A DNA stretch of 64,000 nucleotides from positions 106,682 through 170,681 of the forward strand of contig PHEB01000005.1 in assembly GCA_002842735.1 (NCBI GenBank). The letters run 5' to 3'. This document shows, piece after piece, positions 1 to 64,000 of this stretch. The position numbers and the translations under genes were made by a program. Each line of letters begins with the position of its first letter. Positions within the stretch are counted from its first letter, which is position 1. The stretch is from Alphaproteobacteria bacterium HGW-Alphaproteobacteria-7. GTDB taxonomy: Bacteria; Pseudomonadota; Alphaproteobacteria; Sphingomonadales; Sphingomonadaceae. The notes below the pieces were generated by a model. That model did not search any database. It saw only the letters and a program-made list of their open reading frames with translations, and was not told the origin of the DNA.

Positions 1-1500
1 AGGCTTCTTGGCTTTCGGTTCAGCATCCGCAGGCTTTGCTGCTGCCTTCTTCGCAGGGGCCTTCTTGGCGGCAGGCTTTTCCTCAGCGGGAGCATCTGCC
101 TTGGCTTCAGCTTTTTTCGCCGGAGCCTTCTTCTTGGCCGGGGCTTTCTTAGGTGCAGGTGCGGGCGCGGTTTCTTCCGCTTCGATCGCAGCCTGAAGCT
201 CCTCAACGGTCACTTCGCGTTCCGTAACCTCGGCCTTGTCGAACAGGAAATCGACCACCTTGTCTTCGTACAAGGGCGCGCGCAGCTGGGCGGCGGCCAT
301 CGGCTCGGACTGGATGTACTGGATGAACCGTTCACGATCCTCGGCGCGGTATTGCACAGCCGCCTGCTGAACCAGCATCCCCATTTCCTGTTGGGTCACT
401 TCAACGCCGTTCGCCTGGCCGATTTCGGACAGCAGCAGGCCCAGACGCACGCGGCGTTCCGCAATCGCCTTGTATTCGTCCTTCTCGTCCTCGATCTGCT
501 TGATCGCCGCCGCGGCATCCTCATCATTGGCGGCTTCTTGCTGCAACTGCGCCCAGATCTGCGCGAATTCAGCCTCAACCATCGTGGCGGGCACTTCAAA
601 GCTGTAGCCCGCAGCCAGCTGATCGAGCAGCGCGCGCTTCATCTGGGTGCGGGTCAGGCCAGCGGTCTGTTGTTCCAGCTGCGCCTTCATGATTTCCTTG
701 AGCTTCTCAAGGCTATCAAGCCCGAGGTTCTTGGCGAAATCTTCGTCAATCTGGGTTTCAGTTTCAACCTTCACCGCCTTGACGGTGATGTCGAAGGTCG
801 CTTCCTTGCCCGCCAGATGTTCGGCCTGATATTCAGCCGGGAAGGTAACGGTGATAGTCTTTTCTTGCCCTGCCTTCACGCCCACCAGCTGGTCTTCAAA
901 GCCGGGGATGAAGGTGCCCGAACCCAGCACCAGCGCCGCGTCTTCGGCCTTGCCGCCGTCAAATTCGACGCCGTTCAGCTTGCCGACGAAATCGATGATC
1001 AGTTGGTCGCCGTCCGCCGCCTTCTTGGTCTTGGCCGCGTCCTTGTAGCTTTTGTTCTGGCCCGCGATACCCGCCAGCGCTTCGTCAATCTGCGCGTCGG
1101 TTACCGGCACCACCAGCTTTTCCAGCTTGAGGCCATCGGTGCTCGGCGCATCAATGGTCGGGAGCACTTCGAGGCTGACGCTGATTTGCGCGTCCTTGCC
1201 TTCCGCATAATCTTCATTGAGGCCGATTTCGGGCTGCATCGCGGGGCGCAGCGCTTCATCGCGCAGCAGTTGATCGACCGATTCGCGAATCGTGTCGTTC
1301 ACCACCTGCCCATGCAGGGCTTCGCCGTGCATTTTCTTGACGAGATTGGCGGGCACCTTGCCCGGGCGGAAGCCGGGCATCCGCACTTGCGGGGCCACCT
1401 TCTTGATCTCGGCGTCGATCTTCGCGGTGAGATCGGCGGCGGGGATCGTGATGAGATAGGCGCGCTTGAGCCCTTCGTTGACGGTCTGCTTGGTCTGCAT
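1..1500 (-). CDS. tig: Trigger factor (C-terminus cut by window edge)
   Basis: Ribosome-associated peptidyl-prolyl isomerase and chaperone that binds nascent chains at the exit tunnel. The ATG at 1500-1498 opens a frame that stays open to base 1, giving 500 codons without a stop, so the 3' end lies outside the window. The N-terminus (MQTKQTVNEGLKRAY) fits sphingomonad trigger factors. The middle holds the FKBP-type domain and the C-terminal chaperone domain. The last visible part is a long Ala/Lys/Pro-rich tail with repeated AKKA-type motifs, which makes the protein longer than the 430-residue E. coli form; such low-complexity tails occur in alphaproteobacterial homologues. A tRNA-Leu gene lies just upstream on the same strand. 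Confidence 0.96.
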   Translation of the reverse strand, partial: MQTKQTVNEGLKRAYLITIPAADLTAKIDAEIKKVAPQVRMPGFRPGKVPANLVKKMHGEALHGQVVNDTIRESVDQLLRDEALRPAMQPEIGLNEDYAEGKDAQISVSLEVLPTIDAPSTDGLKLEKLVVPVTDAQIDEALAGIAGQNKSYKDAAKTKKAADGDQLIIDFVGKLNGVEFDGGKAEDAALVLGSGTFIPGFEDQLVGVKAGQEKTITVTFPAEYQAEHLAGKEATFDITVKAVKVETETQIDEDFAKNLGLDSLEKLKEIMKAQLEQQTAGLTRTQMKRALLDQLAAGYSFEVPATMVEAEFAQIWAQLQQEAANDEDAAAAIKQIEDEKDEYKAIAERRVRLGLLLSEIGQANGVEVTQQEMGMLVQQAAVQYRAEDRERFIQYIQSEPMAAAQLRAPLYEDKVVDFLFDKAEVTEREVTVEELQAAIEAEETAPAPAPKKAPAKKKAPAKKAEAKADAPAEEKPAAKKAPAKKAAAKPADAEPKAKKP

Positions 1501-1580
1501 GGTGACTGGTCTGAAGCCTTCTTGCCAAAAATTTTCGTGGGTGCGGCCCCATCCGTGACGAATGCGGTTCGGGGCGAATT

Positions 1581-1665
1581 TGGTGCGGGCGAAGGGACTC
1601 GAACCCCCACATCTTGCGATACCAGAACCTAAATCTGGCGCGTCTACCAATTTCGCCACGCCCGC
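1581..1665 (-). tRNA. tRNA-Leu (anticodon TAG)
   Basis: The minus strand reads GCGGGCGTGGCGAAATTGGT at its 5' end. The acceptor stem pairs GCGGGCG with CGCCCGC, the anticodon stem is CCAGA/TCTGG around loop TTTAGGT (anticodon TAG), there is a class II long variable arm, a TTCGAGT T-loop, and an encoded CCA end. The length of 85 nt and the long variable arm fit leucine tRNA. Confidence 0.97.
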
Positions 1666-1801
1666 ATGCCCGAACGAAGCCGCGCGGGGAAACCGGCTAA
1701 GGCACCCCGCGCGTATTAGCGAGCGCCTCTATCCCGCTCCGCGCAAAAGGGCAAGCGCAACACGCTTGAAGGCTTGCTGATTGCCGATTAAGGGCGGGCG
1801 C

Positions 1802-2122
1802 ATGAACGATGAAACCCCCAAACCCGCACCCGAAACCACCCTCGCCTCCACTGGCGCGGATGTGCCGCCCGATCACCTTTCGGTGAATCCGCGAAGCCCA
1901 TTCTTCGATTCCGAAAAGCTGCAACGCGGCGTCGGCATCCGGTTCAAAGACCGCGTGCGCACCGATATCGAGGAATATTCGGTGTCCGAAGGCTGGGTGC
2001 GGGTGCAGGCGGGCAAGAGCCTCGATCGCAAGGGCCAGCCGCTGACGATCAAGCTGACCGGCCCGGTCGAAGCGTGGTACGAAGATTTGGGCGAAAACCC
2101 ACCCGTCGTCCGCAAGGGTTAA
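1802..2122 (+). CDS. DUF3297 family protein
   Basis: This small 106-residue soluble protein has no known function. After a Pro-rich N-terminal 25 residues it carries the conserved core of the DUF3297 family: LSVNPRSPFFD, then GIRFKDRVRTDIEEY, SEGWVRVQAGKSLDRKG and a closing acidic segment. I chose the ATG at 1802 over the in-frame TTG at 1781 because it gives the family's usual length. It lies 66 bp upstream of der on the same strand. Confidence 0.85.
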   Translation: MNDETPKPAPETTLASTGADVPPDHLSVNPRSPFFDSEKLQRGVGIRFKDRVRTDIEEYSVSEGWVRVQAGKSLDRKGQPLTIKLTGPVEAWYEDLGENPPVVRKG

Positions 2123-2188
2123 GGCATCGGCAGGGCTGCACCCGCACCGCTTGCAAACCAGCGCATTTGCGCCCACTTGGCGGCGATC

Positions 2189-3604
2189 ATGTCCTCGCCC
2201 CAAAAACCCACTGTCGTCATTATCGGCCGCCCCAATGTCGGCAAGTCCACGCTGTTCAACCGGCTGGTGGGCAAGAAACTCGCGCTGGTCGATGATCAGC
2301 CGGGGGTGACGCGTGATCGGCGGATGGGCGATGCCGACATTGCCGGACTGCAGTTCACCGTTGTCGATACCGCCGGTTGGGAGGACGATGACATCCACAC
2401 CCTTCCCGGCCGGATGCGGGTGCAGACCGAGGCCAGCCTTGATGGCGCGGACGCGGCGTTGTTCGTGATCGACGCGCGCGCTGGCCTCACACCGTTGGAC
2501 GAGGAAATCGGGCGCTACCTGCGTGAACAGGAAGTTCCGGTGGTGGTGGTGGCCAACAAGGCCGAAGGATCGGCGGGCGAACACGGCGTGCTCGAATCCT
2601 ATGCGCTTGGCCTTGGCGATCCGGTGCCGCTGTCGGCAGAGCACGGCGAAGGTATCGCCGATTTGTTCGGCGGGCTGTTTCCGATCATCGGCAACAAGGC
2701 TGATCTTTACGAAGAAGCGAAAGAGATCGAAGACGCCTATGCTGCTGCGATGGACGAGGAAGATCGCCCCGCCGGGCCGCTGAAGCTCGCTATTGTTGGG
2801 CGACCCAATGCGGGCAAATCCACGCTGATCAACCGCCTGCTGGGTGAAGACCGGTTGCTGACCGGGCCTGAGGCCGGGATCACCCGCGATTCGATTGCGG
2901 TCGACTGGCAGTGGACCGATCCCAAAACCGGCGAACTGCGTGACATCCGCCTGATCGACACCGCCGGGATGCGCAAAAAACGCAATGTCACAGAAAAGCT
3001 GGAAAAACTCTCGGTCGCCGATGCCCGCCGCGCGGTTGATTTTGCGGAAGTTGTGGTGCTGTTGCTCGATGCCACGCAGGGGCTGGAGCATCAGGACTTG
3101 AAGATCGCCAGCCTCGTGCTCGAAGAAGGCCGCGCGCTGATGATCGCGATCAACAAGTGGGACGTTGCGGAAGGTGCCAGCAGCCTGTTCAACGGCATCC
3201 GCGGCGCATTGGATGATGGGCTGGCGCAGGTGCGCGGGCTTCCGCTGTTCGCGGTCAGCGCCAAGACCGGCAAGGGGCTCGATCAGATGCTATCCGGCGC
3301 GTTCGAACTGCGCGATAGCTGGTCGAAGCGGGTATCCACCGCCGCGCTCAATCGCTGGTTCGACGATGCGCTGGAGGCCAACCCCCCGCCCGCACCGGGT
3401 GGCAAGCGGATCAAGCTGCGCTATATCACACAGGCCGGCACCCGCCCGCCGCGCTTTGTCATCTTCGGCTCACGGCTGGATATGCTGCCCACCAGTTACG
3501 AACGTTACCTCATCAACGGCATCCGCGCGAAGCTCGGCTTTGATGCGGTGCCGGTGCGCGTGACGTTGAAAAGCAACAAGAACCCCTACGCCAAGGACGG
3601 TTGA
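2189..3604 (+). CDS. der: Ribosome biogenesis GTPase Der (EngA)
   Basis: Double-GTPase protein of 471 residues that helps mature the 50S subunit. The first G domain has G1 GRPNVGKS, G3 DTAGW and G4 NKAE. The second has G1 GRPNAGKS, G3 DTAGM and G4 NKWD. The C-terminal KH-like domain ends in NPYAKDG. The ATG at 2189 is preferred to the in-frame TTG at 2177. The stop overlaps the start of the following membrane-protein gene (ATGA), so the two are probably co-translated. All GTPase motifs look intact. Confidence 0.98.
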   Translation: MSSPQKPTVVIIGRPNVGKSTLFNRLVGKKLALVDDQPGVTRDRRMGDADIAGLQFTVVDTAGWEDDDIHTLPGRMRVQTEASLDGADAALFVIDARAGLTPLDEEIGRYLREQEVPVVVVANKAEGSAGEHGVLESYALGLGDPVPLSAEHGEGIADLFGGLFPIIGNKADLYEEAKEIEDAYAAAMDEEDRPAGPLKLAIVGRPNAGKSTLINRLLGEDRLLTGPEAGITRDSIAVDWQWTDPKTGELRDIRLIDTAGMRKKRNVTEKLEKLSVADARRAVDFAEVVVLLLDATQGLEHQDLKIASLVLEEGRALMIAINKWDVAEGASSLFNGIRGALDDGLAQVRGLPLFAVSAKTGKGLDQMLSGAFELRDSWSKRVSTAALNRWFDDALEANPPPAPGGKRIKLRYITQAGTRPPRFVIFGSRLDMLPTSYERYLINGIRAKLGFDAVPVRVTLKSNKNPYAKDG

Positions 3605-4095
3605 TGATGTTCGACCTGTTTGCCGTTGCCGCTGATGTGCGCATGCCGTTTGCGCTGGAGATATTCGAACGCACCGCCTCCACCCCGCGCGTTCAGCAAG
3701 TGGTGCAGTTGAGCCTCGCGCCTGCATTCCTGCTATCCGGCATCGGCGCGGTGATGAATGTCATCATGAGCCGGATGATCTGGATCGCCCAGCGGATCGA
3801 ACGGATCGAGGACAAGCTGGAGGAACAGCGCACCCCCAGGCAGGCGCGCGAGCACCGCTGGCTGATGCGACGACGCAAGCTGGCGCAGGGCGCGATTCTG
3901 TTCTCGACCGCTGCGGCGGTGATGATCAGCCTGGTGATCGGGCTGTTGTTCATCTCAGCCTATATCACATCGCAGATCGGCACGCTGATTGCAGGGCTAT
4001 GGGTGCTGACGATGGTGCTGCTGGTGACGGGGCTTGCGTTTTTCCTGCTGGAAACGCGGTTGGCGGCCATCGGCGCGCAGGTGCCGAAGGATTAG
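3604..4095 (+). CDS. DUF2721 family membrane protein
   Basis: Small inner-membrane protein of 163 residues with three predicted transmembrane helices, near residues 35-55, 95-120 and 125-150. A charged cytoplasmic stretch (IERIEDKLEEQRTPRQAREH) lies between the first and second. The family (DUF2721) has no established function. The start ATG overlaps the der stop codon; a second ATG follows at once at 3607, so the start is uncertain by one codon. A strong hairpin follows the stop. Confidence 0.8.
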   Translation: MMFDLFAVAADVRMPFALEIFERTASTPRVQQVVQLSLAPAFLLSGIGAVMNVIMSRMIWIAQRIERIEDKLEEQRTPRQAREHRWLMRRRKLAQGAILFSTAAAVMISLVIGLLFISAYITSQIGTLIAGLWVLTMVLLVTGLAFFLLETRLAAIGAQVPKD

Positions 4096-4106
4096 CAGGC
4101 TGAGAC

Positions 4107-4145
4107 GCAAAAAAGGCAGATCCCTAGCGGCCCTGCCTTTTTTGC
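4107..4145. terminator. Bidirectional intrinsic terminator
   Basis: A perfect 13-bp stem pairs GCAAAAAAGGCAG (4107-4119) with CTGCCTTTTTTGC (4133-4145) around a 13-nt loop. The run of six T on each strand makes it work both ways, between the convergent DUF2721 gene and the secreted-protein gene. Confidence 0.85.
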
Positions 4146-4163
4146 GGCGTCAGCGGAGCCTCA

Positions 4164-4628
4164 TCACTTGATCATCTTGACTTCGCGCAGGACATGAACC
4201 GCCTGGATCGTACGGATCCGGTTATACAGTTCCAGCACCGTCTTGTTCGACTGGTCCAAATTGGCCTTGCCGTATTCTTCGAGGAATTTCAGATAGCGCG
4301 CCTTGTTGGGGCCAGTCATTTCCGTGTTCGGGAAAGTCACCCGCAGGACGACATTGAATTCGTTTTCCCCATAGGGAACCTCGTAGATCGCATAGCTTGA
4401 AATATAGCCCAGTTTCTTCTGCACCTCGTTGGCCGCGACCCACGTCGACTTGAGGCCTTCTAGATAGGTTTCAAACTGGCCTGCGTCGACTTTGACGAAG
4501 GTCAGTTCGACAACCTCGTCAGCCGGTTGGTAATTCTCGTAAAGCTCCATTTGCGCGGCCGCCGGAACCGCCATCGCCAGCGTGGCCGCAGCAATGCCGC
4601 CACTGATCGTCTTGATAATCGCGTTCAT
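4164..4628 (-). CDS. Secreted protein of unknown function
   Basis: This 154-residue protein begins with a Sec signal peptide: MNAIIKT, a hydrophobic stretch, then VPAAAQ as probable cleavage site near residue 26. I do not recognise a named family. The mature part (about 128 residues) is mixed alpha/beta without cysteines, and the VVELTFVKVDAGQFETYLEG segment resembles the first strand and helix of ferredoxin-like dimeric alpha+beta barrel proteins, but that is a guess. The ATG at 4628 is preferred over an ATG 11 codons upstream because GAGGGG precedes it and it starts the signal peptide. An inverted repeat lies about 200 bp upstream. Confidence 0.75.
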   Translation of the reverse strand: MNAIIKTISGGIAAATLAMAVPAAAQMELYENYQPADEVVELTFVKVDAGQFETYLEGLKSTWVAANEVQKKLGYISSYAIYEVPYGENEFNVVLRVTFPNTEMTGPNKARYLKFLEEYGKANLDQSNKTVLELYNRIRTIQAVHVLREVKMIK

Positions 4629-4823
4629 TGGTAATCCCCTCTTTTGCTTGTATGTTAGCAAAGGAAGGCGCCCCGATGATCGGGAAGCATCGCAGCCTCA
4701 TATCACAAGGCGCGACACTGATCAGCAAACCACGTTGATCCACTCCCCCCCAGGAACAATAATGTGGAAGCACACTTGCCAAGTCAAACGCTGCACCGGC
4801 CTTGAAACGTCAAAAAAACGTCA

Positions 4824-4852
4824 ATTCGTTCAAAAATGACTTGTGAACGAAT
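4824..4852. repeat. Inverted repeat ATTCGTTCA-N11-TGAACGAAT
   Basis: A perfect 9-bp inverted repeat with an 11-nt spacer lies between bfr and the secreted-protein gene, directly beside a second hairpin (4854-4883). It could be an operator or part of a compound terminator. No T-tract follows in the bfr direction. Confidence 0.5.
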
Positions 4853-4853
4853 A

Positions 4854-4883
4854 AGCGGCCCACAACTATCGTTACGGGCCGCT
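4854..4883 (-). terminator. Probable terminator of bfr
   Basis: An 8-bp stem (AGCGGCCC/GGGCCGCT, 14-nt loop) lies about 37 bp after the bfr stop. It is followed on the minus strand by TTATTCGTT, a weak U-rich tract. Confidence 0.55.
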
Positions 4884-4919
4884 CAAGATTGCGTTTGCAG
4901 ATTACCCTGCAATCAGCCT

Positions 4920-5402
4920 TCAGCCTTCGCCCGCTGGTTTGCTTTGCAATTGCACGTAGTTTTCCAGCCCCATGCGTTTGATCATGTCAAACTGGGTTTC
5001 GAGGAAATCGACATGCTCTTCCTCGTTGTCGAGGATGTGGGCGAACAGATCGCGACTGACATAGTCACGCACGCTTTCGCTATGCGCAATCGCTTCACGC
5101 AGTAGCGGGATCGCTTCGTTTTCAAGCGCGAGGTCGGCCTTGAGCACTTCCTCGACATTTTCGCCCACCTTCAATTTGTGGATCGCCTGAAAATTCGGCA
5201 GCGCATCAAGGAACAGGATGCGCGCCGCGAGCTTATCGGCATGCTCCATTTCCTCGATCGATTCCTTGCGCTCATAAGCGGCGAGCCGGGTCACGCCCCA
5301 ATCGTCGAGCACACGGTAATGCAGCCAATACTGGTTGATCGCCGTCAGCTCGTTGGTGAGCGCCTGATTGAGATAGTCGATGACTTTGGGGTCGCCCTTC
5401 AT
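4920..5402 (-). CDS. bfr: Bacterioferritin
   Basis: Iron-storage protein of 160 residues forming a 24-subunit shell with a di-iron ferroxidase centre and inter-subunit haem. Visible ferroxidase residues include Glu in LTNELTAINQY, ExxH in EEMEHADKL, and the C-terminal ENEAIP and DNEEEHVDFL segments. Met near residue 52 (in the IEEMEHADK helix) fits the haem ligand. The ATG at 5402 follows AAGGAG. bfd lies upstream on the same strand with about 150 bp between them. That gap holds a palindrome (5518-5534) that resembles an iron-responsive operator, so bfr may have its own promoter. Confidence 0.96.
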   Translation of the reverse strand: MKGDPKVIDYLNQALTNELTAINQYWLHYRVLDDWGVTRLAAYERKESIEEMEHADKLAARILFLDALPNFQAIHKLKVGENVEEVLKADLALENEAIPLLREAIAHSESVRDYVSRDLFAHILDNEEEHVDFLETQFDMIKRMGLENYVQLQSKPAGEG

Positions 5403-5517
5403 GGCGGTTACTCCTTGCGATAGATCAAAGCGCCTTGCCGACGTTGCTTTAACAATAGACGCTGCAAGGGTGTGTCCGCAAGGGGCGGGTCGATACTTTT
5501 CGTTATGAATCAAAAGT

Positions 5518-5534
5518 TTGCGAGGTATTCGCAA
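5518..5534. promoter_or_regulatory. Fur/Irr-like palindrome upstream of bfr
   Basis: TTGCGA-GGTAT-TCGCAA is a perfect 6-bp inverted repeat 116 bp upstream of the bfr start. Its half-sites resemble those of the sites before bfd and the siderophore receptor. Confidence 0.5.
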
Positions 5535-5550
5535 TCACAAATAGCGCGTG

Positions 5551-5742
5551 CTATCCTGCGATCATCTCGCAAGACGCGGCAGCGCGTTCGGCGTCGATGA
5601 TTTGTTGCGCTTCCTCAAGGCATTGCCCGCAGTTGGGGCGTTTGCCGAGGCTCGCGTAAGTCGCTTCAGCGTCGCCCTTGCAACAAAGCGCGGCCCTGCG
5701 CAGGTCAGTTTCGCGAATTGCATTGCAGATGCAGATATACAT
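5551..5742 (-). CDS. bfd: Bacterioferritin-associated [2Fe-2S] ferredoxin
   Basis: This 63-residue electron donor binds a [2Fe-2S] cluster and reduces stored iron in bacterioferritin so that it is released. The BFD fold is evident from the N-terminal CxC (MYICICNAIRE) and the later CxxC (RPNCGQCLEEA), which supply the four cluster ligands. An extra Cys pair (CCKGDAE) lies between them. The ATG at 5742 gives the usual family length. A Fur-box-like 15-mer sits about 45 bp upstream. The neighbouring downstream gene is bfr, its partner. Confidence 0.93.
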   Translation of the reverse strand: MYICICNAIRETDLRRAALCCKGDAEATYASLGKRPNCGQCLEEAQQIIDAERAAASCEMIAG

Positions 5743-5786
5743 AGCCGCCGAATCACTCCTGCGAAGCGTTTGCAGAAGCGAATGTA

Positions 5787-5801
5787 TGCGAATTATTCTC
5801 A
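5787..5801 (-). promoter_or_regulatory. Fur-box-like 7-1-7 site upstream of bfd
   Basis: The minus strand reads TGAGAATAATTCGCA, close to the 7-1-7 Fur consensus TGATAATnATTATCA. It lies 45 bp before the bfd start, where a promoter operator would be expected. Confidence 0.6.
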
Positions 5802-5925
5802 ATAACAAGGCGTTTTTGCATCAGCACGCCTCCGGCAGGCGAAATCCTCGCGCCTGCGGCGCTGCGGGCGGCCGGTCGGCCTTGCGGCGGCTGCTCCGCC
5901 GATCAGCCCCACCCGGCGTTGCCAG

Positions 5926-7224
5926 TCACTTCCTCAGCGGAAAAACGGTGCGATAGGTCAGGCTGCGCCATAACCATTCGAGCGGGCCGTAACGGAAGCG
6001 GTCAAGCCACGGCTTCGACCATGCCAGCATCACCGCCCAGGCCAGCAGCACCACGATATACAACTGCGGGCGGCTCAATTCCCCGAATAGCCCCAGCGCC
6101 CAGCCGTGGAACACCAGCATCATCAGGATCGAGGTGCCGAGGTAATTGGTGAACGCCGCCCGGCCCGCAGCGCGAATGCGCTCACCCAGCCAGCCTGTCG
6201 CTGACGGTGCATAGGCCACCAGTAACGCCGCCAGCCCCAAAATCATCCACAAGCGCGGCAATGGGCTCCATCCGATATAGGCGGCGAGCGTTCCATAGAA
6301 CGTAAAGCCCCCCGCCTGCACCGCCAAACCAATCGCCAGATGCGCCAACCCACCCGCAGTCACGCCGATCCAGCCCCACCGCAGCAGCTTGGCGCGGCCA
6401 ATCGCTCCGTTGAAAAAGCCTAGCCGATACAACGCCACCCCGATCAGCATCAGTGGCAATGTCTCCAATCCGAACAGCATCGCATTGTTCAGCGGCTCGC
6501 TCCATTGCTCGGTCAGGCGGTGCATCACCAGCGCGCCATAATCGCCAGCGACAATGGCGGCGTTGGGCACATCGCCGCGGGCCAGCGTTTCATCAATACC
6601 AGCGGTCATGCCGGCGCGCGCTTCCGCCAGTTCGGGGCTGATCTCGCCGAACGACGTATCGGCGATCGCCCAGGTCGCGGTGAACATCGCGGCATAGATC
6701 AGCACGCCCAGCATATATCCTGCCAGCCCGACCCACAGCTGCGTCTTGATGCTCCACTTGAGGCAAGCGAGCGCAACAAAGCCGAACAATGCGTAGTAAA
6801 ACAGGATGTCGCCCGGCCAGATGAAGAAGAAATGCACCATCCCGAACACCATCAGGATCGCCAACCGCCACGCCTGCAAACCCCGCGTGGCGCCGCGCGC
6901 CCATGCTTTTTCCATGAACAGATAAATCCCCGCGCCGAACAGCAGGGTGAACAATCCGCGCATCTTGCCATCAATGGCCACGAATTGCGCGATCCACATC
7001 CAACCGTTCGGATCACCCGGATCGGTCAGGAACGCGGAAGGATACATGTAAGCTTCAAACGGCTGACCAAAGGCGATGATATTCGCAGCCAGAATGCCCA
7101 TCACCGCCAATCCGCGAATGAAATCAAGCGTGTCTATCCGCTCTCCGGCGGCGACCGGGGCGATGCTGAAACCCCCATCGGGGTGAATGCCCGCTGCTCC
7201 GCGCCCGCTCAAAGTGTTATCCAT
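5926..7224 (-). CDS. DUF418 family membrane protein
   Basis: Polytopic inner-membrane protein of 432 residues related to E. coli YeiB. The family is sometimes linked to transport or acyl-transfer at the membrane, but its function is not established. It has about ten hydrophobic helices. The N-terminal RIDTLDFIRGLAVMGILAAN is the typical heparan-N-acetyltransferase/DUF418 opening. Motifs FTLLFGAGIY and the C-terminal DUF418 block (TNYLGTSILM, GPLEWLWRSLTY) are present. A GGGGGA ribosome site precedes the ATG at 7224. It stands alone between bfd and the SPOR protein gene. Confidence 0.85.
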   Translation of the reverse strand: MDNTLSGRGAAGIHPDGGFSIAPVAAGERIDTLDFIRGLAVMGILAANIIAFGQPFEAYMYPSAFLTDPGDPNGWMWIAQFVAIDGKMRGLFTLLFGAGIYLFMEKAWARGATRGLQAWRLAILMVFGMVHFFFIWPGDILFYYALFGFVALACLKWSIKTQLWVGLAGYMLGVLIYAAMFTATWAIADTSFGEISPELAEARAGMTAGIDETLARGDVPNAAIVAGDYGALVMHRLTEQWSEPLNNAMLFGLETLPLMLIGVALYRLGFFNGAIGRAKLLRWGWIGVTAGGLAHLAIGLAVQAGGFTFYGTLAAYIGWSPLPRLWMILGLAALLVAYAPSATGWLGERIRAAGRAAFTNYLGTSILMMLVFHGWALGLFGELSRPQLYIVVLLAWAVMLAWSKPWLDRFRYGPLEWLWRSLTYRTVFPLRK

Positions 7225-7354
7225 CGCTGATCCCCCGCCCCCATGTTGCGGGAGACTAGCAAATTTCGGGGTCTTGGGAAGCGCGACCTTTGCGTTTGAT
7301 CAAGCAGCGCGAGACACGGTGGCAGATGTTGTCGCTACTATCGACGTCAGGAAC

Positions 7355-8380
7355 CTATCCTTGGCCCGCCACCAGGCAGGCCTGCCCTTGCCGTTTAAGT
7401 GCGGCACAGGCGCGGGCGGCTTCAGCCTTGCTGGCAAAGCCGGTGGCGAGCAGACGGGTGACTTTGCCGCTCGGCACCAGCGTCTTCTTGGTGCCGGCCA
7501 GCGCCGCATTGCCCGAAAGCTGGTTCCACATACGATCGGCATTGGCCGCAACCCCGAAAGCACCCAGCTGGATGCGCCATGTTCCCTGCTTGGGCGCAGC
7601 AACAGGTTGCGGGCGCGTAGCGGGCCTGGGCGCAGGCGCGGCGACAGCAACCGGAGCGGCCACTGCCAGCGTTGTTCTGGGTGCAGGTTGCGCGGCGGGC
7701 TGGTTTGCAGCCGCAATAACCGGCGGGCGCATTGTGAGTTCAGCCGCAGCGAGTTCAGCCGCGCGCTGCGTCCTTGCGCCAGCCTCCAACTCCCGCGCCA
7801 GCGATTGCGCCTGACTGCGCTGGGCGGCAGGCACATATTGATCCATCTGCGCCAGTGCATCGCGCGCCTGCGGCAGGCCCGCACCATTCGCCAGCGTCAT
7901 CAAGGCATAGGCGCGCACCCAGTCGAGCGGGGCGTAATCCGCATTGAAGTGCGACAGGCCGAGAACATATTGCGCGCGCGGATCGCCGCGATCGGATGCG
8001 GCGCGAATCATCGGCATCGCCTTGTCCTGCTCGCCCTCCTGAAACAGCATCAGCCCGTAATTGTCGGCAGCCTTGATATGGCCAAGCCGGGCTGCCTCTT
8101 CATAGAGCTGGCGCGCGCGGGCATTATCAGTCTCGACCCCGCGCCCAAGGCGATAGGCCTGCGCCAGGTTGAACAGCGCATCGGCATCGCCAGCCGCCGC
8201 GGGACCCTGCCATTCAGCAACCGCACGAGTAAAGTCGCCGGCTGTCCAAGCATCGACCCCTGCTTTGACATCCGCCAACGCCGGAGCCGCCAGCAGCGAC
8301 AGCACCGCTACACCAATCGCTGCACGGGTTTCTGCCGGGATTACCGTTCCAGCTATGCGCCAAACCATCGAGCGTGCCAT
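7355..8380 (-). CDS. Sel1-repeat and SPOR-domain secreted protein
   Basis: This 341-residue exported protein has three parts. Residues about 1-36 form a signal peptide ending near PALADV. Residues 40-170 hold Sel1-like/TPR repeats (for example ALFNLAQAYRLGRGVETDN, AADNYGLMLFQEGEQDK, AQYVLGLSHFNADY). After an Ala/Pro-rich linker, residues 262-338 form a SPOR domain (TWRIQLGAFG ... GFASKAEAARACAALKRQG), which in known families binds denuded septal peptidoglycan. The ATG at 8380 is preceded by GAGG. It is divergent from the parA-like gene, and a second SPOR protein lies on the other side of that operon. A periplasmic role at the division site is inferred. Confidence 0.85.
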   Translation of the reverse strand: MARSMVWRIAGTVIPAETRAAIGVAVLSLLAAPALADVKAGVDAWTAGDFTRAVAEWQGPAAAGDADALFNLAQAYRLGRGVETDNARARQLYEEAARLGHIKAADNYGLMLFQEGEQDKAMPMIRAASDRGDPRAQYVLGLSHFNADYAPLDWVRAYALMTLANGAGLPQARDALAQMDQYVPAAQRSQAQSLARELEAGARTQRAAELAAAELTMRPPVIAAANQPAAQPAPRTTLAVAAPVAVAAPAPRPATRPQPVAAPKQGTWRIQLGAFGVAANADRMWNQLSGNAALAGTKKTLVPSGKVTRLLATGFASKAEAARACAALKRQGQACLVAGQG

Positions 8381-8510
8381 TGTTTTTGCCTCATGCAATG
8401 CTTCGTCATTGTTCGCACTTGCTATAGCCAAAACAAGGTTAGCAAATCATTGCCATCCGCAGCGGCGCTTCCCGGTGCGGCTGATGATTGTGTCCGGCCG
8501 CACAGACCAA

Positions 8511-8544
8511 TTGCATAAAGATGGCCAGTTGCATGAAGATGGCC
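8511..8544. repeat. Tandem 18-bp repeat at the ParA gene 5' end
   Basis: TTGCATAAAGATGGCC (8511-8526) recurs as TTGCATGAAGATGGCC (8529-8544), 15 of 16 identical with an 18-bp period. Each copy carries an in-frame ATG, which makes the ParA start ambiguous. Confidence 0.6.
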
Positions 8545-9375
8545 GAAGTTAACCCAAAATTAGGGGTATCCTGCGATCCCATAGTCATCCAGCCGTTGTC
8601 AGGTTCCGCAATAGGGCGGCCCGCAGCGGATCAACCCAGGGGGACCCAAGCGTTGCGTGTACTCGCTTTGGCATCGCAGAAAGGCGGATCGGGCAAGACC
8701 ACCCTGTCCGGACACCTCGCCGTCCAGGCCCAGCGCGCAGGCGCTGGCCCGGTCGTGCTGATCGACATCGACCCGCAAGGTTCGCTCGCCGATTGGTGGA
8801 ACGAGCGGGAGGCGGAATATCCCGCTTTCGCGCAAACCACCGTATCGCGGCTGGCCAATGATTTGCAGGTGCTGCGTCAGCAGGGCTTCAAACTGGCGGT
8901 GATCGATACACCTCCGGCCATCACGATGGCGATCCAGTCGGTTATCGGTGTGGCGGAATTGATTGTCGTGCCGACTCGCCCCTCTCCGCACGATTTGCGC
9001 GCTGTTGGGGCAACGGTTGATCTGTGCGAACGCGCGGGCAAGCCGCTGGTGTTCGTCGTCAATGGCGCCACCCCCAAGGCCAAAATCACTTCGGAAGCTG
9101 CGGTCGCGCTGTCACAGCACGGCACCGTGGCGCCGATCACGCTCCACCACCGCACCGATTTCGCCGCCTCGATGATCGACGGGCGCACGGTGATGGAAGT
9201 CGATCCCGAAAGCCGCAGCGCGGCCGAGATCACGGCTTTGTGGCGCTACATTGCTGATCGGCTTGAAAAGAATTTCCGTCGCACCGTGTTTGCTCCGGCC
9301 CCCAATGGCCAGGCGCAGCAGATGGGCGGCGTGCCGCGTCCCGCTGGTGGTTTCGGCCGCCGGGTAGCGCAGTAA
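8521..9375 (+). CDS. ParA/MinD-type ATPase
   Basis: Cytosolic ATPase of the ParA family, 284 residues from the ATG at 8521. The deviant Walker A is QKGGSGKTT, Walker A' is LIDIDPQGS and the Walker B region is VIDTPP. There is no N-terminal HTH, so it resembles the small type Ib ParA proteins. The start is uncertain: ATGs at 8521 and 8539 lie in a tandem repeat, and a TTG at 8653 just before the conserved core (RVLALASQKGG) has AGGGGGA nine bases upstream. No parB is nearby. The next gene encodes a ribbon-helix-helix-like protein, and both flanks encode SPOR proteins. I infer ATP-dependent positioning of something at the nucleoid, pole or septum; the cargo cannot be told from sequence. Confidence 0.88.
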   Translation: MASCMKMAEVNPKLGVSCDPIVIQPLSGSAIGRPAADQPRGTQALRVLALASQKGGSGKTTLSGHLAVQAQRAGAGPVVLIDIDPQGSLADWWNEREAEYPAFAQTTVSRLANDLQVLRQQGFKLAVIDTPPAITMAIQSVIGVAELIVVPTRPSPHDLRAVGATVDLCERAGKPLVFVVNGATPKAKITSEAAVALSQHGTVAPITLHHRTDFAASMIDGRTVMEVDPESRSAAEITALWRYIADRLEKNFRRTVFAPAPNGQAQQMGGVPRPAGGFGRRVAQ

Positions 9376-9393
9376 GCGAAGGGGGCCAAGGCT

Positions 9394-10005
9394 ATGTCCG
9401 AACCCGGTTTCGCCTCGCTCAGCCCGACCTTGCTCGCCCGCAAGGGTGGCGCAAAGCCAGCCATGCGCCCGCAAGTGGCCCCGCTGGCGCAAGACGGTTC
9501 CGCGCTCGCCGCGCTGGCCGATGAACAGCTCGAAGACCTCGGCTGGAATGACATGGGTGACGCCGACACCGAAGGCGGCGCTGACATCGTGCCGATCAAC
9601 GGTGGGATCACCACTGAAGATCTGACTCAGACCCACGGCCCGATCATACGCCGCCATCAGCGCCGACTCGAAGAACGGGTGCTTGCCGATGCCGCCATGA
9701 CCGGCCCGGACGACAGCAACGCTGACTGCGACAATGAGGAAGACGGTTTCGAGCGCGACGTTTCTTGGACAGCGCCAGTTGCCGTGCTTGCAGCCGCGAC
9801 ATCGAAACCACGCACTCCTGCGGCTCAATCAGGACGCCGCGCTGCTTTCACCCTGCGGCTTGATGCAGAACGCCACCTGAAACTGCGCCTTGCGGCGACC
9901 ATGCAGGGTGTCAGCGCGCAGGTGCTGGTGACCGAAGCGCTCGATCGATTGCTTGCCGAAGTCGATGAGCTTGATGTGATCGCCAAACACCTCAAACGCC
10001 ACTGA
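9394..10005 (+). CDS. Protein with C-terminal ribbon-helix-helix-like domain
   Basis: This 203-residue protein is not a named family to me. Residues 1-145 are acidic, low-complexity and probably disordered (LADEQLEDLGWNDMGDADTE is typical). Residues about 148-195 look like a ribbon-helix-helix DNA-binding fold: a strand (RAAFTLRLD), a helix (ERHLKLRLAATMQG), a VS turn and a second helix (VLVTEALDRLLAEV). It starts 18 bp after the ParA stop with a purine-rich ribosome site, so the two are surely co-transcribed. In type Ib plasmid partition systems (ParG, Omega) a small RHH protein is the ParA partner, so by analogy this could be the centromere- or cargo-binding partner. That is inference. Confidence 0.65.
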   Translation: MSEPGFASLSPTLLARKGGAKPAMRPQVAPLAQDGSALAALADEQLEDLGWNDMGDADTEGGADIVPINGGITTEDLTQTHGPIIRRHQRRLEERVLADAAMTGPDDSNADCDNEEDGFERDVSWTAPVAVLAAATSKPRTPAAQSGRRAAFTLRLDAERHLKLRLAATMQGVSAQVLVTEALDRLLAEVDELDVIAKHLKRH

Positions 10006-10071
10006 CCGCGCACGAACCACCGACCCATGCAACCACACCATGAACCAGCAGAATAAAACGGGGAATTGACA

Positions 10072-11385
10072 ATGGACCGCAGCATCAGACAAGCACCGCG
10101 TATCGCGCTTGCCGTCTCGACCGCGCTCGCAGGGCTGGCGCTGGCGGGGTGCACCACCTCGGCCGCGCCCAAGGCCGACATGTCGTTCGCCAGCGCGCAG
10201 AACGCGCTCGGCAAAGGCCAGGTCGACAAGGCCATTGTCCACGCCGAAGCTGCTGTGCTGGCCGAGCCGCGCAACCCCGGTTACCGCGCATTGCTGGGTG
10301 CCGCCTATCTCGAATCCGGCCGTTTCCAATCAGCCGCGACCAGCTTTGGCGATGCACTTGATCTCGGCGATGAAAACCCGCGCACCGTGCTAAGCTTCGC
10401 ACTCGCCAAGATTGCGTTGGGCGAAGGCCGTTCGGCATCGGCGGTGCTGGATGAATATGCCAACCTGATCGATCCGGCAGACCTCGGCCTCGCGCTTGCA
10501 CTGGCTGGTGAGCCGGAGCGAGGCGTGCATGTATTGGTCAATGCCGTGCGCGCCAGCGACCAAGTTTCGCCCAAGCTGCGCCAGAACCTTGCCTACACCT
10601 ATGCGCTTGCCGGTAACTGGCGCGCAGCGCGGGTCATGGCGGCAGAAGATGTCCCGGCTGACCAGCTCGACCAGCGCCTCACCCAATGGGCCGCAATGTC
10701 CGCGCCCGAACAGTTTCGGCAACGCGTTGCCAGCCTGCTGGATGTGACCCCGCAGATGGATGCAGGCCAGCCGCAGCGCCTTGCGCTCGCCAATTTCCCG
10801 AGCGACGCGATGATGTTTGCCGAAGCCGCTACGCAAGCGCCAGCGGAAATGGCGGCCGAAGCCCCCACCCCCGCCCTCGCTGCAGAACCGACCCTGGTTG
10901 CCACCTTTGCGCAAGCCTTTGAAAGTGCACCTGTCGCTCGGCCCGCATCGCGCATCAGCTATGTTTCGAACCCGGTGGTGCAGCAATTGCCCACCCGCGC
11001 CGAACGCGCAGCCCCTCGCTCTTCGCCCCGCATGGCCGCTGCATCATCGCAGCGCCGCATGGCCGCGACTGCCAGCGACAAGAACGCAGGCTCGCATCTC
11101 GTGCAGCTTGGTTCCTACAGCAGCAAGGTTGAGGCTGAACGCGGCTGGACTGTGCTCAAGGCCAAGTTCCCCGAATTGAAGGACCACAATCCCGTCATCA
11201 CCGAAGCGGTGGTGAACGGGCGCAATTTCTGGCGCGTCGCTGCAGAAGGCTTTGGCCCGAAGAGCGCGCAAAGCCTGTGTTCATCGGTCAAATCGGCCGG
11301 GCGCGGCTGCTTTGCCTATTCCGCATCAAGCCCGCCTGCAGGCGCGGTAAAGCGCGACGTGCGGATGGCATCGCGCGCACGTTAA
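10072..11385 (+). CDS. TPR and SPOR-domain lipoprotein
   Basis: Exported lipoprotein of 437 residues. The signal peptide ends in a lipobox (LALAGC, Cys near residue 27). Residues 35-200 hold tetratricopeptide-like repeats (AQNALGKGQVDKAIVHAEAA, GYRALLGAAYLESGRFQSAA). Then comes an Ala/Pro-rich linker, and at about 345-420 a SPOR domain (HLVQLGSYSSKVEAERGW ... NFWRVAAEGF). The ATG at 10072 follows GGGGA; an in-frame TTG lies two codons earlier. It is third in the ParA-RHH operon. Together with the divergent Sel1/SPOR protein it makes a pair of periplasmic proteins with the same architecture on either side of the cytosolic ParA pair. A hairpin repeat and a terminator follow the stop. Confidence 0.85.
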   Translation: MDRSIRQAPRIALAVSTALAGLALAGCTTSAAPKADMSFASAQNALGKGQVDKAIVHAEAAVLAEPRNPGYRALLGAAYLESGRFQSAATSFGDALDLGDENPRTVLSFALAKIALGEGRSASAVLDEYANLIDPADLGLALALAGEPERGVHVLVNAVRASDQVSPKLRQNLAYTYALAGNWRAARVMAAEDVPADQLDQRLTQWAAMSAPEQFRQRVASLLDVTPQMDAGQPQRLALANFPSDAMMFAEAATQAPAEMAAEAPTPALAAEPTLVATFAQAFESAPVARPASRISYVSNPVVQQLPTRAERAAPRSSPRMAAASSQRRMAATASDKNAGSHLVQLGSYSSKVEAERGWTVLKAKFPELKDHNPVITEAVVNGRNFWRVAAEGFGPKSAQSLCSSVKSAGRGCFAYSASSPPAGAVKRDVRMASRAR

Positions 11386-11387
11386 TT

Positions 11388-11485
11388 CCAGCGCGCTAAG
11401 ATGCTGCTGCATCACGCGCTGGAGATGCTCAAACGCCGCACGGGCTTAACCAAAGTCCGATGAGGCGGGGCTCATCGCACTTTGG
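11388..11485 (+). repeat. Double-hairpin repeat, copy A
   Basis: This 98-bp element has two hairpins. The first has outer stem CCAGCGCG/CGCGCTGG (11388-11395 with 11415-11422) enclosing an inner GATGC/GCATC stem. A spacer containing GCCGCACGGGCTTAACC follows, then a 15-bp stem (11450-11464 with 11471-11485) with one mismatch. An inverted copy lies at 61702-61797 with roughly 84 % identity by eye; loops vary while stems are kept. Confidence 0.8.
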
Positions 11486-11520
11486 TATAAAGCGATCCCT
11501 GGAAACAGTCAGTGAAACTC

Positions 11521-11553
11521 CTCCCGGAAGGCTCCGCGCTTTCCGGGAGTTTT
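11521..11553 (+). terminator. Intrinsic terminator of the ParA/SPOR operon
   Basis: Stem CTCCCGGAA (11521-11529) pairs with TTCCGGGAG (11541-11549), followed by TTTT on the + strand. It lies 135 bp after the lipoprotein stop and just before the convergent pyrC' gene. Confidence 0.8.
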
Positions 11554-11554
11554 C

Positions 11555-12790
11555 TTATGCGCTTAACGCAACGCCGCCCTTCCACAGGCGCAGCACCCGG
11601 CCTTGTGCCCCCTGCCGGTCAAACGGGGTGTTGTCGGCGGTCGCCTCCATCTTGCGGCGGTCGATGATCCACGGCGCTTCGGGATCGATCAGCGCAAGGT
11701 CAGCCTCCAGCCCCGCCGCCAGTTCACCCGCCGAAACGCCCAGCAACCGCGCGGGATTGCGGGCGAGGAGATCAAACGCGCGGGCCATGTCGATCAACCC
11801 GTCGCGCACCAGCGTCAGCGTTAACGGCAGCAGCGTTTCGGCCCCGGCCATGCCCGGCGCGGCATCGGCGAATGGCAGACGCTTGTCTTCGGCACCGCGC
11901 GGATCGTGGCCGCTGGCGATTACATCAACCACGCCGTCCGCAATCGCGCTCAACGCCGCCTGCCGGTCTGCCTCGCTGCGCAAAGGCGGCGACAGGCGGG
12001 TAAAGGTGCGGAAATCGGCGGTCGCAAGATCGGATAGCATGAAATGCGCGGGCGTAATCCCGCAGGTCACAGCGAGGCCCTGCGCCTTGGCCGCTTTGAC
12101 CAGCGCAAAGCCCCGTGCGGTCGTCACCTGCCGGATATGCAACCGCGCCCCTGCGAGTTCAGCCAGCGCAATGTCGCGCGCAATCGCCAATGCTTCGGCT
12201 TCGGCAGGCGCAGCGGGCAGGCCTAGCCGCGTGGCAATTTCGCCAGCGGTCGCCGCCGCTGCTCCGGTCAGCCCGCCGTCCTCGGCATGGGTGACCACCA
12301 CCAGATCGAGCATCGCGGCATATTGCAGCAGCCGCAACATCACACCTGAATCCGCGATCCAGCCCCGCCCGGTGGCAATCCCGCGCGCGCCCGCATCCTG
12401 CATCAGCGCGATTTCCGCGAGCTCGCGTCCCTCAAGACCGCGCGTCGCCGCAGCCAGCGGGTGCACCCACAAATCGGGCTTGCCGCTTTTGGCGATGAAG
12501 TTGACCCGGCTCGGCAGATCGAGCGGCGGGGATTGATCGGGCATCAATGCTGCGCGGGTGATCCCGCCGAAATGAAACGCGGGCTTGTCGACCGCGAACA
12601 CGCCCAGATCGACCAGACCGGGGGTGACAAGCCGCCCGCGCGCATCGATCGCCTCGTCGCTGTCCTGCGCGATGACGTCCGCGCCAACCGCCACGATCAC
12701 GCCATCAGCGCAGCGGATCGCGCCGTGCACCAACCCGCCCGGTGTCACCAGCTGTGCGTTGGTGATCGTGAAAGGCCGCGCCTGCTTCAT
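11555..12790 (-). CDS. pyrC': Dihydroorotase-like protein, probably inactive (PyrC')
   Basis: This 411-residue protein is an amidohydrolase of the dihydroorotase family, but key residues are gone. The metal-binding HxH after PGLVDL reads GVF; the usual CMPNT loop reads LMPDQ; the DHAPH motif reads GHDPR. The THAED segment and the C-terminal [10 protein letters not shown] region are kept. In Pseudomonas and relatives such a non-catalytic PyrC' assembles with aspartate carbamoyltransferase and is needed for that enzyme, and the gene position fits: its ATG at 12790 overlaps the pyrB stop (ATGA). I therefore infer a structural subunit, with the active dihydroorotase encoded elsewhere. Confidence 0.88.
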
Positions 12791-13806
12791 GCCCTCCAGC
12801 CCTCCAGCCCGCGCGCTTCCCGCGTGAGGATGTCGAGGCACGCCATGCGGATCGCGACGCCCATCTCCACCTGCCGGGTGATCAGCGACCGTCCGGCCAT
12901 GTCGGCGACTTCGCTATCGATCTCCACCCCGCGGTTCATCGGGCCGGGGTGCATCACCAGCGCACCGGGCGCAGCGCGCGCCAGCCGCGCCGCTGTTAGC
13001 CCATACAGGCGGCGATACTCGCGCGCCGAGGGGACGAATTGCCCGCTCATCCGTTCGGATTGCAGGCGCAGCATCATCACCACCTCTGCGCCTTCAAGCG
13101 CGGCGTCGAAGTGGTGGAACACCTCCACCCCCATCGCTTCGATCCCGACAGGCATCAGCGCAGGCGGCGCGCATACCCGGACATTGGCACCCATCGCGGT
13201 CAGGCACAGGATGTTCGATCGCGCCACCCGGCTATGCAGGATGTCGCCGCAGATGACGATTGTCAGCCCGGTAAAATCCTCCGCCCCATCGCCCCGTTCG
13301 CGCAGGGCATGGCGCAATGTCAGCGCATCGAGCAGCGCCTGCGTGGGGTGTTCGTGGCTGCCATCGCCCGCGTTCAGAACCGGGCAATCGACCTTGTCAG
13401 CAATCAGCCCGGTCGCGCCCGACGATCCGTGGCGAATGACAATCGCATCGGCGCGCATTGCATTGAGAGTGATCGCGGTATCGATCAGCGTCTCACCCTT
13501 TTTCACGCTCGATGTGGCGGCGTGCATATTGACCACGTCCGCCCCCAGCCGCTTTCCCGCGATTTCGAACGACAACAACGTGCGGGTGGAGTTTTCAAAG
13601 AAGGCGTTGATGATGGTCAGGCCGCTCAGCAGATCGGTGTGCTTGGCGCTCTGCCGGTTCAGCGCAACCCATTGGTCGGCCTCATGCAGCAGATAGAGAA
13701 TCTCGTGGCGCTGCAATTGGCCGATGGCGGTCAGATCGCGATGCGGAAACGCCAGCCTCCCCGCCGGAAAGCGGCCCGTGGCGGGGGAATGATCGCGCGC
13801 ATCCAT
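12787..13806 (-). CDS. pyrB: Aspartate carbamoyltransferase catalytic subunit
   Basis: Catalyses carbamoyl phosphate plus L-aspartate to N-carbamoyl-L-aspartate, the first committed step of pyrimidine synthesis, in the cytosol. It has 339 residues, a little longer than E. coli PyrB because of an N-terminal extension. The carbamoyl-phosphate loop [12 protein letters not shown], the HGSSGA segment, [14 protein letters not shown] and the [11 protein letters not shown] motif are intact. No pyrI regulatory subunit is adjacent. It is translationally coupled to the downstream pyrC'. Confidence 0.97.
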
Positions 13807-13927
13807 CGTGAACCAAGCCCCTAGTCGAGCGTCGTGCGCTGCTCAACCCATTCCTGCGGCGCTTTCCCGTGGAAGTTGCCAGCATCAGCGCCTAGATAGC
13901 AGCCTAGCGTAAAAAAAGGACGATTGA

Positions 13928-15832
13928 ATGAGCTTTGTCGGCAAAGTGTGGAAAGTTCTCGTCGGGATCAAAGACGCTCTCGTCCTCATGTTCATGCTGC
14001 TGTTCTTTGTCGCGCTGTTTGGCATCCTCTCGGCCCGTCCCAGCCCCGGCCAGGTGCGCGATGGCGCGCTGTTGATCGAGCTTAACGGCGTGGTGGTTGA
14101 GGAAAAATCAGCCATTGACCCCATCGCCGCGCTGCTTTCCGGCAGTGCCCCGATCGAAGAATACCGCACTCGTGATCTCGTCCGCGCGCTCGACGCGGCG
14201 GCGAGCGACGATCGGATCAAGGCGGTAGTGTTTGATCTCACTACGTTTCTGGGTGGTGGTCAGGTGCACCTCACCGAAATCGGTGAAGCGATGGACCGGG
14301 TGCGCAAGGCGAAAAAGCCGGTGCTGACCTACGCGCTTGGCTATGCCGATGATCACCTGCTGCTGGCCGCCCATGCCAGCGAAGTGTGGCTCGATCCGCA
14401 GGGGCTGGCGGTGATTTCCGGGCCGGGCGGCAGCAATCTCTATTACGCCGGACTGCTCGAAAAACTCAGCGTCAACGCCCGGGTTTACCGCGCGGGCGAT
14501 TTCAAATCGGCGGTAGAGCCCTATTCGCGCAGCTCGATGTCGGATGAAGCGCGCGCGAATGTTGGCGGCGTTTACAGCGCGTTGTGGGAAGAATGGCAGG
14601 CCAATGTGAAAAAGGCCCGCCCCAAGCTGGAACTGGCCCGCGTGACTAGCGACCCGGTCGGCTGGATCGATGGTGCAGGCGGCGATCTGGCCAAGGCGGC
14701 ACTCTCCGCCGGGCTGATCGACAAGCTGGGTGACCGCGTCGCATTCGGCACACGGGTTGCCGAAATCGCGGGCAAGGACACTTGGAGCAAGAAGCCGGGC
14801 AGCTTCGCCGCAAGCGACCTTGGTGCATTCCTCGCCGCTGTCGGCGACAAACGCAAAGGCAAGGCGATTGGCGTCATCACGATCGCAGGCGATATCGTTG
14901 ATGGTGAGGCCGGACCGGGCGTTGCCGGGGGGACTCGCATCGCCAATATCCTCGACGAGGCGCTCGACGATGATCTGGCCGCGTTGGTGGTGCGGGTCGA
15001 TTCGCCGGGCGGATCGGTGACCGCTTCCGAAGAAATTCGCCGGGCAATTCAGCGCCACCGCGACCGCAAGATCCCGGTCGCCGTCTCCTTCGCCAACATC
15101 GCGGCGAGCGGCGGTTACTGGGTATCGATGTCGAGCGACCGCATCTTTGCTCAACCCGAAACCATTACCGGTTCCATCGGGGTGTTCGCGGTTGTGCCAA
15201 CCTTTGAACAAAGCGCCGCACGGCTTGGGGTCACGGCGGACGGTGTCCGCACCACGCCGCTATCCGGCCAGCCCGATTTCATCGCCGGTTTCTCGCCAGA
15301 AATGGATGCGATCCTGCAAGCCTCGATCGGCGGAAGCTACACGGATTTCCTCAATCTGGTGTCAAAGGCGCGCAAGATGCCAGTCGACAAGGTCGATGCG
15401 ATCGCGGGTGGGCGCGTATGGGATGGTGGCACCGCGCGCCAGCTGGGCTTGGTCGATGAATTTGGCGGGCTGCAAGATGCGCTGGCATGGGCCGCTGCCA
15501 AAGCCGGAGCCAAAGAGGACGAGTGGCACCCGGTCTTTTTGGGCGACAAGGCTGAGAATTACGATTCGCTGATCCGCCAGTTGGTGACAAGCAACGCGGC
15601 CCGCGCACCCCTGACACAGGGCGGTGATATCTTCGCCCTCACCGCACGGCGCAATGGCGACCTTGCCGCCCGTCTGACGCGCGATGCACAGCGGTTGCTC
15701 GGCACAAGCGGCATTCAGGCCTATTGCCTTGAATGCCCAGAGAGCGTCAGCGCGCCATCCCGGCGTGAGAGAACCAGCCGCGAGCATCAAAGCACGTTGT
15801 TCAATTTGCTGGCATGGATGGCAGCGCCATAA
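13928..15832 (+). CDS. sppA: Signal peptide peptidase SppA, 67K type
   Basis: Membrane-anchored serine protease that degrades cleaved signal peptides. The length of 634 residues and tandem ClpP-like halves are typical of the long form. Residues 18-36 form the single N-terminal transmembrane anchor. The general-base lysine lies in the first half (AGDFKSAVEPYSR), and the nucleophilic serine in the second (NIAASGGYWVS). The ATG at 13928 follows AAGGACGA. It is divergent from pyrB. The last 40 residues are basic and poorly conserved. Confidence 0.95.
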   Translation: MSFVGKVWKVLVGIKDALVLMFMLLFFVALFGILSARPSPGQVRDGALLIELNGVVVEEKSAIDPIAALLSGSAPIEEYRTRDLVRALDAAASDDRIKAVVFDLTTFLGGGQVHLTEIGEAMDRVRKAKKPVLTYALGYADDHLLLAAHASEVWLDPQGLAVISGPGGSNLYYAGLLEKLSVNARVYRAGDFKSAVEPYSRSSMSDEARANVGGVYSALWEEWQANVKKARPKLELARVTSDPVGWIDGAGGDLAKAALSAGLIDKLGDRVAFGTRVAEIAGKDTWSKKPGSFAASDLGAFLAAVGDKRKGKAIGVITIAGDIVDGEAGPGVAGGTRIANILDEALDDDLAALVVRVDSPGGSVTASEEIRRAIQRHRDRKIPVAVSFANIAASGGYWVSMSSDRIFAQPETITGSIGVFAVVPTFEQSAARLGVTADGVRTTPLSGQPDFIAGFSPEMDAILQASIGGSYTDFLNLVSKARKMPVDKVDAIAGGRVWDGGTARQLGLVDEFGGLQDALAWAAAKAGAKEDEWHPVFLGDKAENYDSLIRQLVTSNAARAPLTQGGDIFALTARRNGDLAARLTRDAQRLLGTSGIQAYCLECPESVSAPSRRERTSREHQSTLFNLLAWMAAP

Positions 15833-15933
15833 GGCCCATTAGAAATTCCAAGCGAAGCCAGCGGCAACGCTTGCCAAGCGCGTGGACGCGCAGTAAAGGC
15901 GCCCCCCTGTCCGGGCCGTTCGGCCCCGAGGAC

Positions 15934-16008
15934 GGGCGCGTAGCTCAGCGGTAGAGCACACCCTTCACACGGGTGGGGTCGCAGGTTCAATCCCTGCCGC
16001 GCCCACCA
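15934..16008 (+). tRNA. tRNA-Val (anticodon CAC)
   Basis: The acceptor stem GGGCGCG pairs with CGCGCCC (15998-16004). The D-arm is GCTC/GAGC, the anticodon stem CACCC/GGGTG encloses loop TTCACAC (anticodon CAC), the T-arm is GCAGG-TTCAATC-CCTGC, and CCA is encoded. Confidence 0.97.
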
Positions 16009-16155
16009 TCTTTTCAATGACTTGGAAGAGATGGTGCTGGTTTCCATGACAAATTGAGGAAACGTGCGGCGCGGGCGTGCTGATCGCGCTTTGTGATTAC
16101 TCTGTTGCGATCCGCATCGCCAGCGACTGCCACGCACACCTCTTCGCCCGAACCC

Positions 16156-16833
16156 TCAGGCGCTCGCCCACATTCGCAACAGGTTGGTGATCGTCTTGTC
16201 GAGCGTCAGCAGTTCGGCCGATTGCAGGGGCAGCGCCTGACGCAGCGCAGTGCGTAGGTTTTCGAGGTCGAACAGCATATCGCGCTGCGCCTGATCGGCG
16301 ATCACACTTTCGATCCAGCCGACGCACACGGTCCTTGTGCCGCGCGTGACGGGCTTAACCTCGTGAATGCTGGCCGAAGGATACAGCACCAGATGGCCGG
16401 TCTCACCCTTCACTTCCTGGGTCATGCCTGCGGCATGGATCACCAGCTCGCCGCCGTCATATTCGCTGGGCGGGGTGAGAAACAAAGTGAACGACAGGTC
16501 TGTGCGCAGGCGCGCGGTGCCTTTGCCCATCAGCGCATTATCGACATGCGCGCCATATTGCCCGCCCACCTCGGTCTTGCTGATCATCAGCGGGGAGAAC
16601 CGCCGGGGCTGGGCTGCGGCTTTGATCACAGCGTTTTCAGCGATGATCGGCAGCAATTCATCCTGCACCCGGCGACCGGCGGCGGTATCCATCGCGGCTT
16701 GCAGGTTGCGCTTCACCTGACGCGCGACCCCGCCCGCCGTCTCACGCCCGTCGCGCCATTCGAGCAGGTCGATGCGCGTGCGCAAGGCGGAAAGGTGTTC
16801 AGCATCGCTGAGCGCATTGATGACAAGGATCAT
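16156..16833 (-). CDS. Fe(II)/2-oxoglutarate dioxygenase, PKHD-type (PiuC/YbiX-like)
   Basis: Cytosolic iron- and 2-oxoglutarate-dependent oxygenase of 225 residues. The prolyl 4-hydroxylase-like core shows the iron ligands HxD in YGAHVDNALMG and the distal His in ASIHEVKPVTRGTR, whose Arg would bind 2-oxoglutarate. In many bacteria this gene (piuC) sits beside TonB-dependent receptors and is iron-regulated. Here a TetR regulator and a TonB-dependent receptor follow upstream. The physiological substrate of the family is unknown. Confidence 0.9.
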   Translation of the reverse strand: MILVINALSDAEHLSALRTRIDLLEWRDGRETAGGVARQVKRNLQAAMDTAAGRRVQDELLPIIAENAVIKAAAQPRRFSPLMISKTEVGGQYGAHVDNALMGKGTARLRTDLSFTLFLTPPSEYDGGELVIHAAGMTQEVKGETGHLVLYPSASIHEVKPVTRGTRTVCVGWIESVIADQAQRDMLFDLENLRTALRQALPLQSAELLTLDKTITNLLRMWASA

Positions 16834-16895
16834 GGTAAGCAGGCCTAGCGACGGACGCGCGGTATGAAAAGCGCGCGGTGAGTGCTGCCATGGCT

Positions 16896-17525
16896 TCAGC
16901 GGCGCCGGATGCCCTCAGCGAGTAGGCGATTGATCCCTGCCGCGACGTCCTCTGGCGGCAGTTCGGACTCACCCCATACGACATAGCGCAGGCCCGCAAA
17001 CACGTTCATGCCCATCACCGCCCAGGCCTCAAGCTCGCCCAACCCTTCGCGCAATTCGCCGCTGGCCGTTCCGGCGCGCAAGCGATCGGCGATGCGCGCG
17101 GCGATGGTTTCGTAGTGCTTACGGTAGCTGGCGGGATCGACAAATTCCGCTTCGTCGATGATGCGGTAGATTTCCTTGTGATCGGCGGCAAAGCGCAGGA
17201 ACGCGGCGAGCGCCGCCCGCTCGATCTCCAGCGCGCTCATGTCGTCCGATAGTGCCGAACGCGCGCTGGTGCGCACCTTTTCGCTCATATCGGCGACCAG
17301 CGCGCGGAACAAGGCGTCCTTGCTATCAAAATAGGTGTAGAAGCTGCCAAGCGCGACACCTGCACGGCGGGTGATCGAACTCACCGACGCTTCGTGAAAG
17401 CCTTTCTCGCCAAATTCTTCCGCTGCCGCATCAAGCAGTTTGCGTAGCGTCCGCCGTCCGCGTTCGGTGCGCGGGGTCTTGGCATCTGGCACAGCGCTTT
17501 TAGTCAGCACGCCGTCACACTCCAT
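16896..17525 (-). CDS. TetR/AcrR family transcriptional regulator
   Basis: Dimeric DNA-binding repressor of 209 residues. The N-terminal HTH (residues about 22-68) contains RKLLDAAAEEFGEKGFHEAS, VSSITRRAGVALGSFYTYFD and SKDALFRAL, typical of the family. The C-terminal ligand-binding domain has a Tyr/Asp-rich helix (EAEFVDPASYRKHYE) and no named subfamily. It is divergent from the TonB-dependent receptor at 17688 with a near-perfect 24-bp palindrome between them, so autoregulation and control of the receptor are likely. The ligand is unknown. Confidence 0.92.
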   Translation of the reverse strand: MECDGVLTKSAVPDAKTPRTERGRRTLRKLLDAAAEEFGEKGFHEASVSSITRRAGVALGSFYTYFDSKDALFRALVADMSEKVRTSARSALSDDMSALEIERAALAAFLRFAADHKEIYRIIDEAEFVDPASYRKHYETIAARIADRLRAGTASGELREGLGELEAWAVMGMNVFAGLRYVVWGESELPPEDVAAGINRLLAEGIRRR

Positions 17526-17619
17526 GCTCTTGCGGCCTTTGTCTCGCTCTCGTGACTGTTGCGCATTGGCTACTACCTCTCCTCAATCGCTACGCTTGCG
17601 CCGCCCAGCATACAAGTCC

Positions 17620-17643
17620 AAACTTGAAACATGGTTCAACTTT
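17620..17643. promoter_or_regulatory. 24-bp palindrome, candidate TetR operator
   Basis: The sequence fits AAA(c/g)TTGAA(a/c)CATG(g/t)TTCAA(c/g)TTT, an almost perfect palindrome in the 162-bp gap between the tetR-type gene and the receptor. It lies 45 bp before the receptor ATG, where a bound repressor would block its promoter. Confidence 0.6.
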
Positions 17644-17687
17644 CAATATCAAGAGAGCCATAGAGGGCCACGAGAGGAACAGACCCG

Positions 17688-20009
17688 ATGACCAAGACAC
17701 TTTGCCGCCGCGCGTTGCTGCTTGCCGGATGCGCCGGAATTGCCACCTTTGCCGCACCTGCCCACGCGCAGGATATGGCCGCAGATTCTGCCAGCGTCAG
17801 CGATCAGGCCGAAGAAGGCGTGATCATCGTCACCGCCCGTCGGCGCGAGGAACGCCTCATCGATGTGCCGCTGTCGATCACGGCGCTGAGCGGGGAATCG
17901 CTGGAGCAACAAGGCATTCAGGATCTCACCCAGATCGGCCAGCAAGTGCCCAATATCACGCTTGAGGTCAGCCGCGGCACAAACACCACGCTCACCGCCT
18001 TTATTCGCGGCGTGGGTCAGCAGGATCCGGTCGCCGGATTCGAAGCGGGCGTCGGGCTGTATGTCGATGATGTTTACCTCAACCGCCCGCAGGCTGCCGT
18101 GCTCGACATCTATGACGTCGAACGCATCGAAGTTTTGCGTGGGCCGCAGGGCACGCTTTACGGCCGCAATACCATCGGCGGCGCGATCAAATATGTCACC
18201 GCCGAATTGCCCGATGATACCAGCGTGAAGATTCGCGGCACCTATGGGTCGTATGATCAAGCTGATCTGATCATCACCGCCTCCACCCCGATCACGGACA
18301 ACCTCAAGATCGGCGCGAGCGGCGCACGGCTGTCGCGCGGAGGGTTTGGCGACAACCTCACGCTCGGCACCGAAAATTACAACAAGGACGTGTGGGCCGC
18401 ACGCGGCACCATCGAATTCGATAACGGCCCGGTGTTCATCCGCCTGTCGGGCGATTATGTGAAGGACAACAGCGAAGCCCGCCAGGGCCACCGCCTGATC
18501 CCCGGCCTGCTGAGCGGCGCACCCGTGCTGGACGATGTGTTTGATACCCGCGCTGGCCTCAATATCGTCGATCAAGAAGTCGAAGCTTACGGCGGCGCGA
18601 TCAACATCGCGGTCGAAGTCAGCGACACGATCACGCTCAAATCGATAACCGGCTACCGCGAGGACAAGTCAACCACGCCGATCGATTTTGACTCTCTGCC
18701 CGCGGTCGATGTGGATGTGCCAGCACGCTACGAGAACGAACAGTTCAGCCAGGAATTTCAGCTGCTTTATGAAAGCGACAAGCTGTCCGGCGTGTTGGGC
18801 GTTTACTATCTCGACGCCAACGCCTTCACCGCATTTGATGTGGCACTGTTCACCACCGTGGCCGGATTAACTGCGCAGACGCTGGGCGATGTCGATACCA
18901 AGACCTGGTCGGTATTTGGCGATTTCACCTATGACCTGACTGACACGATCAGCGTGTCACTGGGCGGGCGTTACACCAATGACAAGCGCAGCAGCCAGGT
19001 GCTTCGCACCACCTTCCTCGGCGGGTTTTCCGACCTGTTTGGCGGGGCAGGGTTCCCGATTGCGGTGACCAGCGATTTCGAAGGCAGCCGGACCTTCAAG
19101 GATTTCAACCCGCGCGCTTCGATCAGTTGGCAGCCCAATGCCGATCACAACCTCTATTTCACCTATTCGCAAGGGTTCAAGGGCGGCGGGTTCGACCCGC
19201 GCGGCCAGACCACGGCCTGCCGTAACAGCGCTGGCGGGGCCTGCACCGAGCAGGAGGTGTTCGATTTCATGGGCTTCGAGCCGGAAACGGTCGACAGCTT
19301 TGAATTGGGCTGGAAGGCTTCACTGCTCGACAACCGCCTCAATATCAGCGTCGCCGGGTTCCTCGGGCAGTATGACAATGTCCAGATCCCCGGATCGGTC
19401 GGGTTCGACAGCAATGGCGATGGCACCAATGACAGCTTCATCGGCATCACCTCGAACGCGGCTTCGGCTGACGTCAACGGGATCGAATTTGAAGGCAACG
19501 CGCTGGTCGGCAAGGACTTCGCCGGCGATGGCAGCCGTTTCAGCATCAACTGGTCGCTCGGCGTGATCGATGCCAAGTTCAACACTTTCATCGACAATTT
19601 CGGCAATGACGTGGCCGATCAACGGGTTTTCCAGAACACGCCTGATCTTACCGCGCACATGGGCTTCAACCTCGGTCTGCCGGTGGGCAGCGGGATGATG
19701 GACTTCATCGGGCTTGCCTCGCTGCGGTCGGATGCCAGCCAGTTTGAAGTGGCCAACCCGTTCCTCGATCAGGATGGTTTCGTGCTGGTCGATGCTAGCG
19801 TAGTCTACACTGCGGATAGCGGGCTGTTCTCCATCGGACTGCACGGCAAGAACCTGTTCGACAAGGAATATATCGTTGCAGGCTACAACTTCGTCGCAGG
19901 CGGGGTTGGCGGTGCGCCGTTCATCCCGACATTGGGCCAGGAAGGCACGCTGACCGGGTTCTTTGGCGACCCGCGCCGGATATTCGTGACCGCGCAGGTC
20001 AATTTCTAA
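17688..20009 (+). CDS. TonB-dependent receptor
   Basis: Outer-membrane beta-barrel importer of 773 residues powered by TonB-ExbBD. A signal peptide (residues 1-27, ending PAHAQD) is followed by a TonB-box-like segment (EEGVIIVTARRREER), the plug domain (residues about 55-165, with VERIEVLRGPQGTLYGRNT) and a 22-stranded barrel ending in ...TAQVNF with the terminal aromatic residue. It belongs to the large sphingomonad receptor class whose substrates include sugars, flavonoids and other organics; the substrate here cannot be read from sequence. The divergent TetR gene and the palindrome suggest substrate-responsive control. GAGAGGAA precedes the ATG. Confidence 0.94.
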   Translation: MTKTLCRRALLLAGCAGIATFAAPAHAQDMAADSASVSDQAEEGVIIVTARRREERLIDVPLSITALSGESLEQQGIQDLTQIGQQVPNITLEVSRGTNTTLTAFIRGVGQQDPVAGFEAGVGLYVDDVYLNRPQAAVLDIYDVERIEVLRGPQGTLYGRNTIGGAIKYVTAELPDDTSVKIRGTYGSYDQADLIITASTPITDNLKIGASGARLSRGGFGDNLTLGTENYNKDVWAARGTIEFDNGPVFIRLSGDYVKDNSEARQGHRLIPGLLSGAPVLDDVFDTRAGLNIVDQEVEAYGGAINIAVEVSDTITLKSITGYREDKSTTPIDFDSLPAVDVDVPARYENEQFSQEFQLLYESDKLSGVLGVYYLDANAFTAFDVALFTTVAGLTAQTLGDVDTKTWSVFGDFTYDLTDTISVSLGGRYTNDKRSSQVLRTTFLGGFSDLFGGAGFPIAVTSDFEGSRTFKDFNPRASISWQPNADHNLYFTYSQGFKGGGFDPRGQTTACRNSAGGACTEQEVFDFMGFEPETVDSFELGWKASLLDNRLNISVAGFLGQYDNVQIPGSVGFDSNGDGTNDSFIGITSNAASADVNGIEFEGNALVGKDFAGDGSRFSINWSLGVIDAKFNTFIDNFGNDVADQRVFQNTPDLTAHMGFNLGLPVGSGMMDFIGLASLRSDASQFEVANPFLDQDGFVLVDASVVYTADSGLFSIGLHGKNLFDKEYIVAGYNFVAGGVGGAPFIPTLGQEGTLTGFFGDPRRIFVTAQVNF

Positions 20010-20022
20010 GCAGCTCTCCTGA

Positions 20023-20062
20023 AGGGGTGGCGGCCTCTCACGATATCACCGCCGCCCCTTTT
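20023..20062 (+). terminator. Intrinsic terminator of the receptor gene
   Basis: Stem AGGGGTGGCGG (20023-20033) pairs with CCGCCGCCCCTT (20049-20060) with one G-T pair, followed by further T residues. It lies 14 bp after the receptor stop. Confidence 0.8.
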
Positions 20063-20116
20063 CTTCTGGCCCTTCCCTCTTTCCTTGATCCGCCTGAGCG
20101 GGCATAGCGCCACGCC

Positions 20117-21547
20117 ATGCATGATATCCGCTTTATCCGAGAGAATCCCGAAGGTTTCGATGCCGCACTGGCCCGGCGCGGGGCCGATCCATTGGCCAAG
20201 GCGCTGATCGCGCTCGACGAAGAACGCCGCGCGGTGACGACGCAGGTGCAGGTCGCGCAATCCCGCCGCAACGAAGCGTCAAAACTGATCGGCGCGGCGA
20301 TGGCCAAGGGTGATCGCGACACCGCTGAGGCAATCAAGGCCGAAGTCGCTGCGATCAAGGACGCCATGCCCGCTTTGGAGGCGCGCGCTGATGAGTTGTC
20401 CGCAAAGCTGAAAGCGGCGCTGGAGATCATCCCCAATCTGCCCGCCGATGATGTGCCCGATGGCACGGGCGAGGAGGATAATGTCGAGGTTGCCCGCTGG
20501 GGCACCCCGCGCAGCTTCGATTTCGCCCCGCGCGAACACGCGGACATGGCCCCTGCCCTTGGCATGGATTTTGAAACCGGAACGCGGCTTTCGGGAGCAC
20601 GGTTCACCTTCCTGCGCGGTGACGTGGCCCGCCTGCACCGCGCGCTGGGCCAATTCATGCTCGACGTGCAGACCCGCGAGCATGGCTACGAAGAATGCAA
20701 CCCGCCGGTGCTGGTCAAAGACGAGGCGATGTACGGCACCGACAAGCTGCCGAAGTTTGCGAATGATAGCTTTAAGACTTCCCTAAATCCCCGCGCTGAT
20801 GATTTCATGAGTACTCTCGATACCGACGTACATGAGCTTAAGGATATAGCCCTAAAGAAGGCGCATGACCTTGCTGACAATTTACAGGGGCCATTAGGTA
20901 AGCTGCGCGATCTCATAGGAGATAGTCAGGCAAACCGCCGCTGGCTCATCCCCACCAGCGAAGTCCCTCTCACCGCCAGTGTCATGGGCGAATTGCTCGA
21001 CGAGGCCGCCTTGCCCATGCGCCTCACCGCGCTCACCTTGTGCTTCCGTTCCGAAGCGGGGGCGGCGGGGCGCGATACGCGCGGGTTCATCCGTCAGCAC
21101 CAGTTCGAAAAATGCGAACTCGTCAGCATCGTCCGCCCTGAGGATTCCGAGGCTGAACATCAGCGCATGACCCGCGCGGCGGAAACCATCCTTGAAAAGC
21201 TGAACCTGCCCTATCGCAAGCTGCTGCTATGCACCGGCGACATGGGCTTTGGTGCGCGCAAGACCTATGATCTTGAGGTGTGGCTGCCGGGCCAAGGCGC
21301 TTACCGCGAAATCAGTTCATGTTCGAACACCGGCGATTTTCAGGCCCGCCGCATGAACACCCGCTACCGCGTAGCAGGCGAGCAAAAATCCACCCAATTC
21401 GTCCATACCCTCAACGGATCGGGCCTAGCGGTCGGGCGCACGCTGGTGGCGGTGATCGAAAATTACCAGAACAAGGATGGCAGCGTGACCGTGCCTGACG
21501 CATTGCTACCGTATATGGGCGGGGTGAGCGTTATCTCGTCCCAATAA
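20117..21547 (+). CDS. serS: Serine-tRNA ligase with an internal insertion
   Basis: Class II aminoacyl-tRNA synthetase charging tRNA-Ser. The N-terminal coiled-coil arm (residues about 25-100) binds the tRNA. The catalytic domain shows motif 1 ([13 protein letters not shown] region), motif 2 ([20 protein letters not shown]) and motif 3 ([17 protein letters not shown]). At 476 residues it is about 50 longer than usual. The extra sequence is an in-frame block of about 53 codons (20780-20938) between FANDSFKT and [12 protein letters not shown], which are adjacent in ordinary SerRS. The block is AT-richer and uses codons rare elsewhere here (CTA, ATA, TTA, GTA). All catalytic motifs are intact, so the enzyme is probably active. 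Confidence 0.96.
20780..20938 (+). other. In-frame low-GC insertion inside serS
   Basis: The 159-bp segment encodes a mostly helical, charged stretch (for example [20 protein letters not shown] and [16 protein letters not shown]). Codon use (CTA AAT, ATA, TTA, GTA, AGT) differs sharply from both sides. It interrupts no catalytic motif. The exact borders are uncertain by a few codons, because they were judged against remembered family sequences. Confidence 0.65.
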
Positions 21548-21551
21548 CCTC

Positions 21552-21644
21552 CGTTCGCCCTGAGCTTGTCGAAGGGCTGCCTTTCTTCTTTCCGACACAC
21601 GCAATCAAAGGAAAAACAGTGCTTCGACAAGCTCAGCACGAACG
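21552..21644. repeat. Inverted pair of REP-like sequences
   Basis: CGTTCGCCCTGAGCTTGTCG (from 21552, through 21574) and its inverted partner (21622-21644, containing TTCGACAAGCTCAGCACGAA) form a 23-bp inverted repeat around a 47-bp loop, filling the gap between serS and surE. The GAGCTTGTCGAAG core is a REP type found widely in sphingomonads and other proteobacteria. Confidence 0.75.
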
Positions 21645-21662
21645 GTTAGGGGTAGCGGCGTA

Positions 21663-22427
21663 ATGCGCATCCTCCTCACCAATGACGACGGCGTGCACGC
21701 CCCCGGCCTCAAGGTGCTGGAGGAAATCGCGCGCCAGTTTTCCGATGACATCTGGATCTGCGCCCCGTCAGAGGAACAATCGGGCGCGGGCCATTCGCTT
21801 ACGCTGACCCGGCCGGTTCGGCTCAACACGCTGGGCGAACGGCGCTTTGCCGTCACCGGCACGCCTACCGACAGCGTGATGATGGGGCTGCGCACGGTAA
21901 TGCCATCGCCTCCTGATCTGATCCTGTCCGGCGTCAATCGCGGGGCAAATCTGGGCGATGACATTACTTACTCCGGCACCGTCTCCGCCGCGATCGAGGG
22001 CGCGCTGGCGGGTATCCGATCGGTGGCGTTCAGCCAGGTCTATGCGCGCGAAGGCATGGGCGATGACGTGCCGTTCGGCGCGGCGCGCGAATGGGGGGCG
22101 AAGGTGCTGGCTCCGCTGATCGATGCGCCGCTGGCCGAACGCACGCTGATCAACGTCAATTTCCCCGCGCTCCCGCCAGAACAGGTCAAGGGCATCCGCG
22201 TGGTGCGCCAAGGCTTCCACGATTATTCGCGCGGCAGCATCGTCGAAGGGCGCGACCCGCGCGGCTATCGCTATTTCTGGTTCGGACTTGATCCGATTGA
22301 ACACACGATGGATCACGGCACCGATCTGGAAGCGATTGATGATGGCTATGTCGCGGTGACACCGTTGCAGCTTGACCTGACCCATTATTCGACCATCGGC
22401 ATCCTTGCCGAACGGTTCGCGGATTAA
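21663..22427 (+). CDS. surE: 5'-nucleotidase SurE
   Basis: Metal-dependent nucleoside monophosphate phosphatase of 254 residues. The N-terminal MRILLTNDDGVHAPG carries the Asp-Asp metal ligands; Ser in QSGAGHSLT and Asn in SGVNRGANLGDDITYSGTV complete the site. Its gene is the second of a serS-surE pair, a common arrangement near pcm and lipoprotein genes in other proteobacteria. A potassium-channel gene follows after 16 bp. Confidence 0.96.
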   Translation: MRILLTNDDGVHAPGLKVLEEIARQFSDDIWICAPSEEQSGAGHSLTLTRPVRLNTLGERRFAVTGTPTDSVMMGLRTVMPSPPDLILSGVNRGANLGDDITYSGTVSAAIEGALAGIRSVAFSQVYAREGMGDDVPFGAAREWGAKVLAPLIDAPLAERTLINVNFPALPPEQVKGIRVVRQGFHDYSRGSIVEGRDPRGYRYFWFGLDPIEHTMDHGTDLEAIDDGYVAVTPLQLDLTHYSTIGILAERFAD

Positions 22428-22443
22428 GGGCAGGGGCGAGCCG

Positions 22444-23526
22444 ATGGCTGCGGACAAACCGACGCGCAACCCGTTCAAGCGCAAGGCAAAGCTGGCTGAT
22501 CAGTTCCAGCCGCTGCGTCGCGCGGTCAGGATTCCGGTATGGGGCGATGTCGGCCTGAGACTTGGCTTGGCGTTCGGGCTGTTGGGGATGGTCATCCTGA
22601 TCCACTGGCTGGACCGCGACGGGCTGGTCGACCATGTCGATGGCCACATCAGCTTTCTCGATGTGGTCTATTTCACCATGATATCGGTCACCACCACAGG
22701 CTTTGGTGACATTGCCCCGGTCAGCAATTCGGCGCGGCTGGTCGAAGCGGTGATCGTCACCCCGGTGCGGATCGCGGTGCTTTTTATCTTCGTGGGCGCG
22801 GCCTACGATTTCGTTATCAAACGCAGCTGGGAGAAATGGCGCATGGCCCGCATACAGGAACAGCTGAGCGATCACGTGGTGGTGCTGGGCTACGGCGTAT
22901 CCGGATCGCAGAGCGTGGGCGAGTTGATCGAACGCGGCATCGACCCGCGACGGATCGTTGTGGTCGAACCGAGCGAGGATCGGCTGGCCGAGGCTGAGAA
23001 GCTGGGCGTGAACGTGATGGCCGCCGATGCGACGCGTGATGAAACACTCAAAGCAGTGCGCATCGCCGAGGCGCAAAGCGTGCTGGTATCAGCCGGGCGC
23101 GATGATACCTCGATCCTCATCGTGCTGACCGTGCGCCACCTCGCGCGCGATGTGCCGATCAGCGTGGTGGTGCGCGCCGATGACAATGAATTGCTGGCCC
23201 GGCAGGCGGGGGCAAACAATGTCATCAACCCGGTGCGCTTCACAGGTCTGCTGCTGGCGGGCAGCGTCAAAGGCGCACATATCGCCGATTACCTCGCCGA
23301 TCTCGCCAGTGTTAGCGGGCGGGTACAACTGGTCGAGCGGGTGGTGAGCGAGGCCGAGTGCGGCTTGCCGATCACCGATCTGAAATCCGGCGGTCAGGGT
23401 CTGCGCATCTACCGCAATGGCCGCGCCATCGGCTTCTGGGAAAATGAATGCCAAACGCTCCAGCCGGGCGATGTGGTGGTGGAAATCGTCCCGACCATTG
23501 GCAACGAAGGCGATGCGCCGATCTGA
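22444..23526 (+). CDS. Potassium channel with TrkA-N (RCK) domain
   Basis: Inner-membrane ion channel of 360 residues. Two transmembrane helices (residues about 35-55 and 100-120) flank a pore loop whose filter reads TTTGFGD rather than the classical TVGYGD. A cytosolic RCK/TrkA-N Rossmann domain follows (VVVLGYGVSGSQSVGELIE), with TrkA-C-like sequence at the C-terminus (residues about 270-350). The ATG at 22444 with AGGGG upstream is preferred to one 13 codons earlier. The filter change may alter selectivity, but TTTGFGD-type filters occur in many prokaryotic channels. Confidence 0.9.
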   Translation: MAADKPTRNPFKRKAKLADQFQPLRRAVRIPVWGDVGLRLGLAFGLLGMVILIHWLDRDGLVDHVDGHISFLDVVYFTMISVTTTGFGDIAPVSNSARLVEAVIVTPVRIAVLFIFVGAAYDFVIKRSWEKWRMARIQEQLSDHVVVLGYGVSGSQSVGELIERGIDPRRIVVVEPSEDRLAEAEKLGVNVMAADATRDETLKAVRIAEAQSVLVSAGRDDTSILIVLTVRHLARDVPISVVVRADDNELLARQAGANNVINPVRFTGLLLAGSVKGAHIADYLADLASVSGRVQLVERVVSEAECGLPITDLKSGGQGLRIYRNGRAIGFWENECQTLQPGDVVVEIVPTIGNEGDAPI

Positions 23527-23589
23527 TCCAACCTCAGCGAAACATCAGAAACGCTCCGCCCATCGCTGCCATGCCTGCCAGCCGGGCGC

Positions 23590-23829
23590 TCAGATGACGT
23601 AGTTGAATTCCTCGGCGTCGGGCGAAGGCTTACGGCCACGCATTTCCGCGTCGAGTTGCACAACGGTGCGGCTGGCCGTCTTAACGAACAGGCCCGGAAC
23701 CACCGCATGGGCCATGCAGGCAAACCCGCCGATTACCATTCGCCAGCCAAAGCTCATCGCGGTGCTGGCGTGCTGGCCATAGGTTTCGCCAATGGAACGC
23801 GGATGTTCGATAAAGAGCTTGGTGATCAT
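23590..23829 (-). CDS. DUF6356 family protein
   Basis: Small 79-residue protein with one hydrophobic segment (residues about 30-50, MVIGGFACMAHAVVPGLF). The N-terminal FIEHPRSIGETYGQHA and C-terminal RTVVQLDAEMRGRK match the sphingomonad DUF6356 family, of unknown function. It is encoded opposite to its neighbours in the gap between the channel gene and rimO. Confidence 0.75.
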   Translation of the reverse strand: MITKLFIEHPRSIGETYGQHASTAMSFGWRMVIGGFACMAHAVVPGLFVKTASRTVVQLDAEMRGRKPSPDAEEFNYVI

Positions 23830-23956
23830 CCCGCTTTAATGCCCGTTGAACCCGATCCCCGTCAAGCCTGCGAGGATGCGGAACACTGGTCTTTGGGCCG
23901 CAAGAGCGAGGATATTCTGGCGCGATGCGCACACAAGGTGTAGGGGCGCGCCGATT

Positions 23957-25342
23957 ATGATCACTGCTCCCACCACAAAGCCCACCGTTTTGGCCGAACA
24001 GAAGCGCGTCGGTATGGTCAGCCTCGGCTGTCCCAAAGCGCTCGTCGATTCCGAACGTATCCTCACCCGGCTGCGCGCCGATGGCTATGCGATGAGCGCC
24101 GATTATGCCGGTGCCGACGTGGTGCTGGTCAACACCTGCGGCTTCCTCGATTCGGCCAAGGAAGAAAGCCTCGCCGCGATTGGCGAAGCCATTGCCGAAA
24201 ATGGCCGCGTGATCGTGACCGGCTGCATGGGCGAAGAAGCCGACGCGATCCGTGCCGCGCATCCTAGCGTGCTGGCGATCACCGGCGCGCACCGATATGA
24301 AGCTGTGGTCGAAGCCGTGCATACCCACGCCCCGCCCAGCCAAGGCCCGTTTGTCGACCTGATACCGCAACCCGACATCAAGTTGACGCCGCGCCATTAC
24401 AGTTATCTCAAGATTTCCGAGGGCTGCAACCATTCCTGCGCGTTCTGCATTATCCCGCAATTGCGCGGGAAACTCGCCAGCCGCCGGATCGATGCGTGCT
24501 TGCGCGAGGCGGAAAAGCTGGTCGCGGCGGGGACGAAAGAACTGTTGGTGATTAGCCAGGATACCAGCGCCTATGGCGTCGATATCCGCCACGAACCGCG
24601 CCTGTGGAAGGGCCGCGAAGTGCGCGCCCACATGACCGATCTGGCGCGCGAATTGGGCGGGCTGCGCACGCCCGAAGGCATCGCGCCGTGGGTGCGGCTG
24701 CACTATGTCTATCCCTATCCCCACGTTGATCAGGTGATCCCGTTGATGGCCGAAGGGCTGCTGACGCCCTATCTTGATATCCCGTTTCAGCACGCCGCGC
24801 CCAAGGTGTTGAAGGCGATGAAGCGCCCGGCGAACGAGGCAAAGGTGCTCGAACGGCTGAAATCGTGGCGCGTCATCTGCCCCGACATCGCGATCCGCAG
24901 CTCTTTCGTGGTTGGCTTTCCCGGAGAGACCGAGGACGATTTCCGCTACCTGCTCGATTGGCTGGAGGAAGCCCAGCTCGATCGGGTCGGCGCGTTCCGG
25001 TTTGAACCGGTCGCAGGCGCGGCGGCCAATGATCTGCCCGATCCGGTGCCCGAAAGCGTCAAGGAAGAACGCTACACCCGGATCATGGAAGTGAGCGAGC
25101 GGATCAGCGCGGCCAAGCTCGCCGCCAAAGTGGGCCGAACGCTGCCGGTCATCATCGACGAAATCGGCGAACCTGACGAGGACGGCGATATCGGGGCCAC
25201 CGGCCGCAGTCAGGCGGATGCGCCAGAGATCGATGGTGCAGTGTATTTGCGCAACGTGCCCGAAACCCTCGCCCCCGGCGATATTGTTCAGGCGGTGATC
25301 GAGGATGCCGATGCGCACGACCTGTTCGGGGTGATTGGCTAA
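23957..25342 (+). CDS. rimO: Ribosomal protein uS12 methylthiotransferase RimO
   Basis: Radical-SAM enzyme of 461 residues that adds a methylthio group to Asp of ribosomal protein S12. The N-terminal domain has three Cys for one 4Fe-4S cluster ([30 protein letters not shown]). The radical-SAM motif is CNHSCAFC, and the C-terminus carries a TRAM-like RNA-binding domain. The ATG at 23957 gives the normal family start. It is convergent-adjacent to the DUF6356 gene. Confidence 0.97.
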
Positions 25343-25345
25343 GGG

Positions 25346-25397
25346 CATTAACCCCCGCCCCCGCGCCGTCCCCGCAAGGGACGCCGCAGGGTTAATG
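25346..25397. repeat. Nested stem-loop after rimO
   Basis: CATTAACCC (25346-25354) pairs with GGGTTAATG (25389-25397), enclosing a second stem GTCCC/GGGAC (25368-25372 with 25378-25382). No T-tract follows, so it is not a clear terminator; it may be a transcript-end structure. Confidence 0.5.
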
Positions 25398-25435
25398 ACT
25401 GGTAAAATTGCGGCTAACGCGGCATAATCAAGGCC

Positions 25436-26257
25436 ATGAAAAAGATTCTCGCTCTCCCGCTCGCCCTGACAGCCATCGCAGTCGTGCCTGTGCTTGCCTA
25501 TGCGCAAAGCCGCGCCGATCAGGCCGCAGAGGCGGCGCAACTGGTCGCCGCGCGTGCCGATACGGCGTTTGATCGGATTGATCCCGATAGCGAAATGCCG
25601 CGCTCCGCCGATGCTTCGGCAGAGGGTGATGCCACGCTGACCTATGAAGGGTTGCCGCCGCTCACTGCCTCGCCTGCCCCGGTGATCGATCCGGCACCGC
25701 GCGGCCCGGCGGTGCGGATGATTTCCAGCGCCGTAGTGCAGCCCCTGCCCAAACCGACGGCAACCCCCACCCCTGCCGCTGTCAGCAAAAACAATCCGTT
25801 CGTGATCAAGTCGATCCTGCCGATCGAAGGTTCGATCCGTTATGGCGACTGGTTCTGGGATGAAAGCGCTGCGCCCAAGGCAGGCAAGTTGGTCGTGACC
25901 GTCGATCTGGAAGCGCGGGTAATCAGCGCGTTCCGCGATGGACACGAAATCGGCACGGCGGTCGCCCTGCTTGGCACGCAGTCGCATCCCACGCCGCTCG
26001 GCACTTTCCCGATCCTGACCAAGGAGAAGGACAATATCTCGGAAAAATACAACAACGCCCCGATGCCCCACACCTTGCGGCTGACATGGGATGGAATTGC
26101 GATCCACGGCTCGCCGGTGATGAATGGCTACGCCAGTCACGGCTGCGTCGCTGTGCCCGATGAATTTGCGGCCAAACTGTTCGCTGCGGCCAAGCGCGGG
26201 GACATGGTCATCATCACGCGCGGCAAGATGGTGAGCGTGGGCGACAAGGTGCTGTAA
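25436..26257 (+). CDS. L,D-transpeptidase (YkuD domain)
   Basis: Periplasmic enzyme of 273 residues that forms 3-3 peptidoglycan cross-links or attaches proteins to them. A signal peptide (residues 1-23, ending LAYAQS) precedes an Ala/Pro-rich linker and the YkuD domain at about 145-265. The catalytic motif reads IHGSPVMNGYASHGCVAVP, with the nucleophilic Cys and its His partner. The ATG at 25436 follows AAGG. It stands as a single gene between rimO and the convergent tilS. Confidence 0.92.
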   Translation: MKKILALPLALTAIAVVPVLAYAQSRADQAAEAAQLVAARADTAFDRIDPDSEMPRSADASAEGDATLTYEGLPPLTASPAPVIDPAPRGPAVRMISSAVVQPLPKPTATPTPAAVSKNNPFVIKSILPIEGSIRYGDWFWDESAAPKAGKLVVTVDLEARVISAFRDGHEIGTAVALLGTQSHPTPLGTFPILTKEKDNISEKYNNAPMPHTLRLTWDGIAIHGSPVMNGYASHGCVAVPDEFAAKLFAAAKRGDMVIITRGKMVSVGDKVL

Positions 26258-26287
26258 CCCAAACGGCGGGCAACCCCGCGCCCGCAT

Positions 26288-27304
26288 TCAGTGCGCCGCG
26301 TTCCTCGGCGGTTCACGGCGGAAGCGCCAAACGCGCATCATCACCCCGACTTTCTCGACCCGCTCAACGCCAGCCTGAGCCAGCACACCGCCGATTGAGG
26401 CGTTGTTGCCCTGCCATAGCCGATCCCACGCCCGCGCGGCTTCCGCGCGTGTGGCATGGCCGCCCAGCGCGGCGATAATCCGCACCAGCGTTTCAATCCC
26501 CACCACGCGCGGCGCATTGGCGCAATAGGAATAGACCGGCGTGCCGGGCGCAGTGTCATCGCGCATCACCATCTCATGCCAATCGCATTCGGCATACCAA
26601 TCGAGCGCCTGCCAGCCTTCGGCCAAATGTGCCGCGCTGGCAGCCAGCTGCACCGAGTCAAGCCAGTCGCTCGCCTCGGCCAGACGCGCGCGCATCTGCA
26701 CGCGGTCAAAATCGGGATTGGCGTTGGAGGGATCGGTGGCCGGGGTGATCCCGCAGGCCGCAACCACCTGCGCCAACTCCGCCTTGCGCCAGCCCAGCAG
26801 CGGGCGCAGCAGCGCGGTGTCGCTGTCTGCGATGGTGGTGCAGGCGCGCACGCCCGCGAGCCCTGCCAAACCGCTGCCCCGGTTAAGCCGCATCAGTAGG
26901 GTTTCGGCCTGATCATCGGCGTGGTGCGCGGTGGCGACTGCGCCCAGCCCGATATCCCGCGCCCAGCCTGCCAGCGCGGCATATCGAGCCTCACGCGCAC
27001 GGGCCTGCACATTGCCGGGGGCAAGATCGACCCGCAGCGCAGTGAAAGGAATGGCGCGTTCGCCCGCGATCCGTTGGACCAGCGCCACCTCTCCAGCCGC
27101 TTCGGGCCGCAATCCGTGGTCAATGCTGGCTACCGCGATCTGACCGGGCACGGCCGCATGGGCGAGCAGCAGCAGCGCCAGACTGTCCGGCCCGCCCGAC
27201 ACCGCCAACCCCAGCGGGCCATCACGCTCTGCCTCAGGCCACAGCGCCGCCAGATCAGCGGCGAAGCGCGCGGTCAGCGCTGGCGCGGGTTCGCTTAGCT
27301 GCAC
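26288..27304 (-). CDS. tilS: tRNA(Ile)-lysidine synthetase
   Basis: Converts C34 of tRNA-Ile(CAT) to lysidine so that it reads AUA instead of AUG. The 338-residue protein has the N-type ATP pyrophosphatase P-loop LAVSGGPDSLALL and the HHADDQAETLLMRL motif. The C-terminal domain of longer homologues is short here, which is common in alphaproteobacteria. The start is a GTG at 27304 that overlaps the end of cpoB by 10 bp, so translation is coupled. Confidence 0.95.
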   Translation of the reverse strand: MQLSEPAPALTARFAADLAALWPEAERDGPLGLAVSGGPDSLALLLLAHAAVPGQIAVASIDHGLRPEAAGEVALVQRIAGERAIPFTALRVDLAPGNVQARAREARYAALAGWARDIGLGAVATAHHADDQAETLLMRLNRGSGLAGLAGVRACTTIADSDTALLRPLLGWRKAELAQVVAACGITPATDPSNANPDFDRVQMRARLAEASDWLDSVQLAASAAHLAEGWQALDWYAECDWHEMVMRDDTAPGTPVYSYCANAPRVVGIETLVRIIAALGGHATRAEAARAWDRLWQGNNASIGGVLAQAGVERVEKVGVMMRVWRFRREPPRNAAH

Positions 27305-28254
27305 GTCACCTTGGCGCGGTTGGCCTGATACTCATCGGCCAGCCGCCCGGAAGCGATCAGCGGATAGGTTTCAGCAAATTCGGCCAGCGCGATGCAGGCC
27401 CGCTTGGTATCCTTCATCGCGATCATCGACGCGCCAAGATAAAGCAGGCTGTCAGCCGCTCGGTCGCCGTTCTTGTTCGCCTGATAGTTGCGCAGGAACC
27501 AGCGCGCGGCATCTTCGGGCAGGTTGTCATCAAGGAACGCGCGGCCCAGCAAGTTGCGGCCAAAACTGATGCGCGAATGGGTGGGGTATTGCTCAACGAA
27601 TTTGGTCAGTTGCTGGCGCGCTTCTGGATAGAAGCCCGCGTTCCACAGGCGGAAGCCATAGGAATATTCGTCATCCCCAGCATCATCCGTCTGCGGTTTG
27701 GCAATTTCCTGCACCGCGGCAAGACGGGTCGGGCTGGGTATGGCAACCGGCGGGGGTGCGGGCTGGGCCGAAGCGGGCGCTGCCACCGCTACCGTCGTTG
27801 TAGAGGGCGCAAGGCCGAGGATGTCTGCCGACGCTGGATCGGGTACGCCTAACGGTGCGTCCGTCGCAGTCTCAAGCGTGACCAGCCGCATTTCCAACTG
27901 TGAAAGCGCATTGGCCTGCTCTTCCGAGCGCGCGGTGAGTGTCCGCAACTGCCCTTCCAACGCATCGAGCCGCACCAGAATATCGGTCACCGCAGTGGTC
28001 GCGGGGGGGCTGATGTTCGAAGCCGTGACACCGCCTCCCTCGGTTCCCGGCGCGATCTGCGGTTCAAAAAAACGCCCATCACCGCCGGGGAACACCTTGC
28101 GCTGCAAGGCGCGCACTTCGGACTCGATCTTGCGGATCCGCGCCTCTGCCGCATTATCCTGTGCCATGGCGGGCACGGACACTGTCACAATCGTCGCCGC
28201 AGCAAGTGCCACGCCGACAAGCCGCAGTGGGAATATCCGGAACGCGGTGGTCAT
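27295..28254 (-). CDS. cpoB: Cell division coordinator CpoB (YbgF)
   Basis: Periplasmic Tol-Pal-associated protein of 319 residues that links outer-membrane constriction with peptidoglycan synthesis. It has a signal peptide (to about residue 31, PAMAQD), a coiled-coil segment (AEARIRKIESEVRALQRKV and residues 90-125), an Ala/Pro linker and C-terminal TPR repeats (residues about 200-315, YSYGFRLWNAGFYPEARQQL). Elsewhere it usually ends the tol-pal operon; here tilS follows it, as in many alphaproteobacteria. Confidence 0.9.
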   Translation of the reverse strand: MTTAFRIFPLRLVGVALAAATIVTVSVPAMAQDNAAEARIRKIESEVRALQRKVFPGGDGRFFEPQIAPGTEGGGVTASNISPPATTAVTDILVRLDALEGQLRTLTARSEEQANALSQLEMRLVTLETATDAPLGVPDPASADILGLAPSTTTVAVAAPASAQPAPPPVAIPSPTRLAAVQEIAKPQTDDAGDDEYSYGFRLWNAGFYPEARQQLTKFVEQYPTHSRISFGRNLLGRAFLDDNLPEDAARWFLRNYQANKNGDRAADSLLYLGASMIAMKDTKRACIALAEFAETYPLIASGRLADEYQANRAKVTCS

Positions 28255-28396
28255 GGCTCGTCAGGCTCCCTGATAATGGCCGCGCGGGTTTGCAGCGGCG
28301 CACATGAACGGTTGCGGAATCCTTGCCGTGTCCCGACCGCCAAGTCGAGAGCGGCGCAGCACCTAATCAACGATAAATCGCAACGCCTTGCGCAGA

Positions 28397-29386
28397 TCAG
28401 TCGGGCGCAGCCTCGTCATTACCGTCATCCGAAGGCTCCGGCGCAGGGGCAGGCGTACTATCGGGCGCTGGCGCTGTCGGGGCTGCTGGAACCTCGGGAC
28501 TGCGTGATATGGCGGCAGGGGCAGGCGCAGGCCGCGATGGCGCGGTCCGTATCGCAGCAGGCGCGCTGACATCCGGGGCAACCGCTTGTGCCGATGGCCC
28601 GCGCGCCAGCAGCGCGGCGGCTGAAACCGGCGCGTTTGACAGGGTCATCGCCCGATCAGCCAGCTTGGCAGCTGGCTTGCCGCCGACAGTGATTTCCAGC
28701 GCATCGGGACGTCCGGTGTTGATCCGGGGATCGGTGGCTGTGGCCGGAACAGTCACAGCCTCACCCCGTCGCAACGTGCGTTCGAGCAGCCGTTCGCCGC
28801 CTTCCTCGTAGACCCGCAGCCACACGCCGTCTTCGAGCGCGGTCAGCACCACGACCGCGCCCGGATCAGGTGAAGTCATCGCCGTGCTCGGTCGGGCGAC
28901 GGGTGGGGGCGCAGGATCAGGGGCCGGAGTGAGCAGCGAGCCAGGCTCGGTTCCCGCGCCGAAATAGGAACTGTAGAATGCAAATGCTCCGACCGCGAGC
29001 ACGAACGCCGCGATCGCCCCCGCCCACGCCAGCCCTGCCGAAGGCAGCCGCGCCGGATCGCCTGGTTCCATCCCCGATCCGGGCGCCGTGCGGCGCATCG
29101 TGCCATCGGCAAGTTCCGATCGCACCGCATCGGTGATCTTGACTGGGTCAAGGCCTACGGCTTTGGCAAAGGTGCGTGAAAAGCCGATCGCATAGGCCCG
29201 CGAAGGCAATGCCTCGAATTGCCCGGACTCGATAACCTGCAGGTGGCGAACGGGAATCCGGGTTTCAGCCGCGACTTGCGCCAGATCGACCTGCAGCGCT
29301 TCACGCGCGGCGCGCAATTGCGCCCCTGCCCCGACGTTGGTGGTTTCGCCAGCGCCATCTGCGCTTTCGTCGTGCTCGCTGTCCAT
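28397..29386 (-). CDS. rodZ: RodZ-like helix-turn-helix membrane protein
   Basis: Bitopic inner-membrane protein of 329 residues related to RodZ, which ties MreB to the elongation machinery. Residues about 20-85 form the HTH_25 domain (QLRAAREALQVDLAQVAAET, VRHLQVIESGQFEALPSRAY). A single transmembrane helix lies at about 125-145, followed by a Pro-rich periplasmic segment and a DUF4115 domain (EDGVWLRVYEEGGERLLERT). The C-terminus is a long Ala/Pro tail. The ATG at 29386 is chosen as the start of the conserved protein; an ATG 31 codons earlier is open too. ptsP lies upstream. Confidence 0.87.
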   Translation of the reverse strand: MDSEHDESADGAGETTNVGAGAQLRAAREALQVDLAQVAAETRIPVRHLQVIESGQFEALPSRAYAIGFSRTFAKAVGLDPVKITDAVRSELADGTMRRTAPGSGMEPGDPARLPSAGLAWAGAIAAFVLAVGAFAFYSSYFGAGTEPGSLLTPAPDPAPPPVARPSTAMTSPDPGAVVVLTALEDGVWLRVYEEGGERLLERTLRRGEAVTVPATATDPRINTGRPDALEITVGGKPAAKLADRAMTLSNAPVSAAALLARGPSAQAVAPDVSAPAAIRTAPSRPAPAPAAISRSPEVPAAPTAPAPDSTPAPAPEPSDDGNDEAAPD

Positions 29387-29531
29387 GACCCGGGTCCGCG
29401 CCTTCTGCCGAGGCTGTGAGTGTGAATTTACCTGAATTTCCCTTTGGTGGGACTCGCCTGTTGCAGGGGGGTCTGTCAAGCATTGCGCGTGCGGGGCGGC
29501 GCGTGCAGCACTCGCTCAGCCGCATTAACAA

Positions 29532-31802
29532 TCAATCATATTCGATTTCGCGCGCATCGGCCCATGCTGACAGTTCGGTGCGCAGGTTGCAGCCGGGGTC
29601 AGCCAGCCAGCCGGTCATTGCTGCTGACAGTTCGGCAAGATCGATCTTGCGCACCAATTCCTTGATCGGGCCAACCGCCGCCGGGGTGATCGACAGGCGG
29701 CGATATCCGATGGCCATCAACGCCAGCGCCTCCAGCCTGCGCCCGCCCATTTCGCCGCAGACCCCGATATCGACCCCGCTGCCGATGCTCGATTGCATAA
29801 CCCGCCGCAGGAAGCGGATGATCGACGTGCTGAGCCAATCGTAGCGTTCGGCCAGTTTGGGATTGGCGCGGTCGGCGGCAAACAGGAACTGGGTGAGATC
29901 ATTGGTGCCGATCGACAGGAAACTGAGGCGCGGCAGCAGCAGATCGAGCACCTCCGCCAGCGCCGGAACTTCCAGCATCGCGCCAAAGTGAATGCGTTCA
30001 GGCAACAGCTTCTTTTTCGCGCGCAGGTAAGCAAGTTGTTCGTCGAACACCGCCTTGGCGGCGTCAAACTCCCACGGCTCGGAAACCATTGGGAACATTA
30101 CGTAAAGCGACCGTCCAGCCGATGCCTCGATCAACGAACGCGCCTGAACCTTCATCAACCCTTCGCGTTCCAGCGCAAGCCGCAGAGCGCGCCAGCCCAT
30201 CGCCGGGTTTTCATCCTGCTCGGCAATTTCCGAGGCGAGGTAGGGCACCGACTTGTCACCCCCGATATCAACCGTGCGGAAGATCACTGGTTTGTCGCCG
30301 GCCGCCTCCAGCACGTCACGATAAAGCCGGGTCTGACGGTCGCGCTGCGGCAGTGTGGCCGATACGAGGAACTGGAATTCGGTGCGGAACAGGCCAACAC
30401 CGTCAGCACCGGTCATCGCGAGCGAGCTCATATCATCGCGCAGCCCAGCGTTTATCATCACCTGAATGCGGGTGCCGCAGCGGGTGAACGGTTCGACATC
30501 ACGCAGCGACGCATAGGCCGCCTGCTTTTCGCGCGATTTGGCAAACCGCGCCTGAAATGCATCGGCAACCTGCGGAAGCGGGCGCACGATGGCATTGCCC
30601 GCACCTGCATCAAGCAGGATCTCGTCGCCTTCGCGGATAGTGGTGCGTACGCCTTTGGTGCGGCCAATCACCGGCACGTTCATGGCGCGGGCAACGATCA
30701 CCACGTGCGCGGTAAGCGAGCCTTCTTCAAGGATCACACCCTTCAATCGCCGCTTGTCGTATTCGAGCAATTCCGCCGGGCCAAGATTGCGCGCGATCAG
30801 GATGGTATCACGGCGCAGGCCTTGCGATGCGGCTGTGCCGACCTGACCCGAAACCGTGCGCAACAGGCGGTTCGCGAGATCTTCGAGATCGTGCATCCGG
30901 TCTGCCAGCAACGGATCGTCGATCTCGCGCATCCGCATCCGTGTGTGTTGTTGCACGCGTTCAATGGCCGCTTCGGCGGTCAGGCCGCTATCGATCGCCT
31001 CGTTTATGCGCCGCGACCAGCCTTCGTCATAGGCGAACATCTTGTAGGTTTCGAGCACCTCTTCGTGTTCGCCGCCGACGCCGAATTCGGCCTGACTGGC
31101 CAGCGTGTCGATCTGTTCGCGCATCCGGTCAAACGCGCGGTAAACCCGCTGCCGTTCTGCCTCGACATCCTCGGCCATGACCTGAGTGATCTCGACACGC
31201 GGTTGATGATAGACGGCAAACCCGGCCCCCAGCCCTTTCACCAAAGTCAGGCCGGTCAGGGTCTGCGGCCCGGTCTGTTCCTGCGTCAGCCCGCGCGCTT
31301 CTTCTTCGTCGACCAGTTCGGCATTGGTGATCAGTTCGGACAGCACCATCGCAGTGGTCTGGAGCGCCTCGATTTCGATGTCTTCGTAGCGGCGCTGCTC
31401 GACATGCTGGACGCACAATACGCCCACCGCGCGTTCGCGGTAAACAATCGGTACGCCAGCAAAGGAGTGGAACTTGTCTTCCCCTGTTTCAGGGCGGTAG
31501 AGAAAGTCAGGGTGCGCCTTGGCTTCAGCCAGGTTGAGCGTATCGACCTTCTGCGCGATCACGCCAGTCAGCCCTTCGCCAACCGCCATGCGGGTCACGT
31601 GCACCGCGCCCTGATTGAGGCCGCGGGTGGCGAAGAGTTCGAGCATGCCTTCGCGCAGCAGATAAATCGAGCAAACCTCGCTCGACAGGCATTCGCCGAT
31701 GATTTCGACCACCTGATCCAGCTTGGCCTGCGCGTGCAGGCGCGATGCCATGACTTCGGTCAGGCGGGTGAGTATCTGGCGGGCGGCAGCGGCAGCAGTC
31801 AT
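29532..31802 (-). CDS. ptsP: Phosphoenolpyruvate-protein phosphotransferase PtsP (EI-Ntr)
   Basis: First enzyme of the nitrogen-related phosphotransferase system: it autophosphorylates from PEP and passes phosphate to NPr. At 756 residues it has an N-terminal GAF domain (about 20-160) that senses glutamine in other bacteria, the PEP-utiliser N-terminal domain, the mobile phosphohistidine domain (GSLTAHVVIVARAMNVPVIG, catalytic His) and the C-terminal PEP-binding barrel (FRTEFQFL, GTNDLTQF, VCGEMGG). No ptsN or ptsO is in the window. Confidence 0.96.
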   Translation of the reverse strand: MTAAAAARQILTRLTEVMASRLHAQAKLDQVVEIIGECLSSEVCSIYLLREGMLELFATRGLNQGAVHVTRMAVGEGLTGVIAQKVDTLNLAEAKAHPDFLYRPETGEDKFHSFAGVPIVYRERAVGVLCVQHVEQRRYEDIEIEALQTTAMVLSELITNAELVDEEEARGLTQEQTGPQTLTGLTLVKGLGAGFAVYHQPRVEITQVMAEDVEAERQRVYRAFDRMREQIDTLASQAEFGVGGEHEEVLETYKMFAYDEGWSRRINEAIDSGLTAEAAIERVQQHTRMRMREIDDPLLADRMHDLEDLANRLLRTVSGQVGTAASQGLRRDTILIARNLGPAELLEYDKRRLKGVILEEGSLTAHVVIVARAMNVPVIGRTKGVRTTIREGDEILLDAGAGNAIVRPLPQVADAFQARFAKSREKQAAYASLRDVEPFTRCGTRIQVMINAGLRDDMSSLAMTGADGVGLFRTEFQFLVSATLPQRDRQTRLYRDVLEAAGDKPVIFRTVDIGGDKSVPYLASEIAEQDENPAMGWRALRLALEREGLMKVQARSLIEASAGRSLYVMFPMVSEPWEFDAAKAVFDEQLAYLRAKKKLLPERIHFGAMLEVPALAEVLDLLLPRLSFLSIGTNDLTQFLFAADRANPKLAERYDWLSTSIIRFLRRVMQSSIGSGVDIGVCGEMGGRRLEALALMAIGYRRLSITPAAVGPIKELVRKIDLAELSAAMTGWLADPGCNLRTELSAWADAREIEYD

Positions 31803-31883
31803 GGAAATATTGGCTTAGGCACTCCGCTGGGTAAATGCAAAAGCGCAGATCACGTCTGCTGCCGCCTGGCTGAAGCGCAGCGA

Positions 31884-32051
31884 TCAGTGGCTGGCAATTT
31901 CTTCCTTCAATCGCAATTTCTGCTTCTTGATCGCCTGGATCATCGCGGTGTCGGGCACAGGCCTTGCCATTTCATCGCGCAGGCGAGCTTCGAGGCCGGC
32001 GTGCTTGCTGTGAAGGGCGTGGAGGTGGGAAGACACTGCGGTCGATGCCAT
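31884..32051 (-). CDS. DUF465 (YdcH-like) small protein
   Basis: Small 55-residue charged helical protein, HLHALHSKHAGLEARLRDEM followed by IKKQKLRLKEEIASH, which is the DUF465/YdcH pattern. The family function is unknown. The ATG at 32051 has a clear AAGGAG seven bases upstream. It is downstream of the divergent DUF465 gene at 32346 and upstream of ptsP. Confidence 0.85.
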   Translation of the reverse strand: MASTAVSSHLHALHSKHAGLEARLRDEMARPVPDTAMIQAIKKQKLRLKEEIASH

Positions 32052-32345
32052 ATTGCGTTCTCCTTGCATGCGGGGGGATGCCCCCGGAACAGGCGACTCG
32101 GCACAAACACGGCCGGGCCGCAGGTTCCATTGAAACCATATTGAGCCTGCCTTGCAAAGCCCTGATGGACTGCAAATCGATGCAACCGCGCTTTGCTGAG
32201 ATGAACCGACATTCGGCCACCCCCGCCGCGCCAAGGTGGAAAATGTGCGAGGCACCTTATCGAATCGCACGCGAACGCGTAGCGGGGCCAATGATTACGC
32301 GAATGTCAGGCCAGCAGACCGGCGCAGCGCAGAAGGGGATTAAGG
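32052..32345. other. Intergenic region between divergent DUF465 genes
   Basis: This 294-bp gap must hold both promoters. I see no tRNA, repeat or conserved palindrome in it. Confidence 0.4.
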
Positions 32346-32555
32346 ATGACTGAGCAGGAACTCAGGAAAAATCTTGAGCTGCTCAAGACCGAGCATCGCG
32401 ACCTTGACGCCGCGATTGCCGCCTTGACCGAGGCTGCGCTTGGCAGTTCATCTGCCGATCAATTGCAGATTGCCCGCCTGAAGAAGCGCAAGCTGCGGCT
32501 GAGAGATCAGATCGCGATCATCGAAGACACGCTGTTGCCCGACATTATTGCGTGA
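32346..32555 (+). CDS. DUF465 (YdcH-like) small protein, second copy
   Basis: A 69-residue helical protein with the same end pattern as the gene at 31884 (RLKKRKLRLRDQIAIIED), so it is another DUF465 member. It starts at an ATG preceded by AAGG. It may be transcribed with the rcdA-like gene 131 bp downstream. Function unknown. Confidence 0.82.
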   Translation: MTEQELRKNLELLKTEHRDLDAAIAALTEAALGSSSADQLQIARLKKRKLRLRDQIAIIEDTLLPDIIA

Positions 32556-32686
32556 TTGCCGCCGCCGGCAGCATGGTTATCAAGTGGTGAAAATTGTTCC
32601 GTGCCGGGACGTTCGCAAAAATTGCTTGGAAAGTAACCATACCATAGTGGCGGGCCGCCCTCACCCGGCGTAATCTGGCGCACACC

Positions 32687-33151
32687 ATGACCCGAACCAC
32701 CAGTCTGTCCCGCCCGATCATCGAGGCGCTCTATACCGAAGCACTTGTGCTTGCTGATGAAGTCCGCGCGGTGTTCGCCTGCGGCACCCGCCCTGCGGCA
32801 ATTGGCGAGGATACCTATATCCGCCTCGCGCTGTCCACCGAAGGGCTGAAAACCACCACCCGGATGATGCATCTGCTGGCATGGCTGCTGAATCAACGCG
32901 CGCTGATTTCAGGCGAGCTCAGCGAAAATCAGGTGCGGCTGCACGGCGCATTACCGCCCGACCGCGGTTCGGACGAAAACCAGCTCGCGTTGCTCGAACC
33001 AGAAACCCGCGAACTGATCGCCGATACCCAAAAACTGCATCAACGCATCGCCAGGTTGGACGAGGCGTGGCGGCAACATTTTGAACTGGCCTCACCCGCG
33101 CGCGCGTTTCAGGAACGGATCGGGCGCGAATTCGGGCGCAATATTGGGTAG
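32687..33151 (+). CDS. rcdA: DUF1465 protein, RcdA-like
   Basis: This 154-residue helical protein matches the DUF1465 family, to which Caulobacter RcdA belongs; RcdA is an adaptor that helps ClpXP degrade CtrA and other cell-cycle factors. Visible segments are IIEALYTEALVLADEVRAVF, RLALSTEGLKTTTRMMHLLA and RDEAWRQHFELASP-like helix 3 (residues 125-140). Equating it with RcdA by function is inference from family membership. It is convergent with glpK, six bases apart. Confidence 0.72.
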   Translation: MTRTTSLSRPIIEALYTEALVLADEVRAVFACGTRPAAIGEDTYIRLALSTEGLKTTTRMMHLLAWLLNQRALISGELSENQVRLHGALPPDRGSDENQLALLEPETRELIADTQKLHQRIARLDEAWRQHFELASPARAFQERIGREFGRNIG

Positions 33152-33156
33152 GTTAA

Positions 33157-34629
33157 TCAAGCAGCGGCCATCGCTTTTCGCCACCGCTTCAACCGTTCTT
33201 CGCGCACCCCGGCTGCCAGCTGCGGTGTAAACCGGGCAAGCTCGCCGCGCATCGCCTCTGCCGCTGCATCGAGGCTGGGATATAGCCCCGCCCCGGTCGC
33301 CGCCAGCATTGCTGCGCCGAGTGCGGTCGTTTCGACAAAGCCGGGGCGTTCGACCGTGATCCCCAGCATATCGGCAAGATCCTGCGCCATCCAGTTGTTG
33401 GCCGCCATGCCGCCATCGATCCGCAAGGCCTGCCACGCCGCACCATCGGCAGCGAAGGCGGTGGCAAGATCATGCGTCTGATGCGCCATCGCCTCCAATG
33501 CCGCGCGGGCCAGATGCGCCTTTCCGCTGGAAAAACTCAGCCCCGCAATCACCCCGCGCGCATCGGCCCGCCAATGCGGCGCGCCAAGGCCCGACAGCGC
33601 GGGCACAATCACTACGCCGCCGCTATCGGGGATCGACCGGGCGAGCGCCTCGGTCTCTGCGGCCACATCAACAATGCCGAGCGAATCGCGCAGCCATTGC
33701 ACCAGACTGCCCGCGACAAATACCGATCCTTCGATGGCATAGGTGCGCTTGCCGCCCAGCTGCGTCAGCACCGTGCCCAGCAGGCGATTGGACGATCGCG
33801 GGATGGCTTCGCCCTGACAGGTCAGCACGAAGGCACCAGTGCCATAGGTCGCCTTGGTTTGGCCGGGTGCGAGGCAGGCCTGCCCGATAGTCGCCGCCTG
33901 CTGATCGCCAGCAAAGCCGGTGATCGGGATTGCTCTGCCGAACAACGCCGGGTCTGTAGCGATATCATTGCTGGCACAGTCGATCACCTGCGGCAACGCG
34001 GCGCGCGGCACGCCGATAAGATCGCAAAGCCCGGCATCAAACTGCGCGCCTTCCAGCTCCATCAACAGCGTGCGGCTGGCGTTGGTGGCGTCCGATACGT
34101 GCTGCGCGCCTCCGGTCAGCTTGTAAGTCAACCAGCTTTCCACCGTTCCGAAGGCCAGCGTCCCACGCTCTGCTGCGCCGCGCACCTCCGCCACATTATC
34201 GATCATCCAGCGCATCTTGGTGCCGGAAAAATAGGGATCGAGCAGCAGCCCGGTGCGGCGCTGCACCTCGCCCTCGTGCCCCGCATCGCGCAGGGCAGCA
34301 CAGAACGGTTCAGTGCGGCGATCCTGCCAGACAATGGCGTTGGTCAGCGGTTCGCCCGTCGCCTTGTCCCACGCCACCACGGTTTCGCGCTGGTTGGTGA
34401 TGCCAATGCAGGCGATACTGGCCGCGCCGCCTGCCTTGCCGATTACCGCCCGCGCGCAAGCAAAGCTCTTGTCCCAGATTTCGCGCGGGTCATGTTCGAC
34501 CCAGCCCGATTGTGGATAATGTTGAGTCAGTGGCTCCTGCGCGCTCGTCACCAGTGCGCCGTCGGCTGCGAACAGCATCGCGCGGGTGGAGGTGGTGCCT
34601 TCGTCCAGCACCAAAATGTAATCAGACAT
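33157..34629 (-). CDS. glpK: Glycerol kinase
   Basis: Phosphorylates glycerol to glycerol 3-phosphate in the cytosol (FGGY family, 490 residues). The N-terminal phosphate loop LDEGTTSTRAMLF, WQDRRTEPF, the family motif GFAGDQQAATIGQ and the C-terminal IDGGMAANNWMAQ adenosine motif are present. The ATG at 34629 gives the usual start, MSDYILVLDEGTTS. No glpF or glpD lies next to it. Confidence 0.96.
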   Translation of the reverse strand: MSDYILVLDEGTTSTRAMLFAADGALVTSAQEPLTQHYPQSGWVEHDPREIWDKSFACARAVIGKAGGAASIACIGITNQRETVVAWDKATGEPLTNAIVWQDRRTEPFCAALRDAGHEGEVQRRTGLLLDPYFSGTKMRWMIDNVAEVRGAAERGTLAFGTVESWLTYKLTGGAQHVSDATNASRTLLMELEGAQFDAGLCDLIGVPRAALPQVIDCASNDIATDPALFGRAIPITGFAGDQQAATIGQACLAPGQTKATYGTGAFVLTCQGEAIPRSSNRLLGTVLTQLGGKRTYAIEGSVFVAGSLVQWLRDSLGIVDVAAETEALARSIPDSGGVVIVPALSGLGAPHWRADARGVIAGLSFSSGKAHLARAALEAMAHQTHDLATAFAADGAAWQALRIDGGMAANNWMAQDLADMLGITVERPGFVETTALGAAMLAATGAGLYPSLDAAAEAMRGELARFTPQLAAGVREERLKRWRKAMAAA

Positions 34630-34838
34630 CTTTGTTGCGCTACCGCTTCGCTGCTTGAGCGCGAGGGGCACTGCGCTCTTCTGTAAGACACAGTCGTAAT
34701 CGGTTGCGCAGCAACCGCAAGGGCGACTGCCCGCCCGCAGCGATGCGACCTTCAGGTCGTATGAGCGAGGATAGCCAAGCGCGCGGATGCGCGCGCCGGC
34801 GCTTGAGGCGCAAGCAAAAGACGCTCATATGCAAGGGC

Positions 34839-35717
34839 ATGGTCACGATCCCTCCCCAACCCTGGCCCACCGGCATGGCCGAAGCGGTCGAACCGCTGGT
34901 GCGCCGCGTGCTGGCGCCCAACCCTTCGCCCTATACCTTCACCGGAACCCAGACCTATGTGGTGGGCGAGGCCGACGGGCCGGATTGCGCGGTGATCGAT
35001 CCCGGCCCGAATGAGCCTGCGCATATCGACACCATCATCGCCGCCATCGCCGGTCGGCGGGTGCTGGCGATCATGTGCACCCACACCCACCGCGATCATT
35101 CGCCCGCCGCAGCGCCGTTGGCCGCGCAGACCGGCGCGGCGATTGTCGGCTGCGCGCCGCTGGTGCTCGCGTCCGAACTGCCGCGCGCGGATGAAGCCTT
35201 CGATCCCACCTACGCGCCTGATCGCGTGCTGGTGGATGGTGAGGGGATGCGCGGCACCGGGTGGACGCTGACTGCGGTTGCCACGCCCGGACACACATCA
35301 AACCACCTGTGCTATGCGCTCGAAGAAAGCGGCGCGCTGTTCACCGGCGATCACGTGATGGGCTGGTCAACCAGCGTGGTCATCCCGCCCGATGGCGACA
35401 TGGGCGATTACATGGCGAGCCTCGACAAGCTGATGGCGCGCGATGATGTGCGCTATCACTCGGCCCACGGCGCGGCGATTGAAAAGCCGCGCCAGCTGGT
35501 GCGCGGCATGATCGGCCACCGCCGCCAGCGTGAGGCGCAGATTCTGCGCTTGCTGGGTGAGGCCGCGCGGCCCGTCAGCGACTTCATCCCCGCGATGTAC
35601 AAAGGCCTCGACCCGCGCCTGATCCCAGCCGCCGAAATGAGCGTCACCGCGCATCTGATCGATCTGGAAAAACGCGGGATGGCGCGCCGCGACGACGCTG
35701 TATGGCGGGTGGCATAA
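34839..35717 (+). CDS. MBL-fold metallo-hydrolase (LACTB2-like)
   Basis: Metallo-beta-lactamase-fold hydrolase of 292 residues. The metal motif reads THTHRDHSPAA, with further ligands in ATPGHTSNH and FTGDHVMGW. A C-terminal winged-helix-like domain (residues about 225-290, RQREAQILRLLGEA, MSVTAHLIDLEKRGMARR) matches the LACTB2/RNase-like group. The substrate is unknown. I chose the ATG at 34839; a second in-frame ATG at 34875 is possible. Upstream lies a gap of 209 bp shared with glpK. Confidence 0.85.
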   Translation: MVTIPPQPWPTGMAEAVEPLVRRVLAPNPSPYTFTGTQTYVVGEADGPDCAVIDPGPNEPAHIDTIIAAIAGRRVLAIMCTHTHRDHSPAAAPLAAQTGAAIVGCAPLVLASELPRADEAFDPTYAPDRVLVDGEGMRGTGWTLTAVATPGHTSNHLCYALEESGALFTGDHVMGWSTSVVIPPDGDMGDYMASLDKLMARDDVRYHSAHGAAIEKPRQLVRGMIGHRRQREAQILRLLGEAARPVSDFIPAMYKGLDPRLIPAAEMSVTAHLIDLEKRGMARRDDAVWRVA

Positions 35718-35770
35718 CCACGCCCGCGCCCCTATATCCCCATCAACTCTCCACGACCGGGATTTGACCG

Positions 35771-36772
35771 ATGAGCATTGTCACCAAGAACCCCACCGGC
35801 ACCGATCTGCTGGTCGAGATCGACCGTTTGCGCAAAGAGCGTAACGCGGTGATCCTCGCGCATTATTACCAGACCCCGGATATTCAGGACATTGCCGACT
35901 TCGTGGGCGACAGCCTCGAACTGTCGCGCAAGGCGGCGGCGACCGATGCCGATGTGATCGCGTTTTGCGGGGTCAAGTTCATGGCCGATACCGCCAAAAT
36001 CCTCAGCCCACAAAAGATCGTGATCCTGCCCGATATGGACGCCGGGTGCAGCCTTGAAGATTCCTGCCCGCCAGAAAAATTCCGCGCTTTTCGCGAAGCC
36101 CACCCCGATCACATCGCGCTGACCTACATCAATTGTTCGACCGAGGTGAAAGCGCTGTCGGACGTGATCGTGACGTCCTCCAGCGCCGAAACCATCCTCG
36201 CCCAGATTCCGCCCGAACAGAAGATCATCTTCGGCCCGGATCGGCACTTGGGCGGCTACCTCAGCCGCAAATTCAACCGCGAAATGCTGCTGTGGCCGGG
36301 CGTGTGCATCGTGCATGAGGCGTTCAGCGAGACCGAGCTGCTCAAGCTGAAAGAACAGCACCCCGGTGCGCCCGTCGCCGCGCACCCGGAATGCCCGCCC
36401 TCGATCATCGACCACGCCGATTACGTCGGATCAACCAGCGGCATCCTGAAATTCGCGCAGGATTTCGAAGGCGACACCCTGATCGTCGCGACCGAGCCGC
36501 ACATCATCCACCAGATGGAAAAGGCGCTGCCGAACAAGCACTTCATCGGCGCGCCGGGGGCGGACGGCAATTGTTCGTGCAACATCTGCCCCTACATGGC
36601 GCTCAACACGATGGAGAAGCTGTATGTCGCGCTGCGCGATCTCGAACCGCGCATCGAGATCGAGGAAGGCATCCGCCTGAAAGCCAAACGCAGCCTCGAC
36701 CGGATGCTCGAAATGGCGAGCGGAACTGTGGGGCTTGGGGATTTGGGTGAGGTGGCGTTTAGTGGGGATTGA
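35771..36772 (+). CDS. nadA: Quinolinate synthase A
   Basis: Condenses iminoaspartate and dihydroxyacetone phosphate to quinolinate, the first step toward NAD. The 333-residue protein carries the 4Fe-4S ligands in CGVKFMADTAKIL, the AHPECPPSI region and CSCNICPYMALN. The HYYQTPDIQDIADFVGDS opening is typical. nadB and nadC are not adjacent. Confidence 0.97.
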   Translation: MSIVTKNPTGTDLLVEIDRLRKERNAVILAHYYQTPDIQDIADFVGDSLELSRKAAATDADVIAFCGVKFMADTAKILSPQKIVILPDMDAGCSLEDSCPPEKFRAFREAHPDHIALTYINCSTEVKALSDVIVTSSSAETILAQIPPEQKIIFGPDRHLGGYLSRKFNREMLLWPGVCIVHEAFSETELLKLKEQHPGAPVAAHPECPPSIIDHADYVGSTSGILKFAQDFEGDTLIVATEPHIIHQMEKALPNKHFIGAPGADGNCSCNICPYMALNTMEKLYVALRDLEPRIEIEEGIRLKAKRSLDRMLEMASGTVGLGDLGEVAFSGD

Positions 36773-36783
36773 GTCCCCATCCT

Positions 36784-36900
36784 CGTCACCCCAGCGAAAG
36801 CTGGGGCCTAGGGCCGCATTCGGAGCTGATTGAGGGAAGCACTTCCCGAGCAGCCGTCCCACCCTAGCCGCCCTAGCTGCCAGCTTTCGCTGGCATGACG
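36784..36900. repeat. Two REP-like hairpins after nadA
   Basis: CCCCAGCGAAAGCTGGGG (within 36784-36809) and GCCAGCTTTCGCTGGC (within 36879-36900) are small hairpins of the same family in opposite orientation, each flanked by a CGTCA or TGACG motif. A third copy lies at 37236. Confidence 0.75.
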
Positions 36901-36916
36901 GGTTTTCCCTCAGGCG

Positions 36917-37210
36917 TCAGGCGAGCAGTTTCAGATAGAGATCATCCCATGCCGGGTTCTGCGCCTCAATCGCTTCAATCTTCCACATTCGCCGCCACGC
37001 CTTCATCGCCTTTTCACGAGCGATGGCTTCTTCGATGGTGGCATATTGCTCGACATAGACAAGCCGCTTGCAGTTGAACCGCGCGGTGAAGCCGCCGCCC
37101 TTGCCTTCGCGGTGTTGAGTGGCGCGGGCCGCGATGTCGCTGGTCACGCCAATATAAAGCACGCCGTAGCGTTTGTTGGTCATGATGTAGACGGTGCCGC
37201 CGCGTGCCAT
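36917..37210 (-). CDS. GIY-YIG nuclease family protein
   Basis: Small 97-residue single-domain nuclease. The GIY-YIG strand motif reads VYIMTNKRYGVLYIGVTSD (family GxY/YIG), followed by the catalytic Arg region (RATQHREGKGGGFTARFNCK) and the distal Glu (EEAIAREKAMKAWRR). Family members occur widely as DNA nucleases of unknown role. The gene sits between two REP-like hairpins (36879 and 37236) that are of one family. Confidence 0.88.
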   Translation of the reverse strand: MARGGTVYIMTNKRYGVLYIGVTSDIAARATQHREGKGGGFTARFNCKRLVYVEQYATIEEAIAREKAMKAWRRMWKIEAIEAQNPAWDDLYLKLLA

Positions 37211-37235
37211 TTCAGGGTGTTAGCACATGGCTGCC

Positions 37236-37263
37236 TGAGACCCCAACTTTCGCTGGGGTAACG
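37236..37263. repeat. REP-like hairpin upstream of the GIY-YIG gene
   Basis: ACCCCAACTTTCGCTGGGGT (37239-37258 region) forms a stem around ACTTTCGC and carries the same TTTCGCTGG core as the copies after nadA. It lies in the 55-bp gap between the GIY-YIG gene and the EamA transporter gene. Confidence 0.65.
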
Positions 37264-37265
37264 AT

Positions 37266-38177
37266 TTACGCTTTGGCCCTACTCACCGCCAGCGCCGCGC
37301 CCACCAGCACCATACCGACAATATCAGCCACGCTCAGCACCTCGCCGAACGCCAGCCAGCCATAGAGCGAGGCGACTGCGGGTTGGGTCAGCAGCGCCAG
37401 CCCGATCACCAGCGGCGGGAAGTATCGCAGGGCATAGACCATCAGCCCCTGCCCCAGCAATTGGCTGACGATGAACAGCCCCACCACCGGCGTCCAATCG
37501 GTCGGCCACACCGGCTCCCCCAACAGCAGCGCGATGGCGAGCAGCACCGGGCTGCCAAAGATGCAGACCCACACCAGCAGGCTCCACGAACCGAACACCC
37601 CTCGTGCGCGTTGCAAGGTCAGCAGATAGACCGCGTAAAGCAGCCCGGCAGCAAGGCAGAACAGATCGCCCACCAGCGTCGCGGTCGAGATTTCAAGGCT
37701 GCGGCCCATCAGGATCGCCGCGCCTGCCAGCGCGAACACAATCGCCAGCCACTCCAGCCCCTTGGGGAGCATCCGCGCAGCGATGAAGCCCCAGAACAAT
37801 AGCACGATTGATCCGGCATTGCCGAACAGCGTCGCATTGCCCAGCCGGGTCATGCCGATGCCGATATGCCAGCTCGCCAGATCAAGCGCGAATGTCACCG
37901 CGCCCAGCGCCACCAGCGCCAGCGTCTTTGCCCCCATGCCGCCCAGCCGCTGCCCGTTCGCCCGCGCCAGCACCACGAGAAACGGCAGTGCGAGGAACAG
38001 CCGCCAGAACCCGGCGGAAACCGGCCCGGTATCGGCCTCCCGCACGAACCATGGCCCCAGCGCCAGCGCGATATTGCCGCCCAGCAGCGCGGCCAGCAGC
38101 AGCCAGCCCGCCGGACGCGCCAGCGTGGTCGCAAGGTCGGCGCTGACGTCTTCTTCTGGGGCCGCAACATTTTCCAT
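37266..38177 (-). CDS. EamA/DMT family transporter
   Basis: Inner-membrane drug/metabolite transporter-type protein of 303 residues with ten predicted helices in two EamA repeats (residues about 20-150 and 160-300). Motifs typical of the family include GPWFVREADTGPVSAGFWRL at the start and the second repeat's YFPPLVIGLALLTQPAVASL. The substrate is unknown. It is divergent from the old yellow enzyme gene, 70 bp away. Confidence 0.9.
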   Translation of the reverse strand: MENVAAPEEDVSADLATTLARPAGWLLLAALLGGNIALALGPWFVREADTGPVSAGFWRLFLALPFLVVLARANGQRLGGMGAKTLALVALGAVTFALDLASWHIGIGMTRLGNATLFGNAGSIVLLFWGFIAARMLPKGLEWLAIVFALAGAAILMGRSLEISTATLVGDLFCLAAGLLYAVYLLTLQRARGVFGSWSLLVWVCIFGSPVLLAIALLLGEPVWPTDWTPVVGLFIVSQLLGQGLMVYALRYFPPLVIGLALLTQPAVASLYGWLAFGEVLSVADIVGMVLVGAALAVSRAKA

Positions 38178-38247
38178 CCTTGCGCACTAGCGCTGGCGGG
38201 GCCAAGTGAATAGCCAATCGAAACTGGTTCGAAAGGATTACCCACAC

Positions 38248-39360
38248 ATGCACGAAGCCTTGTTCCAGCCGCTCCAGATGGGCGCGCTGACCGCGAAGAA
38301 CCGCATTTTCATGGCTCCGCTGACGCGCGGGCGCGCGGCTGATCCGATGTTCACCCCCAACGCACTAATGGCGACCTATTACCGCCAGCGCGCAGGCGCA
38401 GGCATGATCCTAACCGAAGCGACCGGCATCAGCCGCGAAGGATTGGGCTGGCCATCAGCCCCCGGCATCTGGAGCGATGAGCAGACCGAAGCCTGGAAGC
38501 CAATTGTCAAAGGCGTGCACGACGAAAGCGGGATGATCGTGATGCAACTGTGGCACATGGGGCGGATCGTCCATCCGGTGTTCTTGGATGGCCAGCCGCC
38601 GGTTTCCGCCAGCGCCACCACCGCGCCGGGCGAAGCGCACACGCCCACCGGCAAGCAGCCCTATGCCGAGGCGCGGGCCATGACGCATGAGGATATCCAG
38701 CGCACCATCGCCGATTATCGCCGCGCCGCCGAAAACGCCAGGAAAGCCGGGTTTGACGGGGTGCAGCTGCACGGCGCGAACGGCTACCTTGTCGACCAGT
38801 TCCTGCGCGACAAAACCAATCTGCGCACCGATGAATATGGCGGCGCCCCCGAAAACCGCACCCGCTTCATGCGTGAAGTGCTCGAAGCGCTGATCGACGT
38901 GTGGGGCGCCGACCGCGTCGGCATCCGCCTGTCGCCCAACGGCGATTCGCAAGGGACCGATGACAGCAACCCGGCGGCAACCTTCGGCGCGGCGGCCAAG
39001 GTGTGCGAGGAACTGGGCCTCGCCTTCGTCGAACTGCGCGAACCCGGCCCGGATGGCACTTTCGGCCAGACCGATGTGCCCAAGCAAAGCCCGCTGATTC
39101 GCCAAATCTACACCGGGGCGCTGATCCTCAATTCGGACTACACCGCCGAGGAAGCCGAAGCCGATGTGGCCAGCGGCAAGTGCGACGCGGTGAGCTTTGG
39201 CCGCCCCTACATCTCCAACCCCGATCTGGAACAGCGGATCGCGGCGGGCGCGCACTGGAACCCGAACAAGGATGTGCCCAAGAGCTGGTACTTCCCGATC
39301 CCCGAAGGCTACGTCGATTACCCGACACTGGCCGAGGAGCGGGCCGAAGCCGCCGAGTAA
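38248..39360 (+). CDS. Old yellow enzyme family alkene reductase (NemA-like)
   Basis: FMN-dependent NAD(P)H oxidoreductase of 370 residues that reduces activated C=C bonds in enones or nitro compounds. The opening LFQPLQMGALTAKNRIFMAP, LTRGRAADP, the LWHMGRIVHP active-site segment, and HGANGYLVDQFL (substrate and FMN binding) are clear. The C-terminal GKCDAVSFGRPYISNPDLEQ loop is standard. AAGGA nine bases upstream supports the ATG at 38248. The in vivo substrate is unknown. Confidence 0.94.
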   Translation: MHEALFQPLQMGALTAKNRIFMAPLTRGRAADPMFTPNALMATYYRQRAGAGMILTEATGISREGLGWPSAPGIWSDEQTEAWKPIVKGVHDESGMIVMQLWHMGRIVHPVFLDGQPPVSASATTAPGEAHTPTGKQPYAEARAMTHEDIQRTIADYRRAAENARKAGFDGVQLHGANGYLVDQFLRDKTNLRTDEYGGAPENRTRFMREVLEALIDVWGADRVGIRLSPNGDSQGTDDSNPAATFGAAAKVCEELGLAFVELREPGPDGTFGQTDVPKQSPLIRQIYTGALILNSDYTAEEAEADVASGKCDAVSFGRPYISNPDLEQRIAAGAHWNPNKDVPKSWYFPIPEGYVDYPTLAEERAEAAE

Positions 39361-39369
39361 AACTTACGC

Positions 39370-39402
39370 CCCCGGCAGCGTCCGCTTCGGGCGCTGCCGG
39401 GG
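39370..39402 (+). terminator. Strong hairpin after the old yellow enzyme gene
   Basis: An 11-bp GC-rich stem CCCCGGCAGCG/CGCTGCCGGGG encloses an 11-nt loop right after the stop. An A-run, not a T-run, follows on the + strand, so intrinsic termination is unproven. Confidence 0.4.
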
Positions 39403-39435
39403 AAAAAGCTGCCGTTCTGGTAGCGACCCCATAAT

Positions 39436-41079
39436 AGTCGCTCGTGAACAATGCGATTTGAAGATTTCGGCGGTCGCGGCGTGATTGCTGGACCGGCCAG
39501 GATAATCGTCGCTGGTGGCGGGGGTACCGCGCGGAAGGTGCAGAGAGCCTGCTCAGCCGGCGAGAGCGGGCTCCGGCAGCAGCCACAGGCTGCAAATGGC
39601 GCGCAAAAATGCGGCGAACCATGCGATGAGCAGCCGCAGGTTGTGGCCGGCAGCAACGAGAATGGCGTTGATGGCATCACCGGTGGCCCCCTTGAGATGA
39701 TTGCGTTCGAGTAGCCCATCGGCCTTTGCGTGACCGATGATCGGCTCGATTGCATTACGCCTGCGCAATTCGCGCTTGATCGTCGGCGAGGTGATGCCGC
39801 GAGTGTGGCTGATATAAACTTCAGCTTCGCCCTTGTGACCATGCCCCTTGTAGCCGCGATCGACATAGGCACGGGTCACCTTGATGCCGGTGATCCGCTC
39901 GACCTGCGCGATCTGCCCGGAGAGCGTGTGGCCGTCGAAGGGATTGCCCGGCAGCGCATGCATGCCGAGGATGAACTGGCCACCCCTGGCTCGGCCATTG
40001 GTCACCGCGATCGAAGTCTTCACGCCAAATTCGTAGCGGGTGCGCGCCTTGCCCTTGGCGATGCACTCGACCTCGGGCGCGTGCAGCGCGTAGACCTTGT
40101 TCTTGTCCTTCGCCTGCTGGGTGCGCACCTTTTCGGCGAGTTCGAGCGTGTCGGCGAAGGCCCTGGCGATATCGGCGCCGTCCTCGCCCAGCGCCTCGAT
40201 CTTGCGAGCGACGTCGCGCGTCAGCCGCCCGAGCCAGGTGCGCATCTTGCGCAGGTGGCGAAGGGCCTGCTTGTGGCCCTTGCCGTGGATCAGCCGGGCC
40301 ACCTCGCGGCGCGCTTCCCGACCAAGCCGCAGGAACGACTGGCGCAGTTTCAGACCATGCTTTCTCGCGAGCCGGCAGACGTGCTCCATTGCCCGCAACA
40401 GGAGGTGCGCATCGGTCGGATGCGCCACCGCCTTGGTCTGCACCGTGGTGTCAACCGTGATCCGCGCGCAGGCTTGCGGGCTCAGCGCGCCGCTGGCGAG
40501 CGCTACGCGCAAGGTTTCCGCGATCAGCAGTTCAACTCGTCATGGCCGATCCGGCTCCGCCAGCGGGTCATCGAGGAGCGGTCGAACACGAGCGACAAGC
40601 GAAAGTACTCCTCGCCGCAGAAGTACTGCCAATAGGGATTTTCCTCCCACCTGGCGCAAACCTCCTCGTCCGACAGCCCGTGCATGTGCTTGAGCAGATG
40701 CAGCCCCGCCATCAGCCGGGTCGGCAGACCCGGACGCCCCTTATTTTCGTGGTAGAACTTGCCCCAGGCCGCATCAAAGCGCGTCCAGTCGATCTCGTTC
40801 GCCGCCCTCACCAGCGGGTGGCTCATGTTGATCATATTGGTCAGCAGCATCCGGAACAGTTCGAACTCCGACTGGCCTGGCTTCTTCGGCGGCATTGCGG
40901 CTCTCCTTCGATCCGCCAAATGAATCACACCGCGCCGCCATGCGCCAGCCCCAACGTGCAGGCCCGCGCAAATTCGCAAGGTTTTCCATCAAATCGACCA
41001 GAACCTTGCGATTCCCAATACTTCAAATGTCAGCTTTTCAAAACCTGATCAGCACGTTATGAGTTTTTCACGGGCGACC
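39436..41079 (-). mobile_element. IS5-family-like insertion sequence
   Basis: An element of about 1.64 kb. The left end (GTCGCTCGTGAACAA from 39437) and the reversed right end (GTCGCCCGTGAAAAA, ending at 41078) form imperfect 15-bp terminal inverted repeats with two mismatches. The interior encodes one transposase on the minus strand, broken by a frameshift. I cannot fix the exact ends or find a sure target duplication; ATA occurs near both ends. Confidence 0.7.
39553..40895 (-). pseudogene. Transposase of IS5-like element, frameshifted
   Basis: The N-terminal part (ATG at 40895 after GAAGGAGAG, MPPKKPGQSEFELFRMLLTN) ends at a stop at 40524 in ...RSRIGHDELNC. The remainder continues in another frame as VELLIAETLRVALASG, to a stop at 39553. 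The two parts join into one transposase of about 445 residues if one base is restored near 40535. DDE regions are visible: ITVDTTVQTKAVAHPTDAHL, AYVDRGYKGHGHKGEAEVY and NAIEPIIGHAKADGLLERNH. No slippery heptamer is seen at the junction, so a disabling deletion is more likely than programmed frameshifting. Confidence 0.78.
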
Positions 41080-41184
41080 ATACTAGACACTGATCTTGTG
41101 GAAATTTGCTGATTATGGGGATGATCTGAACGCAACAGTGAGGAGGGCTCACCGTGGCTGCGTAAACGATTATGAGGGTAGCAC

Positions 41185-41667
41185 ATGATAGCCTTAGTTT
41201 GTTCGATAGCACTGATGGCTTTCATGCGGTTCGGCCCTGATATACCGTTCAACCGACTTTTGAACTACCATCTTGCCGAAAAACCTATTTCCTACTTCAT
41301 CGGGCGCGAGCGGCATCAATATATATTCTTGCTGGTCGCCAGTGCGATGTTTTTGCTCGGCGGCGAAATCATCATCATGTTTGGGCCAGAACTCATTTTG
41401 GCCTACGCTGCCGATCTCGCACTTTATCTTGATATCGTAGTAGTCGGCGCTCTTGCGAACTCACTGACGACTGCTCGTCATGCCTTCGATAGATGGCGGA
41501 ATCGCTCGGCGTTAGTGCGAGTGATGAGGTATATATTTAGTCCTCGTTCGGCTCGATCGGCTCGGGCACACAGGACGTTACCAAAGGCGCCTTCTGCAAA
41601 CGACGACGAAGGCGATGGAGATTGGACTTACGATATGATGACGCGTTCCATTGCCCTAGTAGCATGA
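41185..41667 (+). CDS. Small membrane protein of unknown function
   Basis: This 160-residue protein has an N-terminal hydrophobic stretch and two likely transmembrane helices (about 45-65 and 70-95). A basic, then acidic tail follows (SPRSARSARAHR, NDDEGDGDWTYDMMTRS). I recognise no family. GAGG lies before the ATG at 41185. Its GC content is lower than that of the neighbours (runs such as ATATATTC), and the IS element ends about 100 bp away, which suggests acquired DNA. Confidence 0.6.
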   Translation: MIALVCSIALMAFMRFGPDIPFNRLLNYHLAEKPISYFIGRERHQYIFLLVASAMFLLGGEIIIMFGPELILAYAADLALYLDIVVVGALANSLTTARHAFDRWRNRSALVRVMRYIFSPRSARSARAHRTLPKAPSANDDEGDGDWTYDMMTRSIALVA

Positions 41668-42045
41668 GGAACTTTTCCCAAGGCGTTGCCTACGGCGGTG
41701 CAAGCTTCCATTCGCCTTCCCACCCAATTGAGGCCATTCCCGACAACGCGGCGGATTCCTAAAACCGGACAGGCATCTTAGACGGGATTTTTGCCAAAAG
41801 CTGCCTTTCGGTAATCGATCCCGTTGCAGTCATTCCCTTCCTCGTCGCCCCGTGCTTGACACGGGGCTTGGCTAGCTTCTGCGCGGAAGCTCAATGAAAG
41901 TAAGCCTAACCCCGGATCAAGTCCGGGGCGACGATTGAGGGGATGGCCAAAATCCACCCAGTTTCGGTCATCCAGCTCCTGCTGCCCTGCCTCTGAAAGC
42001 GGACATTTTGCTGCGCGCTTCGTGGGATGCACTAGCGGGGGCAGG
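41668..42045. other. Gene-free region with a REP pair
   Basis: The 378-bp region between the small membrane protein gene and the lipoprotein gene holds one inverted REP-like pair (41843-41933). Otherwise I see no gene, RNA or clear regulatory site. Confidence 0.5.
41843..41933. repeat. Inverted pair of REP-like hairpins
   Basis: CGTCGCCCCGTGCTTGACAC (from 41843) and CCGGATCAAGTCCGGGGCGA (from 41912) are two small hairpins, each with its own stem (CCCCGTG/CACGGGG and CCCCGGA/TCCGGGG) and shared CGTCG/CGACG outer ends, placed as an inverted pair. This CTTGA/TCAAG type is common in alphaproteobacteria. Confidence 0.75.
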
Positions 42046-42342
42046 CTATTCGGCTGGAGCGGGTGGCGGGGCAACGGGGGCGGCTTCGGTCGCTTCGCTT
42101 TGCAGCGGCGCCGGCTCGCCTGCGGCTTCGGGCTGTTCGTCATCCACATCCTTTGCGCTGGGCGCTTGACGCGGCGCGAGCGGGGCTTGCGATTCGAGCT
42201 GTTCCAACGGGATCATCGCATCGCTGATGTCGCCGCCCAACACTTCACCCGTCGCCTCACCGCCTTTTTCGGCAGGCGCGGCAACGTCATCCTTGCAACC
42301 GGCAAGGGCGAGGACAAGAGCAAGGATGACGGCGCGTTTCAC
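42046..42342 (-). CDS. Small lipoprotein of unknown function
   Basis: A 98-residue protein with a lipoprotein signal ([16 protein letters not shown], lipobox LAGC, Cys at 16) and an acidic, Ala/Pro-rich tail without clear fold. Its ATG overlaps the lipB stop by four bases (ATGA), so it is translationally coupled to lipB. No family is recognised. Confidence 0.7.
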
Positions 42343-43028
42343 GAACCCGCCTTTCGCGCAGGCCCGCCCAGCGCGTCAAGGAAATCATCGCAGGTGGCGA
42401 TCAACGCGGCGTCCCACTCCTGCGCCGAAACCGTCAACCCCAGCCGCGCCAGACTGGTCACCCCATATTCGGCGATCCCGCAAGGCACGATCCCGCCGAA
42501 GTGGCTGAGATCAGGATTAAGGTTCACCGAAAAACCATGCATCGACACCCAGCGCCGCACCCGCACGCCAATCGCGCCGATCTTGGCCTCGCGGCCATCA
42601 ATATCGCGCGTCCAGATACCGACCCGGCCTTCCGCCCGCCAGCTTTCAACCCCGAAGCTGGCAAGCGCCGCGATCACCCAGCCTTCGATGGCGTGGACGA
42701 AGCAGCGCACGTCCCGCCCGCGCTTGCCCAGGTCTAGAACCAGATAGCCCACCCGTTGCCCCGGCCCGTGATAGGTGTAGCGCCCCCCGCGCCCGGCAGA
42801 GACGACCTCAAACCGGGGGTCGACCAGTTCTGCCGGATCGGCGCTGGTGCCTGCGGTATAAACTGGCGGGTGTTCAAGCAGCCAGATCAGCTCCGCCGCC
42901 GTGCCTGCCGCCACCGCACCGTTGCGTGCCTCCATATCGGCCAGCGCCTGTGTGTAAGGCACGGGCGCGACGTCATGCCGCCATTCGATTGGCAATTGCG
43001 ATAATGGTGCAGGAGCAGTGCTTGCCAT
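42339..43028 (-). CDS. lipB: Octanoyltransferase LipB
   Basis: Moves octanoate from acyl carrier protein to lipoyl domains, the first step of lipoate synthesis. The 229-residue protein shows [20 protein letters not shown] (substrate loop), the catalytic Lys in [12 protein letters not shown], and the active-site Cys in GGIVPCGI. The ATG at 43028 gives the normal length. lipA is not adjacent. Confidence 0.95.
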
Positions 43029-43097
43029 GGCGCAGCGGTGGGGGCATTGAGCGGCGAGATCAAGAGCTAACCAAGCGATATACGCTCCGGGGGAAAT

Positions 43098-43928
43098 ATG
43101 AATTTCGATTTGAACGCGGTCTGGTCGCGCGGGATGAAGTTGGTGGGCGACAATTTCCAACTGCTTATCATCATAGCAGGCATTTTTTTGCTGCTGCCCA
43201 CGACCGCGGCCTATCTGCTGCTCCCGGACTTTCAGGCGTTTGCCGACCCTACCGCCGATCCCAAAATCGTGGCTGAGCGGTTCCGTGAACTTATCGTCCC
43301 GCTGATCGGAATGGGGGGTGCGCTCGCTCTGTTCCAATTCGCGGGATATGGCACTATGATCGCACTGATCGGGCCTGATCGTCCAACCGTGGCACAGGCG
43401 CTCGGCACTGGTTTAAAGATCGCGCCCAGCACACTTGTCATTGTGATCCTGTTCATTGTCACCTATCTGGTTGGCGCTATTGTTATCATGCTGCCTATCT
43501 CGATTTTGAGCGGGTTAGCAGGTGTGCCGATAGTGGCCCTGATCGGGTTTATTCCAGTGCTCCTTTTCGTTGTGTGGTTGATGGCGCGGCTATCGATGAG
43601 CATGCCGGTGCTAGTGCTGGGCGGCACGCTCAATCCCCTCACGGCAATCAAAGCCAGTTTCAGGCTCACAAGGCAAAAACAATGGCAGATCATGCTGTTC
43701 TGGACCGTGTTGATGATTGCCATTACTGTGATCAGTATGCTGTTCAATCTGGCTGCGGGCCTGTTTGCAGCCTTGCTCTCCAAGGGCACGGCCGCCCTAC
43801 TGATTGCGGGACTTGCCAATGGGCTGACAGGAATGGCGAGCGGCATGATCATTTGCGGCGTAGCCGCAGCGATGTTCGAGCAGCTTGCCGGACAATCGCC
43901 CGAAGGCCTCGCGGCGACCTTCGAATAG
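43098..43928 (+). CDS. Polytopic membrane protein of unknown function
   Basis: This 276-residue inner-membrane protein has about six predicted helices (near 20-45, 70-95, 105-130, 140-165, 195-220, 230-255). The [20 protein letters not shown] opening and the central [19 protein letters not shown] motif resemble glycerophosphodiester phosphodiesterase membrane-domain-like or YciC-like proteins, but I cannot assign a family firmly. It is divergent from lipB and lies 18 bp upstream of the MFS gene. Confidence 0.6.
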
Positions 43929-43946
43929 GGGCCGTGCAAGCTCGCC

Positions 43947-45323
43947 ATGGCTGAAACCGACCCCGAAATAGCCCGCATCGCGCAAGGCACCAAGGCTGCG
44001 AGCGCGATTCCGTCGGGGCGGATGGCGTTGCTGTTTACGGTGATGCTGGTGACGGCGGCGGGCAATACCGCGATGCAATCGGTGATGCCATCGATCGGCA
44101 CCGCCTTGCAGGTGGACGACGTGTGGATCAGCCTAGCCTATAGCTGGTCGGCGCTGCTGTGGGTGGTGTGCGCGCCGTTGTGGGCGCGGCGGTCTGATCG
44201 GCGCGGGCGCAAGGCGATGATGGCGCTGGGGCTGGTCGGGTTCATCACCTCGATGCTGCTATGCGGGCTGGCGCTTTATGCCGGGCTGTCGGGCTGGCTG
44301 TCGGCGGTTTGGGCGCTGATCGCCTTCGCCGCTGCGCGCAGTCTGTATGGCGGGTTCGGCAGCGCCGCACCGCCTGCAGTGCAGGCCTATGTCGCATCGC
44401 GCACGCCGCGCAGCCAACGCACGCAGGCGCTGTCGTTGATCGCGTCAAGCTTTGGGCTGGGCACGGTGATTGGCCCGGCGCTGGCCCCGCTGATGGTGAT
44501 GCCGCTGCTGGGGTTCGGGCTTACCGGCCCGTTCATCTGGTTTGCGGTGATCGGCATGGCGGCGCTGGTGCTGCTGCGCTGGCGGCTGCCCGATGATGAA
44601 CCGCAATATGCAGCGCGCGGGCTGGCCGCCACCTATTCGAGCGGATCGGGCGCGCCGAGCGACCCGCAGGCCGCCATCGACCCGGAGGAGGAAGCCGCGC
44701 TGGGCAGCGAGCCGCCGCGCCTCAGCTGGTTCGATGCGCGGCTGCGTCCGTGGGTGATCGCGGGCTTGTTTGGCGGCCATGCACAGGCGATGGTGCTGGG
44801 GATTTCGGGCTTTCTGGTGCTCGATCGGCTGGGCCTGCGCGATACGCCTGCCGAAGGCGCAGGGCCCGTGGGGCTGGTGCTGATGAGCGGGGCGATTGCC
44901 ACCTTGTTGGCTCAATGGGGGCTGATCCCGCGCTTCAACCTCGGCCCGCGCGCGGCGACGCTGTGGGGAATTGTCACGGCGGCGCTGGGCACGGTGATCC
45001 TGGGCGTGGCGGGCGATCTGCACACGATTGCGCTGGGCTATGCGATTGCATCGCTAGGCTTCGGGCTGTTCCGGCCCGGCACCACGGCAGGCACATCGCT
45101 GGCGGTGACGCGCGCCGAACAGGGGCAGGCTTCGGGCATCGTCGCATCGCTGGCCGGGGCGAGTTACATTTACGCCCCGGCGCTGGGCGTGTGGCTTTAT
45201 GGCCATTCGGACTGGCTGGGGTTTGGCCTGATCGTGGCGCTTTGCGCTGCGGTGCTGCTGCATGGCTGGTTCGCCTTGCAGGCCGATGCTTCCCTGACTG
45301 CCGAACGCGAGACGTTTGAATAA
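43947..45323 (+). CDS. MFS family transporter
   Basis: Major facilitator superfamily carrier of 458 residues with 12 predicted helices. The loop 2-3 motif A reads ARRSDRRGRKAMMALG (family GxLaDrxGrkxxl). The central loop (residues about 225-255) is acidic. Specificity is unknown; drug/H+ antiporters share this pattern. Confidence 0.92.
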   Translation: MAETDPEIARIAQGTKAASAIPSGRMALLFTVMLVTAAGNTAMQSVMPSIGTALQVDDVWISLAYSWSALLWVVCAPLWARRSDRRGRKAMMALGLVGFITSMLLCGLALYAGLSGWLSAVWALIAFAAARSLYGGFGSAAPPAVQAYVASRTPRSQRTQALSLIASSFGLGTVIGPALAPLMVMPLLGFGLTGPFIWFAVIGMAALVLLRWRLPDDEPQYAARGLAATYSSGSGAPSDPQAAIDPEEEAALGSEPPRLSWFDARLRPWVIAGLFGGHAQAMVLGISGFLVLDRLGLRDTPAEGAGPVGLVLMSGAIATLLAQWGLIPRFNLGPRAATLWGIVTAALGTVILGVAGDLHTIALGYAIASLGFGLFRPGTTAGTSLAVTRAEQGQASGIVASLAGASYIYAPALGVWLYGHSDWLGFGLIVALCAAVLLHGWFALQADASLTAERETFE

Positions 45324-45341
45324 GCGCCTTGCGCGGGCGGT

Positions 45342-45686
45342 CTACAATATCTCCAGCACCACATCCTGCGGCCTGCACAGCCTTACGCCCTTATCGGTTT
45401 CAACCAGCGGGCGCTCGATCAGGATCGGATCGGCCACCATCGCGGCCAACACGGTCGCATCATCGGCTTCGGGCAACCCGCGCTCCGCCGCGTTGGTGCC
45501 GCGCAGGCGCAGGCCTTGCTGCGGGGTGATCCCGGCATCGCGATAAAGTTGGGCGAGCTTTTCGACGGTCAGCGGGTTCGTGAGATACTCCACAACCGTC
45601 ACGTCTACCCGACTGAGGTTTTCAAGGATCGCCAAGGTCTTGCGCGATGTTCCGCAAGCCGGATTGTGCCAGATTGTCGCCTTCAT
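45342..45686 (-). CDS. arsC: ArsC-family reductase (arsenate reductase, glutaredoxin type)
   Basis: Thioredoxin-fold protein of 114 residues. The active-site segment reads HNPACGTSRKTLAIL, with the catalytic Cys at position 11. Downstream motifs ITPQQGLRLRGTNAAERG and LIERPLVET match ArsC, which reduces arsenate with glutathione and glutaredoxin. The Cys neighbourhood (NPACGTSR rather than NPRCSKSR) is a common variant. No ars operon is near, so the role as arsenate reductase is not certain. The ATG at 45686 is chosen over a start 15 codons upstream. Confidence 0.88.
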   Translation of the reverse strand: MKATIWHNPACGTSRKTLAILENLSRVDVTVVEYLTNPLTVEKLAQLYRDAGITPQQGLRLRGTNAAERGLPEADDATVLAAMVADPILIERPLVETDKGVRLCRPQDVVLEIL

Positions 45687-45791
45687 TTCGGTATGCCTCC
45701 TGCTGCGTGCACTGTGAGAACTTAGGTTCAAAGCGGCACAAATGCTACAGTTTGATGATTATCAATCGCAGTTCTGTTTTCCGGTTGTAAT

Positions 45792-45806
45792 TGCGAATAA
45801 ATTGCA
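45792..45806 (+). promoter_or_regulatory. Fur-box-like site upstream of siderophore receptor
   Basis: TGCGAATAAATTGCA has the 7-1-7 symmetry of Fur boxes and lies 33 bp before the receptor ATG. A second candidate, TGATGATTATCAATC (45753-45767), lies 39 bp further upstream. Confidence 0.55.
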
Positions 45807-45838
45807 ATAGCGAGCTTGCAACAACGGAAAGGCACTCA

Positions 45839-47989
45839 ATGATTCACTCCTTCGCGCGCGCTTCCTTGCTGCTGAGCTGCGCCACTATTGCATTCCCCGC
45901 GCTGGCCGAAACCGCACCGACTGCTGCCGCCTCAACCGAGAGTGCCGCCGCCGAAAGTGGGCCGCAGATCATCGTTACGGGCGATGTGCTCTATTCCAAT
46001 CAGATCAACGCGCTCAAATCCCCCACCCCGATCATCGATGTGCCGCAATCGCTGTCGATCACCACCGCCGATCAGATCGTGCGGCAGGGCTTCGACAGCA
46101 TCGGCGACATCGTGCTTTACACCCCCGGCGTCACCAATTCGCAGGGTGAAGGCAACCGCGATTCGGTGGTGTTTCGCGGGGTGCGCTCCACCGCCGATTT
46201 CTTCGTCGACGGGGTGCGCGATGATGTTCAATATTACCGCGGTCTGTATAACCTTGAACAGGTCGAAATCCTGCGCGGGCCCAATGCGCTGTTGTTTGGA
46301 CGCGGCGGCACCGGGGGCATCCTCAACCGCGTGACCAAGAAAGGCGTGGTGGGCGAAAACTTCGTCGGTTATCGCGGCTCGGTCGATACTTTTGGCGCAT
46401 TTGACATCTGGGCTGACGTGAACCTGGCCACCAGCGAGAATTCGGCGCTGCGCATCAATGCCGCCTACGAAGACCTCAACAACCACCGCGACTTTTTTGA
46501 TGGCGAGCAGATCGGCATCAACCCGACCTTCCGCGCCGAATTGGGCGCGGCGACCACCATCGATTTGTCATACGAATATGTCGATCACGAACGCTTCGTT
46601 GATCGCGGCATCCCCACCGGGGCCGATGGCACTCCGGTGCGCGCGTTCAAGCGGATAACCTTTGGCGATCCTGACAACAATCTCACCACCTTCACCGCGC
46701 ATGTGTTGCGCGGGACGGTTCAGCACGCCTTTTCGGATAGCCTCAAGGGCAACCTCACCGCGTCGTGGGGTGATTATGACAAGGCTTATTCGAACTTTTT
46801 CACGACCGGCTTTGATCCGGCCACCAATGTCGTTGCGATTGATGGCTATGTCGACACCACCCGGCGCAAAAATCTGGTGCTGTCGGGCAATCTTATCGGC
46901 GAATTTGCCACGGGCGGGATCAACCATGTCCTGATCGTGGGCGGTGAGTTTATCGACACCAGTAACAATAATGACCGCTTCAACGCGGTGTTCGATACCG
47001 CCGTGGCCGATGGCCGCCGCGCCGATGTGGAGTTCTTTGCCGCTACGCGCCCGCTGGCCCTGCGCGGCGGGGTTGGCACGTTGGCCGATGGGCGCACCAC
47101 CAATGTTGCGTTCAGCGCTCTGAATGATGATACCGAAGCCGATCTCACTATCTTCTCGGCCTATCTTCAGGACGAGATCAAGCTGGCCGAGTGGCTGCGG
47201 GTGGTGGTTGGCGCGCGGTTTGATTCGTTCGACATCACCGTGCTCGACAACCGCAACGGCGCGGTGCGCACCCGCACTGATGACAAGGTCAGCCCGCGTC
47301 TCGGCCTGATCCTAAAGCCGCAGCCGAACCTGTCGATCTATACCAGCTATTCCGAGAGCTTCCTGCCGCGTTCAGGCGAACAGTTTTCCGACATCAACCC
47401 GCCCAATGATGCGCTTGATCCAGACACTTTCTCCAACCTCGAAGCGGGGGTGAAGTGGGACATCTACCCCGGCCTTGCCCTGACCGGCGCAGTGTTCGAG
47501 ATTGAGCAAAATTCGCCGCAGGTATCGGATGCCAATCCCGATACGCTCGACGTGATCAACTCCAAAATCCGCGGGTTCGAAGCGCAATTGCAGGGGCAGG
47601 TCACTGACTGGTGGTTCCTTTCTGCCGGCTATTCCTATCTCGACGGAAAGCAGCAGAGCCGCACTGGCCCGACCGGTCTGCGTGTGCGTGAATTGCCTGA
47701 ACACATGTTTTCGATCTGGAACAATTTTCAGGCGACCGACCGGCTTGGGCTGGGGCTGGGGCTGACCGCGCAGGATGATAGCTTTGCCGATAACAGCAAC
47801 ACCGCAACCCTGCCGTCTTACGCCCGCATTGATCTGGCCGCGTTCTATGACGTGTCAGACAATGTGCGGGTGCAGGTGAACGTCGAAAACCTGTTTGATG
47901 AACTTTATTTCCCCAATGCCCACACCGCCAATGAAGTGACGGTGGGCGCGCCGCTTAATGCGCGGTTCACCATCACGGGGCGGTTCTGA
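45839..47989 (+). CDS. TonB-dependent siderophore receptor
   Basis: Outer-membrane importer of 716 residues, probably for a ferric catecholate or hydroxamate siderophore. A signal peptide (to about residue 22, PALAET) precedes the plug domain with PQSLSITTADQIVRQGF and VEILRGPNALLFGRGGTGG, then a barrel ending in ...ARFTITGRF with the terminal Phe. The TonB-siderophore pattern (VPQSLSI, NRVTKKG) resembles Fiu/FepA/FhuE-type receptors. Two Fur-box-like sites upstream support iron control. The substrate is not determinable. Confidence 0.93.
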   Translation: MIHSFARASLLLSCATIAFPALAETAPTAAASTESAAAESGPQIIVTGDVLYSNQINALKSPTPIIDVPQSLSITTADQIVRQGFDSIGDIVLYTPGVTNSQGEGNRDSVVFRGVRSTADFFVDGVRDDVQYYRGLYNLEQVEILRGPNALLFGRGGTGGILNRVTKKGVVGENFVGYRGSVDTFGAFDIWADVNLATSENSALRINAAYEDLNNHRDFFDGEQIGINPTFRAELGAATTIDLSYEYVDHERFVDRGIPTGADGTPVRAFKRITFGDPDNNLTTFTAHVLRGTVQHAFSDSLKGNLTASWGDYDKAYSNFFTTGFDPATNVVAIDGYVDTTRRKNLVLSGNLIGEFATGGINHVLIVGGEFIDTSNNNDRFNAVFDTAVADGRRADVEFFAATRPLALRGGVGTLADGRTTNVAFSALNDDTEADLTIFSAYLQDEIKLAEWLRVVVGARFDSFDITVLDNRNGAVRTRTDDKVSPRLGLILKPQPNLSIYTSYSESFLPRSGEQFSDINPPNDALDPDTFSNLEAGVKWDIYPGLALTGAVFEIEQNSPQVSDANPDTLDVINSKIRGFEAQLQGQVTDWWFLSAGYSYLDGKQQSRTGPTGLRVRELPEHMFSIWNNFQATDRLGLGLGLTAQDDSFADNSNTATLPSYARIDLAAFYDVSDNVRVQVNVENLFDELYFPNAHTANEVTVGAPLNARFTITGRF

Positions 47990-47992
47990 TGC

Positions 47993-48550
47993 CTATTCGG
48001 TTTCCACCACGCGCAGCGCGGGGACGGCCTTCGCCGCATCTTCGGCGCTGATGCCGGGGGCGGGCGCGGCGCTGATGCTTTCGCGGCGCTGCGCCACCCG
48101 TCCGGCCTGTTCCACCGCCTTGATCAATCGCGGATAGACCCCGCAGCGGCAGATATTGGGGATCGCGGCCTCGATATCGTCGCGCGTGGGCGCGGGGTTG
48201 CGTTGCAACAATGCGGCGGCAGAAATGACGATCCCCGGCGTGCAATATCCGCACTGGATCGCGGCCTGTGCCACCATCGCCTGCTGCACCGGATGCGATC
48301 GGTCAGCCGACAGCCCTTCGATCGTGGTGACGATCCGCCCTTCGGCCTCCGCCAGGGTGATCCGACATGATCTGAGCGCCACCCCGTCGAACAGCACCAT
48401 GCACGCCCCGCCGCAGTCCCCGCCGCTGCCAGAGCCGCCACACGCCTTGGTGCCGGTAAGGTTCATCGCCTCGCGCAGCGCATAGAGCAGCGGCATCCGG
48501 GGATCGAGGTCGAACTCGACTGGCCGTTCGTTGACGGTCATGCGCGGCAT
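47993..48550 (-). CDS. [2Fe-2S] small subunit of a xanthine-oxidase-family enzyme (IorA-like)
   Basis: A 185-residue iron-sulfur protein of the molybdenum hydroxylase small-subunit type. The C-terminal cluster motif is intact (QCGYCTPG, ICRCG). The N-terminal plant-ferredoxin-type motif is odd: the family's GCGxGxCGAC reads CGGSGSGGDCGGAC, with about four extra residues between the first and second Cys and one between the second and third. No molybdopterin large subunit gene lies beside it; the next gene on this strand, upstream, encodes a class II aldolase. It may work with a distant large subunit or be an orphan. Confidence 0.78.
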   Translation of the reverse strand: MPRMTVNERPVEFDLDPRMPLLYALREAMNLTGTKACGGSGSGGDCGGACMVLFDGVALRSCRITLAEAEGRIVTTIEGLSADRSHPVQQAMVAQAAIQCGYCTPGIVISAAALLQRNPAPTRDDIEAAIPNICRCGVYPRLIKAVEQAGRVAQRRESISAAPAPGISAEDAAKAVPALRVVETE

Positions 48551-48571
48551 GGGCGGTTCCTGTAAGCGGGC

Positions 48572-49336
48572 TTACTGCCGCCAGCTGTCGTCGATTTTAT
48601 CGACCCGGCGCTTCCACGCTTCGAAATCGAACATCCCGGCCCCGCCCTGCCCGCTCATCACTGCCAAGTCGCGCTGGTGCACGTCAACCACGGCTTGCGG
48701 GACAAGATTGGGGTTGCCCATGCTCAGCGTCGCCACCTGAATCTCGCACGCGCGTTGCAGCGCCCACATTTTGACGAACATTCCCTGGATGGTCTTGTCC
48801 ATCACCACCGGGCCATGATTGCGCAGCATCAGGATGGTGTGATTGCCCAAGTTCCGCACCAACCGCTCACCCTCTTCGGCGCGGACGGTCACGCCTTCAA
48901 AGTCGTGATAGCCGATCTGCCCTTCGAAATTGCAGGCGTAGAAATTGGTCGGCACCAGCCCGTCCTTGTGGCTGGCGACCGCCATTGTCGCGGTGGTGTG
49001 GACGTGGCAGATCGCGTCAGCGCGGCTGCCCAGATGCTTGTGGAAATAGGCGTGCTGGGTGAACCCCGCCTTGTTCACCATATAGGGCGACCCGCCGACA
49101 TTGTTGCCCTCGACATCGATCTTGACCAGATTGCTGGCGGTCACTTCGCTATAGAGCAGGCCGAACGGGTTGATCAGGAAGGTATCTTCCTCCCCCGGCA
49201 CCTTCAGCGAAATGTGGTTGTAGATCGATTCCGACCAGCCGAGATGATCAAAGATGCGGTAACACGCGGCCAGATCCAGCCGCGCCTGCCATTCTTCCTT
49301 GCTGCATTCGATACCGGGTTTCAACTGGGTCGCCAT
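48572..49336 (-). CDS. Class II aldolase/adducin family protein
   Basis: Zinc-dependent aldolase-fold protein of 254 residues. The metal ligands are visible in LGSRADAICHVHTTATMA (HxH) and MLRNHGPVV (third His). Segments SESIYNHISLKV and FLINPFGLLYSEVTASNLVK are typical of the family. The substrate is unknown; members include fuculose- and ribulose-phosphate aldolases and non-enzymatic paralogues. It is 22 bp upstream of the [2Fe-2S] gene on the same strand. GAGAGGAA precedes the ATG. Confidence 0.9.
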   Translation of the reverse strand: MATQLKPGIECSKEEWQARLDLAACYRIFDHLGWSESIYNHISLKVPGEEDTFLINPFGLLYSEVTASNLVKIDVEGNNVGGSPYMVNKAGFTQHAYFHKHLGSRADAICHVHTTATMAVASHKDGLVPTNFYACNFEGQIGYHDFEGVTVRAEEGERLVRNLGNHTILMLRNHGPVVMDKTIQGMFVKMWALQRACEIQVATLSMGNPNLVPQAVVDVHQRDLAVMSGQGGAGMFDFEAWKRRVDKIDDSWRQ

Positions 49337-49428
49337 CGGTCATTCCTCTCCGTCTGTCCTTGGGTTTGCTATCGCACGCGCAGGGAATGCTTTGCAAGCC
49401 GCCTGCGGCAAGGCTACGCCGCAATGGC

Positions 49429-50796
49429 ATGAACGCGCCCGGATCATCACCCGCCAAACTGGTCAGCGGCAGCATCCCCGGACATCTTGTCAGCCAGACC
49501 ATGCCGATGGTGATCGGGGTGGCGGCGATCATGTCGATCGGGATTGTGGACGCGTTTTTCATCGGCCAGTTGGGCCGCGATGCTTTGGCGGCGATATCGT
49601 TCATCTTTCCGGTTTCTGTGGCGATCACCTCGCTCGGCGTCGGGATCATGGTCGGGATCAATTCGGTGGTCGCCCGCGCATTGGGCGAAGGGGATCATGA
49701 ACGGGCAGCGCGGCGCGCCAATTTCGGGATCGTGTTCGCGGCTGGCTGCGGCGCGTTGATGGGGGCCGCGCTGTGGCTGCTGATCGACCCGATCTTTGCT
49801 GCGATGAATGCGCCTGCGCATCTGATGCCGCTGATCCGCGCCTATATGCAGCCCTATGCGGTGGGCTTTCCGCTGATCCTGATCATCATGGGGTTCAACG
49901 GCGTGCTGCGCGGACAGGGCGAAGCGCGGCGGACGAGCACGATCAGCATCGCCTATGCCGCCGCCAACTGGGTGCTCGATCCACTGCTGATTACCGGCGT
50001 CTTCGGCTTCGACGGATTCGGCATGGCAGGCGCGGCCTATGCGTCCGTCATCGGCTGGGGGATCGGCGTGGTGGTTGCCTTGTGGTTGATCCGCAGCACC
50101 GCGTTGCCGTTCAGCATCGCGCTGGTGAGGGAATGCAGACTGGTTGAATCGGCCAAGGCGATCACCAAGGTCGCCCTGCCCGCAGCGTTCTCGAACGCGA
50201 TCAACCCATTGGGTCTTTCGATCCTGACCGCACTGGCGGCGCTGGAGGGTGAGGCGGCGGTTGCCGGGTTCGGCGCGGCGGGGCGGTTGCAGGGATTCGT
50301 GATCGTCCCGCTGCTCGGATTGTCGGGCGCGATTGGCGGGATTGTCGGGCAGAACTGGGGCGCGGGTCGGATTGACCGCGCGCGCGAGGCGGCGCTGTGG
50401 GCGGCAGGGTTCTGTGTGCTGTGGGGGCTGGTGGTGGCGATTGCCATGGTCTTTGCGGGCGAGCAATTTGCGCGTTTGTTCACCGATGATCCGGCGGTGA
50501 TCGCTGAATTCGCGCTCTATCTGGAAATCGCGGCATGGGGCTATGCCGGGTTCGGGCTGCTGATCGTTGGCAATGGCATCATGAACGCGGTCGACAAGGC
50601 GGCTTTCGCGCTGGTGCAATCGGTGGCGCGGGTGTTTCTGGTGATGCTGCCGGTGGCGCTGATCATGCAGCCGGGGATGGGCAGCGCGGCGATCTACACT
50701 GCTGAACTCGCCGCCAATCTGTTCGGCGCGGTGTCTGCGGTGCTGATCGTGCGTTACATCTTTGCACAGCGCGCCCCGGCATGGGCGGCGCGCTAG
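49429..50796 (+). CDS. MATE family efflux transporter
   Basis: Inner-membrane cation/drug antiporter of 455 residues with 12 predicted helices in two halves. Family motifs include PMVIGVAAIMSIGIVDAFFI, QPYAVGFPLILIIMGFNGVL and, in the second half, GLSGAIGGIVGQNWGAG. The ATG at 49429 is chosen; in-frame starts upstream are open for 23 codons. It is divergent from the aldolase gene and 60 bp before cheA. Confidence 0.93.
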   Translation: MNAPGSSPAKLVSGSIPGHLVSQTMPMVIGVAAIMSIGIVDAFFIGQLGRDALAAISFIFPVSVAITSLGVGIMVGINSVVARALGEGDHERAARRANFGIVFAAGCGALMGAALWLLIDPIFAAMNAPAHLMPLIRAYMQPYAVGFPLILIIMGFNGVLRGQGEARRTSTISIAYAAANWVLDPLLITGVFGFDGFGMAGAAYASVIGWGIGVVVALWLIRSTALPFSIALVRECRLVESAKAITKVALPAAFSNAINPLGLSILTALAALEGEAAVAGFGAAGRLQGFVIVPLLGLSGAIGGIVGQNWGAGRIDRAREAALWAAGFCVLWGLVVAIAMVFAGEQFARLFTDDPAVIAEFALYLEIAAWGYAGFGLLIVGNGIMNAVDKAAFALVQSVARVFLVMLPVALIMQPGMGSAAIYTAELAANLFGAVSAVLIVRYIFAQRAPAWAAR

Positions 50797-50855
50797 GCCA
50801 TTATTAACCAACTCTGCGCATAGTGCGTCCTGAAAGACAAAAGGGCGCGAAATGC

Positions 50856-53336
50856 ATGGATGATCTGCTGGCGGAATTCATCGCCGAGACCCGTGAAATG
50901 CTGGAGGCTTCAAGCGGCGAAATCGTCGCTTGGGAGGCCGATCCGGCCGATCGCGCGCGGCTGGATACGATCTTCCGTTTCGTCCATACGGTAAAGGGCA
51001 ATTGCGGGTTTTTCGACTTTCCCCGGCTTGCTGAACTGAGTCACGCGGCCGAAGACGCATTGGCCGATTGCCGTGCCGGACGGCGCGATCCTGACCCGCA
51101 GATGGTCTCCGCCGTGCTCGCCATTATTGATCGGATCGCCCAGATGGTTGACGCCATCGAAGCGGGTGAGGACATCAGCAATGCAGACCCCGATGGCGGC
51201 GATCAGGCGCTGATCGACGCGGTCAATGTTTCACGTGAAACATCGGGCGAAGACGGGGCAAGCGCGGTCAAGCAGGGGTCAAGCCCCCGTCTGCACGCTC
51301 CGGCCAGCGCGTTGATCGATCACGCCGATGACGCCGCATCTGATCGCGCCGTTTCTAGTCGCCGTGCTGACCCTTCCGCCGCACAGCGCACCATCCGCCT
51401 GCCGGTCGAACTGCTCGACCGGGTGATGAGCGGCGTGTCCGATATGGTGCTGGCGCGCAATGATCTGGCCCACCGGCTGCGCCAAGCGGGCAATCAGCCG
51501 ACCATTGATGGCCCGTTCGAACGGCTCACCACGATCCTGTCCGATGTCCGCGATGCGATCACCCGGATGCGGATGCAGCGGATCGAAACCCTGTTCAGCG
51601 CGATGCCCCGGCTGGTGCGCGATCTTTCGGCGGAACTCGGCAAGCAGGTGATGGTCGATCTCGACGGCGGCGACGTTGAACTCGACCGCGAGATGATCGA
51701 GACGATCCGCGACCCGCTGACGCACATCATCCGCAATGCGATCGACCACGGGATCGAACCGCCGTCCGCCCGCCTTACCAATGGCAAGCGCGAGATTGGT
51801 CTGCTCGCCATCGCGGCGCGGCAATCGGGCAACACCATCGCCATCGTGATCAGCGATGACGGGCACGGGCTGGATGAAGACCGCATCGCCGCCAAGGCCA
51901 TCGCCACCGGATTGATCACCGCCGCCGAACGCAGCGCGATGAGCCGTGACAAGATCCTCAACCTGATTTTCGAACCCGGCTTTTCCACCGCCGAGGTGGT
52001 CAGCAATGTCTCCGGACGCGGGGTCGGGCTGGATGTGGTGCGCCAGAACCTGGAAAAGGTCGGCGGCAGTATCAAGGTGTCGAGCCAACCGGGCCACGGC
52101 ACCCTGTTCACGCTGCAAATCCCGCTCACCTTGAGCATTATCGCCGGGCTGACGGTGGAGGTCAGCGGGCAGCGGTTTGCCATCCCGCAATCCTATGTCG
52201 AAGAAATCGTGCAGGCTTCAACCACCGCGCTTGATCTGAGCCACATGGGCGAAACCGCGCTGATCACCTTTCGCGGCACCCGCGTGCCATGCCTGATGCT
52301 GGCCGATGTGCTGGGCCTTGATACCAGCGCAGACGCCGCGCGCGATCCCACGCTGGTAATGCTGCGGCTGGCGAGCGGCGATCTGTTCGCGCTGGCAGTG
52401 GACGGCATTCACAATCACGGCGATCTGGTGGTCAAGCCGCTGGCGCCTGCGGTGATGAAATCGGGCCTCTATGCCGGATCGACGCTGCTGGATGATGGCC
52501 AGCCGGTGCTGTTGCTGGATGTTGCCAACATCGCTGCTGCGCATGATCTGGTGTCCGATGGACGCGCCCGCGTGCTGCAACCGGTGGCCGATGAAGCCGC
52601 CAAACCAGCGCTCGCACTGCCGCGCGCGATGCTGTTCACCGATTGCAATGGCCGCCGTTCCGCGGTGCGCCTTGAACTGGTGCAGCGGATCGAAACCGCG
52701 CCAGTGAGCGCGATTGATTGTTCTGGCCCGCGCCCAAGGGTGGTGATCGACGGGTTGATCCTGCCGCTGATCGACCTGCCCGACACGCCGGTTCCCGGAT
52801 CGGAAAATGCCGGACGCGTGCGGCTGCTGCGCCTGAGCGACGGCGCGTGCGAACTGCTGGTTGCGGTGCGTCAGGTGGAAGACGCGGTTGAACTTGCCGG
52901 GCCGCTGATCCCTGTGCCCGAAGATCCTCTCGCCGAAGCGGTCACGCTGGTCGATGGCCAGCCGGTGACGCTGATCGACGCGCACGAACTGTTCGCGCGT
53001 TATGGCGAGCCGCCGGTTGCCGCAGGACGTCCGCAGTGCAGCCTGCCTGCCGATGACTGGGCGCGCACCATCCTTGCCCCACTGGTGATATCGGCGGGTT
53101 ACGAGATTGTGCCGCCCGAAGCCGCCGATCCGCACACCATCGCGATCGTGTTCGACGAAGTGTTCGAAGCTGCCGAGGCGCTGGGCCGTGGGTTGACCGG
53201 CCCGGTGATCCGCCTGCGTGATCGCCCCGAAGCAACAGCAGGCAGCGACACCATCTATCGTTACGACCGCGACGCCCTGCTATCCGCGCTGACATCCGCA
53301 GCCCGATTTGCCCATCACCCCGGAGGCCGCGCATGA
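50856..53336 (+). CDS. cheA: Chemotaxis histidine kinase CheA
   Basis: Signal-transducing kinase of 826 residues. P1 (residues 1-110) has the phospho-accepting His in FVHTVKGNCGFFDF. No CheY-binding P2 domain is evident; a low-complexity stretch follows instead. P3 dimerisation helices (about 190-260) precede the P4 kinase domain with the N box HIIRNAIDHGIEPP, the G1 box SDDGHGLDED and the G2 box SGRGVGLDVV. P5 (CheW-like, from about 430) is followed by a second CheW-like domain (about 585-740). The C-terminal 85 residues look like a receiver domain without its Asp. The ATG at 50856 follows AAGGGCG. First gene of the che cluster. Confidence 0.95.
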   Translation: MDDLLAEFIAETREMLEASSGEIVAWEADPADRARLDTIFRFVHTVKGNCGFFDFPRLAELSHAAEDALADCRAGRRDPDPQMVSAVLAIIDRIAQMVDAIEAGEDISNADPDGGDQALIDAVNVSRETSGEDGASAVKQGSSPRLHAPASALIDHADDAASDRAVSSRRADPSAAQRTIRLPVELLDRVMSGVSDMVLARNDLAHRLRQAGNQPTIDGPFERLTTILSDVRDAITRMRMQRIETLFSAMPRLVRDLSAELGKQVMVDLDGGDVELDREMIETIRDPLTHIIRNAIDHGIEPPSARLTNGKREIGLLAIAARQSGNTIAIVISDDGHGLDEDRIAAKAIATGLITAAERSAMSRDKILNLIFEPGFSTAEVVSNVSGRGVGLDVVRQNLEKVGGSIKVSSQPGHGTLFTLQIPLTLSIIAGLTVEVSGQRFAIPQSYVEEIVQASTTALDLSHMGETALITFRGTRVPCLMLADVLGLDTSADAARDPTLVMLRLASGDLFALAVDGIHNHGDLVVKPLAPAVMKSGLYAGSTLLDDGQPVLLLDVANIAAAHDLVSDGRARVLQPVADEAAKPALALPRAMLFTDCNGRRSAVRLELVQRIETAPVSAIDCSGPRPRVVIDGLILPLIDLPDTPVPGSENAGRVRLLRLSDGACELLVAVRQVEDAVELAGPLIPVPEDPLAEAVTLVDGQPVTLIDAHELFARYGEPPVAAGRPQCSLPADDWARTILAPLVISAGYEIVPPEAADPHTIAIVFDEVFEAAEALGRGLTGPVIRLRDRPEATAGSDTIYRYDRDALLSALTSAARFAHHPGGRA

Positions 53337-53785
53337 CCAACCAACTGCTTGTTATCGTGCAGATCGCGGGTCGCCGTTGTGCTTTAAGCGCGCTCGATGT
53401 GAAATCGGTGATCGAAATCGGCACGGTCACGCCGATCCCGCGCGCGCCTGCGCACATCTCCGGGATCACCGCGTTGCGATCGCAGGCGCTGACGGTTATT
53501 GATTGCCGGCTTGCGCTGGGTCTGGTGCAGCACGCATGGCCCACCGATGCCCGCGCCGCCGTGGTCGCCGAAGGCGGCCATGCCTATGCGCTCAAGGTTG
53601 ATCAGATCGAGGACATCACCACCGCAATCGGAGAACCGGGTCAGGTGCCCGGCGGGTTCGGCGCGCAATGGTCGCGGGTCGCCACCGGCATGATCGAAAC
53701 GCTGACCGGCCCGGCCCTGCTGATCGACCTGTCGGCCCTGATCGCCGGGCCGGACACCCTGCGGCACGAGGTCGAGGCGGCGTAA
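53333..53785 (+). CDS. cheW: Chemotaxis coupling protein CheW
   Basis: Scaffold protein of 150 residues that joins CheA to chemoreceptors. The fold shows LLVIVQIAGRRCALSALDVK, the receptor-binding Arg in ITALRSQALTVIDCRLALGL, and YALKVDQIEDITTAIGEPGQ. Its ATG overlaps the cheA stop (ATGA), so the two are translated together. Confidence 0.93.
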   Translation: MTNQLLVIVQIAGRRCALSALDVKSVIEIGTVTPIPRAPAHISGITALRSQALTVIDCRLALGLVQHAWPTDARAAVVAEGGHAYALKVDQIEDITTAIGEPGQVPGGFGAQWSRVATGMIETLTGPALLIDLSALIAGPDTLRHEVEAA

Positions 53786-53886
53786 TGCATTTTTCACAGG
53801 TGATGGGGCGGGTGCGTTCGTAGCGTGCTTTAATCCTATGCTTACCAAGTGACCTTAGAATTATGACTTCAACCGCAGGAATCGCC

Positions 53887-54252
53887 ATGAAAACATGCCT
53901 CATCGTCGATGATTCCCGGGTGATCCGGAAGGTTTCGCGGCATATTCTCGAAACCCTCGGCTTTGCCGTGGAAGAAGCCGAAAACGGCAGAATCGCGCTT
54001 GATGCGTGCGAAGCGGGAATGCCCGATGTCGTCCTGCTTGATTGGAATATGCCGGTGATGACCGGGATTGAATTCCTCTCCCACTTGCGCACACGCCCCG
54101 GCGGCGATGCGCCCAAGGTGGTGTTCTGCACCACCGAAAATGATGTGGCACATATCCGCGAAGCAATTCAGGCGGGCGCGGACGAATATGTGATGAAGCC
54201 GTTCGATCACGAAACGCTCCAGATCAAACTGCAGCTTGTCGGGTTTGCGTGA
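53887..54252 (+). CDS. cheY: Chemotaxis response regulator CheY
   Basis: Single-domain receiver of 121 residues. The acidic pocket (CLIVDDSRV), the phospho-acceptor Asp in VVLLDWNMPVMTG, the switch Thr in FCTTENDVA and the Lys in VMKPFDHE are all present. The ATG at 53887 follows AGGA and is preferred to an upstream ATG at 53863. The stop overlaps the GTG start of cheB. Confidence 0.94.
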   Translation: MKTCLIVDDSRVIRKVSRHILETLGFAVEEAENGRIALDACEAGMPDVVLLDWNMPVMTGIEFLSHLRTRPGGDAPKVVFCTTENDVAHIREAIQAGADEYVMKPFDHETLQIKLQLVGFA

Positions 54253-55403
54253 CTCGCCTGTCCGCCAGTCCGCGGCCTCTCAAAACCGGTAGCGCGCAAT
54301 CAGACCCGGAACGCCTGCTCGTCCGGCCCGGATCGGCATCTGCGATCCGTGTGATGATCGTCGATGATTCGCTGACCGTCCGCACGGTCTTCAAACGGAT
54401 GGTCGAAAGTGATCCGGCGATGGTGATTGCCGGCACCGCCAGCAGCGGCGAAAGCGCGCTGGTGCAGCTCAAAACCCAACCGGCCGATGTGGTGCTGCTT
54501 GACCTGGAAATGCCCGGAATGGGCGGTTTGCGCGCTTTGCCCGCGATCCTCGCCACGCCCGCCGCGCCGCAGGTGCTGGTGGTATCATCGCTGACGGTCG
54601 ACGGGGCCGAACACACACTCGCCGCGCTGTCGATGGGCGCGGCTGACACCCTGCTCAAACCCCGGCCCGGCGGCTTCACCGAAGATTACCGTGCGCAATT
54701 GCTGGGCAAGATCCGGGCATTGGGATCGCGGGCAACCGACCGGGCCAGCACGCCCGCTCCGCACCGCGAGCCGTCATTCGCGCGTCCCGGACTTGCGCAG
54801 CGCGGCAATCGGGCCAAGGTGATCGCCATTGGCGCATCAACCGGCGGCATCCACGCGCTTGGCCTGATGCTGCGGCGGCTGACCCCGGCGTTTGATCTGC
54901 CGATCCTGATCACTCAGCACCTGCCATCCTCGTTCATCCCGGTGTTTGCCCGACAGGTCGAAACCGCTTGCGGACGCCCGGCCGACATTGCCGAGGACGG
55001 GCTGGATATCCGCCCCGGTCGCATCATCATCGCGCCGGGGCATGGCCATATGCTGGTGCGGCGCGGCGGAGAGCGGTTGACCACCCGGCTGTGTTCGAAA
55101 CCGGTGGCAAGCGGGTGCATGCCCTCGGTCGATCCGATGCTCTCCAGTCTTGCAGAGGCCTGCGATGGTCAGGCGCTTGGCGTAATCCTGTCGGGCATGG
55201 GCCGCGACGGGGTGATCGGCGCGCAGGCGTTGGTCGATGCGGGCGGCACCATCTACGCGCAGGATGCCGAAAGCAGCGCGGTATGGGGGATGCCCGGTGC
55301 GGTTGCGCGTGCGGGGCTGGCCAGCCTGATCGCTGCGCCCGAACGGCTTGGCGAAGCGGTGATGGCCCATGCAACCGCGCCCAGCGCCGCAGTGCTGCGG
55401 TAG
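54249..55403 (+). CDS. cheB: Chemotaxis protein-glutamate methylesterase CheB
   Basis: Receptor demethylase and deamidase of 384 residues. A 34-residue extension precedes the receiver domain (VMIVDDSLTVRTVFKR, phospho-acceptor Asp in VVLLDLEMPGMGG). The methylesterase domain has the catalytic Ser (AIGASTGGIHAL), His (LITQHLPSSFIP) and Asp (SGMGRDGVIGAQ). The start is a GTG overlapping the cheY stop (GTGA). Confidence 0.95.
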   Translation: MTRLSASPRPLKTGSAQSDPERLLVRPGSASAIRVMIVDDSLTVRTVFKRMVESDPAMVIAGTASSGESALVQLKTQPADVVLLDLEMPGMGGLRALPAILATPAAPQVLVVSSLTVDGAEHTLAALSMGAADTLLKPRPGGFTEDYRAQLLGKIRALGSRATDRASTPAPHREPSFARPGLAQRGNRAKVIAIGASTGGIHALGLMLRRLTPAFDLPILITQHLPSSFIPVFARQVETACGRPADIAEDGLDIRPGRIIIAPGHGHMLVRRGGERLTTRLCSKPVASGCMPSVDPMLSSLAEACDGQALGVILSGMGRDGVIGAQALVDAGGTIYAQDAESSAVWGMPGAVARAGLASLIAAPERLGEAVMAHATAPSAAVLR

Positions 55404-55412
55404 AGCCAGCCG

Positions 55413-56276
55413 ATGGAAGTCAGCGAAGCCTCGCACCAGATCATTGCCGATCTGCTTGCCGCACGCACCGGCCAGCACCTCACCGAAAGCCGCCGCTGGC
55501 GGGTCAATTCGGCGCTCGCAGGGATTTTCCGCGAACACGGCATCAGCAATGTCGATCAGCTGGTATGCCTGCTCGCCGCGCCGCGGACGGGGCCGGAAGG
55601 CCCCGATCTGTCGCAGGATGTGGTCGAGGCGCTGCTCAACAACGAAACCTATTTCTTCCGCGACAAGCCGACCTTTGACCAGCTACCAGCGGAAATCCTG
55701 CCCGAACTGGCCGAGCGGCGGCGCGATTGCCGCCGTCTGTCGATCTGGTCGGCAGGCTGTTCGACCGGGCAGGAAGCCTATTCTATGGCGATGCTGTTCG
55801 TGGATCAGAAAGACCGGTGGGAGGGGTGGAACATCGACATCTTCGGCACCGATGTCTCCCACCGCGCGGTCAGCGCTGCGCGCAGCGGGCTTTACAGCCA
55901 GTTCGAAGTGCAGCGCGGGCTGGGCGTCACCCAGATGCTGCGTCATTTCGATGAAACACCGCGCGGCTGGCAGATTGGCGAAGAGGCGCGGCGGATGGTG
56001 CGTTTCCGCCAGCACAACGTGCTTGGCCCCCACCCCGGCCGGATGCCGTTTGATCTGGTGCTGTGCCGCAATGTGCTGCTCTATTTCGATCGCGAAACCC
56101 GCGGTGAAGCCTTTGCCCGTCTGGCCGATGCGGTGGTTCCCGACGGTTTCCTGATGCTGGGCGCGGGCGAAACCGTTATCGGCCAGACCGACAGGTTCGT
56201 GCCATCCGCACGCCGCGCGAGCTTTTTTGAGCCGCTTTCGCACCAGCAGGCATCGGCCTTGCGCAAAACAGCCTGA
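55413..56276 (+). CDS. cheR: Chemotaxis protein methyltransferase CheR
   Basis: SAM-dependent enzyme of 287 residues that methylates receptor glutamates. It has an N-terminal helical domain, the SAM motif IWSAGCSTGQEAYSMAMLF, the FGTDVSHRAVSAAR segment, and LVLCRNVLLYFDRETR near the C-terminus. It begins nine bases after cheB. Confidence 0.95.
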   Translation: MEVSEASHQIIADLLAARTGQHLTESRRWRVNSALAGIFREHGISNVDQLVCLLAAPRTGPEGPDLSQDVVEALLNNETYFFRDKPTFDQLPAEILPELAERRRDCRRLSIWSAGCSTGQEAYSMAMLFVDQKDRWEGWNIDIFGTDVSHRAVSAARSGLYSQFEVQRGLGVTQMLRHFDETPRGWQIGEEARRMVRFRQHNVLGPHPGRMPFDLVLCRNVLLYFDRETRGEAFARLADAVVPDGFLMLGAGETVIGQTDRFVPSARRASFFEPLSHQQASALRKTA

Positions 56277-56367
56277 GCCGCAGCTTTACCCTTCGTTAGC
56301 CGGTGTCGTTTAGCACGATTTTCCAAATGGCGGCGTTTAGACCGCGATCTTCGGGAAAGCAGGCATC

Positions 56368-57891
56368 GTGTTCGCAGCATCACCCTCATTGCGATTAACG
56401 CCCACCGCGCTGGTGGTGATCCCGCTCGGCGTGATCAGCGTGTTGACCGCGCTGATCATGCTGGCGATCAGCTTCAATGAACGGATCGTGATCGTGTCGC
56501 ACGGCGCGCTGATCATCTCCGCAATCCTCGTCTATGCGGCGACCATCGTCGTTCTGGGGTGCAGCGGCATCGCCAATATCCGCGCGCTTGAAACGCGGGC
56601 GATCACCGATCCGCTGACCCGCCTGCCCAATCGCCATGCGCTGCATGAGGATATTCAGGCTGCCTCGCTAGGCGACGAGGAAGTGGCGCTGGCGATGATC
56701 GATCTCGACAGTTTCAAACAGGTCAACGACCATTACGGCCACGCCGTTGGCGATCAGTTGATCGAACGATGCGCGCAAATGGTCTGCGCGGTGTGCGGTG
56801 ACGAGGCGCGCTGTTACCGGCTGGGCGGCGATGAATTTGCGGTTGTGATGTCGGGCAAGGTCGCCGGCACAATCCTCGAAGGCATTTGCCGCACCTTACT
56901 GGAACAGATGGGCACGCCGGTTGAGGTCGGGCACCTCCATATCGCGGTGGGGGCCAGCATCGGCCTGACCCGCAGCACCGCCGCGCAGCGCCTGCCTTCA
57001 TCGGAAATGCTCCGCCGGGCCGATGTGGCGATGTATATGTCGAAACGCGGCGGCAAGATGCGCACCACATGGTTCAATGAAGGCTTCGATCGCTGCCGCG
57101 AACGCATGCGCGAGATCGAGGACGAGATTCGCATCGGGATTGCGAACGGCAAATTCCACGTCGCCTACCAGCCGCTGGTCAATGCCGAGACTGGCCGGAT
57201 CGTCGCGGTGGAGGCGTTGTTGCGCTGGGATCGCGGGGATCGATCACCCCTTGGCCCGAATATATTCATTCCCGTGGCCGAAGAATCCGGGCTGATCAAT
57301 CCGCTTGGCCAATGGGTGCTGCGTCAGGCGGTGTGCGATGCGATGCGCTGGGGCGATATATCGCTATCGGTCAATGTTTCCGCTGCGCAGCTGCGCAATC
57401 CCGAATTTCCGATCAAGCTGGGCGAAGTGCTGGAAGAAACCGGCTTTCCGCCGCAGCAGCTTGAACTGGAAGTAACCGAAACCTGCTTGGTGCTTGATCC
57501 GGTGGTGGCCGAACGCACGCTTGATGTGATCCGGTCATTCGGGGTGCAGATCGCGCTCGATGATTTCGGCACCGGCTATGCCTCGATCGGGTTCCTGCGG
57601 CGGTTCCGGTTTGAAAAACTCAAACTTGACCGCAGCCTGGTCGAACTCGCCGGGGTGGATGATGCCAGCCGGGCGATGATGCTGTCATCAATCGCTCTCG
57701 CCCGCGCGCTCAACATGGGCGTGACCGCCGAAGGTGTGGAAACCGAGGAACAAGCCAACCTCGTGCGGCTGGCCGGGTGCGACCAGATCCAAGGCTGGCT
57801 GTATTATCGCGCCATGCCCGCGACGGAAATCGACCTCCTGATCGCAGCGCAGAACGCCGAAAACGCCAGCGATGACGAGCAGGCGGCATGA
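56368..57891 (+). CDS. Bifunctional-type GGDEF/EAL c-di-GMP protein
   Basis: Membrane protein of 507 residues. Two N-terminal transmembrane helices (about 10-30 and 40-65) with a short periplasmic loop precede a GGDEF domain ([12 protein letters not shown], active motif [10 protein letters not shown]) and an EAL domain ([45 protein letters not shown]). Both catalytic signatures are intact, while no RxxD inhibitory site stands before GGDEF. It could make or degrade c-di-GMP; the net activity cannot be told. The start is a GTG at 56368. The stop overlaps the ATG of the next receptor gene. Confidence 0.93.
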
Positions 57892-59714
57892 CCGCGCTGC
57901 AGGACATGGCCATGAACATCGCAGCCGAACAGGCTGGCAGAGCGCCGGATCGCACGGACACCTCCAATGCCCCCACGGGCCGCCTCCAAGGTTGGTTCAA
58001 CGCGCTCAACCTCGGCGGCAAGATCACGCTGTTTTTCAGCGCCAACCTTGGCCTTGCGCTGATTGCTGGACTGTTCGTGATTGTCGGCTATGTCGAACTG
58101 GGCGAGCGCGCCGAAATCATCCGCAGCACCCATGATCAGGCGCTCAAGGCCGAACGGACGCTGGTGCAACTGGGCCAGGCGCAGCGCCATGCCGAACTGC
58201 TCACAATCCGCCCCAGCGATGCCCGCGCCCGCGCGGCGGGCGCTGCGCTGAACGAGGCGAAGGCGTGCATTGATATGCTGTCGCAAGCGCTGGCGGCTGA
58301 CAATGCCGCTGGTCATGAACGGCTGACTGTATTGCGCAGCGGCGTGGCTGACCTTGATCGTCAGATCACCGCCTTCGATCCTGAAACCGCCAGCGCGCAG
58401 CAACGCCAGCGCCAGGCAGCCGCCATCGCCGCCAGTGGCACGGCAGTGGTGGCGGCGGGCACTGACCTTGCACAGATGCTGGGCGATGATGCGGCGGCGA
58501 TGTCCGATTCCGGCGCGGCGCTGATCACCACCCTGCTGTCCCTGTGGATCGCATTGGCCATCGTGCTGACCCTGCTGACGCTGATTGCGCAGCGTTATTT
58601 CAACCGTAACGTGGGCGGGATGTTGAAGGCGATGGCCGCGCAGATGACTATACTTGCCTCTGGCGGCAAGAACATCACCATCAGCGGCCAGCACCGGCAG
58701 GACGAAATCGGTGAAATGGCGCGGGCGATGGACGTGTTCACCAGCGCGGCGCGGCAGCTGGAACGGCTCAGCCGCGAACAGGCCGTGCGTGCGCGCGCCG
58801 AACGCGATGAACAGACCCGGTTGCAGGTGCAACAGCACGAAGCCCGGTTGGAGCGCGAACGGGTGGTGAACGGGCTGGCTGACCAGTTCGAACGCACCGT
58901 GGGCGAGGTTGTGACCAGCGTGGTTGCGGCCTCCAGCCAGTTGCAATCGACCGCCACGATGATGGCAACCACCGCCGAAGACACCAGCCACCGCACCGGC
59001 GAAGTTGCCGCCTCGATCGAGGACGCCAATATTGGCGCGACCGCCGCCGCCGCCGCGAGCGATGAATTCGCCATGTCGATCGGCGAAATCAGCCGTCAGG
59101 CCGCCTCCTCAGCCGAACTCGCGCGGGCAGCCTGCGTTTCGGCGCTTCAGGCTGACAGCACGATTGGCGCACTTTCAGCCTCGGCCCAGGAAGTCGGCCA
59201 GATTGTCGAATTGATCCAGTCGATTGCCCAGCGCACCAACCTGCTCGCGCTCAACGCCTCAATCGAGGCCGCGCGCGGAGGCGAGGCCGGACGTGGATTT
59301 GCGGTGGTCGCCAGCGAGGTCAAGGAACTCGCGATGCAGACCAGCCGCGCCACCGACAAGGTCGCGGAACAGATCCGCGCAATGCAATCGACCACCGGTG
59401 CCAGCGTCAACGCGCTGCGCGATATTGCCCGCCAGATCCAGCAATTGGAAACCACCTCGGTATCGATCGCCAGCGCGGTCGATCAGCAATCGGTCGCCGG
59501 GCATGACCTTGCCCGCAGCATCGACCTTGCGGCGCGCGGAACCGAGAAGGTCGCCGTCCATATTGATGGTGTGCGCAACATGGCGCTTTCGACCGGATCG
59601 GCGGCGCAGCAGGTGTTGTCCAGCGCCACCAGTCTTGATGCTCAGGCGGCGACCCTGCGCCAGCAGGTGCAGGAATTCCTCAACGCATTGTCCGACCATT
59701 CCGGATCAGCATGA
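57888..59714 (+). CDS. Methyl-accepting chemotaxis protein 1
   Basis: Chemoreceptor of 608 residues. A 40-residue cytosolic lead precedes TM1 (about 45-65), then a periplasmic helical sensor, TM2 (about 205-230), a HAMP domain and a long coiled-coil signalling domain. The hairpin tip carries [20 protein letters not shown]. The C-terminus lacks a CheR-docking pentapeptide. It is coupled to the GGDEF/EAL gene by ATGA. The signalling region is almost identical to that of the next receptor. Confidence 0.93.
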
Positions 59715-59834
59715 CGCGGCACACCCCGGCGCAGCGCAAAGCGCGTTAACGGCAGGCGCGCACCAGCTGGATCAAGCATTTGGAAAGGATTTTCCTTCAC
59801 AATTGTTTGGTCAAGAGCCCCGGGGAATTACGCA

Positions 59835-61697
59835 ATGAACATGATGAGCCTGCAGGAGCGCAGCGAAGAACAGGCCGTTCCCGACTTTGTGCGCGAACTC
59901 AGGGCCGATTTCGGTATCGAAGATGCGGGCAACCCTGACGTAAGCGACGCACCATCGGGCAGCGAAACCTTGCTGGAGCGTTTCTCATGGTTCCGCAATC
60001 TGTCGCTGTCGAACAAGGTCAACGCGATCTTCGGAAGCTTCCTTGCTGTTGGCGTGATCATGTCGCTGGTGATCGGCATCGGCCTTGGCGAACTGTGGAA
60101 CCGCTATCAAAGCGCGGCGCAGGTGCAGGACACGGTAATCGCAGCGGGCGCTTTGCAATCGGCAACGCAGGATATGCGCTACCAATCGCTGCGCGCGCTC
60201 TACGACCGCAGCGCTCCCCTGCTCGATCAGCAACGCGAAAGCGAAATCGCGGTCGCAGCGCAGGTCGCCGCAATGGATGCAATGGTTGCGGGCAATGACA
60301 CCGCATTACGGCCCCACATTATCGCGCTGCGCACAGACCTCGACAATTTCCGCGCTGATTATGCGCGCGCGCTTGATGCGGTGCGCGGCGGCGCTAGCGC
60401 CAATACCATCGCCGTGCAGGTCGCCGCACAGTCCAGCGAATTGCTCGATGTCAGCGCACAGTTAACCGCCGGTCTCGCCGCGCGCGCGCAAGCGCAGGAA
60501 ACGGACGGGATCGCCTACTTCTTCAACATGGTGATGATTGCGGGCGTGCTCGCGTTGCTGGGCTGCGTAGTGCTGCTGATGGGCTTGGCCTATCTGTCGC
60601 GTGATTTCTCACGCAAGATCATTGAAATTACCGAAGCCATGGCGCGGCTTGCCAATGGCGACCGGGACTTCGCCATCAAGGGCGAGGATCGCACCGACGA
60701 AATCGGCGCAATGATCCGCGCGCTTGATCTGTTCAAACGGGCGAGCAAGCGGCTAGAAACATGGGCGCGTGAACGGTCGGAAAAGGCCGAACAGGAACTG
60801 CAATTGCAACAGGATCGCGAACGCGAACGGGTTGAGGCCGAAGCGCGCAAAGCCGCGTTGCTGGATGATGTCGCACGCCAGTTCGAACGCACCGTGGGCG
60901 ATGTCGTGAGCGGCGTGGCCGCCGCCTCCAGCCAGCTCCACACCACCGCCACCCGCATGGCCAGCAGCGCCGAAGAAGCCAGCCGCCGCACCAATGACGT
61001 TGCCGTGTCGATGGACGAAGCCAACGCCGGCGCCACCGCCGCCGCCGCCGCCAGCGATGAATTTGCCCTCTCAATCAGCGAAATCAGCCGTCAGGCAGCC
61101 TCGTCAAGCGAGCTTGCCCGGCTGGCGAACGAAGCGACCGGGGAGGCCGATGACACCATCTCGGCGCTGGCCGCATCAGCAGAGGAAGTCGGCCAGATCG
61201 TCGAACTGATCCAGACCATCGCACAGCGCACCAACCTGCTCGCGCTCAACGCATCGATCGAAGCGGCGCGCGGGGGAGAGGCGGGCCGCGGCTTCGCGGT
61301 GGTCGCCAGCGAGGTCAAGGAACTCGCGATGCAGACCAGCCGCGCCACCGACAAGGTGGCCGAACAGATCCGCGCAATGCAATCAACCACCGGCGCCAGC
61401 GTCAAGGCGCTGCGTTCGATCGCGGGGCAGGTCAAGGAACTCGAATCAACCGCAGTATCAATCGCCAGCGCGGTCGATCAGCAATCGGTCGCGGGCCGCG
61501 ATCTGGCGCAAAGCATTGATCTGGCCGCGCGCGGCACCGAAAAGGTCGCGGGCCATATCGAAGACGTGCGGCAATTGTCGCTCTCAACCGGCGCAGCGGC
61601 GAGCCAGGTGTTGCTCAGCGCCAACGAACTGGAAGCGCAAGCTGTGCATCTCAGCGATCAGGTGCGCGGCTTCCTCGGCCGGGTGCGTGCGGGCTAA
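59835..61697 (+). CDS. Methyl-accepting chemotaxis protein 2
   Basis: Chemoreceptor of 620 residues with the same layout: 50-residue cytosolic lead, TM1 (about 58-80), periplasmic sensor, TM2 (about 230-255), HAMP, a linker rich in charged residues, and a signalling domain with the same tip motif. The periplasmic sensor differs from receptor 1, so the ligand should differ. A 62-bp stretch (61297-61358) is identical in DNA to receptor 1 (59301-59362). It ends the che cluster, and a hairpin repeat follows. Confidence 0.93.
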
Positions 61698-61701
61698 TAC
61701 T

Positions 61702-61797
61702 AAAGCGCGATGAGCCTGACTCATCGCGCTTTGGTTAAGCCCGTGCGGCGCCCCGCGCATTTCCAGCGCGTGATGCGCAAGCATCTCAGCGCGCTGG
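61702..61797 (-). repeat. Double-hairpin repeat, copy B
   Basis: Inverted copy of the element at 11388-11485. The stem AAAGCGCGATGAG/CTCATCGCGCTTT (61702-61714 with 61720-61732) is perfect. The second stem, CCAGCGCG/CGCGCTGG (61763-61770 with 61790-61797), encloses GATGC/GCATC. It starts five bases after the mcp2 stop. Confidence 0.8.
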
Positions 61798-61884
61798 TAT
61801 AACGCCAGCACCGGGCGCGTTCTGCACACCCAATCGGCGCGGCGGGTCTTGAACCGCGCGGCGCGATGGTTAGGGCGGGACGCT

Positions 61885-62733
61885 ATGCCCTCACCCTTCA
61901 TCCTGCTCCAGCACGCCCTCCCGCAACACGCGCTGTCGCGATTGGCAGGCGCGCTGGCGTCAAGCGAGCGGGCGTGGATCAAGGATCGGCTGATCCGCCG
62001 CTTTGTCGCCGCCTATGATGTCGACATGGCCGAGGCCGCGCGCGCGATTGGCGAATTTGCCAGCTTCAACGATTTCTTCACCCGCGAATTGAAGCCCGGC
62101 GCGCGGGATATGGCCGACGCAGAGGCGTTCATCCTCAGCCCTGCGGACGGCGCGGTGAGCCAGTTGGGCACGATCACAGATGGGCGGATCTTTCAGGCCA
62201 AGGGGCGCGATTTCACAACCGCAGAGATCCTCGGCCACGGTGCCGATGCCGCGCGCCGGTTCGACGGCGGGCAATTCATCACCATCTACCTGTCCCCGCG
62301 CGATTACCACCGCGTGCATATGCCCGCCGCGGGCGCGCTGCAATCGAGCGCCTACATTCCCGGTGATCTGTTCTCGGTGAACCAGCAGACTGCCGAGGGC
62401 GTCGACCGGCTGTTCGCGCGCAACGAACGGCTCGCCTGCCTGTTTGACGGGCCGGGCGGCGGGTTTGCAAGCATCATGGTCGGCGCGATGATCGTCGCCG
62501 GGATCGACACCGTATGGCCCCACCGCTTCGCAGGCCACGGGCGCAACGTGGTGCACGAGGATTTTGCAAGCGGCGCGGTCGATCTGGCGCCGGGCGGCGA
62601 GATGGGGCGGTTCTACCTCGGCTCAACCGTGGTGCTGTTGTTCGAACCCGGACGCGTGGCTTGGCTAGAAGGTCTGAAGTCAGGCGATCCAGTGCGGATG
62701 GGACAGGCGATCGGGACGCGCAAGCGAGACTGA
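61885..62733 (+). CDS. psd: Phosphatidylserine decarboxylase proenzyme
   Basis: Membrane-associated enzyme of 282 residues that makes phosphatidylethanolamine. Cleavage within LGST (FYLGSTVVLLFEP) creates the pyruvoyl group from the serine, leaving a short alpha chain. The family segments FASFNDFFTRELKPGAR, LSPADGAVSQLG and LSPRDYHRVHMP are present. The length matches the bacterial Psd of E. coli type. It starts at the ATG at 61885, after TAGGGCGGGA. pssA is not in the window. Confidence 0.95.
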   Translation: MPSPFILLQHALPQHALSRLAGALASSERAWIKDRLIRRFVAAYDVDMAEAARAIGEFASFNDFFTRELKPGARDMADAEAFILSPADGAVSQLGTITDGRIFQAKGRDFTTAEILGHGADAARRFDGGQFITIYLSPRDYHRVHMPAAGALQSSAYIPGDLFSVNQQTAEGVDRLFARNERLACLFDGPGGGFASIMVGAMIVAGIDTVWPHRFAGHGRNVVHEDFASGAVDLAPGGEMGRFYLGSTVVLLFEPGRVAWLEGLKSGDPVRMGQAIGTRKRD

Positions 62734-62886
62734 CAAAGGAAAGCCGAAATCCTTATCGCGCAGTGGCAGCCCAGATGAACGAAGCGTCAGAACAACCGAA
62801 CTGATGCACTCCAAACAAATGCGCCTTGTTCCAATTTGGTCGCGCAGTACCGAACGGCCGCAAGGGTTAGATGAAGATCGAAGTCG

Positions 62887-63498
62887 CTATCGGGGCGGAT
62901 CAATCTTGATTGTGAGCGTTCCCTGCTGCAGCTTGTTTCCAGCAAATGAGAGGTTTACCCCGCTATTTGTGGTCATGAGAGGCTCGTAATCCACGGAATA
63001 CAAATTGCCTGCGAACCTGAGCTTTAACGGCATTTCACGGCGCAGCTGGTCGACTTCAGCGTTGCTCATCTGCGCCAATTCGCCAATCAGGCTCCAGAGG
63101 GGATCGAAAGCGCCTGGCTCTCCATTTGCTCCGACTGTCGCAAGGACGGTTCCAGACTCGAATGGGCCGCCCTCAAGATTCGTAATGATACCAAAGTTCG
63201 CAGTTTGAGAAAACTTCCCCGTGCACATCTGAATCCGTGCGCCAGCAAGATCCCCATCAGCACTTGATTCAATGCTTTCCTTGTAAAATGGGCAGTGGTT
63301 GGGCGCAGCGTCTCGAAATCCAGAGATAAGGGCAACTCGTGCATCAGTACCGGGGGCTGATAGTTGCCCAGACGTCAGCTCATAGTCGTCCATCGCAAGA
63401 CTGCCATCATCCCGCTGCTCCCCCGAACCACAAGCCGCCAGTATCAACAGGAAACCAGATGCGGGATAAAACCGAATCAACCTCTTCAGCTCAAACAT
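62887..63498 (-). CDS. Lipoprotein of unknown function
   Basis: A 203-residue protein with an N-terminal hydrophobic segment ending in LILAACGSG (lipobox LAAC, Cys near 23). The mature part is mixed alpha/beta with two further Cys (NHCPFYK and QMCTGKF) and no known motif. GGGAG before the ATG at 63498 supports the start. It lies 15 bp after the second lipoprotein gene on the same strand, so they form a two-gene operon. GC content is clearly lower than in the rest of the window. Confidence 0.65.
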   Translation of the reverse strand: MFELKRLIRFYPASGFLLILAACGSGEQRDDGSLAMDDYELTSGQLSAPGTDARVALISGFRDAAPNHCPFYKESIESSADGDLAGARIQMCTGKFSQTANFGIITNLEGGPFESGTVLATVGANGEPGAFDPLWSLIGELAQMSNAEVDQLRREMPLKLRFAGNLYSVDYEPLMTTNSGVNLSFAGNKLQQGTLTIKIDPPR

Positions 63499-63513
63499 AA
63501 ACCAACTCCCTGA

Positions 63514-63807
63514 TTAGTTACATTCCAAGATTTCAAGAAGCATACCTGCTGGCAGATGCGTCACGCTATTCGTAACAACATCCTCTGCGTCTACTCGAAC
63601 TGTTGAACTACGCTTTTCGGAGCCCGCGACCAAGTCCTTGATCACTACTGTGACAACCTTTGGTTGATCGGTATCGTTGCGCACCATGAATTCTGTCGAC
63701 GAAGTCATAGTCAATTCCACGCCTGAGCACGGGCCTGATGCTTCACCACATGCACTGAGCGATGCAGCCACAATCAATATAGCGCTACGCCACAGATGTT
63801 TCGACAC
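63514..63807 (-). CDS. Small lipoprotein of unknown function
   Basis: This 97-residue protein begins at a GTG (63807) preceded by an ideal AGGAGG six bases away; an ATG eight codons upstream lacks such a site. The signal ends in AASLSACGEA (lipobox SAC, Cys near 20). The mature part (about 78 residues) is a predicted beta-rich domain (ELTMTSSTEFMVRNDTDQ, KVVTVVIKDLVAG). No family is recognised. It is the first gene of the lower-GC pair, beside an IS end. Confidence 0.62.
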   Translation of the reverse strand: MSKHLWRSAILIVAASLSACGEASGPCSGVELTMTSSTEFMVRNDTDQPKVVTVVIKDLVAGSEKRSSTVRVDAEDVVTNSVTHLPAGMLLEILECN

Positions 63808-63902
63808 AATTTTCCTCCTGCAGAGATCCATGACCTTGATCTGCTAGGAGATGGTAGGTTAATCGCTCATTGCATATTTTCAACCTATGAAAACATCAAG
63901 GT

Positions 63903-64000
63903 TGAACCGCCCCGGGATTGCCGGAGGCCATTTGGTTTAAGTTATGCTGCCATTGGGGCATCGTCCAGCATGGCGTAGTATTGTTGTTCGGCTTCGGCGG
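63903..64000 (-). mobile_element. End of an IS3-family-like element (cut by window edge)
   Basis: The sequence from 63903 starts TGAACCGCCCCGGGATTGCC, the type of TGAACC... end seen in proteobacterial IS3-group elements, and a transposase-like C-terminus reads inward from 64000. The remainder lies outside the window. Confidence 0.55.
63942..64000 (-). CDS. Transposase C-terminus (partial)
   Basis: On the minus strand the last 18 residues read AEAEQQYYAMLDDAPMAA before a TAA at 63944-63942. This resembles the C-terminal tail of IS3-family OrfB transposases (…YY…AA). Only the tail is visible, so the family is tentative. Confidence 0.5.
   Translation of the reverse strand, partial: AEAEQQYYAMLDDAPMAA

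Follow-up and report, generated by a model that had tools for sequence, protein, structure and literature searches.

The same N-terminal peptide, a putative docking sequence for ParA, was found behind orthologous ParA-family ATPases of Alphaproteobacteria on two different kinds of protein, one of the RHH type and the other consisting of a transmembrane helix and a SPOR domain in an FtsN-like arrangement, and this sharing of the peptide is the new observation here. One such locus lies in the window (the whole stretch of 64,000 nucleotides that was analysed; Table 1), and in our interpretation it encodes a ParA and its adapter on the chromosome, a system that would be coupled to the septal wall. 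In this reading, which we prefer tentatively and consider plausible rather than probable, an additional chromosomal ParA and its ParG-like partner may be coupled to the dividing septum via the two neighbouring SPOR proteins, which are predicted to be exported. To our knowledge, the cargo moved by described ParA positioning systems is DNA or is cytosolic or polar. If a ParA indeed had a partner that binds the septal wall, the position of the nucleoid would be tied directly to the wall as it constricts; how the two are linked has long been a question beyond the models of Min, MipZ and nucleoid occlusion. No description of the ParA-SPOR arrangement was found in the open-licence literature.

Table 1. 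Positions of the genes and sequence features of the locus in the window.
Feature	Position	Strand	Remarks
A, Sel1-repeat and SPOR protein, predicted exported, 341 aa	7355..8380	-	Divergent from the ParA operon; Pfam
SPOR domain of A, aa 265-337	7370..7588	-	Pfam
Two head-to-tail 18-bp copies, 89% alike	8507..8542	+	Upstream of parA
Block GTTAACC..AATTAG..	8548..8576	+	Conserved upstream of parA in relatives; resembles CtrA consensus TTAA-N7-TTAAC
B, ParA-family ATPase, 240 aa	8653..9375	+	Deviant Walker A KGGSGKTT; likely TTG start
C, ParA partner/adapter (putative), 203 aa	9394..10005	+	Basic N-terminal peptide, acidic linker, C-terminal RHH
Conserved N-terminal peptide of C, SLSPTLLARKGGAKPAMR, aa 8-25	9415..9468	+	Predicted ParA docking
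RHH segment of C, about aa 149-190	9838..9963	+	Pfam, AlphaFold2, PDB profile, Foldseek
D, predicted lipoprotein, TPR solenoid and SPOR, 437 aa	10072..11385	+	Pfam, structure model
SPOR domain of D, aa 339-415	11086..11316	+	Pfam, structure model

The original prediction had named four open reading frames (a Sel1-SPOR protein, a ParA, an RHH-like protein and a TPR-SPOR lipoprotein), and all of these were confirmed to be present, as was their linkage. Protein A exceeded the Pfam cut-offs for both SPOR (58.5 bits) and Sel1 (32.7 bits), and its N-terminus, as read by eye, resembles a signal peptide ending in ALA. Similarly, D exceeded those for TPR_19 (38.9 bits) and SPOR (25.9 bits), SPOR membership being defined for both proteins as a PF05036 score over 21 bits; D carries the lipobox LAGC, its structure model combines a TPR solenoid with a SPOR-like fold, and Foldseek searches with D returned generic TPR proteins, including NlpI, PilF and MamA. 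At E 0.001, SPOR was detected at four places in the genome, two of them in this locus, and an FtsN-like SPOR protein of the same genome is located between argS-like and nagZ-like genes (named by eye). A link to the Tad pilus was considered and rejected, as D has no Tad family match in NCBIfam and the CpaE-like ATPase is located elsewhere in the genome.

The ATPase itself matched AAA_31 in Pfam (47.6 bits), and its best-scoring named family was NF041546 (ParA_partition) of NCBIfam at 165.5 bits, under the cut-off of 180. Its Walker A motif is of the KGGxxK[ST] type of the ParA/MinD superfamily, and the K, GG and GKTT residues are invariant in 13 aligned orthologues. The TTG codon that follows AGGGGGAC is the most likely start; the start proposed by the ORF finder (8488) appears to be too far upstream, since in-frame stops shut the frame just upstream in several relatives. 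The description of the locus in the original prediction as being without parB proved misleading, as the RHH protein is organised like a ParB of the RHH type (ParG or omega), with a conserved basic peptide at its N-terminus, a linker and an RHH domain; a canonical parA-parB pair is present on another contig of the genome.

In the AlphaFold2 model of C, the RHH helices (residues 158-171 and 175-189) form blocks averaging above 90 pLDDT, with the last helix at about 85, while the first 150 residues are below 70 and the acidic linker, being of low confidence, is likely disordered. A profile of C searched against the PDB matched SvtR (6e-5) and, weakly, ParG (0.032) and omega (0.15); Foldseek searches with the model of C gave weak RHH matches (CopG, Arc and CdbA), none with E below 0.001. 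The protein begins with the conserved peptide SLxxxLLARKGxAxP, and a peptide-bearing ORF was identified by HMM behind ParA in 169 of the 192 loci whose sequence continues for 700 bp or more past it, although the HMM was seeded by our own pattern and the conservation of the core is partly due to this selection. The flanking S and L, which are outside the seed pattern, are present in 60 and 90, respectively, of the 97 distinct RHH-type partners, and in 13 and 13 of the 17 of the SPOR type. Furthermore, none of 917 other predicted ORFs (taken from the order loci and loci L125-L144 only) carried the strict peptide within its first 90 residues. Two published accounts describe ParB-type partners as binding ParA via aliphatic and basic N-terminal peptides (PMC12462528, PMC10241942), and C is likely a ParG-like partner that docks on ParA through its N-terminal peptide, as judged from sequence; the finding for omega that the N-terminal peptide by itself is inefficient at activating its ParA (PMC9499535) counts against this assignment, as does the weakness of the ParG and omega matches.

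It is extremely improbable that C is a HicB-type antitoxin and that the neighbourhood represents a remnant of a toxin-antitoxin system. Such a view derives from a HicB match of 19.9 bits, slightly below the Pfam cut-off of 21, and from the name 'HicB family antitoxin' given to some homologues; however, the neighbours of C are ParA and D and not a toxin, and both the linkage to ParA and the N-terminal peptide are conserved. The locus is widespread in the order (ParA was present in 83 of 99 Sphingomonadales genomes, a sample in which the genome of the window is counted and some assemblies are fragmented), yet those listed homologues of C to which a source attaches a name are annotated as hypothetical or HicB-like.

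Restriction of the gene cluster to close relatives, which the original prediction had named as evidence against itself, was not observed; instead, the cluster is kept across the order. Among the 83 ParA-positive genomes, D is located within 6 kb of ParA in 79, A in 66 and either of the two in 82, the threshold for A being E below 1e-50, while for D the best match listed in each genome was taken (E 1e-31 or better). In three of the four genomes where D was missed, ParA lies close to the end of a contig, and the fourth (G034) is a real split; no A match at E below 1e-50 was obtained in 14 of the 83 genomes, nine of which belong to a single genus (g28). Co-occurrence of A and ParA is modest: of the 77 genomes with A, 69 also have ParA (Fisher p 0.007, not corrected for kinship). 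Conversely, A and D are found together in four of the 16 genomes without ParA, and in three further ones (G006, G009 and G036) by weaker or cut-off matches, indicating that A and D do not need ParA. The predicted locations of the proteins, periplasmic for A and D and cytosolic for C and ParA, also count against coupling. The retention of the A-D pair where ParA is missing, together with the resemblance of C to ParG and omega, would fit the alternative that the locus is a domesticated ParF-ParG-like cassette for DNA partition or positioning, whose SPOR genes are neighbours through shared cell-cycle timing (e.g. CtrA) and are uncoupled from it. We regard this alternative as rather unlikely, and the linkage of D speaks against it, as it has survived a rearrangement, one observed across many family f5 loci, and is retained among varied flanking genes.

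The region upstream of parA bears on the same alternative in two ways. A CtrA-like box (8/9 positions) was detected in 40 of 61 order loci compared to 22 of 278 control upstream regions, which suits genes united by timing alone but is also in keeping with the septum-coupled reading; the conserved block of the window is a candidate CtrA site by its resemblance to the consensus. The box is missing from the nine SPOR-type loci described below, a point against the septum-coupled reading. A partition cassette is, in turn, less easily reconciled with the result that no conserved centromere-like repeat array was found upstream of parA across the order loci. The conserved block is unique in the genome at up to three mismatches and, lacking a second copy, is no obvious centromere, which tells against either reading. 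The tandem 18-bp pair, found by a repeat search of positions 8381-8660, was rejected as a conserved centromere as it is not present in any other of the 61 order loci (over 250 bp upstream of parA, the 60 others gave no match of 13 or more of the 18 positions).

Outside the order, ParA was present in 47 of 380 genomes of the class. Loci with less than 47% ParA identity were removed ahead of the partner counts. Of the 57 listed places, 55 were assessed (G221:C89 and G254:C2 being left out, and some named loci overlapping other genomes in the set, e.g. L186/L175, L199/L168 and L188/L177): 37 carry a peptide-bearing partner without SPOR, nine a partner with a transmembrane helix and SPOR, and in nine no partner was found. 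An RHH-like strand pattern, a simple criterion only, was recognised in 26 of the 37 non-SPOR partners, while those of L146 and L160 look unlike RHH; in at least one case (L146) the peptide is carried on a third, non-RHH end. Partners of the SPOR type occur in Parvibaculaceae and some other relatives, and their SPOR domains were over the Pfam cut-off in all four that were scanned (30.4-55.4 bits). Their transmembrane helices were judged from hydropathy only, that of L222 being weak (1.37), and the N side of the helix is richer in K/R in 15 of 18 inspected, which fits a cytosolic location of the peptide. Single-chain ParA-SPOR fusions, considered for L189, L190 and L194, were discarded because ParA has a normal end and is simply overlapped by the SPOR frame; in all three loci the peptide follows ParA, making them ordinary SPOR-type loci, and L193, which is cut by a contig end, also carries the peptide. 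A tree of 124 ParAs required three changes of partner label and none of 200 bootstrap trees had only one; however, a single SPOR clade was not rejected by the AU test (p 0.122), and repeated origin of the SPOR partners is thus not claimed.

The occurrence of one peptide on RHH-type and on TM-SPOR partners provides independent support for ParA working with SPOR proteins, and runs counter to an uncoupled DNA cassette; the 37 loci outside the order whose peptide-bearing partner lacks SPOR point the other way, since none of them has a SPOR match within 6 kb. Exceptions seen among the named loci are the Kiloniellaceae MAGs L203, L227 and L236, and L213, in which no peptide was detected. As the SPOR domain resides either inside the partner or in neighbouring genes, the ParA-SPOR link occurs both ways. 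The original proposal that ParA acts with the SPOR proteins is therefore strengthened by the partners that combine the peptide, a transmembrane helix and SPOR, but the SPOR pair A and D is not bound to ParA.

PpfA positions chemoreceptor clusters and McdA carboxysomes. By analogy, the ParA pair might place another protein cargo, with the SPOR proteins aiding its passage through the wall or its placement at the new pole, which we consider improbable. Protein cargos have been well documented for orphan ParAs (PMC9178275), and the third gene varies between lineages, a PAS-like gene (by our reading; no Pfam match in the single one scanned) standing beside many non-order loci. No chemotaxis, pilus or compartment gene was seen by eye among the largest neighbour clusters listed, however, and the CpaE-like and MipZ proteins of the genome are encoded elsewhere.

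In the septum-coupled reading that we prefer, ParA-ATP dimers would coat the nucleoid, and the SLxxxLLARKGxAxP peptide of the partner would bind the ParA dimer and trigger ATP hydrolysis, such that ParA is cleared wherever the partner is concentrated. The cargo would be set by the other end of the partner: in Sphingomonadales this is the RHH domain, predicted to dimerise and bind DNA, while in Parvibaculaceae and some others the transmembrane helix and SPOR domain would bring the peptide that activates ParA to the septum, on its cytosolic side. For the window, A and D would take the septal part, with D perhaps serving as an NlpI-like TPR scaffold. It is possible, though on the whole doubtful, that these loci represent an alphaproteobacterial family of couplers between nucleoid and septum that is as yet undescribed, in which the peptide belongs to an inner-membrane SPOR partner in some lineages, the function is split between an RHH partner and two SPOR proteins in Sphingomonadales, and the peptide is an interchangeable tag for docking, by which the cargo of ParA is switched between DNA and cell wall; denuded septal peptidoglycan would then directly set where ParA releases the chromosome.

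The closest known systems are partly similar. ParF-ParG of TP228 and delta-omega of pSM19035 also pair a ParA with an RHH partner that has a free basic N-terminal tail, and neither their ParAs nor the present one are known to carry an N-terminal HTH extension. As in the ParF-ParG type, the RHH partner of the window lies directly downstream and its tail is aliphatic and basic in sequence (with low pLDDT); in contrast, the present locus is chromosomal, order-wide and SPOR-flanked, no conserved repeat array was found upstream of it, and the RHH of its partner is replaced by TM-SPOR in relatives. Chromosomal ParABS shares the ParA-family ATPase but has an HTH/CTPase ParB beside parA, whereas ParB_N matches in this genome are on other contigs only. 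MipZ, known for division-site placement, is likewise a ParA-family ATPase of Alphaproteobacteria, but the true MipZ is encoded elsewhere in the genome (at C31; Pfam E 5e-112), and the MipZ profile matched the window ParA at 32 bits over only about 50 residues and not over its full length. PpfA-TlpT, ParC-ParP and McdA-McdB share a ParA and a partner whose N-terminus docks while the rest binds cargo (PMC10241942), although the cargo end here is RHH or TM-SPOR and no carboxysome or chemotaxis neighbour was seen. Finally, FtsN is a bitopic SPOR protein, and the SPOR-type partners share with it a predicted cytosolic N-terminus, one transmembrane helix, a long linker and the SPOR domain; unlike FtsN, they have the ParA-linked peptide at their N-terminus and are encoded immediately after parA.

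The original prediction of a SPOR, ParA, RHH and SPOR gene set was borne out, with Pfam and open reading frame analysis placing all four genes as proposed. The ParA is closest to the NCBIfam family ParA_partition (165.5 bits, under the 180-bit cut-off), and translation most probably begins at TTG 8653, because several relatives carry in-frame stops immediately ahead of the Walker region. AlphaFold2 models display RHH helices in protein C and a TPR solenoid with a SPOR domain in protein D. Additionally, an 18-bp tandem duplication (8507-8542), absent from every other of 61 order loci, immediately precedes the conserved block of the parA promoter.

Genes of the ParA cluster in the window
Gene product	Position	Strand	Pfam result
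A, Sel1-SPOR protein	7355-8380	minus	SPOR and Sel1 over cut-off
B, ParA	likely 8653-9375	plus, divergent from A	ParA fold over cut-off
C, RHH-like protein	9394-10005	plus	HicB just below cut-off
D, TPR-SPOR predicted lipoprotein	10072-11385	plus	TPR and SPOR over cut-off

The proposed gene-neighbourhood check across Sphingomonadales revealed co-occurrence throughout the order: an orthologous ParA is present in 83 of 99 genomes (58-95% identity outside the window's own genome; next relative 37%), and the best D match lies within 6 kb of it in 79 of these 83. The exceptions are G002, G040 and G073, where ParA is close to a contig end, and G034, where ~85 kb separate ParA from the A-D pair. The best A match is equally near in 66/83 genomes, at least one of A and D in 82/83 and both in 63/83, while C was detected by sequence in 60/99. 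Fourteen ParA-positive genomes, nine of them in genus g28, yielded no A match at E < 1e-50, and in many loci of family f5 A is found between C and D, still inside the cluster. The flanking genes, named by eye, are pyrB/pyrC-like in the window's family and Hsp20-, Hpf-, RpoN- or LptB-like in other families. A and D are also adjacent in four of the 16 ParA-negative genomes (and in three more by weaker or cut-off matches); the linkage of ParA to A/D is stronger than the converse.

Canonical parA (with parB), MipZ (Pfam E 5e-112) and a CpaE-like protein are encoded on other contigs of the same genome (38, 31 and 36, respectively), and the window ParA is therefore an additional one. SPOR domains occur at four places in this genome, namely A, D, an FtsN-like bitopic protein and a second TPR-SPOR protein, and half of these (two of four) adjoin the window ParA. 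The second TPR-SPOR protein (L002, 295-1764, contig 17) is D-like in make-up.

A survey beyond the order, covering 385 genomes of the class at a ParA threshold of E 1e-55 or better, identified ParA in 52, of which 47 were among the 380 genomes outside the order. The gene behind the non-order ParA usually starts with SLxxxLLARKGxAxP, the conserved N-terminal peptide of C, whose strict form occurred near the N-terminus of none of 917 other ORFs. Partners were classed in 196 loci with ParA identity of at least 47%. Among 55 non-order class loci, the peptide-bearing partner lacks SPOR in 37 (mostly RHH-like) and combines a transmembrane helix with a SPOR domain in nine (SPOR-type); in the other nine the peptide was not found. 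SPOR-type loci number 17 among 80 named loci (L189, L190 and L194 are also of this type) and include Parvibaculum sedimenti, Tepidicaulis marinus and Kiloniellaceae MAGs. Pfam confirmed SPOR in all four such partners scanned, and in 15 of 18 partners inspected the charges flanking the helix are consistent with a cytosolic N-terminus. L198, also SPOR-type, lies on a contig labelled as a Gammaproteobacteria MAG, which may reflect misbinning or transfer.

Five genomes (G107, G220, G240, G304 and G323) carry two orthologous ParAs, one with an RHH-type and one with a transmembrane SPOR partner, as if the two kinds of pair had separate jobs. Furthermore, the ParA tree places SPOR types among RHH types, and the partner may have been swapped once or more than once. 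The two copies in G429 bear the peptide on an RHH protein (L145) and on a third kind of end (L146); there and in L160 (G259), the other end resembles neither RHH nor SPOR, and possibly represents a further cargo end.

Within 6 kb, SPOR neighbours are absent from all 37 non-order loci with a non-SPOR partner; linkage of ParA and SPOR as neighbouring genes thus characterises the order and a few Kiloniellaceae MAGs. In three of the latter (L203, L227 and L236), ParA, a downstream partner and another gene precede a gene for a D-like TPR-SPOR predicted lipoprotein; such linkage to ParA occurs outside the order too. In L213, of similar layout, no peptide-bearing partner was detected. A gene for a PAS-like protein (our own reading; no Pfam match in the one scanned) adjoins the ParA pair in 19 of 67 loci compared (L128, L130, L131, L145, L154, L155, L158, L161-L163, L169, L201-L206, L227 and L236), and the third partner thus varies by lineage. 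A C-x-C after the RHH ends many non-SPOR partners (30/57 in the order, including L054, L058-L063 and L065, and 21/37 in the class), and is nearly lost in the window's family (1/23 examined); a metal or redox function is conceivable for it.

A conserved block lies upstream of parA. The CtrA consensus is reported as TTAA-N7-TTAAC (PMC7200025), and a CtrA-like box, defined as a match of at least 8/9 within 200 bp upstream, was found in 40 of 61 order loci, against 8.8% of shuffles and 22 of 278 other upstream regions (Fisher 5e-21, a value inflated by kinship). It occurs in 10 of 46 other class loci and in none of the nine SPOR-type class loci. The box is suggestive of cell-cycle control, as a hint at most, and might just as well serve as C's operator.

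SPOR domains are reported to recognise peptidoglycan strands that have lost their stem peptides, a form concentrated at the septal ring (PMC6895207). Because the peptide is common to RHH and membrane SPOR partners, and because the RHH type comes with two SPOR genes in Sphingomonadales, the simplest account is a ParA/adapter module with some role at the septal wall. Depending on the lineage, one ParA-linked peptide would serve either an RHH protein or a membrane SPOR protein. The SPOR type has a predicted direct geometry, with the peptide on the cytosolic side and SPOR on the periplasmic side; in the window, no such bridge between the two compartments is evident. Our best explanation, given a little less than even confidence, is an additional chromosomal ParA with a ParG-like partner, predicted to be coupled to the septum through the neighbouring SPOR proteins; that SPOR neighbours are entirely absent from the 37 non-order loci with a non-SPOR partner, and not just rare, weighs slightly against it.

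Among papers listed by searches of an open-licence library, no title or abstract opening describes a ParA with SPOR partners or this sphingomonad cluster, which is not proof of absence. For orphan ParAs, a review mentions roles in chemotaxis, cellulose and plasmid incompatibility, and McdA for carboxysomes (PMC9178275). A profile of 33 C homologues matched SvtR (6e-5), then ParG (0.032) and omega (0.15) in the PDB. ParG and omega are RHH partners of plasmid ParAs. In RHH-type ParBs the N-terminus is described as binding their ParA, with their own promoters under their control, and the N-terminal peptide of omega alone as not efficiently activating its ParA (PMC9499535). C has the layout of these RHH-type ParBs, and its peptide is predicted to dock on ParA.
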